From an uncultured bacterium (GTDB lineage: Bacteria; Patescibacteriota; Minisyncoccia; Moranbacterales; UBA2206): a stretch of DNA of 44,287 nucleotides. The stretch is taken from NCBI GenBank assembly GCA_903842445.1, contig CAIMLT010000077.1, positions 1 to 44,287 of the forward strand, in the 5' to 3' direction. The number at the start of each line of letters is the position of its first letter. The first letter of the stretch is position 1. The position numbers were made by a program, and so were the translations under genes. Below the pieces are notes generated by a model. That model worked only from the letters and a program-made list of their open reading frames with translations, had not been told where the DNA came from and did no database searches. Positions 1 through 44,287 of the stretch are shown here, piece by piece.

Positions 1-1
1 A

Positions 2-55
2 ATAGTGGGCGCAGAAGTTGAGGTGAAAGCTGGCAATTATTTTTTTAGGAAATAA
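2..55 (+). CDS. 3' end of an upstream CDS (partial), ...IVGAEVEVKAGNYFFRK*
   Basis: Open frame from the window edge to TAA at 53-55; only 17 residues visible. Confidence 0.35.
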   Translation: MVGAEVEVKAGNYFFRK

Positions 56-61
56 ATTTAG

Positions 62-91
62 CAATAACAATAACAATAACAATAACAATAA
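62..91. repeat. Hexanucleotide tandem repeat (CAATAA)x5 directly upstream of the ATG at 94
   Basis: Read directly: caataacaataacaataacaataacaataa. Confidence 0.95.
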
Positions 92-93
92 AA

Positions 94-681
94 ATGAAAA
101 CAAAAAAACAAGCTGTAAAACAAAAAATAATCGCTACCACAGTGGTCCTTTTCATGTTGTTCATGATGTTTGGTTCACTGAAATTGCCAGGAGCTTTGGC
201 AACAACGACAACCACCAATCTGATTCAAAATATGGTTTCCGGATCATTTGGTCACTCAGCGATGACTAACGTAGTCTTTTCCGACATCACAGTTGGAACG
301 GCGGTCAATTCATTGGGCAATATGGTTCAGACAAACATGTGGGACTTGCGCGGTTCCGGAGTGGGCTGGAGCGTGTCCGGTCAATTGAATAATCTTTATG
401 TTACTAACGCTGCCGGGGGAATAAATTGGGTAAATAATTCAGAAATTGCTTGGGATCCAGCAGCGGGGACGATTATTGCTGTTTCTGGTGTTACAACTTC
501 AATGACCAAAGGTGCGGCTCAATTTTTTGGTGCTGCCGCCAGAGCGCTGGTTACCGCTCCGGCTGGATTTGGAATGGGAAACTATCGAATTAATAACGTG
601 ATGTTTAACATCGTTTATAACGGAAGAACTGATCAAGTTGTTGCTCCTTATGTGGCTATTTTAATATTAACTTCAGCTTAA
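94..681 (+). CDS. Secreted surface protein, WxL-domain-like (copy 1)
   Basis: N-terminal signal-peptide-like segment (ATTVVLFMLFMMFGSL...PGALA); DLRGSGVGWSVSG resembles the G-x-GW-S/T-V motif of WxL domains. Confidence 0.7.
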   Translation: MKTKKQAVKQKIIATTVVLFMLFMMFGSLKLPGALATTTTTNLIQNMVSGSFGHSAMTNVVFSDITVGTAVNSLGNMVQTNMWDLRGSGVGWSVSGQLNNLYVTNAAGGINWVNNSEIAWDPAAGTIIAVSGVTTSMTKGAAQFFGAAARALVTAPAGFGMGNYRINNVMFNIVYNGRTDQVVAPYVAILILTSA

Positions 682-728
682 ATAATAAAAAAAATTAGCT
701 AATCTAGGAATTTAGTTTTTAAAATTTG

Positions 729-1316
729 ATGAAAACAAAAAAACAAGCTGTAAAACAAAAAATAATCGCTACCACAGTAGTCCTTTTCATGTTGTTCATG
801 ATGTTTGGTTCACTGAACTTGCCAGGAGCTTTGGCAACAACGACAACCACCAATCTGATTCAAAACTTTATTGCCGGATCATTCGGCCACTCGGCGATGA
901 CTAACGTGGTTTTCCCTGACATAACAGTTGGAACGGCGGTCAATTCATTGGGCAATATGGTTCAGACAAACATGTGGGACTTGCGCGGTTCCGGAGTGGG
1001 CTGGAGCGTGTCCGGTCAATTGAATAACCTATACGTTACCAATGGTGCTACGGGAATTAACTGGATAAATAATTCAGAAATTGCTTGGGATCCAACATCT
1101 GGATCACTTATGGCCACTTCCGGTGTTACAACTTCAATGACCAAAGGTGCGGCTCAATTTTTTGGTGCTGCCGCCAGAGCGCTGGTTACCGCTCCGGCTG
1201 GATCTGGAATGGGAAACTATCGAATTAATAACGTGGTGTTTAATATTGTCTATAATGGAAGAGTAGATCAAAAAGTTGCTCCTTATGTGGCTATTTTAAT
1301 ATTAACTTCAGCTTAA
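729..1316 (+). CDS. Secreted surface protein, WxL-domain-like (copy 2, paralog of copy 1)
   Basis: Near-identical to 94..681; ATG at 729 preferred over the TTG at 726. Confidence 0.7.
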   Translation: MKTKKQAVKQKIIATTVVLFMLFMMFGSLNLPGALATTTTTNLIQNFIAGSFGHSAMTNVVFPDITVGTAVNSLGNMVQTNMWDLRGSGVGWSVSGQLNNLYVTNGATGINWINNSEIAWDPTSGSLMATSGVTTSMTKGAAQFFGAAARALVTAPAGSGMGNYRINNVVFNIVYNGRVDQKVAPYVAILILTSA

Positions 1317-1338
1317 ATTGATTTAGATTTTTAAAGTT

Positions 1339-1380
1339 AAAGCTTTCTATCGCAGTTTACACTAGAAAGCTTTTTGTTTT
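1339..1380 (+). terminator. Rho-independent terminator
   Basis: Perfect 11-bp stem AAAGCTTTCTA / TAGAAAGCTTT (1339-1349 / 1363-1373) followed by TTGTTTT. Confidence 0.85.
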
Positions 1381-1434
1381 GCTTTAAAAAGGTATCTTTG
1401 TTATTATTAAATTATTGTTTCATGATCTAAAAAA

Positions 1435-2142
1435 ATGAAAATAGCAGTAATAATTCCAACTTATAACGAACAGAAAAATATTGAAAAAATAATCAAGGCC
1501 GTTTTGGGTTTGAAAATTTCTGGATTAGAAATTATTATTGTCGATGACAATTCTCCAGATGGGACAGCAAAATTGGTGGAAACACTAAAAGAAAAAAATT
1601 CAATCGTGCACCTTATTTGGCGTCCGAAAAAAATGGGTTTAGGAACGGCATATATTGCTGGTTTCAAATATGCTTTAAAAAATGGGGCGGAATATATAAT
1701 GGAAATGGACGCGGATTTTTCTCACAACCCTCAAATGATCCCAGTCTTTTTGGAAAAAATCAAAAATAAGCAAGTTGTTATTGGCTCACGTTACAAAAAT
1801 GGTATTAGTATCGTGAATTGGCCATTGCACCGCTTAATACTTAGTCTGCTGGCTGGAAAATATGTCCGGTTAGTTACCGGGCTGAAGCTGTCTGATCCAA
1901 CCAGTGGTTTTAAGTGTTATACAAAAGAAGTGTTAGAAGCAATAAATTTGGATAAAGTAAAATCCAATGGATATTCTTTTCAAATTGAAATGAAATATCG
2001 TGCCTCAAAAAAAGGTTTTTCTATTGGAGAAATTCCAATTATTTTTATTGATCGTCATTCTGGCGTATCCAAGATTTCGAAAGCGATTATTCTTGAAGCT
2101 CTTATTATCGTTTGGAAGTTGCGCCTAGGACGAATAAAATGA
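1435..2142 (+). CDS. Polyprenol-phosphate mannosyltransferase-like GT2 (DPM1-like)
   Basis: IPTYNEQKNIEKII, IIVDDNSPDGT, MDADFSHNP, GSRY, DPTSGFKCY motifs. Confidence 0.9.
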   Translation: MKIAVIIPTYNEQKNIEKIIKAVLGLKISGLEIIIVDDNSPDGTAKLVETLKEKNSIVHLIWRPKKMGLGTAYIAGFKYALKNGAEYIMEMDADFSHNPQMIPVFLEKIKNKQVVIGSRYKNGISIVNWPLHRLILSLLAGKYVRLVTGLKLSDPTSGFKCYTKEVLEAINLDKVKSNGYSFQIEMKYRASKKGFSIGEIPIIFIDRHSGVSKISKAIILEALIIVWKLRLGRIK

Positions 2143-2146
2143 AATG

Positions 2147-3562
2147 TTAGACATCATAAGGATCAATATGTATTGCATAGTTTATGATATCGAATATGGT
2201 CATGCGATGAATGCGACTCATGTAGAAGCCATACATCGCTTGACCGGCTAGGTTGAAAAGAAAATTGGGCGGAAGTTTTATTAGTTTTTTGATTAAGGGA
2301 ATAGTCCAGGGCATCTTTACGCCAATGAAAAATAATTTTTGCAGGTTGAAGAACTGTTCTTTGTCGGGCAGTTGAATCGGTGAATAACGATAGATCCCGC
2401 CTTTAACGTCTTTGATGCTAAAGTCTTTTGCTAGAAAACCATTTTTTTTGGCATATTCGGTGATGTCATAATCAGGAAAAGGTTGAAGCAGGGAACAGGC
2501 AGTGAAGTCACTTTTTATTTTAGCATTCAACTCCATCGTGCCAAGAGCTTTCTCAATTGTCTCTTCAGGCAGACAAAGAATATTGTAAGTCTTGAGGAGA
2601 AGTTTGTATTTTTTGGCAATACCAGCCGCTTGTATTATTTGTTCATTAGAAATAAACTTGCCCAAAACTTTGCGTCTAATTTCTTCATCACCCGACTCAA
2701 TCCCCATTGAAATTCCATAGCAACAATTATCTTTAAGAAGTTTAACGATTTTTTCCGTGAGAAGATTGGCTGTAACATTACACATAAAAGGCAGGCCAAT
2801 CTTTTCTTTATAAAGTGGCAAGAACTCTTGTAGCCATTTGATGTCGGTAATGAAAACATCATCAGTAAAAGAAACTGTTTTGAGTCCATATTTGTTTTTC
2901 ACGTCAACAATTTCCGCTATGACGCCAGCAGGGCTGCGTCGTCGTAAAAAATTTCCTTGGTTTTTATAGATTTTTCGCAGAATATTATTAGCACAAAAAG
3001 TGCATTGAAACGGACAGCCACGACCGGAAAGGAATTGCTTGACGGAAACTCGGCGCAAAAAGTTGTATTTATAATAAATTGCTCGGTCTGGCAATGGTAG
3101 CTTATCAAGGTTGGCCGGCAGGCAGTCCATTTCATTTTTGATTATTTGGCCATCTTTTTTAAGCCAAAGATTCTTGATTTTTTCGATGCCTTTTCCTGCT
3201 TGCAAATTTTGCATCAGCTCCAAAATAGCATACTCGGCTTCTCCGCGAGCAATAATGTCAACGCCAGGGTCGTTGATAATATCGGGATAATATGTTGGAT
3301 GCGGTCCGCCTAAAACGACCAAAACTTTTGGCCATTTCTTTTTGATGGCGCGTCCAAGGCGCAGTGTCCAATCGTGTTGTCCAGTGAAACAAGAAATTCC
3401 AACTATATCAGGATCAAACTTTCTTATTGATTTGATGAGTTGTTTTTTTTCTTCTGTGGCCAAAAGCAAATCAACCTCAAAACCATTTTCTTTGAGAAGT
3501 GCCGAGATTATCATCGGTCCAGCTGCCGGAAAGGAATTTTTTTGGATGAAGAGAAATTTCAT
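2147..3562 (-). CDS. B12-binding-domain radical SAM protein
   Basis: N-terminal Rossmann-like domain with GGPHPTYYPDI; SGRGCPFQCTFC gives CxxxCxxC. Confidence 0.9.
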   Translation of the reverse strand: MKFLFIQKNSFPAAGPMIISALLKENGFEVDLLLATEEKKQLIKSIRKFDPDIVGISCFTGQHDWTLRLGRAIKKKWPKVLVVLGGPHPTYYPDIINDPGVDIIARGEAEYAILELMQNLQAGKGIEKIKNLWLKKDGQIIKNEMDCLPANLDKLPLPDRAIYYKYNFLRRVSVKQFLSGRGCPFQCTFCANNILRKIYKNQGNFLRRRSPAGVIAEIVDVKNKYGLKTVSFTDDVFITDIKWLQEFLPLYKEKIGLPFMCNVTANLLTEKIVKLLKDNCCYGISMGIESGDEEIRRKVLGKFISNEQIIQAAGIAKKYKLLLKTYNILCLPEETIEKALGTMELNAKIKSDFTACSLLQPFPDYDITEYAKKNGFLAKDFSIKDVKGGIYRYSPIQLPDKEQFFNLQKLFFIGVKMPWTIPLIKKLIKLPPNFLFNLAGQAMYGFYMSRIHRMTIFDIINYAIHIDPYDV

Positions 3563-5013
3563 TTGGCTAGTTTTTTCTTAATTAAATTTCCCAGATAAAT
3601 ATCAAGCGGAAAAGCATAGAAATCATGTTGGAAGCGAAAGCGTGCCAAGGGTCGATAGAGCTTGGCGCCGAGCTTTATAATCCAGGAACCAGCAATTCCT
3701 TCAGGCTTATTATCAACAAAAAACGAGGCAAATTGAACGGCTTCAACGCGTTTTCGCATATTGCCTTTGAGCCAAGGAATATTGATTTGATCGACACCGT
3801 AAGTTGACCATTCGAGTAGTTTTTTGGGAGCTTGGTATCCAAGCTTTATGGCTTCATCAAAAAGATCTGTGCCAGGATAGGGCGTGAAACAACCGATGCC
3901 AGAAATTTTGGTATTGGGATTTTCTCGCAAGAGTTGCATTGCAAGATGTATTGTCATTTTTTGTTCAATTTCTGTCTCTCCTGGAAAGCCTAACATGAAA
4001 TAGAACCAGGGCGAAATATTGTAGGGTTTTAGCTTTTTATTAACGGCTATAATTTGAGCGGTGGTTATTTTTTTTTCTGTCATTTCTAAAATTCGATTGG
4101 AACCAGATTCCGCTCCGATGTTAATTTGTTGACAGTTGCTTTTTTCGAGTAGTCTCAAATAGTCATCGTCCATTGCTAAAATTGAGTCGGCTCTAGCTCC
4201 TTGAATTTCCCATTTCATGTCGAGTTCAATGAGACCCTCAATTATTTTTCTGGCTCTTTCAAGATCAATAAAAAATTCATCATCAACAAACCAGACACCC
4301 TTGATGTCAAATTTTTTTTTAAGATTTTTTATTCTGGATAGAATCAAATCTGCATCGTAAGCTCGCCAACGGCGCAGATTGAAAGCCGGGTTATAGCAAA
4401 AGCGACAGTTAAACGGACAACCACGGGAAGTCTCCATGTCTAAGGTTGGAATGTTCCCTCTTTTCGGCAAGTATTTTTGTATATCTACTAAATGATAGGG
4501 AAGGTCTGGCATCTTATTTATATTAACCGCTTCACCTCGAGGATTTTTGATTATTTTTTCAGCTTGTTTGAAAAATATTCCACCAACTTGTTCGAGGGAA
4601 GTTTTATTTTTAAGCGCTCGAGCTAGCTCTAGAACGGTTATTTCACCGTCTCCATAAACAATAATGTCGATGTATTTCTCCGCCAAGCTTTGTTCAGGCA
4701 GAACGCTGGCAAGCGGCCCACCCCAAACAACTGGAATTTTTGGGTTTATTTTTTTAACGAACCAAGACGCGTGGCAAGCGAATTTTATTTGCGGTCCAAG
4801 CATTGCTGTAGTGCCAAAAAAAAGGACATCTTCAGTTAATTCCTTTCTGATTTCTTTTCGCCAATCAGTAACAAGTCTTTGATCAATAATTTTAACTTCA
4901 AACTCTTTTGGGAGTAACTTGGCAACACTGAGCAATGACAGAGGTAGCCCGGGAGAACTTTTGATGTTATCGAGTAGTCCGACAATCGGCTGAAAGAGAA
5001 TAATTTTTTTCAT
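3559..5013 (-). CDS. B12-binding-domain radical SAM protein
   Basis: GGPLASVLPEQSL; TSRGCPFNCRFC; 4-nt overlap with the downstream gene. Confidence 0.9.
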   Translation of the reverse strand: MKKIILFQPIVGLLDNIKSSPGLPLSLLSVAKLLPKEFEVKIIDQRLVTDWRKEIRKELTEDVLFFGTTAMLGPQIKFACHASWFVKKINPKIPVVWGGPLASVLPEQSLAEKYIDIIVYGDGEITVLELARALKNKTSLEQVGGIFFKQAEKIIKNPRGEAVNINKMPDLPYHLVDIQKYLPKRGNIPTLDMETSRGCPFNCRFCYNPAFNLRRWRAYDADLILSRIKNLKKKFDIKGVWFVDDEFFIDLERARKIIEGLIELDMKWEIQGARADSILAMDDDYLRLLEKSNCQQINIGAESGSNRILEMTEKKITTAQIIAVNKKLKPYNISPWFYFMLGFPGETEIEQKMTIHLAMQLLRENPNTKISGIGCFTPYPGTDLFDEAIKLGYQAPKKLLEWSTYGVDQINIPWLKGNMRKRVEAVQFASFFVDNKPEGIAGSWIIKLGAKLYRPLARFRFQHDFYAFPLDIYLGNLIKKKLAK

Positions 5014-5058
5014 AATTTCGTGATTAGGTCAATGTATGTGTTATCTGCAATTCAAGAG

Positions 5059-6429
5059 TTAGTTCTTGGTTATGCCCAAATAGGATAGACCAGCTTTGAG
5101 AAATGTTCCTGGCGAGATCCATGTGGCTTTTTTGGTTAAAAGTTTCCAAATTATTCTTGGACGGAGATAAAATTTGCGATAAGCTTTTTTCCACATTTTT
5201 TCGACTAACTTTTTTTTAAGCTCGCCGACTTCAAAATAACAAAGACCCCTAGTGTAGCCGTATAAATTCCAATCGTCAATGATAAACCGACCCTCTTTTT
5301 CAATTGTTTTAAAAAGGGGTGAGCCAGGCAGGGGAACAGCAATGGTAAAATGAGCAATATCCGGATTTAGTTCGCAAGCTAGCGCAATAGTTTCTTCCAT
5401 CGTTTTTTCATTTTCTCCGTAGTTTCCGAGCATGAAGTAGCCAATTGATTCAATGCCCAATTCCTTGCAGCTTCTAATGGCTGCTCGCACTTTTTTGAGA
5501 TCCAGACTTTTTCCAATCTTGGCAATCATTTCTTGTGAGCCAGCTTCAATGCCAAATCCAGTGCGAATGAATCCAGTTTCTTGCATCAATTTGAGAAGTT
5601 CCTTGTCAACACGATCCGCTCTTATGCCTTGTGCTGTGGTCCATTGAGTTTTTATTCCTCTTTCTTTGAGTAATCGGCAAATTTCTTTTACTCGACCGTA
5701 ATCAAGATTGAAGGTGTCATCTTCTATGCCAACCAGTTGGACATCAAATTTTTCATAAAGATATTGCCAAAGATCGACGACATACTTGGCGCTATGCGCT
5801 CGCCAATTTTGACCAAAAACCCCCTTGAAGCAATAATTGCAAAGATAGGGACAACCGCGCGAGGTAATAATCGTGAGTGTGCGCATTGGTTCGGTGATCA
5901 CTGGCTGTGGTGTGGTGTAGGCGCTCATATCCTCCAAGAGATGATAAGCTGGAAAGGGTAGTGTGTCGAGGTTTTGCAGAAGAGGTCTTTTGGCTTCATG
6001 GATTACTTCACCATTTTTCAGATGAGAGATTCCCAAGACACCAGAGATATTGGGCCATTTTTCAACTATTTCAGCGAAAGTTTCTTCTCCTTCTCCGATG
6101 CAAACAATATCCGCTCCATTCCGCAAAGATTCTTCTGGCAAAGCTGAAGGATGTGGGCCACCAATAATTACCGGAATGTTTCTTCGTTTAATGATTCTAG
6201 CTAAACGCCAAGCTTCTTTTATTATTGGTGTGGTGGCGGTGATTCCAACCATATTGATTCCTTTGAGTATTTGATTGACTGATTCATTTTTTGAACAAAC
6301 ATTAAAGTCGATAACACGAACTGCATGACCTTTTTTTTCCAAATAAGCGGCAATGAATAAAATTCCCAAAGGAGGAAGTTTTGGTTGGCGGTAGCTCTTT
6401 AGCTTTGGATGGATGAGAAGGATGTTCAT
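5059..6429 (-). CDS. B12-binding-domain radical SAM protein
   Basis: GGPHPSALPEESL; TSRGCPYLCNYC; MNILLIHP start at 6429 preferred over the ORF-track TTG start at 6459. Confidence 0.9.
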   Translation of the reverse strand: MNILLIHPKLKSYRQPKLPPLGILFIAAYLEKKGHAVRVIDFNVCSKNESVNQILKGINMVGITATTPIIKEAWRLARIIKRRNIPVIIGGPHPSALPEESLRNGADIVCIGEGEETFAEIVEKWPNISGVLGISHLKNGEVIHEAKRPLLQNLDTLPFPAYHLLEDMSAYTTPQPVITEPMRTLTIITSRGCPYLCNYCFKGVFGQNWRAHSAKYVVDLWQYLYEKFDVQLVGIEDDTFNLDYGRVKEICRLLKERGIKTQWTTAQGIRADRVDKELLKLMQETGFIRTGFGIEAGSQEMIAKIGKSLDLKKVRAAIRSCKELGIESIGYFMLGNYGENEKTMEETIALACELNPDIAHFTIAVPLPGSPLFKTIEKEGRFIIDDWNLYGYTRGLCYFEVGELKKKLVEKMWKKAYRKFYLRPRIIWKLLTKKATWISPGTFLKAGLSYLGITKN

Positions 6430-6477
6430 TGTTTTTTCAGATTTTAGCAGGCTTGCCAATTAATTTGTAAAACCATT

Positions 6478-6903
6478 TTACTTTTTAGAAAAACAATACA
6501 GCATATGAGATTTTTTTGGTCCTCTCCAAAAAAATTCTAAATGAATCAGGATTGAAAAAATAATTTTTGCCAAGAAAATAGCAGCCGAACCGTAGGATTT
6601 TTTTTCACTGGCGGATAGTGGCTTGGAACCCCAAGGCGGAGAATCGACAAAGCCCTTTTCCCAGATAATGATATCTTGTTCTTTTAGTTTTGAAATCAAT
6701 TCTTTTCCAGTCAGACCTCTTTTGGAGTGGGAATAGTTGGAAACAAGATAGAGTTCTCCGGCGGGAAATGTTTTTGAGAGTTTTTTTCGCAAGTGTTCCA
6801 CGGACATAATTTCATAGATTTCTCCCAAGCCCAACACTTCCGTCTGATAGGTTTCGGTTAGACTTATTTTTTTGATTGATTTATAGGAATCCATTTCTTG
6901 CAT
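6478..6903 (-). CDS. Hypothetical protein, 141 aa
   Basis: ATG start; overlaps the 3' end of the epimerase gene by 23 nt; hydrophobic C-terminal segment AIFLAKIIFSILIHLEFFW. Confidence 0.6.
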   Translation of the reverse strand: MQEMDSYKSIKKISLTETYQTEVLGLGEIYEIMSVEHLRKKLSKTFPAGELYLVSNYSHSKRGLTGKELISKLKEQDIIIWEKGFVDSPPWGSKPLSASEKKSYGSAAIFLAKIIFSILIHLEFFWRGPKKSHMLYCFSKK

Positions 6904-7828
6904 ACCAGTCGATGGTTATTCTGATACCGTCGGCGAATTTTACTTGTGGCGTGAAATTAAATTCTGCTTGGGCTTTTTTGCCATCCAATGTCTTGGGTTT
7001 TGTCAGGATGTCAATGCGGTGATTTGTGATTAGCGGATCTTTTCGGAAAAAAAATGGTATTGGCCAAAAAAGTGTGGCCACTGATCTGGCTAGCCAAATG
7101 GGAATGTGAATTTTTGGTAACTTAACTTGCAGATTTCTGGCGATTAGTTCAGTGATTTCTTTGGTAGAAATTATTTCCGGACTGATGATTTCAAATGTTT
7201 GACCGTTTTGGGAAATAGTTGCGACTTTCAAAAAGGCGGTAATCAGATCACTGATATAGATGATGGGCATAATTTTTTCTCCTGAGCCCAGAAGAAAAAA
7301 CTTTTTTCGTTGGATCATCTGGCACAACTTAAGGAACATTGCGTTGATGTCTCCGGGGCCATAAACAATTGCCGGACGGAGAATAATTGTTTCAAAAGAT
7401 GTTTCTTTTAGCACCAGTTTTTCCGACTCGAGTTTGCTTTTGCCGTAGAGGTCATCTTGGAAATTATCGTCAGATATAGCGTTAATGCTACTGCAAAAGA
7501 TGAATTTTTTGATCCTTTGTCTGGATATTTCGAGCAGTTTTTGTGTGCCTAAGATGTTAATCTTTTGATAATCAGTTTCTTTTATGCCCAATTTTTGACC
7601 GGGAATGGCTCCTAGATGATAGACAATATCGATGTTTCTGTCAAAGACAGTCCGATAGGACTGTGGATTTTCCAGACAGCCTTCAATAGGAATAACTTTG
7701 GCATTGTCTAGTTTTTCAATTTTAATTTTATCTCTCGTGAGGACATAGACAAAATGCTCTTCTCTAATAAGGGCGCGAACTAAGTGTCTGCCGATGAATC
7801 CGGTGCCTCCAGTGACAAAAATGTTCAT
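6881..7828 (-). CDS. NAD-dependent epimerase/dehydratase (SDR)
   Basis: TGGTGFIGRHL Rossmann motif; YxxxK-like YGKSK; LRPAIVYGPGD. Confidence 0.9.
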   Translation of the reverse strand: MNIFVTGGTGFIGRHLVRALIREEHFVYVLTRDKIKIEKLDNAKVIPIEGCLENPQSYRTVFDRNIDIVYHLGAIPGQKLGIKETDYQKINILGTQKLLEISRQRIKKFIFCSSINAISDDNFQDDLYGKSKLESEKLVLKETSFETIILRPAIVYGPGDINAMFLKLCQMIQRKKFFLLGSGEKIMPIIYISDLITAFLKVATISQNGQTFEIISPEIISTKEITELIARNLQVKLPKIHIPIWLARSVATLFWPIPFFFRKDPLITNHRIDILTKPKTLDGKKAQAEFNFTPQVKFADGIRITIDWYARNGFL

Positions 7829-8901
7829 TTAATTATTAGTTTATAAGCAATCTTAATTAATGTTTTTGGATCCATTAGCATACTGGTATAGCTGGCGGAA
7901 GCTAATGGACAATAACATTCCTTATTTTTAATACTTTTTCTTAAGCTTGCGGCTTTTTTGCCAAACCAAATTTTTTGAAAGTCATAATTTTCATCTCTTA
8001 AGTTTCCCATATTCTCTCCGCGTACACAGCAACTCCAAACTTCACCTTCGGCCGAGATTTGACCGGAAGCAAAGCCGGCGTAGCAGGGGATGATTTGCGT
8101 TTTTTTGTGTAAGACTTTTTTGGTTATCTCATAATAGTTGATGCGCAGAGCGCGGGTTATTTTGGAAAATCCGTGGGCTTTTTTATGTTCCATTTTTTCC
8201 AAAAGAAAATCAATTGCCTTGGCATATTCTTTTTCATCAGGAAATATCTTCAAATCTCTATTATCCAGCTCTGTTCTTTTTTCGGCAATCTCTGTGATGT
8301 AGGAATCAGGGTGCAAATTTTTTTCTACGAATTTATATATTTCCGGAAAATTTTCAAAGTTTAACTTGGAAACGACGGAATGGACGCCGATGGTAAGGCG
8401 GGGATTTTTGATTTTTTGCAAAGCGGTATAGCTTTGCATCAAATTTTTAAAACTGCCTTCCAGATTTCTGATTTTATCGTGTTTTTCTGCCAATCCATCG
8501 AGAGAAAAATTGATCACGACTTTTGAAGTCAGGCAATTTTGCAAAATCTTTTCAACAGCGGAAGGAATAATATCAACTAAAAATCCGTTTGTTGGGATGT
8601 TGATCACTTTTGGTTTTAGATAATTATAAGCAAGTCTTGCCAGTTCAGGCAAGTCTTTGTGGGCAAAAGGTTCTCCACCGCTCAAGATGAGCCAATAGAC
8701 AGGACTCCTGATACTTTTGAAAGTCTTTTTCCATTCTACTAGCGTGAATTCATCAGTTTTTTTTTGCCAAATATTGCAAGTCCGGCATCTTGATGGGCAA
8801 TGATAAGTAACATTGAGTGTGAGATTAAGTGGCAAGCGTTTCGGCCAGCCAAAAACACGGTAGGATTTATAGAGGGGAATTTTTGGGATGAGACTGATCA
8901 T
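7825..8901 (-). CDS. Radical SAM protein with SPASM-like C-terminus
   Basis: NVTYHCPSRCRTCNIW (CxxxCxxC), LSGGEPFAHKDL; C-terminal Cys-rich region CYAG...VWSCC...CYCP. Confidence 0.88.
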   Translation of the reverse strand: MISLIPKIPLYKSYRVFGWPKRLPLNLTLNVTYHCPSRCRTCNIWQKKTDEFTLVEWKKTFKSIRSPVYWLILSGGEPFAHKDLPELARLAYNYLKPKVINIPTNGFLVDIIPSAVEKILQNCLTSKVVINFSLDGLAEKHDKIRNLEGSFKNLMQSYTALQKIKNPRLTIGVHSVVSKLNFENFPEIYKFVEKNLHPDSYITEIAEKRTELDNRDLKIFPDEKEYAKAIDFLLEKMEHKKAHGFSKITRALRINYYEITKKVLHKKTQIIPCYAGFASGQISAEGEVWSCCVRGENMGNLRDENYDFQKIWFGKKAASLRKSIKNKECYCPLASASYTSMLMDPKTLIKIAYKLIIK

Positions 8902-8925
8902 ATTCTATTATTTATATATTTATAC

Positions 8926-9068
8926 GACTTACGCCTACCCCAAAATAATCTTTAAAGCGTGTGGTTAGCTAATGTTTATTTTTGCTTATGCTAGACCCTG
9001 AAATAAGGGGAGTTTCCCCGGACTAGTACTGGCTATAGAAAAGCTTGCTTTTGGGGTAGGCGTAAGTC
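8926..9068. repeat. MITE-like element or large hairpin: 20-bp perfect terminal inverted repeats
   Basis: GACTTACGCCTACCCCAAAA (8926-8945) and TTTTGGGGTAGGCGTAAGTC (9049-9068); internal GGGGA-GTT-TCCCC hairpin. Confidence 0.8.
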
Positions 9069-9957
9069 ATGATTTTAGGGATAAATTTTTTGTACTTTTT
9101 GCAATGTTCCAGATGGCAGGATTTTTTTTCAAAATTCGATAATCATACCAACCAAGAAAGCGTCCCCAGATTTCCAGTAAAATGACCAGCGGTGTGAAAA
9201 TTATTTCCCGCGAATTCCAGTTGAGATTTTTTACCAGGATTTTAAAAATTTTAATTCCGTTCATGGTTGAAACTTGATGATTAAAATTATTTTTTAGCCA
9301 GAGATGTCCGGCAAAAATTCGTCGTCTTTGACTGAGAAAATCACTGATTGTTTCCGGTCCTTTATTTTTAATCGTTGCTTCGGGGGCATAGGCGAGGTGG
9401 TAACCATTTTTCACTATTTCCGCTTCAAGACTGCCTTCATCGACGGCCGAGTTTTCGGGGATGCTACTTATGATATTGCGAAAAGCTACCACTTCACCCA
9501 TCTTTGGAGTTTCAATGGCGATGATGTGGTGCAAATGCCAAAGCAGATGCGTGGCGAAACCCATTAGCGTTTTAGGATTATCAACCGGAATAAGATGCGC
9601 GCCAGTCATTCCAATCCTGTTGTTTTCAAAAGGTGCGGTTAGTTTTTCTAAGCTTGATTCATTGGGAATTGTATCGGCGCTTTCCAAAATTAGGATTTCT
9701 CCAGTGGTATTTTTGAGCCAAAGATTGATGGCGGAAGATTTGCCTTTTCTCTTGAGTTGGCTAATTAATTTGATTCGCGAATCTTTTTGTGAAAAATTGT
9801 TAACTATTTCTTCTGTTCGATCGGTGCATCCGCTAGCGACAACGATAATTTCTGAAATTTCGAGTTTGATCAATTTTTGATTTTGGATAGCTAAAAGCAG
9901 ATGAGCAATGTTCTTCTCTTCATTATAGGCCATTATTCCAACAGAACATTTTAGCAT
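9067..9957 (-). CDS. Glycosyltransferase family 2
   Basis: VGIMAYNEEKNI, IIVVASGCTDRTEEI; ATG at 9957 preferred over the TTG at 9972. Confidence 0.88.
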   Translation of the reverse strand: MLKCSVGIMAYNEEKNIAHLLLAIQNQKLIKLEISEIIVVASGCTDRTEEIVNNFSQKDSRIKLISQLKRKGKSSAINLWLKNTTGEILILESADTIPNESSLEKLTAPFENNRIGMTGAHLIPVDNPKTLMGFATHLLWHLHHIIAIETPKMGEVVAFRNIISSIPENSAVDEGSLEAEIVKNGYHLAYAPEATIKNKGPETISDFLSQRRRIFAGHLWLKNNFNHQVSTMNGIKIFKILVKNLNWNSREIIFTPLVILLEIWGRFLGWYDYRILKKNPAIWNIAKSTKNLSLKS

Positions 9958-10019
9958 AGTAGTTTGAATCAATTATTCCAAATTTAACACAGATATGCTT
10001 AGTAGTCCAGTTTTTTGGC

Positions 10020-10047
10020 TTGACAGGCGCAGTCCAAGTGTTAGTAT
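10020..10047 (+). promoter_or_regulatory. Sigma70-type promoter TTGACA-N16-TAGTAT
   Basis: -35 TTGACA 10020-10025, -10 TAGTAT 10042-10047, upstream of the ATG at 10089. Confidence 0.6.
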
Positions 10048-10088
10048 TTCAGAAAGCAAACTTGCTTAATAAGCTTCTCTCATTTGTG

Positions 10089-11531
10089 ATGATGAAAATT
10101 CTTCTAATTAGTCCGGCCGTATTTCCAAAAAAAAACTCAGAAAAATATCATCAGCTTTTGCTTCGGATGAGTATTCATGGTGGAGATTCACCTCCATTGG
10201 GGCTAGAAGGCATCGCTTCTTCAGCCATGGAAGCTGGTCATCAGGTGAAAATAATTGATCTGCGAGTTGAGAATCTGACTAGGCTTGATTTTGTGAGGGA
10301 AATAAAAAAAAATGTGCCGGATATTTTCGGTCTGTATTTAACAACATTTAATATTCGTGAGGCACTTCAAGTGGCGAAAGTAATGAAAGCAGTTTTTCCT
10401 AAAATCAAAATTATAGTCGGTGGTCCGCATGTCGGAATATATCCGCAAGAAACATTGAAAAATTCTGAGTTCGATCTTGCACTAATGGGAGAGGCAGAAA
10501 ATACCTTTTGCGAACTACTTGAGGCGCTTTCTGGTGCAGGAGATTTTAGAAAGGTGAATGGAATTGTTTATCGAGAAAATGGTGAAATCAAAATTAACGG
10601 TAACTCAGAAACAATTAAGGATCTTGATGTGTTGCCTTTTCCGGCGAGGCGACTACTTAAGGGAAAATATCGTTATTTTGGAACTTTTCGGGAGCCATTT
10701 ACGACAATGATGACATCGCGCGGTTGTCCGTTTAATTGTGCTTTTTGTGCTAAAATTCCAGGGAGCGTGCGAACCAGATTTGCTAGTGCGAAGAGAGTAG
10801 TCGCAGAATTTTTGGAAATTAAAAAGCTGGGTTATTGTGAAGTGAATGTTTTTGATGATCTTTTCACAGTCAATCGGCAAAGAGTAATCGATGTTTGTCA
10901 GGGGATTTTGGAAAATAAAATTGACATCAGTTGGTCAATCCGCGCCAGAACAGATTGTATTGACGAGGAAATGCTTGTGTATTTAAAAAAGGCTGGCTGT
11001 TATCGAATTTATTTCGGGATTGAATCAGGCACAGATGAAATCTTAAAGTTAATGAATAAAAGAACGGATACAAGAAAAAACATGCAAGCGATGGAGCTGG
11101 CGCACAAAATTGGTTTTGAAATCGTGTCTTATTTTATTTTGGGTTTTCCCGGTGAAACGGTAGAAACGATGAATGCAACGATTGAGTTTGCCAAAAAATC
11201 ACCGACTGATTTCGCCTCCTTCAATATGTTTGAGCCATTGCCGGCATCCAAGGTACATGCGGATATGATTGCAACGGGAGTGAAAGACGGCTGGTTGGAT
11301 TTTTTGGAACTAAAAACCAATCGAATGCCAATCTATCACGGAGACTTAGCAAGATCCGAAGTAGAGAAGGCTTACAAAAAAGCGCTTCGTAGTTTCTATT
11401 TCAGACCGAAAGCAATTTTCAATCTTTTTCGAATGGTTAGAAATCCTGTGCGCTTTCGCAATTTTTTTCTGGTGCTTATCTCAATGCTAATCCTCAGTTT
11501 TTTCAAGAAAGATATCGAGCTAATCAGCTAG
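10089..11531 (+). CDS. B12-binding-domain radical SAM protein
   Basis: MMKILLISPAVFP; GGPHVGIYPQETL; TSRGCPFNCAFC. The ORF-track start at 10020 is a TTG inside a -35 hexamer. Confidence 0.9.
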   Translation: MMKILLISPAVFPKKNSEKYHQLLLRMSIHGGDSPPLGLEGIASSAMEAGHQVKIIDLRVENLTRLDFVREIKKNVPDIFGLYLTTFNIREALQVAKVMKAVFPKIKIIVGGPHVGIYPQETLKNSEFDLALMGEAENTFCELLEALSGAGDFRKVNGIVYRENGEIKINGNSETIKDLDVLPFPARRLLKGKYRYFGTFREPFTTMMTSRGCPFNCAFCAKIPGSVRTRFASAKRVVAEFLEIKKLGYCEVNVFDDLFTVNRQRVIDVCQGILENKIDISWSIRARTDCIDEEMLVYLKKAGCYRIYFGIESGTDEILKLMNKRTDTRKNMQAMELAHKIGFEIVSYFILGFPGETVETMNATIEFAKKSPTDFASFNMFEPLPASKVHADMIATGVKDGWLDFLELKTNRMPIYHGDLARSEVEKAYKKALRSFYFRPKAIFNLFRMVRNPVRFRNFFLVLISMLILSFFKKDIELIS

Positions 11532-11551
11532 GTGGTTGTTTTGTCCCTTTC

Positions 11552-11579
11552 TTGACACGTTTTTGACAGATGGTAGTAT
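11552..11579 (+). promoter_or_regulatory. Sigma70-type promoter TTGACA-N16-TAGTAT
   Basis: -35 11552-11557, -10 11574-11579; TGG extended -10. Confidence 0.6.
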
Positions 11580-11782
11580 ATTAGAAGCAATTAGGGGATT
11601 TGCGGATTTACGGTCAGATGACTTGCGCGCTTACCGAAAAGTCATTCCCAAAGCGAAGTTTTTTATTATCTTGGTTAGTTTTCTGTTGGCTTATCGTTGG
11701 CTAGAGAGATTCTTGCGCGAAAAGCTTGCCGGTAAACGTGTAAATATACTGAGTCAATTTATAATTTTTATTCTTAAAAAAA

Positions 11783-12325
11783 ATGTTAAAATATCGTGAA
11801 CAGCTAATCGTTTTTTTAATTCTTGTGTTAATTGGGGTTACTTATCGAGTCTTGCCTCATCCGGCCAATTTTGCTCCGGTGGCGGCAATTTCCCTATTTT
11901 CCGGCTTCTATTTCCGGCGCTATTTTATTTTTGTGCCAGCTTTGGCCATGTTGGCTAGCGATTTTTTCATCGGATTTTATAGCTGGAAACTAATGGTAGC
12001 GGTTTATTTCGGTATTTTTTTTGCCAGTTTTCTGGGAACTCTGATGCGAAAAAATAAATCAATTTTAACTCTTTTCACTTATTCATTGTTAGGTTCGGTT
12101 TTTTTCTATCTTTCAACCAATTTTGCTGTGTGGGCTTTTGGTAATTGGTACCCGCATAATTGGCAAGGACTAACAGAATGTTATCTCTTGGCGGTGCCGT
12201 TTTTCAAAAATACCATTGCCGGCGATCTATTCTATTCATCGATTATTTTCGGACTGTATGAGTTGGCAGTTCAGCCGAAAGAAAAACTAAGATTTTTTCC
12301 TAAATTAAGAACGAGCAAGATTTAA
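11783..12325 (+). CDS. DUF6580-like putative transport membrane protein
   Basis: Multi-TM; RVLPHPANFAPVAAISLFSGFYF and the overall pattern are typical of this family by recall. Confidence 0.75.
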   Translation: MLKYREQLIVFLILVLIGVTYRVLPHPANFAPVAAISLFSGFYFRRYFIFVPALAMLASDFFIGFYSWKLMVAVYFGIFFASFLGTLMRKNKSILTLFTYSLLGSVFFYLSTNFAVWAFGNWYPHNWQGLTECYLLAVPFFKNTIAGDLFYSSIIFGLYELAVQPKEKLRFFPKLRTSKI

Positions 12326-12336
12326 GAGTCAAAAAT

Positions 12337-13197
12337 ATGAAAAACTTTTTGAAGGAAAGACAAAGTGGCATTTTTTTGCTTACTTTTGCATTTATACTCA
12401 TTACCTCAATTTCCTTGGGACACAAAGTTCAGTCAAGTAATGACGCTAACTTGTCTGGCAAAAATCAGCCATCAAGCAAAACAGAGATTGACTTGGATGG
12501 TGGCGAGTTGGCAGAAGTGGCTTCTGAGGTCAATCAAGATGGAATCAGTGAAGTGCCTTTTGATGAAATAGAAAAGGAAGAGGAAAACAAGATTGCTGTG
12601 TCAGCAGTGAAGGCTGGAGCAACTTCGGTTTCAAAAACCGAAGCAGAAAAATATTCAGCATTGAAAGAAAAATTGAAAAAATATTGTGATAAAAAATACG
12701 AATCAAAAAAATGCAAAAAATATCTCACAGAGACGAAAGCGCTTTTCAAGACAAATAAGGATTATAAAAGATTATATGAGAAATATCTAGAAAAAAAAGA
12801 AGAGAGAGAAGCGGATGACTCAGATGACTCAGATGATTCAAAAAGAACGCAAATTAGTCTTGAAGAAAAGGCGCTCACGCTGGATTTTATTATTAAGTTA
12901 CCAAGTGGTGAGAGTAAATTTGAAATCCAGTTTATGGAAGGTGAAACGGTCTATGAGGTAATGAAGCGGGCGAAAGAACAGGGTAAAATAAGCTATGAAA
13001 AAAATACTGATGAAACTTACGGTGTTTATATAAATACGATAAATGGTATCAAAGAAGGATCTGAAGATGATTGGACGCAGAATAAATACTGGATTCTTTT
13101 TGTTAGCGGAAGCAGTTCCAATCTTGGTTGTTCCAGTCATAAATTGAATAAATCGGATACTGCTATTGAGTGGAGATATGAAAAATATTCTTTTTGA
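12337..13197 (+). CDS. Secreted DUF4430 (transcobalamin C-terminal-like) protein
   Basis: N-terminal membrane/signal segment; Lys/Glu-rich stalk; C-terminal YWILFVSGSSSNLGCSSHKLNKSDTAIEWRYE matches the DUF4430 pattern W-x-x-x-V-x-G...IEW-x-Y. Confidence 0.78.
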   Translation: MKNFLKERQSGIFLLTFAFILITSISLGHKVQSSNDANLSGKNQPSSKTEIDLDGGELAEVASEVNQDGISEVPFDEIEKEEENKIAVSAVKAGATSVSKTEAEKYSALKEKLKKYCDKKYESKKCKKYLTETKALFKTNKDYKRLYEKYLEKKEEREADDSDDSDDSKRTQISLEEKALTLDFIIKLPSGESKFEIQFMEGETVYEVMKRAKEQGKISYEKNTDETYGVYINTINGIKEGSEDDWTQNKYWILFVSGSSSNLGCSSHKLNKSDTAIEWRYEKYSF

Positions 13198-13277
13198 ATT
13201 TTTTAGTTTGATTAAAGAAATGGTTTTTCCAATTAAGAATACAAGCTCTGAATCATATAATCTCTGAATAACCAAAA

Positions 13278-14768
13278 ATGAAAAACGAGCCAATGTTGGA
13301 TAAGAAAAATAAGGAGCGATTTAATTTTTTGGCTTATTGTGCGATAACTGTTTTTGTGCTCATTTTCATCTTGTTGGCTTTTGGGCGGCACGACTCCCTG
13401 CAATCATATCTCAATGATTTGGGAAATTACGACCAAATGATTTGGAACACTTTGCATGGGCGTTTTTTTGAAATTTCTGTCGGAATGCTTGACACAAATA
13501 ATTATTTCTCCGGTCATTTTAGTCCCATTCTCTTGTTTTTTGTGCCTTTTTATGCCATTTTTGCAAGTCCAAAGTGGCTTTTGATTTTTCAAGCATTGTC
13601 AGTTGGGCTAGGCGCCGTTCCGATTTATCTCTTGGCTAAAGAAAAACTGAAAAATTATTGGGCAGCGCTTATTTTTCTTCTGAGTTATCTTTTGAATCCA
13701 TTTCTCCACAATGCTTTGCTGTATGATTTTCACGAGGTTTGTTTTGCGGTGGGATTTGCTTCTGGGGCTTTTTATTTTTTGGAAAAGAAAAATAATAAAG
13801 CGTTTATTATCTGCAGCATTCTTTTGGCAATTTCCCAAGAGCATTTAGTTCTCTTGGTTTTCATGATGGGTTCCTATGCTTTCCTTATCCAAAAAAGAAA
13901 AAAGTTTGGTTCTTGGGTGAGTGTCAGCTCCTTGGCTTATTTCGTTCTAGTTTTGGCAGTCTTTATGCCAAGTTTTTCTCAGAATGGAAATCTGGCCCTT
14001 TTGGAAGGCAATGGTCAATATCAAAGCCGTTATGCTTGGCTTGGATCCAGTATGCCAGAGATAATCAACAATCTTACAAAATATCCAGATGTTATTTTTA
14101 AGTTAATGGTATCCAGGGAAAGATTGACATACCTATTTTTCTTAGTCTTGCCGGTTTTTTCGCTGGCTTTGTATTCTTGGCCGATTACCATTATTTTTCC
14201 AATCCTTGCTGTTAATCTTTTGAGTTCCAATTCAATGACCTATGATATTTTCTTTTATCATTCGGCAATCGTTATTCCGTTTGTATATTTTTCTGGCATC
14301 ATTGCTTTCAGTCGTTGGTTTGCTGTTGACAGGTTTTTGCGACGAGCATTTATTTTGGCTATTATTATTTCATCTTTTTTGAGTTTTAATTTTTTCAGTT
14401 TAGTGGGCATTTCCGGTTTTGGCATTTTTGCAGAAAGTCATCCCAGCGCTCATGCCAGAAGAATTGCTGAAGTGGATAGATTTATTCCTCCCAAGGCTTC
14501 ATTGAGTGTTCAGCATAATCTTGGCCCGCATTTTACGGAGCGCGCAGAAGTTTATCGATTTCCTGTGAAAAAAAACGAAGCGGAGTATATTTTATTAGAC
14601 CGAATGAATCCCTATGGTGAAAGCGTCAGGCATTTTGCTGATTTTGGTTATGCCTTGCAAATGGATGTTTCAGATTGGCAAAGAGATTCAATCGAGATGA
14701 TTGCTTCGCCGGATTACGAATTGATTTATCAGAAAGACGGATATTTAATTTTTAAGAAGAAACAATGA
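13278..14768 (+). CDS. DUF2079-like multi-pass membrane protein
   Basis: LGNYDQMIWNTLHGRFFE...YFSGHFSPILLFFVPFYAIF; many TM segments. Confidence 0.8.
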   Translation: MKNEPMLDKKNKERFNFLAYCAITVFVLIFILLAFGRHDSLQSYLNDLGNYDQMIWNTLHGRFFEISVGMLDTNNYFSGHFSPILLFFVPFYAIFASPKWLLIFQALSVGLGAVPIYLLAKEKLKNYWAALIFLLSYLLNPFLHNALLYDFHEVCFAVGFASGAFYFLEKKNNKAFIICSILLAISQEHLVLLVFMMGSYAFLIQKRKKFGSWVSVSSLAYFVLVLAVFMPSFSQNGNLALLEGNGQYQSRYAWLGSSMPEIINNLTKYPDVIFKLMVSRERLTYLFFLVLPVFSLALYSWPITIIFPILAVNLLSSNSMTYDIFFYHSAIVIPFVYFSGIIAFSRWFAVDRFLRRAFILAIIISSFLSFNFFSLVGISGFGIFAESHPSAHARRIAEVDRFIPPKASLSVQHNLGPHFTERAEVYRFPVKKNEAEYILLDRMNPYGESVRHFADFGYALQMDVSDWQRDSIEMIASPDYELIYQKDGYLIFKKKQ

Positions 14769-16300
14769 AATTTTTTTTGAAAAAAGTTGCCACTGCTTTT
14801 CATTATTTTAATCCGAGAAGAATATTTATAATTCTTGGGTTTTCTTTGATTTTTTTTATCGCGCTTCGCCCGCCAACCGATCCAGACATGGGTTGGCATT
14901 TGCGTGACGGAAAATATTTAGTGGAAAATCATTTTCAGGTGGCTAAAACCGATCAATTTTCTTATACGATGTCAGATTTTCCAGTAGTTATGCATGAGTG
15001 GATGACGGACTGGTTGATGTATGTTATTTCTGAAAAGGCTGGTCTTTTCACCTTATCTATAATTTCCGCACTGATCACCACTATTGCTTTTATTTTGGTT
15101 TCACTGGGAATGAAAAATGAATTAGAATATAAGATTATCGCGGGAATCATGGGGCTGATTGCCAGCATTCCAATTCTTGGTGTCAGGCCCCAGATGCTCA
15201 GTCTTCTTGGACTTGCCTCGGTAATTTTTATTATTTATGAATTTAAAGATGATCCACAGACGAAGAAGATTTTTTTTCTGCCGATGATTTTTTTTGCTTG
15301 GGCAAATTTTCACGGTGGGTTTCCGGTTGGTCTTTTTCTTTTAGCGTTGTTTATTTTTTTTGAGCTTTTCAAATTTTTTGTTCGATTTGGTTTGCGTAAA
15401 AAAAAGGAAAGGCGATTTTCGCGCTGGATTGGGGGCTATCTTGAAGACGGAAGAATAACTGGCCAAGCCTTGTTTCAAATGATGCTTATTTCTTTTGTTT
15501 CTTTTCTTCTGACTTTTGTCAATCCATATGGTTGGCGGATTTATGTTGAAGTGTTCACTACTATTTTTGACTCATATGCCAAAAGTGTTATCGGAGAGTG
15601 GCTTCCAGTTTCAGTGCTTAATCCGAGTAGCTCCCAATTTGTTGTCTATTTGACACTTTTTGGGGTTCTTTTATTTTTTGGTTTCAAAAAAATTGGTCAT
15701 GTGTATCTCGTTATAGCTTTGATTTTTCTCTATTTGGCTTTCAGCAGTTGGCGTCATGTGCCAATTTTTCTAATCATCAGTATTCCGCTTTGGGTTGAGG
15801 TTGTCAATAAATTGGCTGGACAAGAATTGTCTAAGTTGACGCGCAACAAATGGTTTTTAGTTGTCATGGCCCTCGTAGTTTTTTTAGTCGCCAAACAAGA
15901 GATCGAAATAGTTTATCCAATTTCAACTTCAATTGACAGATTGGCCAAGGAAGGTGCCTATCCGATGGGAGCCGTTAAATATCTCAAAGAAAATCCAATC
16001 AAAGGGCGAATGTTTAATGAATATAATTGGGGGGGGTTTCTGATCTGGCAATATCCAGAGAAAAAAGTTTATATCGATGGACGGATGCCAAGCTGGAGGT
16101 TGGGTGAGTATAAGGTATTCGAAGAGTTTGGTCAGGTTTTGCATTTCAAAGATAACTGGCAAGATATTCTCAATCGGCAAGAGGTGGAATTTGTTTTAGT
16201 GTATAATAGTTATATAAATAAAGTGGTTTTTTCCAGTCAAGGATGGGAAGAAAAATATGCCGATGGATTGGCAGCGATTTATGTTCGTCCGCAAAAATAA
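14765..16300 (+). CDS. Multi-pass membrane protein, GT-C-like
   Basis: RPPTDPDMGWHLRDGKYL luminal-loop-like motif, many TM segments; 4-nt overlap with the preceding gene. Confidence 0.7.
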   Translation: MKFFLKKVATAFHYFNPRRIFIILGFSLIFFIALRPPTDPDMGWHLRDGKYLVENHFQVAKTDQFSYTMSDFPVVMHEWMTDWLMYVISEKAGLFTLSIISALITTIAFILVSLGMKNELEYKIIAGIMGLIASIPILGVRPQMLSLLGLASVIFIIYEFKDDPQTKKIFFLPMIFFAWANFHGGFPVGLFLLALFIFFELFKFFVRFGLRKKKERRFSRWIGGYLEDGRITGQALFQMMLISFVSFLLTFVNPYGWRIYVEVFTTIFDSYAKSVIGEWLPVSVLNPSSSQFVVYLTLFGVLLFFGFKKIGHVYLVIALIFLYLAFSSWRHVPIFLIISIPLWVEVVNKLAGQELSKLTRNKWFLVVMALVVFLVAKQEIEIVYPISTSIDRLAKEGAYPMGAVKYLKENPIKGRMFNEYNWGGFLIWQYPEKKVYIDGRMPSWRLGEYKVFEEFGQVLHFKDNWQDILNRQEVEFVLVYNSYINKVVFSSQGWEEKYADGLAAIYVRPQK

Positions 16301-16310
16301 AAAAGAAATC

Positions 16311-16339
16311 TTGTTGATTTTCAAAAGGAGTGTTACTAT
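16311..16339 (+). promoter_or_regulatory. Promoter TTGTTG-N17-TACTAT
   Basis: -35 16311-16316, -10 16334-16339. Confidence 0.5.
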
Positions 16340-16385
16340 GAGTGCAGAATGGTTAATTTAAAAAAATGTAAACTAAAGTAAATTT

Positions 16386-18119
16386 ATGTCTAAAAATGGC
16401 CTAAGAAGTAGGATGGTTTTTTTTCTGTTTTTTTTGTTTGTTTTTATGTTCGTTCCTTTGGCAAGTCGGGCGCTGGTTACGGATACCGTGGGAATTTTGC
16501 CAGCGTATCCGGATAATAATGTGAAAGCGTCTGCTTCTTGGTTTATTTATAATCTAAAGGCAGGAGAAGAAAAACTGGATGCGGTGATGCTGATAAATAA
16601 TAAAGATGAAACGGTAGTGCTGAAAATATATGCCGTGGATGCAATGTCAACGGTGGATGGAGGATTTGCTCTTGCTTCAGAAACTGATCCGAACAGTGGA
16701 GTTGGCACTTGGGTGAAATTGGCTGCCAATGAAATTGAGTTACCGCCCAAAACAGAGAAACTCATTCCCTTCACCTTCACTGTTCCTAAAAATGCCGATA
16801 CCGGAGATCATGCCGGTGGAATTGTAATTCAGGAGATAGAAATGGTGGATACTGGTGGCACAATGACAGGAGTAAGAATAATCAGTCGAGTTGGCGTGAG
16901 GATTTATGAAACTGTGCCAGGAGAAGTGAAGAAAGGTTTTGAAATCACCAGGTTTGATTGGCGGTTGGAGTCAAATGGAGTAGCTAGCTTCATTAAAGAT
17001 CTTTTGGATGTTAATAAAAAAACCATCTTTACTGTTGGAATAAAAAATAAGGGCAATGTGAGAATCACGCCAACGGCAATGGTTGAGGTGAGAAATATGT
17101 TGGGAATAAAAACTGCACAGCTCGACAACAAAAGTCTTGGAGTCGTTTTTCCACTAACCGAAAACAGTGACGGAATGATCTCTTGGGAGAAGGCGCCCAT
17201 GTTCGGTCGCTATAAAATAAAAGCAACTGTTAAATTTGAAGAAGATGGTCTTGGTGAGGACTCGAAAGAAATTGCCATTTGGGTTTTCCCTTATCGAATG
17301 ATATTTTTGACAATAATCTTTGTGGTTTTGTTTACGCTCGTGAGATTGATCGGTCTTTATTTTCGTGAAGCTGGAAAAGAAAAGATGCCAATTTATCAAG
17401 TTAAGCTTGGGGATAATCTAGCTGATCTCGGTCGTAAATTTATGGCACCGTGGAGAATGATTGCCAAGCTAAATTTTATTGGAGAACCTTTTGACATTAA
17501 AGAGGGCGAAAAACTATTTATTCCAATAAGTAAGCGCAATAAAGATTTGCTTAGGCGTTTCAAGGAGCAGGGTGAGCTTTTGCCTTCAATCATTGAACGT
17601 TCAAAAGAGTCGCGATTTAAGAAGAAAAAAACTATTATAATTATCATTTTCGCCATTTTGATTATCGCGGGTGCTATTTGGGGAATAAAAATGAGAAGAG
17701 ACAAGATGATTCACGAGGAAATTTCTGTGCCAATAAATGAAGAGAAACCACCGATGGAAACAACTGAAAGAACCAAAGCCGGTGCTTTCAAGAAATCCAA
17801 TGTAGATGTGGCCATCCTTACTCCGGGAAGTGTTGATAAAATTTCGAGCGATCAGTTGTTCAAGAAATTAAAATTGATAGGATATCGGATTAAGTTGGGT
17901 GGCGTTGCCCCAGAAAATAATTATGCCGTTACAACTGTTGAATATAAAATAAACAAGCAAGAACAGGCAGAAATGGTTAGAAATGATCTCGGACTTAAGA
18001 ATGTCAATATGCAAGAGGTTGCTAATCTGGAAAACGATGTCGTGATCTATAATTTTGATCCTGCTAGCTCGTATTTTGATTTAGTGCATGCCGCTTCGGT
18101 CCTGCAAAATGTTGAATAG
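16386..18119 (+). CDS. DUF916 (WxL-interacting)-like surface protein with TM segments, LysM-like and LytR_C-like domains
   Basis: Signal peptide; ILPAYPDNNVKASASWFIYNLKAGE...VGTWVKLA...FTVPKNADTGDHAGGI; LysM-like YQVKLGDNLADLGRKF...EGEKLFIP; C-terminal LytR_C-like DVAILTPGSVDKISSDQLFKKLKLIGY. Confidence 0.72.
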   Translation: MSKNGLRSRMVFFLFFLFVFMFVPLASRALVTDTVGILPAYPDNNVKASASWFIYNLKAGEEKLDAVMLINNKDETVVLKIYAVDAMSTVDGGFALASETDPNSGVGTWVKLAANEIELPPKTEKLIPFTFTVPKNADTGDHAGGIVIQEIEMVDTGGTMTGVRIISRVGVRIYETVPGEVKKGFEITRFDWRLESNGVASFIKDLLDVNKKTIFTVGIKNKGNVRITPTAMVEVRNMLGIKTAQLDNKSLGVVFPLTENSDGMISWEKAPMFGRYKIKATVKFEEDGLGEDSKEIAIWVFPYRMIFLTIIFVVLFTLVRLIGLYFREAGKEKMPIYQVKLGDNLADLGRKFMAPWRMIAKLNFIGEPFDIKEGEKLFIPISKRNKDLLRRFKEQGELLPSIIERSKESRFKKKKTIIIIIFAILIIAGAIWGIKMRRDKMIHEEISVPINEEKPPMETTERTKAGAFKKSNVDVAILTPGSVDKISSDQLFKKLKLIGYRIKLGGVAPENNYAVTTVEYKINKQEQAEMVRNDLGLKNVNMQEVANLENDVVIYNFDPASSYFDLVHAASVLQNVE

Positions 18120-18163
18120 AGCTTAAAATAATTAAAGAGTGATTCTATCGGTCTTGTTTATTT

Positions 18164-19198
18164 ATGCAAAATTGGCAAAAGTATTTTTCGAAAACTAAAG
18201 TATTTATCCATATTCATCACGGATGGCTTATCTTGTTTTTGGTTGGGCTGATATTTATTTTTGGATATCGACAGGGAATGAGATTTGAGAAAGAAAGAGG
18301 ATTCAACGAGGAGCGTCAAATATCCCAAATGAGGCAGAATGGCAATAGCTTCAAATTTATCAATCCACTTTTGGAGTGTGAAAGTTTCAGCGAAGGGAAT
18401 TTCATTCGGTCCAAAGAATTGGAGTCGAGTATGCAAAAAATGATAGCTTCAGTTAGTCGCGATCCTGATGTTGAGCATCTTTCGATCTATTTTCGTGATC
18501 TTAACAATGGTCCCTGGATGGGGTTTAATGAAAGTGAAAAATTTTCACCAGCGAGTCTTCTTAAGGTTCCAATTATGATGGCTTATTTGAAAAAAGCTGA
18601 AAATGATCTTGCATTTTTGAAAAAAGAAATTATTTATAAAGAAGACTATCAAGAGAAGAAGTTCATTGGGAATGTCGAATCCGGAGTTAGGTTGATTGAG
18701 AATGAAAAATATTCTATCGAAGAATTGCTAAAAGATATGATTGTTTATTCTGATAACGATTCTGCCAGGATACTTCTGGAGAATATTGATCAAAGTTTTT
18801 TGGAAAAAATATATACTGATCTAACGCTACCTATCCCGGGAAAATCCAAAGAAGTTGAGAACTTCATGACAGTCAAGGAATATGCTTCTTTTTTTCGTAT
18901 TTTGTATAATGCTTCATACCTTAACAGGGAGATGTCTGAAAAGGCGCTGGAGATTCTTTCTTGGTCTGATTTTAAAGACGGCTTATTAGCTGGTGTGCCA
19001 AATGACATTAAGGTGGCGCATAAATTTGGAGAAAGAAGCCTTGATAACACAGTTCAATTGCATGATTGTGGAATAATATACAACAAAGAAAAACCATATC
19101 TGCTTTGCGTGATGACGCGAGGAAAAAAATTTGAAAAGCTGAAATGGGTAATTAGAATAGTATCAGAAAAAGTTTGGGAGGAAACTCAAAAACAATAA
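18164..19198 (+). CDS. Membrane-anchored serine hydrolase, class A beta-lactamase fold
   Basis: SLLK (SxxK), YSDNDSA (SDN), AHKFGE (KxG-like); N-terminal TM. Confidence 0.85.
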   Translation: MQNWQKYFSKTKVFIHIHHGWLILFLVGLIFIFGYRQGMRFEKERGFNEERQISQMRQNGNSFKFINPLLECESFSEGNFIRSKELESSMQKMIASVSRDPDVEHLSIYFRDLNNGPWMGFNESEKFSPASLLKVPIMMAYLKKAENDLAFLKKEIIYKEDYQEKKFIGNVESGVRLIENEKYSIEELLKDMIVYSDNDSARILLENIDQSFLEKIYTDLTLPIPGKSKEVENFMTVKEYASFFRILYNASYLNREMSEKALEILSWSDFKDGLLAGVPNDIKVAHKFGERSLDNTVQLHDCGIIYNKEKPYLLCVMTRGKKFEKLKWVIRIVSEKVWEETQKQ

Positions 19199-19202
19199 AT
19201 TG

Positions 19203-19640
19203 ATGGAAGGAAATAATCTAAAATTAATTTCACTCAAGGATGCTAGCAAGCTCACGCCATATAGCGCAGACTATTTGAGTCTTTTGGTGCGCAAAGGTAA
19301 ATTGGAAGGATATAAACGAGAAGGGAAGTGGTTTACGACTGATAGTGCCGTGAAAAGTTATCTTCAAAAGACAGCTGAGTCCAGCTATGAACATCAGCAA
19401 AATTTGAATGTTAAGGTGCCGGCGGATGAAATCAGAAAAGCTAAGATCAACTATCGTTGGGCAACCGTTTTGCTTTTGGTTGTGCTTTTTTCAGGTATTT
19501 TAATTTGGAAAATATTAGATGATAAGAATACGGAAAACATTCGAAATAAATATCGAATTTCTGAAGATAAAGATGGAAATATGACAATTTTTGTGCCTAA
19601 TCCGGCGCTTATTAAATCGGTTAATGTGATGCAGAAATAG
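19203..19640 (+). CDS. Membrane-tethered HTH (MerR/excisionase-like) protein
   Basis: LISLKDASKLTPYSADYLSLLVRKGKLEGYKREGKWFTT followed by TM ATVLLLVVLFSGILIWKIL. Confidence 0.75.
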   Translation: MEGNNLKLISLKDASKLTPYSADYLSLLVRKGKLEGYKREGKWFTTDSAVKSYLQKTAESSYEHQQNLNVKVPADEIRKAKINYRWATVLLLVVLFSGILIWKILDDKNTENIRNKYRISEDKDGNMTIFVPNPALIKSVNVMQK

Positions 19641-19649
19641 GGGGAAAAG

Positions 19650-19706
19650 TTATCCACAGCTGATTTTTTGACAACTCTTCCTTGGGTTGTTTTTTTGTGG
19701 TATAAT
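19650..19706 (+). promoter_or_regulatory. DnaA-box-like 9-mer plus extended -10 promoter of the S74 protein gene
   Basis: TTATCCACA 19650-19658; TGGTATAAT with TATAAT at 19701-19706. Confidence 0.55.
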
Positions 19707-19710
19707 TATG

Positions 19711-19739
19711 GTATCGATAGGCTATCCGATACAGTATCG
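19711..19739. promoter_or_regulatory. Nested palindromes just downstream of the -10, candidate operator or 5'UTR hairpin
   Basis: GTATCGATAG-G-CTATCCGATAC (10-bp arms, one bulge) overlapping CGATAC-A-GTATCG. Confidence 0.6.
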
Positions 19740-19799
19740 AGTAGGCTTAAATAAAGCAAAAAAATAGCAAACATCGCAGAACATAAAAACAGACGGAAA

Positions 19800-22700
19800 A
19801 TGAAGAAGGATCTGCTAAAAAAAATCAAAAATTTTTCAGCATTTTTGGGAGGAATGCTTATTTTGATTTTTCTGTTTTGTTATTCTTCAAAAGCCGAAGC
19901 GGCTATTACTAAAGAAATCAATTATCAAGGACGTTTGACGAATCTTTCGGATGTTAATGTATCTGATGCGAGCTATAATATGGTTTTTCGGATTTATGAT
20001 GCGGCTTCGGGCGGAACTTGTCTTTGGTCGGCAAGGGGCAATTGTGGAGCGCCAACGGCACGCGCTGTAACAACAAGTGGGGGAATTTTTTCTATTGGCC
20101 TTGGTGATACTGCTGCAGGAGACAATGCAATTAGTTTAGAATGGGATGCTACATATTATTTGAGTGTTCAAGTTGGAACGGATAGCGAGATGTCGTCAAG
20201 AAAGAAAATAAGTGCTTCAGGATATGCTTTTAATGCTAATAATTTAATTGGAGACGGTCGAGTTAGTCTTTCAAATACTTCAAATGCGGTTGCGACCCTG
20301 GCTCTTACTAATAACACTGCCACTACAATTGGAAATGGTGCTAACACTCTAGGTGTTCTCGATTTGCAATCGACATCCCTTACGACCGGAAATTTTTTAA
20401 ACATGGAATTAAATGCTCTGACAAGTGGCAAGGGTTTGAATCTTTCTTCCACTTCTGTTGGATTAATCGGAGATCTTGCCAACATTACTGCTTCTGGCAA
20501 TAACGCCGGAGTTACAGGAAATGTCCTCAAAGTTGGCCTAACAGGCGCTTCGGCTGTTGGCACAGCTCTTAATGTTACTTCAGCCGGATCCGGTGGATAT
20601 GCGCTGAGAGTGAATGATGACGGAACCTATACGGATACATCTCCTTTCGTAGTTGATTATGCCGGTAATGTTGGGATTGGGACGACGAGTCCGTCGGCAA
20701 AGTTGGCTGTTTTGGGTGGTGAAATAGTGTTACGTGAGGATGACAACGAGAATAATGCTATTAGCTTATTATCTGATGATAATAATGGATGGATGGAATT
20801 GTATTATGCTGGAGTCAGCAAGATTCGTCTGTCAGCTTCAGATATTTATGCTACTTATTTCACTGCCGGCAATGTCGGCATCGGCACGACTGCTCCGACA
20901 GCAACACTTACGATTAAATCTGCCAATACACTTTCAGGTGATTATGCCTTTGAAGCTGGCAATATTGGAGTTGGCAACAACGGAATAATTTTTGAAGCGG
21001 CAACAGCTGATGCCTATGAAGGGTATCTAACTTTAGCTGATCAAACAACAGCTGATCACACCTGGACATTGCCAAATGTTACCGGTGCGATTATCACAAC
21101 TGGAGATACTGGCACAGTTACAGGTACAATGGTTGGAGCTAATGCGCTTGACTTCATCGACTTCGAAGACACGCTCGATCTTGATGCTAATTTAACCTTA
21201 AATCAAATCGCCTACACTTGGACGCAAAGTTTTACCGGAACGACAACAACAGGTCTGACATACAACGCCAGTGCTCTAACCTCAGGCTACGCTCAAAACA
21301 TCAATGTTAATGGAGCCGCCGTCCTCACCACCGGAGGAGCTATTAACATTGTCGGACCAACAGGAACGGCCGCCCAAGCTGCCGGATCTCTTCTCAAAAT
21401 AACTACCGCCGGAGCTGTAACCGGCACCGCCGGAAGTGGTAACTCTTTGCAAATTTCCAGTGGAACTCTGACCGGCACAATAGCTTCCATCTCTGATGCT
21501 GGAGTCATGACCACCACCGGAAATCTTTTGACGATGACGGCGAATGCCGCCACAACCCCGACCGGACTGCTCACCATAAATGCCAATGGTTTGACAACCG
21601 GCACAGCCGCTTATCTTTCTTCTACTTCAACCGCCTTCACCACCGGCGGACTACTCAATATATCTGCTACCGGAGCTCCAGCGGCCTCTTGGACCGGCGA
21701 TCTAGCTAAAATTGAATATAATAGCGCCGATGTGGATGTGGATGGAGCGGCTCTTAAGGTGGGAATTATTGGTGCCGCTGCCGGAGATGGAACAGCGCTT
21801 AACATTACAACCGGTCAAACTGGAACATATGCTTATGCCCTGAGAGTGAATGATGACGGAACCTATACGGATACATCTCCTTTCGTAGTTGATTATGCCG
21901 GTAATGTTGGGATTGGGACGACGAGTCCGGCAAAAGCTTTACATGTGAAGATTAGCACAGACGGCGCTCCGGTTAGATTTGAAGATTCAAGCGGTTATTG
22001 CGAAATGAATCCAATCACTACAACTTGGACTTGCACTTCTGATGCAAGACTGAAAAAAGATATTCAATCTTTGTCAAGCTTTGATAATCTTACCCGGATA
22101 AATCAAATACGCCCAGTCTCTTTCAAATGGAGGAAGCAATCTGATGACACGATTCGTTTTGGTCTTATCGCTCAAGAAGTTGAACAGGTTTTTCCTGAAT
22201 TTGTCAGCACAGATGAAAATGGGTTAAAGGTTGTAATGTATGGCGCTTTTACAGTAACTTTAATTTCTGCCATGCAGGCTCAACAAAATCAAATAGATAG
22301 CATATCTGCCATGGCTGATGACTTTTCCGGTTCGCTTGATGTGCAAAACAAAGAAATGCAGCAACTTTCAGAGGCGCTTTCTTCGCTCACTATCGATTCT
22401 CAAAATAAAGAAGTTGCCATTCAACAAAAAATTAGTTCTCTGCGGGATAATTTAAATTTTGGCGGTTCACAGATTAATAGCTTAGGCGCTAAAATGAACT
22501 TAGTTGATGAGCGTTTGTCGCAGAATATCCAAGAAAAAACAGAAGTTTCTTTTTATAAATTCGCAGAGGTAAGCGATCAGCTCTTTTCAACTATTTCTAA
22601 TCAAGTTGTTGAGGATAGTCAATTTTCCGGAGCATATGACAATCCGGAAAATTTTCAAGAAGTGCGAGTTAATCTTTCAGGCGCTAATCAAATTGATCTT

Positions 22701-23579
22701 TCTGAAAAAGAAATCAAAGAAAGCTACCTTGTTTATGATGTTTTCATTGAGGATCCAAGTGCCTTTTTGGATTTCAACACTGAGCTTGGCAATCAAGTTG
22801 ATCAGAGAGAGTTGCAATGGAACAGTTCGGCGCATCCGTTTTTTCTTCCTGGTTGGAATCAAGTTAAGTTATCCTTGAATTCTGGCATCAAGACCGGTTC
22901 AATTGATTGGCAAAATCTAAACTATTTCCGCGCCTACTTCAAATTCAAAACTAATAATAATTTGAAGTTTAAAGATATTCACATTGAAACCAAGGCAGTT
23001 TATCGGCCATTGGCACAGATTGTTGATGCGAAGGAGTTGGATCTGTGGAATAATGCGGATCAAGGCACGGCCATCAAAGATATCTTTGTTAAGCTGGAAA
23101 TTCAAAAAGAAACCAACTTTCAAGTGACGAAGTTGAGTCAAGAGTTAGTTGCGATGCAAGATCAACTGAGTCTTTTACAAGAACAAACTAAGGCCGTGAT
23201 TGATTTTTCACTGGCAATGAATTTAGACAAGGTTGTTTATAGAGATGCCAGTGGCAGTGTTCTTGGGCTTAGCGTTATTCAGGCTGAAGAAGTTGAGGCA
23301 AAAAAAGTTAAGGCCGAAGACTATGTTGTCAGTGAAAATTCAGATCCGCTCAAGAATAATGTTGGATCGGTGATAGTTCGTATCGGTGAACAAGAAGTGT
23401 TGATTAAGAATGCCGGAGTAACCATCGATTCCAAAATCATTGTAACTCCAGTCGGATCAAGCCCGGTTTTCTGGGTAATCTCTGAAAAGATGAATGGAAT
23501 TGGCTTTAAAATTAAGCTTGATAAGCCGGCTGAGTTCGATATCGCTTTCGACTATTGGGTAATTGGGGTTGAAAAATAG
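19800..23579 (+). CDS. Giant secreted tail-fibre-like protein with internal Peptidase_S74 (endosialidase chaperone) domain
   Basis: Signal peptide; INYQGRLTNLSD; repeated GNVGIGTTSP; S74 SDARLKKDIQSL...RPVSFKWR...FGLIAQEVEQVFPEFV. Confidence 0.92.
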   Translation: MKKDLLKKIKNFSAFLGGMLILIFLFCYSSKAEAAITKEINYQGRLTNLSDVNVSDASYNMVFRIYDAASGGTCLWSARGNCGAPTARAVTTSGGIFSIGLGDTAAGDNAISLEWDATYYLSVQVGTDSEMSSRKKISASGYAFNANNLIGDGRVSLSNTSNAVATLALTNNTATTIGNGANTLGVLDLQSTSLTTGNFLNMELNALTSGKGLNLSSTSVGLIGDLANITASGNNAGVTGNVLKVGLTGASAVGTALNVTSAGSGGYALRVNDDGTYTDTSPFVVDYAGNVGIGTTSPSAKLAVLGGEIVLREDDNENNAISLLSDDNNGWMELYYAGVSKIRLSASDIYATYFTAGNVGIGTTAPTATLTIKSANTLSGDYAFEAGNIGVGNNGIIFEAATADAYEGYLTLADQTTADHTWTLPNVTGAIITTGDTGTVTGTMVGANALDFIDFEDTLDLDANLTLNQIAYTWTQSFTGTTTTGLTYNASALTSGYAQNINVNGAAVLTTGGAINIVGPTGTAAQAAGSLLKITTAGAVTGTAGSGNSLQISSGTLTGTIASISDAGVMTTTGNLLTMTANAATTPTGLLTINANGLTTGTAAYLSSTSTAFTTGGLLNISATGAPAASWTGDLAKIEYNSADVDVDGAALKVGIIGAAAGDGTALNITTGQTGTYAYALRVNDDGTYTDTSPFVVDYAGNVGIGTTSPAKALHVKISTDGAPVRFEDSSGYCEMNPITTTWTCTSDARLKKDIQSLSSFDNLTRINQIRPVSFKWRKQSDDTIRFGLIAQEVEQVFPEFVSTDENGLKVVMYGAFTVTLISAMQAQQNQIDSISAMADDFSGSLDVQNKEMQQLSEALSSLTIDSQNKEVAIQQKISSLRDNLNFGGSQINSLGAKMNLVDERLSQNIQEKTEVSFYKFAEVSDQLFSTISNQVVEDSQFSGAYDNPENFQEVRVNLSGANQIDLSEKEIKESYLVYDVFIEDPSAFLDFNTELGNQVDQRELQWNSSAHPFFLPGWNQVKLSLNSGIKTGSIDWQNLNYFRAYFKFKTNNNLKFKDIHIETKAVYRPLAQIVDAKELDLWNNADQGTAIKDIFVKLEIQKETNFQVTKLSQELVAMQDQLSLLQEQTKAVIDFSLAMNLDKVVYRDASGSVLGLSVIQAEEVEAKKVKAEDYVVSENSDPLKNNVGSVIVRIGEQEVLIKNAGVTIDSKIIVTPVGSSPVFWVISEKMNGIGFKIKLDKPAEFDIAFDYWVIGVEK
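20604..20693 (+). repeat. 90-bp exact direct repeat, copy 1 (in frame)
   Basis: ctgagagtgaatgatgacgg...gggacgacgagtccg identical to 21840-21929. Confidence 0.93.
21840..21929 (+). repeat. 90-bp exact direct repeat, copy 2 (in frame)
   Basis: Identical to 20604-20693; offset 1236 bp (412 codons). Confidence 0.93.
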
Positions 23580-23595
23580 CTTGCATTATTTCTGC

Positions 23596-23624
23596 AAAGA
23601 CACATAACGCAATGTGTCTTTTTT
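23596..23624 (+). terminator. Rho-independent terminator
   Basis: AAAGACACAT / ATGTGTCTTT stem with T-tract. Confidence 0.88.
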
Positions 23625-23703
23625 GCTTCGAGGTTGCCTTAAGGGTTGGCTTGATATATAGTTAATATTAAGATAAAGGGTGAAAATATTTAAACTTAAA
23701 AAT

Positions 23704-24960
23704 ATGGAAACATTTGAAATTATTGGTGGAAAAAAGCTTAAAGGAGAAATTGAAGTACGTGGTTCTAAGAATGCGACAACGCCAATTTTGGCGGCAACAC
23801 TTTTGACGGAAAAAGAGTGTATTATTTCCAATATTCCATTGATTGAAGATGTTTATCGAATGTTAGAAATTTTATCCAGCATGGGATCGGAAATCCGTTG
23901 GTTGGGAAAAAGAAAAGTTAGTGTTAAAAACGAAAAGATTGATCCGGATAAGATAGACCTGGAAACGGTGAAAAAATTGCGCTCATCCGTTTTACTTCTG
24001 GGATCTTTGAGCGCTCGCTTTGATAAGTTTAAATTTTATCGACCTGGCGGTTGCGTGATCGGTGCGCGTCCGCTTGGCACGCATTTTGAAGCATTGCGTA
24101 AAATGGGTGTGGATATTTTGCAAAATGATCGAGACTATATTATTAATGCACAAAAAAGAAAAGCGACAAAGTTAACATTAGGAGAAATGTCTGTAACGGC
24201 TACGGAAAATGCTATGATGTTGGCTGCCGCAATGCCGGGAAAAACTATCATTAAGGCTTGTGCTTGCGAACCGCACGTGGAAGATTTGGGAAAGTTTTTA
24301 ATTGCGCTTGGTGCAAAAATAAAGGGACTTGGAACGCATAGTTTGGAAATTAGCGGAGTAAAAAAAATGCATAAAGCAACACATGTTGTTATTCCTGATG
24401 CCAATGAAGCAGCTACCTTACTTATTTTGGGTGTGATAAGTGGAAGTTCAATTAAGGTGCGAAATGCCAGGGAAGATCATCTTGATTTGGTTTTGGAAAA
24501 GTTGCGCGAGTTTGGCGCGGATTTTAAGATTGGAAAAAATATGATTGAAGTTATTCCAGCTAAAAAATTGCAAGCAATTTCCAAGGTGGATACGCGAACA
24601 TATCCTGGTGTGCCATCGGATGTTCAAGCACCTTTCGGAGTGCTTGCGACACAAGCTGAAGGTGAAACGCTAATTCATGATTCGCTGTATGAAAGTCGCT
24701 TTAATTATATTGGCGAGTTGAAAAAAATGGGAGCTAAGGCGAAGATTGTTGATTCGCATCGTGTTTTAGTCAGTGGCCCGACTAAGCTAAAAGGTAAAAT
24801 CATTACTAGTTTTGATTTGCGTGCCGGAGTGTCATTGATTATGGCTGCTCTAATTGCTGAAGGTAAAACAATTATCAAGGAAATTTATCAAGTTGATCGT
24901 GGTTATGAAAGAATTGAAGAGCGTTTGCAAAAGCTGGGGGCGGAAATAAGAAGGGTGTAA
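23704..24960 (+). CDS. murA: UDP-N-acetylglucosamine 1-carboxyvinyltransferase
   Basis: GGKKLKGEIEVRGSKNATTPILAA; PGGCVIGARPLGTH with catalytic Cys; RAGVSLIMAALIAEG. Confidence 0.93.
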   Translation: METFEIIGGKKLKGEIEVRGSKNATTPILAATLLTEKECIISNIPLIEDVYRMLEILSSMGSEIRWLGKRKVSVKNEKIDPDKIDLETVKKLRSSVLLLGSLSARFDKFKFYRPGGCVIGARPLGTHFEALRKMGVDILQNDRDYIINAQKRKATKLTLGEMSVTATENAMMLAAAMPGKTIIKACACEPHVEDLGKFLIALGAKIKGLGTHSLEISGVKKMHKATHVVIPDANEAATLLILGVISGSSIKVRNAREDHLDLVLEKLREFGADFKIGKNMIEVIPAKKLQAISKVDTRTYPGVPSDVQAPFGVLATQAEGETLIHDSLYESRFNYIGELKKMGAKAKIVDSHRVLVSGPTKLKGKIITSFDLRAGVSLIMAALIAEGKTIIKEIYQVDRGYERIEERLQKLGAEIRRV

Positions 24961-25019
24961 TATTGAAAAAAATAATAAATTAGAGAGAAGCCAATGTTTA
25001 ATTATTTTACTAAAAACCT

Positions 25020-26027
25020 ATGTTGGTAAGGAAGATCGGGATAGACTTGGGCACAGCCAATGTTTTGGTTTTCGTTCCAGGCAAAGGTATCGTTTCCAAT
25101 GAACCATCGGTGGTGGCAATTTCGCTTTTGGAAAACAAGGTGCTTGCCATTGGCAATGAAGCAAAGGAAATGCTTGGGCGCACGCCGGATACGATCGTTG
25201 CCAGTCGGCCGATGCGCGATGGCGTGATTGCGGATTATAAAATTACTGAAGCGATGCTCAAATATTTTATCAATAAAGTTAGTGGCAGATTTCGTTTTAT
25301 TCGGCCGGAGGTTATTGTATCTATTCCAGCCGGAGTAACTTCGACTGAACGCAGAGCAGTGATTGATGCTACAATTAGAGCTGGTGCTAAAATTGCTTAT
25401 GTAGTGAAAGAGCCAATTCTGGCTGCGATTGGAGCGGGAATTCCAATCAATAATGCCGCTGGCAATATGATTATTGATATTGGCGGAGGAACATCAGAGG
25501 TGGCCGTGGTATCTTTGGGTGGAGTTGTTTCGGCGCACAGCGCGCGAGTTGGTGGAAATAAGATTGATCAAGCGATTGCCGATTATATTAAGCGAAAGTA
25601 TAGTCTGTCAATCGGAGATCGCACGGCCGAAGATGTAAAAATAAAAATTGGCTCAGCTCTTCCACAAGTCAAAGAGGATTATATCGATGTGCGAGGACGT
25701 GATTTGACCGGAGGTTTGCCGAGAACCGTGAGGATTTCATCCAATGAAGTGACGGAAGCGATTCAAGATGAACTGAGAGAAGTGATTAGTGCAATTAAAA
25801 AAGTTTTGCAAGAAACTCCACCGGAGCTCGCGGCTGATATTATGGATAAGGGTATGGTGCTGTCTGGCGGTGGAGCGCTTTTACGTAATCTCGATCAACT
25901 CATAACCAAAACGATTGGTGTGCCATGTTATGTGGCGGATGATGCGTTGTTTTGCGTGATCAAGGGCATTGGGATAGCGCTCGAAAATCTGGATCTCTAT
26001 AAGCGAACGATGATGTTGAGCAAATAA
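25020..26027 (+). CDS. mreB: Rod shape-determining protein MreB
   Basis: IGIDLGTANVLVFVPGKGIVSNEPSVVA; IDIGGGTSEVAVVSLGG; DIMDKGMVLSGGGALL. Confidence 0.96.
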   Translation: MLVRKIGIDLGTANVLVFVPGKGIVSNEPSVVAISLLENKVLAIGNEAKEMLGRTPDTIVASRPMRDGVIADYKITEAMLKYFINKVSGRFRFIRPEVIVSIPAGVTSTERRAVIDATIRAGAKIAYVVKEPILAAIGAGIPINNAAGNMIIDIGGGTSEVAVVSLGGVVSAHSARVGGNKIDQAIADYIKRKYSLSIGDRTAEDVKIKIGSALPQVKEDYIDVRGRDLTGGLPRTVRISSNEVTEAIQDELREVISAIKKVLQETPPELAADIMDKGMVLSGGGALLRNLDQLITKTIGVPCYVADDALFCVIKGIGIALENLDLYKRTMMLSK

Positions 26028-26072
26028 TATTTTAACTTAAGAATCTAAATATTTTAAAACAGCTATAAACCA

Positions 26073-27155
26073 ATGATAATCGGCATTGACGGCTCAAGAG
26101 CTTTTCTAAAACAAAGAACTGGAATTGAAGAATACTCATATCAGGTGATTCAACAATTAACCAATAGATTGAAAGAACATCAAATTGTTTTGTATTTGCG
26201 TAGTTATCAAGAAGTGGATTTTTTCTTGCCGGCCAATTGGCGGATTAAAAAAATTTATTTTCCGCGTCTTTGGACTCAAATTGGCCTGTCCTTAGAACTC
26301 TTTCTTAACCCAGTGGATGTTTTGTTTGTTCCGGCGCACACTGCTCCGTTTCTCCATCCAAAAAGAACAGTTGTTACGGTGCATGGATTGGAATATGAAA
26401 TTATGCCAGAGGCATATTCTTTTTTTGAAAGATTGTATATGCGGTTTTCTATTAAGAATTCTTGTCGTTGGGCGGAAAAAATCATCAGTGTTTCCAGGAA
26501 CACCAAAAGAGACTTGATGAATCTCTATGATATCTCTGAGAATAAAATAAATATTGTTTATGAAGGTTATGAGGACATAACGGATAGTCTTGATTTGGGC
26601 AATGACGCAGAAGAGCTGAGTTTGAAACCTTATTTTCTTTTTATCGGAAGATTGGAAAAACGTAAAAATATTCTGGGGATTATTGAAGCTTTCGATTTGT
26701 TTAAAAAACGAACCGGAGCCAAGCATAGATTGGTTTTGGGTGGTAAGTCGGGCTATGGGTGGGAGGAGATTAAAAAGCGAATTGAATTATCAGAATATAG
26801 AGAGGATATTGTGGTTACCGGTTTTGTGAAAAATGGCAGAAAGTGGCGATTACTAAAAAACGCTCAAATTTTTCTTTTTCCGACTTTCTATGAGGGCTTT
26901 GGCCTCCCGATCCTTGAAGCGCAAAGTCAAGGCGTTCCAGTCATTGCATCAAATACTTCTTCGCTTCCGGAGGTGGCCAATGGAAGCGCCTTTTTGGTTA
27001 ATCCGGCAGAGCCGAAATTTATAGCTGAGGCCATAATCACTCTTGCGCAAAATGAAGAAATGGCTAATGATTTGATCAGTAAGGGTTATGAAAATATTAA
27101 AAGATTTAGTTGGAAAATTTGCGGCGATCTGATTGCAAGACTTTTAAATGAATAG
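26073..27155 (+). CDS. Glycosyltransferase family 4
   Basis: FIGRLEKRKNI, FPTFYEGFGLPILEAQSQGVPVIASNTSSLPE. Confidence 0.93.
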   Translation: MIIGIDGSRAFLKQRTGIEEYSYQVIQQLTNRLKEHQIVLYLRSYQEVDFFLPANWRIKKIYFPRLWTQIGLSLELFLNPVDVLFVPAHTAPFLHPKRTVVTVHGLEYEIMPEAYSFFERLYMRFSIKNSCRWAEKIISVSRNTKRDLMNLYDISENKINIVYEGYEDITDSLDLGNDAEELSLKPYFLFIGRLEKRKNILGIIEAFDLFKKRTGAKHRLVLGGKSGYGWEEIKKRIELSEYREDIVVTGFVKNGRKWRLLKNAQIFLFPTFYEGFGLPILEAQSQGVPVIASNTSSLPEVANGSAFLVNPAEPKFIAEAIITLAQNEEMANDLISKGYENIKRFSWKICGDLIARLLNE

Positions 27156-27248
27156 AAGGGTTGGGGGAGGAGTGTGTTTTTTGGAATGAACTGGCACAAG
27201 AGAAATATTGAGAGTGGATCGACTTCTTAAGACTATGTTGTATAAAGT

Positions 27249-28409
27249 ATGCAAGAAAAAAAAGAGTTAAAAATAGCTTTGGTGCATGATTTTTTGGTTG
27301 AATTTGGCGGAGCGGAAAGAGTTCTTCGAGTTCTTTCGGAAATGTTTCCGAAGGCTCCGATTTACACTCTAGTGTATGACAGAAAAAATTTTCCCGGGTG
27401 GATGAGAAGCAGAAAAGTTGAAACTTCTTTTTTGCAAAAATGGCCAAAATTTTTTCACAAAAGAAAAAAATGGCTCTTACCATTTTTGCCAGTTGCTCCG
27501 GAAACTTTCAATTTGCGCAATTTCGATTTGGTCATTTCCAGCTCTGGAGCATGGTCAAAAGGTATCGTAACTCGTTTGGATACGATTCATGTTGCCTATT
27601 TGCATAGCCCGATGCGATTTGCTTGGGATATGCATGGTGAATATCTGCAACAGCAAAAAAAAGGTTGGTTGGTTAATTTTTTCAGTTGGTTTATTTTAAA
27701 CTATATTCGTTTGTGGGATTTTGAGGCTGCGAATCGACCAGATTATTTGATTGCCAATTCTGAATATACAAAAAAAAGAATTAGAAAATACTATAATCGC
27801 GAAGCGTCGGTAATTTATCCGCCCGTATCTGCGTTGCGTGGTCAAGATAGCAAAGGGGTGGTAGCCCTACCCGATTCTCTCGATAAGAAATATTTTCTGG
27901 TTGTGTCTCGACTTTCTCCGTATAAAAAAATTGACATAGTCATTGAAGCTTTCAATAAGTTGGAGTTGCCATTGATAGTGGTTGGAACCGGTGAGCAAGA
28001 AAAATATCTGAAATCAATTGCGGAAAAAAATATAAAATTTCTTGGGTTTTTATCAGAAGAGAAGTTATCAAAAATTTATGCTGGCGCACGCGCATTCATT
28101 TTTCCTTCTTTGGATGATTTTGGTATCGCGCCTGTGGAGGCTATGCTTTGGGGTGTGCCAGTGTTGGGAATTCGGAGTGGTGGATTAAAAGAAATCTTAT
28201 TGGAAGGAGAGACTGGAGAATTTTTTGATTTTGCCACTGCGGAGTTAGTTGCAGATGGTGTGCGTAGATTTTTGGAAAATGAAAATCAATATGATGAAAA
28301 GTTGATAAAGGCGCGAGCAGCTGAATTTAGCGAAGAAAAGTTTAAAAAGAAATTGATGGATTTTATTGAAAATATTTATGAAAATCAAGGGAAATCGGAA
28401 AATAGTTAG
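27249..28409 (+). CDS. Glycosyltransferase family 4
   Basis: LVHDFLVEFGGAERVL; VVSRLSPYKKIDIVIEAF; FPSLDDFGIAPVEAMLWGVPVLG. Confidence 0.93.
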   Translation: MQEKKELKIALVHDFLVEFGGAERVLRVLSEMFPKAPIYTLVYDRKNFPGWMRSRKVETSFLQKWPKFFHKRKKWLLPFLPVAPETFNLRNFDLVISSSGAWSKGIVTRLDTIHVAYLHSPMRFAWDMHGEYLQQQKKGWLVNFFSWFILNYIRLWDFEAANRPDYLIANSEYTKKRIRKYYNREASVIYPPVSALRGQDSKGVVALPDSLDKKYFLVVSRLSPYKKIDIVIEAFNKLELPLIVVGTGEQEKYLKSIAEKNIKFLGFLSEEKLSKIYAGARAFIFPSLDDFGIAPVEAMLWGVPVLGIRSGGLKEILLEGETGEFFDFATAELVADGVRRFLENENQYDEKLIKARAAEFSEEKFKKKLMDFIENIYENQGKSENS

Positions 28410-29259
28410 CTCATTGAATCGGGCAATTGAAAAAAAAAGCTTGGTGCAAAGCTATCTTTTTTGCGGTCCGCAGGCGCTTGGAAAGTTTTTAATAGCCAAG
28501 GAATTTGCCGAAAGAGTGACTGGATGGCAAGATGAGGTTGTAAATCCGAATTTGCTTATCATCGAGCCGGAGCTTGAGGAAAATGACGGAGTTTTCAGAG
28601 AGAAAGAAATTAAACTCGAAGCGATAAAAAGACTACAAAGAGAGTTTAGCTTGACTTCTTTTTCAAAAAATTATCGCGTGGCGATTATTCGTAGTGCCGA
28701 GAAATTGAATTTATCAGCGCAAAACGCGCTTCTCAAGATTCTGGAAGAACCACCGGAAAATACCATGATTATCCTTGTGGTGGAAAACGAAAAAAAAATA
28801 TTACCAACGCTCGTTTCGCGTTGTCAGATTAAACGGTTTAATCTTTTATCCGAGGAAGAGTTGGCCGAAACGCTAGATACAACTTTGTTAAATAGGGAGG
28901 AGCTGATTTTTTGGTCATTTGGTCGGCCTGGTTTTCTGGAAAATTTTTTGCATTCAAAAACAAAGTTGGAAGAAAGGCGAGAAATTGTTAAAGAATTACA
29001 ATCCTTATTTTCTATGGATGGAAATGAAAAATTACTTTTGGCGGAAAGCTTGAGTAAAAATATTCCGGCCTTACTGGAAAAATTGGACATTTGGGTGGTT
29101 ATCTTGCGAAGCGTAATTTTGAATAAAAATTTTTTTGTTGCAATTTCTCCATTGAAGGCGCTGGGGATTATTGAGAAAGTTGAAGAGAGTAAGCAATTAA
29201 TCGCGAACACAAATTCTAACGCGCGTTTAGTGGTGGAAAATTTAATTTTAGGTTTTTAG
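28378..29259 (+). CDS. DNA polymerase III delta' subunit-like clamp-loader protein
   Basis: YLFCGPQALGKFLIAKEFA; LNLSAQNALLKILEEPPENTMIILV; LVSRCQ; overlaps the preceding gene. Confidence 0.88.
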   Translation: MKIKGNRKIVSSLNRAIEKKSLVQSYLFCGPQALGKFLIAKEFAERVTGWQDEVVNPNLLIIEPELEENDGVFREKEIKLEAIKRLQREFSLTSFSKNYRVAIIRSAEKLNLSAQNALLKILEEPPENTMIILVVENEKKILPTLVSRCQIKRFNLLSEEELAETLDTTLLNREELIFWSFGRPGFLENFLHSKTKLEERREIVKELQSLFSMDGNEKLLLAESLSKNIPALLEKLDIWVVILRSVILNKNFFVAISPLKALGIIEKVEESKQLIANTNSNARLVVENLILGF

Positions 29260-29260
29260 T

Positions 29261-30169
29261 ATGATTAAAATAATTAATCACAAAAAAAGCAGGAATAACC
29301 TCGAGATAGCGAGAAAAAGAAGGAAAATATCCAGCAGGTGGGCATTTTATTTCACAGCAGTGATTTTCTTGGTGGCTATTGTTTTTGCATTGTTTTTTTC
29401 TGATTTCTTGAGCATTACTTCGATAAAAATTTCCGGCTTAGACAAGCTGGAAGAAAAATCAATCAGAAATACAATCGAGGAAAAATTAAAAGGCAAGTAT
29501 TTTAAAATGGTTAATAAGAATAGCTTGATTCTATTGCAAAAAGCGGAAATTGAAAAAGCGTTGCAAGATAACTTTAAGCGAGTTGAGAATGTGTGGATTA
29601 AAAAAGTTTTTCCAAATGGCTTGAGGATAACAGTCAAAGAAAGAGTGCTGACAATGCTGATTTGTGATTCTTTGAAATGTTATGTGCTAAATGAAAGAGG
29701 AGAGGCTTATGGATCTGACAATTTCAGCGCTGAGGATTTGGAAGGGGAAAATTTAGTCGTGTTGAGTGATGTTACTGGCGCGCGGATCAGCACAGAGAAT
29801 AATCCACTTGAGGATGATTTTCGAAAATTCATCTTGAAATTAGCTAGCAATGTAGAGGATGAAACTGGTATTGTTCTTAAGAAGCAATATGAAACACCAA
29901 GCCGGATGTCAGGGGATTTGAAAGTGGAAACAGAAGATGGTTGGAAAATTTATTTTAGCGAAAATGTTGGGATGGAAAAGGAGATGTTAATGCTCAGAAC
30001 TGTTCTCGGGCATAAAATAGAAAAAGAACGTCAAAAAGATTTGGAGTATATTGATTTGCGTATTGCCAATAAAGTTTTCTATAAATTCAAGGAAGGAACA
30101 GAACGAATGGCGGAAACGGAAAATATTATAGTTCCGGAAGTGAAGAAAGAAGATAAAAAGAAGAAATAG
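29261..30169 (+). CDS. ftsQ: Cell division protein FtsQ-like (POTRA)
   Basis: N-terminal TM then ITSIKISGLDKLEEKSIRNTI... VENVWIKKVFPNGLRITVKER. Confidence 0.83.
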   Translation: MIKIINHKKSRNNLEIARKRRKISSRWAFYFTAVIFLVAIVFALFFSDFLSITSIKISGLDKLEEKSIRNTIEEKLKGKYFKMVNKNSLILLQKAEIEKALQDNFKRVENVWIKKVFPNGLRITVKERVLTMLICDSLKCYVLNERGEAYGSDNFSAEDLEGENLVVLSDVTGARISTENNPLEDDFRKFILKLASNVEDETGIVLKKQYETPSRMSGDLKVETEDGWKIYFSENVGMEKEMLMLRTVLGHKIEKERQKDLEYIDLRIANKVFYKFKEGTERMAETENIIVPEVKKEDKKKK

Positions 30170-30176
30170 TTTTTTT

Positions 30177-30335
30177 GCGTCATCCCCGAGTAGTCGGGGA
30201 TCCAGGCATCTCAGACCTAGAAGATAAAAAAAACAGAATTTATTGGTAAAAATTAGAAGTTGGGTGGTTTAATAACTCGCTTACTTAAAATTTATAACAA
30301 GTGGAACCTGGATTCCCGCCTTCGCGGGAATGACA
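30177..30335. repeat. REPIN-like pair of inverted hairpin repeats
   Basis: GCGTCATCCCCGAGTAGTCGGGGATCCAGG (30177-30206) and CCTGGATTCCCGCCTTCGCGGGAATGACA (30307-30335), inverted relative to each other. Confidence 0.82.
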
Positions 30336-30378
30336 GGTATTATTTCTATTTTCAAGGGTGGGCGAAAGGTGGGTGGGA

Positions 30379-32325
30379 TTATCCTTGATTCAATCTTTTC
30401 AAATCTTCCACGCTAACGTAGTAGATGAAAATCGAAGTGCCGACTTGATAAACTGGCTTAATGTTTCTAGTCCAGCGATAACTATCCTGGTCTTTTTTTG
30501 TTTTGTCATAGATACTGCCTTGCAAAAAGTTAGTTGAGATGGCATACCAGCCAACTTCCAGCGGACGCTTTGAATCATACCACATTATATATTCGTCTTT
30601 GATGTAATATTTAATATCTGCTCCGCCAAAATAGTCAACGCGGATTTTGTCGATTGATTTTCCGGGAGTAGGGAATGGTTTGGCGATTGAATAACAATTC
30701 GAGGGGCAACCAAATTTAGAATTAGCATCGCACTTGATTTTTGCACAAGAGTTATATTCATCGATCCAAATTCGCAATCTTTTCATATCTTGTCCCCAGT
30801 CGGCATTGGAATCGGTGGCAAAATTATAGCCCTTTTTTGCTCCGCCGGCGATTGGGTTAAAATAAGACATGTAGTAGGGATAAGCAGAGATCGTTTCAAT
30901 GACAAGGAGCGACGCAAGAATAAAGGTGATTGATAGCAGGGTGATTTTTGTGGGGCGATTTTTTCTTTTTTGGCAAAAATCAATAATTACCTTGGCAGTC
31001 AGGATGTAGGCAAAAGGCAAAATCGGGAAGAGATGGCGAAACCCAATGTTGAGATTGCCAGTAATACTGATATACGCATAGAGAAAAATAAAAAATAACA
31101 TTGACAGAGTTTCAATGTTATGACGCAGATAATTGCCTAAGCTGGAAAATAGGGGCGATTTTTGCGTTGAATTTTTAAGACAGCCAATAAGAGTTTTTAG
31201 GTTATTTTGCAGGGCGATAAGAATAGCCAGGATCATTAGAAGAAGCATAGTCAGCGGTTCTTTGAAAGCGAAAACGGTTGGAAAATAGGCCGGAAAAGCC
31301 GTGCCGGAAACTTGACCCATGAAGTAGGCGCCGTTTCCTCCAGCTACACGCTTAAAGACCATTGCAATGCCGAGGAAATATTCGGAGAGTGGGCGAAATA
31401 ACGCAGTTTGGTTTAATGCTAAGAGAACTTTGCTGGTGTAGATGGTTTTAATATTAGTATCCGTTGGACTGAAATAAAAATTGATGGTTTCGGCCAATTT
31501 TTCTTTTGGCATGTCATAATTATTGAAAGCGTAAAATAGCCAAACAACCAAAAGAGAAAAAGCCAAAGCGATGATACTTTTTCCCAAATACTCTCCTAAT
31601 CTTTTTAGTTTAAAAAGAAAAACACTTTTTTCTTCATCAAGAATTCTTTTGACTAGAGGATAAATAATTGCGACAAGACCAAAAATTGGCAGGAGTAGAA
31701 TCGAAGAGAATTTTGTGAGTTGAACAACCGCCAGAAAAAAACCACCGATGGTAACATTTTTCCACGTTGGATCTTTTATAAATTTCAGAAAATAATAAAA
31801 AGAAATCATCATAAAACCAGCGATTCCAAGGTCAGTAGTAACAAAATGATTGTGGCCTAAAATATTTGGATCGAAAGCATAGAGGGTGAGAGCCAAAAGT
31901 CCGCCTAGGATTCCAGAAAGTTCCTTGCCCCATTTGAAAATAAATAAGCCGAAAAGCAAAGAAAGAAGAACGATTGGAATGCGCGCCCAGAAAATTATCT
32001 GATCGGCGTCATTACCCATTTGCCAAAAAAGATTGTGTCCGGCTTCCCATTGGCCATTCACATCAGTCGTCCAAAATTTTTGCGTGGTATCAAATTTGAG
32101 GTTCATGAAAACTAAAGGTAGAGCGGCCAGATCTTTGAGTAGTGGCGGATGCTCCGGGTTGAGGCGCATGTCATGCATCGTCAGGTAGGAGTACCCGGCC
32201 GGAATGTGGGCTGTTTCATCAAAAATAGCGCTGTCCCACCAAGCATTGAGCAAAGAAACAACGAGCATGAAGGTGAGAATGATCCCGACAAGCAGTTTGT
32301 ATTTTTTTTCAATGAATTTTTGCAT
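30379..32325 (-). CDS. GT39 (PMT-like) glycosyltransferase membrane protein
   Basis: FDETAHIPAGYSYLTMHDMRLNPEHPPLLKDLAALPL; many TM segments. Confidence 0.85.
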   Translation of the reverse strand: MQKFIEKKYKLLVGIILTFMLVVSLLNAWWDSAIFDETAHIPAGYSYLTMHDMRLNPEHPPLLKDLAALPLVFMNLKFDTTQKFWTTDVNGQWEAGHNLFWQMGNDADQIIFWARIPIVLLSLLFGLFIFKWGKELSGILGGLLALTLYAFDPNILGHNHFVTTDLGIAGFMMISFYYFLKFIKDPTWKNVTIGGFFLAVVQLTKFSSILLLPIFGLVAIIYPLVKRILDEEKSVFLFKLKRLGEYLGKSIIALAFSLLVVWLFYAFNNYDMPKEKLAETINFYFSPTDTNIKTIYTSKVLLALNQTALFRPLSEYFLGIAMVFKRVAGGNGAYFMGQVSGTAFPAYFPTVFAFKEPLTMLLLMILAILIALQNNLKTLIGCLKNSTQKSPLFSSLGNYLRHNIETLSMLFFIFLYAYISITGNLNIGFRHLFPILPFAYILTAKVIIDFCQKRKNRPTKITLLSITFILASLLVIETISAYPYYMSYFNPIAGGAKKGYNFATDSNADWGQDMKRLRIWIDEYNSCAKIKCDANSKFGCPSNCYSIAKPFPTPGKSIDKIRVDYFGGADIKYYIKDEYIMWYDSKRPLEVGWYAISTNFLQGSIYDKTKKDQDSYRWTRNIKPVYQVGTSIFIYYVSVEDLKRLNQG

Positions 32326-32492
32326 TTTTTTGTTTTTTATGATTTATGCATTTGCCAAAAAATTATTCCTAAAAGCGACTTCTCCTCATTTTAGCTAGCC
32401 CCTAGTTTATTTACCAACAGTCTTTTTCGCTAAAGATAGATAAAAGTGCGGAATAACTTTTTGGCAAACGCATAAACCTTTTGTTTTAAGAT

Positions 32493-34049
32493 TTATTCCA
32501 TTGTGTGATAGCTTAGTCCAAAAGAATCCTTGGTTTCTTTGATTTCTAGGGTTGGAAATTTGTTTTGCAGATAGGAAATCACGTCGTCATTTTTGTCCGT
32601 GAGGATGATTATGAAATCTTTGGTTTTTGGTTCAAGATATTCAATTTGTCCAGAATAAATAAATTCCAAATTTGGCATATCTTGGTTGAAAAGCATAATT
32701 GGAATTCTTTGCATATTTTCTGCTATGACAAACTTTTCTTTTTGTGGAGGGAGAGTTTTTAGATAAGTGGAAACATCCATAAGGACACTTTCGAAAGAAC
32801 GGGCAGTTTCAACTTGTGATGCCCAAAAAATGTGATATTTTATTCCATTAAACAATCCAACAAAAAGAAGTAAAAGAAGAATAAGAAATAGGGATAATTT
32901 TCGAAAGAACGTGGAATATTTTTCGCTGTATCCTAGGAAGTATTCAATTGCGATGGCGGCGAAAATAAAAGTTACCGGTAGGGTGCCAATGGCGCGAAGA
33001 GCGTGGGGCATGCCTTCTGTGGTCATGAATTCTGGGGCAAGCATTATGAAAAACCAAGAAACAAGGAATAGATAAATATCCATCTTTTCATTCCGTTCTT
33101 TCCTTAAGACTCTTTTCAAAAATAAATTAATCAGGCGTAACATCGAATAAATTAAGCCAAAAAGAAAGGCAATTCCCGAAATTACATCCAGAATTGGATA
33201 GGGCGGATAATTGTGGCGCCAGTTTTGATCACCCCAAAAATTATATTTTACCAAACTCAAAAATAGGCTACGCGAAAATTCTTGAAGCGGATGTCCGCCA
33301 TTAACTTCCGGAGAAAGCACGGAAATTGAAGCTGAACGCGACTCCAAATATTCCGGATGAAGATAAAAAGTGTAAAGCATGGGAGAAGCTGAGATCACTG
33401 TGAAAATCACAAAAACCAAAATTTGCTTCCAATAATCTTTCAAAAAACTTTTGCGAGAAAAGAGAAAACTTATGAGCATTACAACTAAGATTGCTGGGGC
33501 GATGCGAAAGGCGATGTAGGTGTGAATACCAATGCCAAAAACTAATCCGCCGATGGCAAAATCCCACCATTTCTTGGTACGAAGGCCGCGAAAGAGAAAA
33601 TAGAAAGAAAAAACCAGAACGAGCGGAAGCATATTGGCGCGAAAAGAAATGCGAGAAAAGTTAATTGCCCAAAAAGAAACAGCAACTAAATATCCAGCGA
33701 TAAGCGCGGTGCGAGTCTTTCCAAAAAGTTCTTTGGTCAGAAGATAGGTGCCAAACACTACCAGTGTTCCGCAAAGAATGGCCGGAAGTTTAAGAGACAT
33801 TACGCTTATGCCAAAAAGCGTAAAGCACATGGCGACCATATTCATAAAAAGCCCTTCGCGACCGTTGTTGGCGGTATAGAACATCTCGTATTGTCCGGAT
33901 TTGATGGCGTTGACTGCATCAATGCCATTGACCGCTTCATCGGGATAGACGCCGGGGGGAGTGTTTTCGATATTATAGAATCTCAGAAAAAAACCGAGAG
34001 CAACGATTGCTAAAAGTAAGGCAACTATCCCAATATTTTTTTTATTCAT
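32493..34049 (-). CDS. GT39 (ArnT/PMT-like) glycosyltransferase membrane protein
   Basis: PPGVYPDEAVNGIDAVNAIKSG...NNGREGLFMNMVAM; many TM segments. Confidence 0.87.
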   Translation of the reverse strand: MNKKNIGIVALLLAIVALGFFLRFYNIENTPPGVYPDEAVNGIDAVNAIKSGQYEMFYTANNGREGLFMNMVAMCFTLFGISVMSLKLPAILCGTLVVFGTYLLTKELFGKTRTALIAGYLVAVSFWAINFSRISFRANMLPLVLVFSFYFLFRGLRTKKWWDFAIGGLVFGIGIHTYIAFRIAPAILVVMLISFLFSRKSFLKDYWKQILVFVIFTVISASPMLYTFYLHPEYLESRSASISVLSPEVNGGHPLQEFSRSLFLSLVKYNFWGDQNWRHNYPPYPILDVISGIAFLFGLIYSMLRLINLFLKRVLRKERNEKMDIYLFLVSWFFIMLAPEFMTTEGMPHALRAIGTLPVTFIFAAIAIEYFLGYSEKYSTFFRKLSLFLILLLLLFVGLFNGIKYHIFWASQVETARSFESVLMDVSTYLKTLPPQKEKFVIAENMQRIPIMLFNQDMPNLEFIYSGQIEYLEPKTKDFIIILTDKNDDVISYLQNKFPTLEIKETKDSFGLSYHTME

Positions 34050-34113
34050 CGAAGGAAAATTAAAAATTAAAAGACATTTAACACTATAAAATAATTATAG
34101 CATATTTTTTAAC

Positions 34114-34172
34114 TTATCCACAGAGACAAAATATTTTTCTTTGTGGCGGGAATTGTTTTTTTGTTGTATAAT
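34114..34172 (+). promoter_or_regulatory. DnaA-box-like 9-mer plus extended -10 promoter
   Basis: TTATCCACA 34114-34122; TTGTTTTTTTGTTGTATAAT with TATAAT 34167-34172. Confidence 0.55.
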
Positions 34173-34200
34173 TTAAATAAATAAAAGCTAAAAAATAATC

Positions 34201-37116
34201 ATGGTGGATAAAAGTCAATTTGAAACAAAAACAGAAGCAGAAAAAGAGGCGGAGCGAAAAAGAGGCAAGGAGTGTCAAGATAGCATGAGTCTTTTTAGGA
34301 GTCTTTCGATGGCGTTGCATCCAGATCTGGGAAATGGCAAGAGTGATGAATTGAAAAATGAAGGGGTTGTTCTATTTATAGAGTTGATGTCTATTTATGA
34401 AAGGCATACAAAAAGCATTGCTGAAAATGTGATTTTGTGGCAGAGATTATTTGAAGAATTGAAAAATTTTGAAAATCTCAAAGTAGCTAATTATCGTGAT
34501 CGAGTTAAGAAAGACAAAGAGATCAGTGAGCTTAATAGCAAGAATGATGCATTGCTGACAGGTTTGCAAATTGATGTTAATTCAGATTATCAAAAGAATA
34601 AAAGAAATGAGTTGCGCAGAAAGATCAAAGCCTTGCGCAATAAATGCGAAAGTCTAAAAAAGGATTTGTCAGAGTTTGATGATGCGCTTCGCGAGGCGAA
34701 AGAGCTAAGTGCTGAAGTGGCTGATTTTTGCAGAGAGGTTGAAGATTGGAACAATCTTTCTCCTGATGAGAAAGAAGAGCGAAAAAAAAAATCAGCAAGA
34801 AGAAGAAAAAGGATGGGCGCAGCAAGGAAAGGAAAGACAAAGGATAAAGCCACATCTGAACAAGGAATGGATAATGACGGGGCGACAGGCGGCGGTGCTT
34901 TTCAGGTGGGCAAAGAGGATACTGGAGAAGCTAATAAGGAAAATGCCGAAAACGGTGAGGCGGAAAAAGAAAAGCCTGAGATGAGTAAATCGGAAAAGGA
35001 GATGCTGGATAAAACCGAAGAATTGAAGGTCGCAGTTGAGCAAGCAAGAAGTGGATATGCTAAGATTAATCTCGAGGTTGATGGTGCTTTCAACCGGATC
35101 AGAAGAATTTTAGGAAAAAAAATCTTTAGGAAAAAAGTTGAAGATGTTTCGGATGTCACATTGCGGTATCAAGCCTATCAAGAAAAACTCAAAGCATTGA
35201 AAGCGTTTGAGCTGCAGAAAATAAAAGATAAATATGCCGGTATCGATACTTTGTCGGAAGAGGAAAAGACGGCAAAAATCGCTGAGTTGAAAAAAGAACT
35301 CGGGGAAATGGCGACCTATTTCAACTATGATGAGAAAATCAGGCTCTTTGAAGCCAGGACTATCGCTGGAGCAGAGGCGCAAAAAAATATACCTGGCGGA
35401 AAGTTGTTGGCGAAAAGCGCTGAGTGGGTCAATCGTTATCGTAAATTAAATTGGAAATATAAACTAGCAATTTCCGGTGTGCTTTTGGCAGGTGGGGTCG
35501 GCGCTACAATGGTTGGTGCTACTAGTATTGGTCTTAGCATTGGCGCGCTAAAAATTGCACAAAGAGTCGCAGGGGGGGCAGTAGCTGGTGTTGGAACGGC
35601 GGGGTTAATGGAATCTTTGGCAAGAAAAAGTCAAAAGAAGCAAGCTGGAAAAAAGAATGAAGAAATCTTTGACGAGTTTGATGTAATAGATGAAAGAAAC
35701 GAATTTCGGGGGAATATGAATGAAAAAGCCAATTGGGAAACAAAATTTAAGACATTTGAAGATAAGTTGGATGATGAAATTAATGGTTATGCGGAAAGCC
35801 TGAAAAATGAAAGGGGTTCGGTTAATATGCGTGCGCTGGTCGGGCTAGGCGTTGGCGCTTTTGTTATTTCTGGTACTCCAGGGTATCTCTTAAAATGGGG
35901 AATCGGGATGGATAGTAGTCATGGTAATTTTCACTGGCTAAGTGATAAATTGGGAATTACTAAACCAAATATTAATGTTAGTTCTACTATTGGCAGTGGC
36001 GGGGCGAGTTCTGAAATATTGACAGAAATACCAGAAAGGCCAAGTATCCCGCCAGGAGGCTCTCCGGCAGATTTACCACCTAATTCTTCGGGGCTAAAAC
36101 TGGAGCAAACACCGGAAGCGCCGAAAAATAGTGCCATAGAAAAAGTAGTGTCTGGTTCAGTGGAAAAAACGTCAGCTGGCGTTGAGGTGAAATCGGGAAC
36201 ATTTAGTCATAATGTAGTACAAGATGATAATGTTGAAAGAATAATAATACATCAGAAGTTGGAAGAAGGTATGAGCAGGCCTGAAGCCAATAAATTAGCG
36301 CATTTAATCGCAACGAATCCTAAAAATTTGGAATCGATTGAGAAATTAAAATTGATTCACGCAGGCGACAAAGTTATTGTTGATTGGGAAAACGGCACAG
36401 TTAAAGTTGATCGTTTGTCTGGCATCAAAGGACATTCGCATAGTACTGGCGCAACTGAAATTCACAAACCAAAATTGGCCGACATAAATCCGACGGAACA
36501 TGCACCACAAGAAAAAATAATTCCAGTCAATCCGCTTGAAGCGCAATCTAATATGCCGAGCGGAGGCCAAACGCTTCGAGAGGCGGCTTTGCGAGATGAA
36601 GCGATGCAACAATCGGAAAACTCAACTAACCTCACGCCAGAAGAACAATTAAAATATCAAAAAATCGCCGGAGCAAATAGTGAGCTAATTCAAAAAAATA
36701 TCATTTCGATGCCAAAATTTGCGCAGGCATATGGAGGAGATATGTTAGAGGTGGAAAAATTGAGAATGTTAGCGCACAATGGCACGGCGGAAGCGATTGC
36801 TTATGAAAACAGCTATACGGAACTCGTTAAAAAGATGAGTCAAGCTATTTTCACTGGAAATCAGACAGGGGAGAGCTTGGATAGTTTGAAAAATGCCAAT
36901 GCAGATGATTATTGGAAAAATGATGGCAAGCTCAACCCTAAGCTTATTCAGCTAAAGGCCTATGTAGCGAGGAAATTCGGAGAGAAGATTTCTAATCCGA
37001 GAATAGACGGAATACCGCCTGAAACAGTGTCGAAATGGGCTCATCGATTGGCTTTTAAATCATTGGAAGCTGGAGGCATGAAATTGGAAAGTTTTGTGAA
37101 ATTAAAAACGCATTAA
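34201..37116 (+). CDS. Giant coiled-coil multi-TM protein with N-terminal J-domain-like HPD motif
   Basis: LFRSLSMALHPDLGNGKSDELKN; long charged helices; TM segments LAISGVLLAGGVGATMVG and LVGLGVGAFVISGTPGYLL. Confidence 0.85.
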   Translation: MVDKSQFETKTEAEKEAERKRGKECQDSMSLFRSLSMALHPDLGNGKSDELKNEGVVLFIELMSIYERHTKSIAENVILWQRLFEELKNFENLKVANYRDRVKKDKEISELNSKNDALLTGLQIDVNSDYQKNKRNELRRKIKALRNKCESLKKDLSEFDDALREAKELSAEVADFCREVEDWNNLSPDEKEERKKKSARRRKRMGAARKGKTKDKATSEQGMDNDGATGGGAFQVGKEDTGEANKENAENGEAEKEKPEMSKSEKEMLDKTEELKVAVEQARSGYAKINLEVDGAFNRIRRILGKKIFRKKVEDVSDVTLRYQAYQEKLKALKAFELQKIKDKYAGIDTLSEEEKTAKIAELKKELGEMATYFNYDEKIRLFEARTIAGAEAQKNIPGGKLLAKSAEWVNRYRKLNWKYKLAISGVLLAGGVGATMVGATSIGLSIGALKIAQRVAGGAVAGVGTAGLMESLARKSQKKQAGKKNEEIFDEFDVIDERNEFRGNMNEKANWETKFKTFEDKLDDEINGYAESLKNERGSVNMRALVGLGVGAFVISGTPGYLLKWGIGMDSSHGNFHWLSDKLGITKPNINVSSTIGSGGASSEILTEIPERPSIPPGGSPADLPPNSSGLKLEQTPEAPKNSAIEKVVSGSVEKTSAGVEVKSGTFSHNVVQDDNVERIIIHQKLEEGMSRPEANKLAHLIATNPKNLESIEKLKLIHAGDKVIVDWENGTVKVDRLSGIKGHSHSTGATEIHKPKLADINPTEHAPQEKIIPVNPLEAQSNMPSGGQTLREAALRDEAMQQSENSTNLTPEEQLKYQKIAGANSELIQKNIISMPKFAQAYGGDMLEVEKLRMLAHNGTAEAIAYENSYTELVKKMSQAIFTGNQTGESLDSLKNANADDYWKNDGKLNPKLIQLKAYVARKFGEKISNPRIDGIPPETVSKWAHRLAFKSLEAGGMKLESFVKLKTH

Positions 37117-37134
37117 ATTTATAAAATAAAAAAT

Positions 37135-37434
37135 ATGGACAATCAAGCAGAAATTCAAAAACAATTAATTGAAGAATTAGGACTTTCAAGCTTGCCAAAA
37201 GACAAGCAAGAAGAGTTGCTCATTAAGATGACCGAAGTTCTTCTTAAAAGAATATTTGTCGAAACGATGGAAAAATTGAGTGAAGCTGATCGGGAGATGT
37301 ATGAAAAAATGGTGGACGAAAAAAGTGATCCGGAAAAAATTGGAGAATTTTTGAAAGAAAATGTCTATAACTATGATGAGATGGTGCAAAAAGTAATTAT
37401 TGATTTTAAGGAAGAAATGAAAAAAGTGGAGTAA
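37135..37434 (+). CDS. DUF5663-like small acidic protein
   Basis: LIEELGLSSLPKDKQEELLIKMTEVLLKRIFVETMEKLSEAD pattern. Confidence 0.75.
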   Translation: MDNQAEIQKQLIEELGLSSLPKDKQEELLIKMTEVLLKRIFVETMEKLSEADREMYEKMVDEKSDPEKIGEFLKENVYNYDEMVQKVIIDFKEEMKKVE

Positions 37435-37458
37435 TTTTAATTAAATTAGCAAAAACTT

Positions 37459-37890
37459 ATGCTGGAACCAATTGAAGAAGGTGATTTGGATTTGAAAAAC
37501 AAGTTTCAAAGAGGCGAAGTTAAAAAGGAAGTGTCAGATTTGTCAGTTTCTGACAAAGAAATTTTACCCGCTCCGGAAACATCGGAGAGAAAAGAAGGCA
37601 GGGTGGAAAAAGATGAGGTCTATTCTAGCATTTTAGCTAAAGCGAAGAATCCATCCACGGTGATGCAGGGTGATGTTTCGGTTGATGCAAAAATTGCCAG
37701 CGATGAAGTTGACTATGAAAATAAAATAATAAAATTAGTGGAAATGGCGGAAGCGAAGGGCGTGGTGCACGCCGTGAAAGTGGCACAGCATCTCGAGGAC
37801 AATTATTTACTTGATGAATTGCACGATCGGCTGTTGGCCGTTGATTTGCATGATGCTTTGGTTAAGAAAGGAATGATATCCGAAGTATAA
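37459..37890 (+). CDS. Hypothetical protein
   Basis: 143 aa, ATG start, between tightly spaced genes on the same strand. Confidence 0.75.
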   Translation: MLEPIEEGDLDLKNKFQRGEVKKEVSDLSVSDKEILPAPETSERKEGRVEKDEVYSSILAKAKNPSTVMQGDVSVDAKIASDEVDYENKIIKLVEMAEAKGVVHAVKVAQHLEDNYLLDELHDRLLAVDLHDALVKKGMISEV

Positions 37891-37894
37891 AATT

Positions 37895-40357
37895 ATGGAT
37901 TATCCTAGTTTAATTAATTTTAGTCTTTTAATTTCTGGCGTCGCCACACTGTTGAGCGGGGCTTGGTTGGTTGTGTCCAGTTTTTTAGGCTTTCGGGCGC
38001 AAATCAATCAATCGATGAATCTTGATCTGGATGTAATCCGTGTTTCCAAAATAAACAAAAGTGAAGAGGAAAAAATTAAGGAAAATGGAGAAAGCTGGAA
38101 AGGCGAAATCGGAGCGATGGAGCAAATGCTTACAGCCTTTTCATCAATCAGAGACACGCGCAGTTTTTTAAAAAAAATGATTTATGGTTCTCCTTCGATT
38201 TCTTTGGAAATCGCCAATTCAGCCAAGAGTGAGGAAATCGTCTTTTTTATTGCTGTGCCGAGAAAATTTCGGGAAAACATTGAAAAACAAATTCACAGTT
38301 TTTTTCCTTACGCATCGCTTGAGAAAACGACTGATTTTAATATTTTTTACCCCGGAAGCAAGACAGAAGCTTCAATGATTAAACTGAAAAATGAATTTGC
38401 TCTACCAATCCGGACCTATGAAAATCAGGAGATGGATCCTTTGAATGCTATCGCCAATGCTCTCAGCAAATTAGACACGACCAATGAAGGAGCGGCGATT
38501 CAGTTAGTCTTGCGACCAGCCGGAACGACTTGGCGGGCGGAGGGGCGACGAATTGCCCATGAGATGCAACAGGGCAAGCGACTTAGCGATGTGAATAAAT
38601 CTTTTATCAGAAAGGTGGGTGGCGAGCTTGGTTCGGTGGCGCTATCTGTTATCACTCCAGCTAAAAAAGACGATCCGATTTCAAATGACAAGAAAACAGT
38701 CCAGTTGACCCCGGAAGAACAAGAGCTGGTTAAGAGTATTGAAAAAAAAGCTTCGAAGACCGGATTCGAGACAAATATTCGTCTCGTCGCCTCAGCAGCT
38801 TCAAGCGAGCGAGCGCAGGAAATTCTGGCGCATATTGAGAACGCTTTTTCTCAATATGAAAATGCCGACACGAATTGTTTTCAGGTAAGACGGGGGGATA
38901 AAAAAACAATTGCTTTTGACTTTATTTTTCGTAATTTTAAATCAGAGGAAAAAATTATTTTGGGAGTTGAGGAAATTTCCAGTATTTTTCATATTCCAAT
39001 TTCCACGACAGAAGCCCCAAAGATTAAGTGGCTAAAATCCAATGCTTCAGCGCCACCGATTGATATTCCGAAGGAAGGAATAATTTTAGGTTTCAATGAC
39101 TACCGTGGGGTGAAAACGACAGTTAGAATTTCAGATAAAGATCGCAGACGGCATCTCTATGCGATTGGACAGACCGGAACTGGAAAATCGAATTTTTTGC
39201 AAGAAATGGCCAAGCAAGACGCGCGTGAAGGTCGAGGATTCTGCTTTATTGATCCACATGGCGACGCAATTGAAGATATTCTAACCGCCATTCCCAAAGA
39301 AAGAGCAGAGGATGTTGTTGTGTTTGATCCAGCAGATGTTGAGCGTCCATTTGGTCTTAATATGCTGGAATATGATCCGGCTCATCCGGAACAGATGACT
39401 TTTGTGATTAATGAAATGATTGGGATTTTTGATCAGCTTTATGATCTAAAGGCAACTGGTGGACCGATGTTTGAACAATACATGCGTAATGCCATGTTTT
39501 TGGTTATGAGTGATCCTGATTCTGGCTCAACCCTGCTGGAAATTTCCAAGGTTCTTTCAGATGAAGAATTTCGCGCTATGAAACTTTCAAGATGCACCAA
39601 TCAAACAGTTATTGATTTTTGGACTAAGGAAGCAGAAAAGGCTGGCGGTGAAGCTGCTCTAGCTAATATGGTTCCATACATTACTTCAAAACTAACGCCA
39701 TTTATTTCGAATGATATGATGCGTCCGATTATTTCACAACAAAAAAGCACAATCAACTTTCGAGATATTATGGATAACAAGAAAATTTTGCTGATTGCTC
39801 TGTCTAAAGGAAAAATTGGTGAAATCAATGCGCGATTGCTTGGCATGGTTGTGGTAGGAAAGATTTTGATGGCAGCGCTGGGACGCACTGACACTCCAGA
39901 AGACTCGCGAGTGGATTTTCATCTCTATTTGGATGAATTTCAAAATGTTACGACCAATTCGATTGCGCAGATATTGTCTGAAGCAAGAAAATATCGTCTG
40001 TGTCTCGTTCTTGCACATCAATTTATTGCGCAACTCAAGGAAGAGATTTCCAAAGCTGTGTTTGGCAATGTTGGCTCAATGGTTTCTTTTCGAGTTGGAC
40101 CTGAAGATGGAGAATTTTTGGAAAAACAATTTGCGCCAACTTTCAAAGCGCAAGATTTGGTTAATGTGGATAATTATAACGGATTTGCTAGAATTCTTGT
40201 CAATAATGTTCTCACAAAACCATTTAATTTAATGACTTTTCCTCCAAGCGTTGGTAATCAAGAGATTGCCAATGCGATTAAGGAATTATCGCGTTTGACT
40301 TATGGCCGTGATCGTCATATCGTCAATCAGGAGATTATTGAGCGAACAAGGTTTTGA
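37895..40357 (+). CDS. VirD4/TraD-like type IV secretion coupling ATPase
   Basis: Walker A YAIGQTGTGKSNFL; FCFIDPHGDAIEDIL; Walker B-like FHLYLDEFQNV; N-terminal TM. Confidence 0.9.
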   Translation: MDYPSLINFSLLISGVATLLSGAWLVVSSFLGFRAQINQSMNLDLDVIRVSKINKSEEEKIKENGESWKGEIGAMEQMLTAFSSIRDTRSFLKKMIYGSPSISLEIANSAKSEEIVFFIAVPRKFRENIEKQIHSFFPYASLEKTTDFNIFYPGSKTEASMIKLKNEFALPIRTYENQEMDPLNAIANALSKLDTTNEGAAIQLVLRPAGTTWRAEGRRIAHEMQQGKRLSDVNKSFIRKVGGELGSVALSVITPAKKDDPISNDKKTVQLTPEEQELVKSIEKKASKTGFETNIRLVASAASSERAQEILAHIENAFSQYENADTNCFQVRRGDKKTIAFDFIFRNFKSEEKIILGVEEISSIFHIPISTTEAPKIKWLKSNASAPPIDIPKEGIILGFNDYRGVKTTVRISDKDRRRHLYAIGQTGTGKSNFLQEMAKQDAREGRGFCFIDPHGDAIEDILTAIPKERAEDVVVFDPADVERPFGLNMLEYDPAHPEQMTFVINEMIGIFDQLYDLKATGGPMFEQYMRNAMFLVMSDPDSGSTLLEISKVLSDEEFRAMKLSRCTNQTVIDFWTKEAEKAGGEAALANMVPYITSKLTPFISNDMMRPIISQQKSTINFRDIMDNKKILLIALSKGKIGEINARLLGMVVVGKILMAALGRTDTPEDSRVDFHLYLDEFQNVTTNSIAQILSEARKYRLCLVLAHQFIAQLKEEISKAVFGNVGSMVSFRVGPEDGEFLEKQFAPTFKAQDLVNVDNYNGFARILVNNVLTKPFNLMTFPPSVGNQEIANAIKELSRLTYGRDRHIVNQEIIERTRF

Positions 40358-40415
40358 GAATACTGAGGAATGTTTGCCCCGAATGTGTAGTGAGTTGTTG
40401 TGGTAAAAATAAAAA

Positions 40416-40445
40416 AAGCTCTCAGAACGGGAGTTTTTTTAGTTA
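40416..40445. terminator. Bidirectional intrinsic terminator between convergent genes
   Basis: AAAAAAAGCTCTC AGAAC GGGAGTTTTTTT. Confidence 0.6.
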
Positions 40446-40451
40446 ATTTTT

Positions 40452-42926
40452 TTAATTCATCTTAAAGCTTTTCACTCCAATTTCATTTGAAAGATAAATT
40501 AAGCCACTTTCTTCATTTATTGCAAGATCATTTGAGTTGGCAATTTCTGCATTGTAGTATTGCGCGATAATTTTTCCATCATTATCAAGTTTTAAAATTC
40601 TGGCGTTAACTTTGTCCAAAACATAGAGATTGGTTGAGTTTTGTTCAGTATATATTTTAGCAGGCGAAACTTCTGTGGCGGTATTTTCAATTGAGAATAG
40701 TTGTTTTTTTCCATTGAATAATTTTGTGATGGCTGATTCATTCAGCAGAAAAACATTTTCATTGATAGCCATGCCAATGCTATTTGTAACAACGATATTC
40801 TCTTTTAGCCAGAGTTTCTTTTCGCCAAAACCACCTTCCGCTCTGGGTAGGCGATAGATTTGATTATTGTTTGTGTCGAGTAGGTACATATAGGTGAGAT
40901 AGGTTTTGGCATCAATGATTTTTCCGTTGGCGGGAAAATTAAGCTTGGTATCTTGAAATTTTCCGGTAACAGGAGAAAAAGAGATAATCCGCTCACCTTT
41001 TATGAGAAAAATAGATTTTAAATCTCGCATAGCGATGAACAGTTCGGCATCTTGGAAATCCAAGATTATTGGAAAAGTTTTTGTGTTTTTCAGATCAATG
41101 ACATCCGTTTTTCCGAGAGCAAAGAGCTCATCATTCAGCTTGAGAATTTTTGTAACATTTCCGGTGTAAACTTCATCTAGCTTCTCAATGCGGATGACAT
41201 TCAAGTCTTTCTCGAGAGGGATTGCAATTATTGGAGTTTCTTCAATGATCTCTGGTTTTTTTGTTTCTTTATTTTCCCATTTCACAATCCAATAGGGCAC
41301 AATCAGGAGGAGCGCCAGAACAGCCAGGGCGGAAATTTTTTGCTTTTGGTTTAGACTTTTTGTGATTTGTTTCAGGTGGAAGAAGTCAGGCAGGATTTTT
41401 TTTAGTTTGACCACCCTTCCGAGATTAGTTACTTTTTGGAGAAAAGACGGAGTGGTTTTTTGCAAATCTATTTTCTGAATTGTGGGTGAATCGGCAGTGC
41501 TTTCCCATGGATAAGGCTTATAATTTAGATCAAATGCCTTGCTGTTTTTATTTTTGAAATCGTGCCATTTGTTTTTTAAGATGGTAATTGATTTAATGGC
41601 GAGGCCGGTGGGCTTTCGTAGGATCAAGACAAGTCCGTCTGTGGCTATGTCTTTTGTCCGAATAGCTCCGGTTTTTAATTTTTTCAGAAACAATGAGGCT
41701 TTTTTCTCAAGTGCCAGTTTGCGGTAGATCATTTTCAGTTTTTCAGTTTTCGGAGTTTTTATTTCCGGCGCTTTCAATGATTCGGTTTCTGTTTTTTCGG
41801 TCTCAGCTTGCTTGAAATCACTTTTAAATTTAATCTTAGCAATTTTTAGGTGGATTTTTTGCCAAAAGGAAAGAGAGAATTGATGCATTTTATTTCTTGT
41901 GCCGGCAAGAGTGCTCGCGCTTGAGAGAGTCAGGGCGGAGAGTTTTTCTTTTAGCGCGGAAAAGTCAATCGTAGGCTTTCTGAAGGAATTTTTGGTGGAA
42001 AAACTTTGTGGCTCTTTGATGTAGATATGCCCGGTTTTTTTATCGACAAAATCCTTTGGTTCTCTTTTCAATTCTTGGATTATTTCTTGCCTTTCTTTGT
42101 TTAGGGTGTCTTCCTGGATCTTTTCTTTTTCTTGCATCTTAGGGGAGAGTTCTTTTTGAAAAGCAGTTTGACTGAAGACATTCAATTCTTCTATTTTTTT
42201 GGCAGGCGATATTTCAATTATCTCTTCAAACTTCTCAGTGATGTCAATGATCAGCGTGGCGACTTCGTCTAATTCATTGATGAGTGCGGTATTCAAAAAT
42301 TGCACAAAATTTTCTTGAGAAAACTTTAGGGCGCTTTTTTTTATTTCTTCCAGAGAAAAAATATCGAAAATTTCCTTGGTAGTGAGAATGAGCTTGTCGT
42401 TTTTTTCAATTTTGCCCGAAATAACATCTTGAAAGGTTTTCAGAGGATTGGAATTGGTGCTTTCGTCCTGAATCTCAGTTATTTCTGTGAGAGTAGAATT
42501 GCGCAAAAGAAAAGCTGAGGCATTTCCGGTTTGAGAAAGCAAGAGATTATTTTTCTCGATTACGGCGCAAACGGCATTAATTTTTCCAATCCAGCCAATG
42601 TTTTCATGCGTTGCGAGTTTGGCGAGAGCCAAGTTGGCTTTATGTAGAGCGGCTTCAAAATTTTCAACCGGACCACGATTGGAGCGAGAAAAGTATTCCT
42701 TTTTAATGATAGAAATCAGATAATTGACCACATATGAGGAATCTTCACTTCGATCATCAATTTGAAAAATTCCCACCAGAATACCCAAGTTTTGGCGGGA
42801 TATGTTTTCCGGTTCTTCAACCAGCACTTCCAGAAAAGGTCGACAATCATTTCTTTTGCAAATTAAAATATCATGGAATGTTGATTCCAAGCCAAGTATC
42901 TTTTTGTCAGTTTTTTTTCTGGTCAT
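40452..42926 (-). CDS. PP2C-like N-terminal domain (degenerate), single TM, C-terminal propeller-like repeat region
   Basis: INAVCAVIEKNNLLLSQTGNASAFLLRNSTLTEITE ... KNDKLILTTKEIFDIFSLEEIK ... DEVATLIIDI; TM SALAVLALLLIVPYWIV; MTRKKTDKK start at 42926 preferred over 42971. Confidence 0.72.
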   Translation of the reverse strand: MTRKKTDKKILGLESTFHDILICKRNDCRPFLEVLVEEPENISRQNLGILVGIFQIDDRSEDSSYVVNYLISIIKKEYFSRSNRGPVENFEAALHKANLALAKLATHENIGWIGKINAVCAVIEKNNLLLSQTGNASAFLLRNSTLTEITEIQDESTNSNPLKTFQDVISGKIEKNDKLILTTKEIFDIFSLEEIKKSALKFSQENFVQFLNTALINELDEVATLIIDITEKFEEIIEISPAKKIEELNVFSQTAFQKELSPKMQEKEKIQEDTLNKERQEIIQELKREPKDFVDKKTGHIYIKEPQSFSTKNSFRKPTIDFSALKEKLSALTLSSASTLAGTRNKMHQFSLSFWQKIHLKIAKIKFKSDFKQAETEKTETESLKAPEIKTPKTEKLKMIYRKLALEKKASLFLKKLKTGAIRTKDIATDGLVLILRKPTGLAIKSITILKNKWHDFKNKNSKAFDLNYKPYPWESTADSPTIQKIDLQKTTPSFLQKVTNLGRVVKLKKILPDFFHLKQITKSLNQKQKISALAVLALLLIVPYWIVKWENKETKKPEIIEETPIIAIPLEKDLNVIRIEKLDEVYTGNVTKILKLNDELFALGKTDVIDLKNTKTFPIILDFQDAELFIAMRDLKSIFLIKGERIISFSPVTGKFQDTKLNFPANGKIIDAKTYLTYMYLLDTNNNQIYRLPRAEGGFGEKKLWLKENIVVTNSIGMAINENVFLLNESAITKLFNGKKQLFSIENTATEVSPAKIYTEQNSTNLYVLDKVNARILKLDNDGKIIAQYYNAEIANSNDLAINEESGLIYLSNEIGVKSFKMN

Positions 42927-43130
42927 ATCTAAAATAATAAGAAAAATTGCCCACTGAATATAATTTAGCATAATTTGCTAAAAAATTGAAATGGTTGGTT
43001 TTTTGGTGATTTCCGATGAGTAGCTGAAAAAAATGCGCTTGTTGCTTTTTGTATTTTATGGTAATGTATTGATAGGTTATTTTATCAGGGTATCGAAAGA
43101 AGAATTGTCGGCAGATGTCGGGCGGGTGCA

Positions 43131-43159
43131 TTGTTGTTTTTTCAAAAGAATGGTATTAT
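43131..43159 (+). promoter_or_regulatory. Promoter TTGTTG-N17-TATTAT (TGG extended -10) upstream of pilM
   Basis: -35 43131-43136; -10 43154-43159; 34 bp before the ATG at 43193. Confidence 0.55.
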
Positions 43160-43192
43160 GAATATAAAGAAAAGATAAAAATATTTTTTACA

Positions 43193-44287
43193 ATGTTTGA
43201 TTTTAAAAAAAATGTATTTCTCGGAGTTGATGTTGGAACATCTTCAATCAAAATCGTTGAAATAAAAATAGTAGATGACAAGCCGGTGCTTTCTAATTAT
43301 GTCTGGATGTCATTTCGGGATGATAACTCGGGAAAAAGGAACACTAACTCTGAATACTTTTATGCAACACTGCCAGTGTGCATAAAAAAAATGATTAAGA
43401 AAGCAAAGATTGGCGGAAAAGATGCCTATGTTTCCTTGCCTGCTTTTGGGGGATTGATAACCTTGATTGACTTTCCGGAAATGGCAATTGAGGATATGGA
43501 GCAGGCAATTAAATTCGAAGCTCATAAATATATCCCGACATCTTTGGATGACGTTGTGATTAGTTGGGATATTGTGGAAAGGAAAGGGGCTCTGAAAAAT
43601 GCAGAAGCTGGTGCTGAAAATGCGAGTAATATTTCCGAAGCAATGGTGAGAGTTCTTTTGGTTGCCGCTTCAAGGGGAAAGATTTTGAAATATGAAAATT
43701 TAGTTAAAACCGTTGGGCTGAAATTAAAGTCCGTTGATATCGAAACTTTCTCCATTATGCGCGCTCTTTTGGGAAATGATTTGGGCAGTTTTGTTATTAT
43801 TGATATCGGAGCAAGAGCTTGCAATATTATTTTGGTAGAAAATGGAATAGTCAGAATCAACAGGAACGTTGATGCCGGAGGATTTGATATGACCAAATCA
43901 ATTGCCAAAGAAATGCAAATTGATTTTGAAAGAGCGGAAAAGTTGAAAGTTTCAGGTAAAAATTTTTTTGCCCCAGATTCATCCACGAGTTTTTTCACTT
44001 TGGATGTGATAGTGGGAGAGGTGGAAAGAGTGATTAATACATATTCCAAGGAACAAGGGAAAAGCCAAATAAGCGAAGTGATTCTTTCCGGTGGAACGGC
44101 TAATATGGTTGGTTTGGCGGATTATTTTTCAGGTAGATTGAAAATGAAAACAGTCATAGGTAATCCTTTTGCGAGAATTGCTTATGATAGTAAAATGGAA
44201 AAGTTGATTTCTGAAGTGCGCTCAGGTTTTGTTGTTGCGGTTGGCTCTGCGTTGAAAGGTGTGGAGGAATATTTTAAAAAAAGAAAA
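43193..44287 (+). CDS. pilM: Type IV pilus assembly protein PilM (3' end truncated by window)
   Basis: Open from ATG 43193 to the window end; LGVDVGTSSIKIVEIK, ATPase-fold VIIDIGARACNIILVENG; not listed in the ORF track because it has no stop in the window. Confidence 0.88.
   Translation, partial: MFDFKKNVFLGVDVGTSSIKIVEIKIVDDKPVLSNYVWMSFRDDNSGKRNTNSEYFYATLPVCIKKMIKKAKIGGKDAYVSLPAFGGLITLIDFPEMAIEDMEQAIKFEAHKYIPTSLDDVVISWDIVERKGALKNAEAGAENASNISEAMVRVLLVAASRGKILKYENLVKTVGLKLKSVDIETFSIMRALLGNDLGSFVIIDIGARACNIILVENGIVRINRNVDAGGFDMTKSIAKEMQIDFERAEKLKVSGKNFFAPDSSTSFFTLDVIVGEVERVINTYSKEQGKSQISEVILSGGTANMVGLADYFSGRLKMKTVIGNPFARIAYDSKMEKLISEVRSGFVVAVGSALKGVEEYFKKRK

Follow-up and report, generated by a model that had tools for sequence, protein, structure and literature searches.

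A VirD4-type coupling ATPase present in nearly all sampled Patescibacteria, and the three partner genes of its operon

What does a conjugation-type coupling ATPase do in a patescibacterial genome when no relaxase and no channel genes stand beside it? The question is raised by the last part of contig C77, the whole of which (44,287 nucleotides) is the window analyzed here. Six genes had been proposed there by a first-pass annotation, and all six open reading frames are found in their places:

34201-37116, + strand: giant protein (971 aa, ORF translation)
36976..37047, + strand: C-terminal motif of the giant protein, FGE...P.E[TS]...[WY]..R (sequence comparison only)
37135-37434, + strand: DUF5663 protein (99 aa, ORF translation)
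37459-37890, + strand: hyp143 (143 aa, ORF translation)
37714..37887, + strand: conserved C-terminal part of hyp143, L..LA..KG..HA.KVA..L.DnY.LDe.HD.L (alignment)
37895-40357, + strand: VirD4A coupling ATPase (820 aa, ORF translation)
37919..37987, + strand: N-terminal hydrophobic helix of VirD4A, residues 9-31 (hydropathy)
38012..39076, + strand: predicted VirB4-type N-terminal domain of VirD4A, residues 40-394 (AlphaFold2 model, PDB fold matches)
39167..39190, + strand: Walker A, GQTGTGKS (nearly every position invariant in 25 homologues)
39251..39265, + strand: DPHGD motif of the motor domain (translation; conserved in homologues)
39929..39943, + strand: Walker B region, LDEFQ (translation; conserved in homologues)
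40412-40440, + strand: terminator-like hairpin closing the quartet (12 pairs, consensus scan only)
40452-42971, - strand: PP2C-like gene, convergent to VirD4A (839 aa, ORF translation)
43115-44287, + strand: pilM (ORF translation, open at the contig end)

The first four genes form an operon of VirD4A and three little-studied partner genes, which are as closely spaced upstream of the ATPase as had been claimed (gaps of 18, 24, and 4 bp). The hairpin lies between VirD4A and the convergent gene; the regional tally of such hairpins is not above chance. The two remaining genes had been counted as members of the locus. pilM is genuine (PilM_2, 1e-39, Pfam), but it lies near the quartet in only 2 of 73 loci, and a type IV pilus link was rejected on that count. 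The convergent gene adjoins the quartet in 33/73 loci, in near relatives only, and its assignment as a PP2C-propeller protein is weak, with sub-threshold matches only. Because these adjacencies are poorly conserved, we treat both genes as neighbors and not as parts.

VirD4A is a VirD4/TrwB-type coupling motor by both Pfam and fold. The families TrwB_AAD_bind (9.7e-8) and TraG-D_C (1.5e-6) score above cut-off, PDB sequence matches comprise TrwB, DotL, and HerA, and the fold matches are TrwB (TMt about 0.63), Cag-beta, HerA, and TrwK. The three motifs by which a coupling-type ATPase had been recognized are all present and conserved. The protein has a single hydrophobic segment, which is wider in some homologues and missing from the hyp143-ATPase fusions described below. 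The AlphaFold2 model of the domain that follows (pLDDT 82, pTM 0.82) points to a VirB4-type fold: when this domain is compared alone, 14/14 PDB fold matches at E<=0.001 are TrwK/VirB4. The likeness is one of fold only, as a sequence profile comparison with VirB4 gave no relation, and we could not find an earlier description of such a predicted fold in this protein. Near residues 499-604, the modeled motor is interrupted by a helical stretch, a candidate for the all-alpha domain inserted in the motor of VirD4-type coupling ATPases.

Canonical T4CPs have two N-terminal helices and no VirB4-type N-domain. VirD4A has the motor fold and the Pfam family TrwB_AAD_bind in common with TrwB/VirD4 (PDB 1e9r, 1gki) and Cag-beta (8dol), but differs from them in the predicted VirB4-type N-domain between its one hydrophobic helix and the motor. 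TrwK/VirB4 (PDB 7o43, 8rtd) is the top fold match of the full model and resembles VirD4A in the fold of the N-domain, whereas the motor of VirD4A belongs to VirD4-type sequence families and the genome encodes a VirB4 of its own on another contig. Relatives outside the phylum were found on plasmids of monoderms, where proteins of B. subtilis (NZ_CP154917.1) and Embleya (NZ_CP108778.1) match VirD4A residues 90-811 and 151-783, respectively, at 24-28% identity. These coupling proteins, annotated as DUF87 or conjugative DNA transfer family, align with both the N-domain and the motor. They are encoded in conjugation clusters, with a "replication-relaxation family" gene immediately 3' of them and conjugal-transfer or PrgI and ATP-binding genes adjacent, whereas VirD4A is chromosomal and relaxase-free and has hyp143 instead.

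Such relatives on conjugative-type plasmids speak for a reading of the quartet on C77 as a stranded fragment of an integrative conjugative element, to which we give hardly any credence. VirD4A occurs in 33/34 genomes of the family, and a full-length profile finds it in 330 of 333 Patescibacteria genomes; this universal, single-locus distribution, which is not patchy or mobile, largely refutes it. Gene order is conserved as well: the order of the quartet recurs in dozens of genomes, so that the arrangement is not due to chance and the proposed conservation of the neighborhood across Patescibacteria is borne out. We searched the genome family by family, one named family at a time, and the two relaxase families tested, PF03432 and PF13814, were both not found, in agreement with the claim that no relaxase accompanies the motor. 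Among the PF13814 matches listed phylum-wide, none adjoins a listed VirD4A place.

The companion claim, that the motor occurs without VirB4- or VirB6-type genes, does not extend to the genome. Contig C16 (locus L121) carries genes for VirB4, PrgI (VirB3), and TrsD-like and VirB6-like proteins, the latter two identified from where they lie, how large they are, and their number of helices, with no Pfam match. The quartet on C77 thus stands outside the virB4 cluster, and the motor is "lone" within the window only, because the channel genes are on a separate contig. Of a complete canonical conjugative T4SS, which had been named as a finding that would refute the new system, only half is present: the genome contains the channel genes but neither of the two relaxases. 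It also contains, on another contig, a split paralogue of VirD4A.

Is the system new? A survey of T4SSs in Patescibacteria counted 5,713 VirD4 homologues in 2,918 genomes, about two per genome, mostly away from virB4 and without a relaxase, and its available part reports no partners for them (PMC12102498). VirD4A agrees with these proteins in phylum, motor class, and distance from virB4 (PMC12102498). The motor is therefore not new, but its partner set appears undescribed: as far as its available part goes, the survey names no DUF5663, small upstream subunit, fusion, VirB4-type N-domain, or VirD4 A/B paralogues (PMC12102498).

Among the partners, hyp143 occurs in 76/80 loci and DUF5663 in 53/80; the idea of dedicated, conserved partners of the motor is borne out. 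hyp143 belongs to no Pfam family, and 24/24 matches of its profile across the phylum adjoin VirD4A or are fused to it; in loci L147, L167, L169, and L178, it is the C-terminal motif of hyp143 that is fused to the motor. We could not find an earlier description of this association. Homology to the c5 small gene, which occupies the equivalent slot in other classes, was considered and not shown (profile comparison probability 0.3), and PDB searches for solved relatives of hyp143 or DUF5663 returned matches at chance level only.

The giant protein is a fast-evolving coiled-coil protein that contains hydrophobic segments and whose C-terminus is conserved. Homologues of 500-2000 aa occupy the equivalent slot in most loci and are lost in some relatives; many of them retain the C-terminal motif and are otherwise little alike. 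The first-pass label of a J-like protein is withdrawn, as the HPD is not conserved in homologues and there is no Pfam DnaJ match. The adjacent gene was rightly called DUF5663-like (PF18908, E=1.7e-9, 38.6 bits against a gathering cut-off of 23.7). Its product is helical and acidic, it is found in 81/333 genomes phylum-wide, and the literature searched yielded no mention of the family. The two genes recur as a pair at independent sites, for example as VirB6-TrsD-VirB4-DUF5663-giant in L246 of a distant genome, and in L037 the pair is duplicated downstream of VirD4A. The pairing is not strict, as eight loci (L038-L044 and L048) have the giant gene without DUF5663; concealment of DUF5663 within long giants was rejected on sequence comparison. 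We could not find an earlier description of this second, dispensable pair, whose members often occur together elsewhere.

Many giant homologues combine hydrophobic segments with LysM-like "V.kGDSvWk" stretches, and upstream of the quartet lie envelope and sugar genes, PMT and ftsQ. Both observations would suit an envelope scaffold in which the giant spans the membrane and grips the wall through the LysM-like repeats, with VirD4A and hyp143 exapted to assemble or position it and no transfer between cells. We consider this improbable. The LysM profile reaches E=0.007 at best, in 1/17 members; the giant lacks the universal distribution of VirD4A; and L019, L020, and L056 keep hyp143 and VirD4A without the giant and DUF5663.

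The reading that we prefer, with moderate confidence, is that the quartet is a domesticated, relaxase-free type IV coupling module. It draws on the gene order and its conservation, the fusions, the modeled domain architecture, the presence of channel genes, and the absence of the two relaxase families. VirD4A would be a membrane-attached, probably hexameric ATPase that combines a VirB4-type N-domain with a VirD4/TrwB-type motor. It would descend from the coupling proteins of conjugative plasmids in monoderms and archaea, or have a common ancestor with them, and would have become a near-universal chromosomal gene of Patescibacteria without a relaxase. hyp143 would be a small subunit dedicated to VirD4A, and would likely act in the cytosol as an adaptor, by presenting substrate or by regulating or anchoring the motor; by fusion it may take the place of the membrane helix in some lineages. 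In the optional second pair, the giant would most likely be a variable cargo or a scaffold of the envelope, and DUF5663 its small, acidic chaperone. VirD4A may choose the substrates and power their passage across the cytoplasmic membrane, probably via the VirB4/PrgI/VirB6 channel, whose genes lie on C16, and during host-cell contact; we judge protein the more likely substrate than DNA. Against such a coupling module stand the distance of VirD4A from virB4, both here and across most of the Patescibacteria, and a transposon screen in S. epibionticum, in which the one T4CP so tested was reported as non-essential and the channel as essential (PMC12102498).

In ten near-complete genomes VirD4A is present and VirB4 undetected, which speaks against a strict need for the channel, with the proviso that a divergent VirB4 could be missed. 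These genomes favor an alternative that we hold to be possible but unlikely, that VirD4A is a DNA motor apart from the VirB4 channel, in DNA import or chromosome handling, with VirD4B, its paralogue, in an identical or related role. Genomic context speaks for it too: VirD4B is divergent from dprA and topA both here and in four relatives, two distant genomes have the paralogues only two genes from each other, and dnaX is near VirD4A in 20/40 sampled loci. However, where genomes are compact, dnaX and dprA may be neighbors by coincidence, and the locus studied has no dnaX link. The membrane helix is missing from some fused forms but present in most copies. The archaeal Ced DNA-import system, a chromosomal, domesticated conjugation-like machine (PMC9905601), offers a relaxase-free relative that is alike in concept, but the CedB/CedD matches are weak and span the generic P-loop only. 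T4SSs have also been raised as a possible route of nucleotide uptake (PMC11665869). A DNA motor would, however, leave the giant/DUF5663 pair unexplained. A broader proposal, likewise possible but unlikely, is a phylum-wide, relaxase-independent hybrid motor (VirB4-type N-domain, VirD4-type motor, obligate small subunit) able to work without a VirB4 channel and loaded in many lineages with a polymorphic giant cargo and a DUF5663 chaperone; it would serve transfer or uptake as a system apart from the known, essential T4SS of these epibionts.

The locus bears on the way in which Patescibacteria subsist on host bacteria. The motor occurs in about 99% of sampled genomes, some with VirB4 undetected, and must matter outside the laboratory, yet the available transposon result calls the T4CP dispensable (PMC12102498). 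Concrete candidates can be named: hyp143, or the local counterpart, as the motor's dedicated subunit, and the giant with DUF5663 as a possible pair of cargo and chaperone.

The genes named in the first-pass annotation were confirmed by ORF translation of the window, which is contig C77 of a draft genome (979 kb, 97% complete, 102 contigs) whose close relatives carry the label Candidatus Moraniibacteriota. Four closely spaced genes (18, 24, and 4 bp apart) apparently form one operon at 34201-40357, followed by a hairpin.

First gene, plus strand: giant coiled-coil protein, 971 aa
Second gene, plus strand: DUF5663 protein, 99 aa (PF18908, Pfam E=1.7e-9)
Third gene, plus strand: hyp143, 143 aa, without a known family
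37895-40357, plus strand: VirD4A, a VirD4/TrwB-type ATPase, 820 aa (Pfam TrwB_AAD_bind 9.7e-8, TraG-D_C 1.5e-6)
40412-40440, 3' of the quartet: terminator-like hairpin, a kind whose frequency here does not exceed that in shuffled sequence

Downstream of the hairpin lie a convergent 839-aa gene (40452-42971) and then pilM. The former is well conserved among near relatives (mean column identity 51%) and has no convincing family match, with a sub-threshold SpoIIE match in one member. It had been read as PP2C-like and assigned with pilM to the system; both were wrongly included, as was a J-domain in the giant. Two PMT_2 glycosyltransferase genes (30379-34049) diverge from the quartet, a position kept in about half of the loci.

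VirD4A is a core gene of Patescibacteria. The window protein finds matches in 33/34 same-family genomes, including 26/26 good ones, and a profile built from 25 sequences (mean column identity 61%) matches, mostly at full length, in 330 of the 333 genomes sampled across the phylum. An AlphaFold2 model of the full protein is usable (pLDDT 80, pTM 0.55) and in a fold search matches VirB4/TrwK along its whole length, followed by HerA, Cag-beta, and TrwB. When residues 40-394 were folded separately (pLDDT 82, pTM 0.82), all 14 matches at E<=0.001 were VirB4/TrwK (TMq 0.43-0.48). The motor is VirD4-type in sequence, by Pfam and PDB sequence matches, and VirD4A is thus a predicted VirB4-type N-domain joined to a VirD4-type motor. 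Judged by alignment, this layout is not confined to Patescibacteria, as both parts align at 22-28% identity with plasmid proteins of Bacillus, Streptomyces relatives, and haloarchaea and with phage G gp156. The latter, from a Bacillus jumbo phage (JN638751.1 91003-93159), aligns with VirD4A residues 100-800 at 22% identity (E=9e-37).

The closest partner of VirD4A is hyp143, which bears out the earlier expectation of conserved, dedicated partners. A profile search places it upstream of VirD4A in 76/80 loci, and at two of the other four the contig starts within VirD4A. Across the phylum it matches in 24/333 genomes, and by comparison of match coordinates (G039 and G256 checked individually) all 24 lie either next to VirD4A or in one reading frame with it. 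Three of them are such fusions (G256, G273, G324), and the fused forms inspected have no hydrophobic helix; in three further genomes (G165, G247, G298) the VirD4A reading frame is 920-995 aa long and bears a recognizable hyp143-like motif N-terminally. In other classes the same slot holds different genes of 120-180 aa, so that an accessory gene before VirD4A is the rule while its family is not constant. One such family, c5 (motif KGEETASKI..LL...WLK.LPGVNKFFLEQEAKIKTDKI), replaces hyp143 in 10/40 loci (within L188-L214); homology between the two was not demonstrable by profile comparison. Downstream of VirD4A, 19/40 loci of other classes (L187-L216) carry c2, a family of ~200 aa without a Pfam family (motif KIVEGVFDGQNMIGPDGK.YPVPANYASKSKLVEGD..), usually with dnaX next.

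The giant and the DUF5663 protein are the second pair of the locus. DUF5663 is present in 53/80 VirD4A loci. Both genes are missing from L019, L020, and L056, where hyp143 directly follows the upstream gene, and L015 has a giant of only 344 aa and no DUF5663; PF18908 was not found anywhere in the genomes of these loci (G015, G016, G019, G020). The pairing is not strict, since a giant unaccompanied by DUF5663 occurs at eight loci (L038-L044, L048). Phylum-wide, DUF5663 occurs in 81/333 genomes, often distant from VirD4A. At nine of 20 such distant sites a same-strand neighbor encodes at least 700 aa (at one, across a 68-aa ORF), against a background of 3.3% of sampled ORFs. In L246 a VirB6-like gene, TrsD, VirB4, DUF5663, and a giant of 996 aa follow one another, and in L037 an extra giant-DUF5663 pair comes directly after VirD4A. 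Sequence divergence among the giants is rapid (mean column identity 19%), and Pfam matches are very rare. Their sequences contain hydrophobic segments and stretches resembling LysM, and a motif recurs in the C-terminal part. In a close relative (G029, L252 1103-5416), a second DUF5663 copy, with a transposase-like fragment upstream, precedes a giant of 1437 aa whose C-terminal end is a glycosyltransferase-9 domain (E=8.5e-10).

The motor had been described as lacking VirB4/VirB6-type genes, which is wrong for the genome: contig C16 encodes VirB4 (P-loop_TraG 7e-31), PrgI (2.5e-12), a TrsD-like N-part, and a VirB6-like protein of seven helices. This virB4 cluster also includes, beside the VirB6-like and PrgI genes, uncharacterized proteins of 377, 338, and 362 aa, the last with TSP3 repeats (C16 3502-4635 and 6590-8705). 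VirB4 (PF19044) was detected in 316/333 genomes. Of the 17 genomes without a match, 13 were searched again with the source genome's VirB4, and 11 stayed negative; all 11 carry VirD4A, and ten are at least 94% complete. Three genomes have VirB4 without VirD4A. The persistence of VirD4A where VirB4 was not detected is suggestive only, because divergent VirB4 could be missed and PF19044 may catch VirD4 paralogues. Relaxases of the two families searched (PF03432, PF13814) were not found in the source genome. Replic_Relax (PF13814) genes occur in 34/333 genomes, a higher rate than the MOBscan relaxases reported in PMC12102498 (103 of ~3,035 Patescibacteria genomes); among the PF13814 matches listed, none adjoins a listed VirD4A site.

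A paralogue, VirD4B, lies on contig C27 (8406-11600), split into two genes that encode an N-part of 425 aa and a motor of 633 aa. The N-parts of VirD4A and VirD4B are homologous (profile comparison, probability 99.8%), and VirD4B copies from relatives and two distant genomes form a single clade (support 1.0), so that the duplication is old, the rooting of VirD4A itself not being firm. A sigma-70-region-4/HARE-HTH gene lies upstream, with dprA and topA divergent (neighbors up to 16235), an order common to relatives L113, L116, L118, and L119; L117 starts too near a contig end for dprA to show. In two distant genomes (L217, G178; L220, G095), a fused VirD4B is two genes away from VirD4A, with the sigma-4/HARE gene between them in L217. 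The main alternative, that VirD4A handles or imports DNA, draws on the placement of VirD4B beside dprA and topA and of VirD4A near dnaX in other classes.

PMC12102498 counts 5,713 VirD4 homologues in 2,918 Patescibacteria genomes, just 148 near virB4, and describes the S. epibionticum T4CP as not essential and possibly exapted. The T4SS was reported as essential, in a cluster without a recognizable coupling protein (PMC10633639); PMC11665869 calls its role unknown and names nucleotide uptake as a possibility. No mention of DUF5663 was found in the searchable literature, which leaves out most subscription papers, and within these bounds the VirD4A partner set appears to be undescribed. In the mechanism that we infer, VirD4A would form a complex at the membrane, where hyp143 would hand it substrate, and would drive that substrate over the cytoplasmic membrane, likely through the VirB4/PrgI/VirB6 channel. 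The giant may itself be a substrate, with the DUF5663 protein, which is small and acidic, maintaining its competence, or it may serve at the exit as a scaffold linked to the wall.
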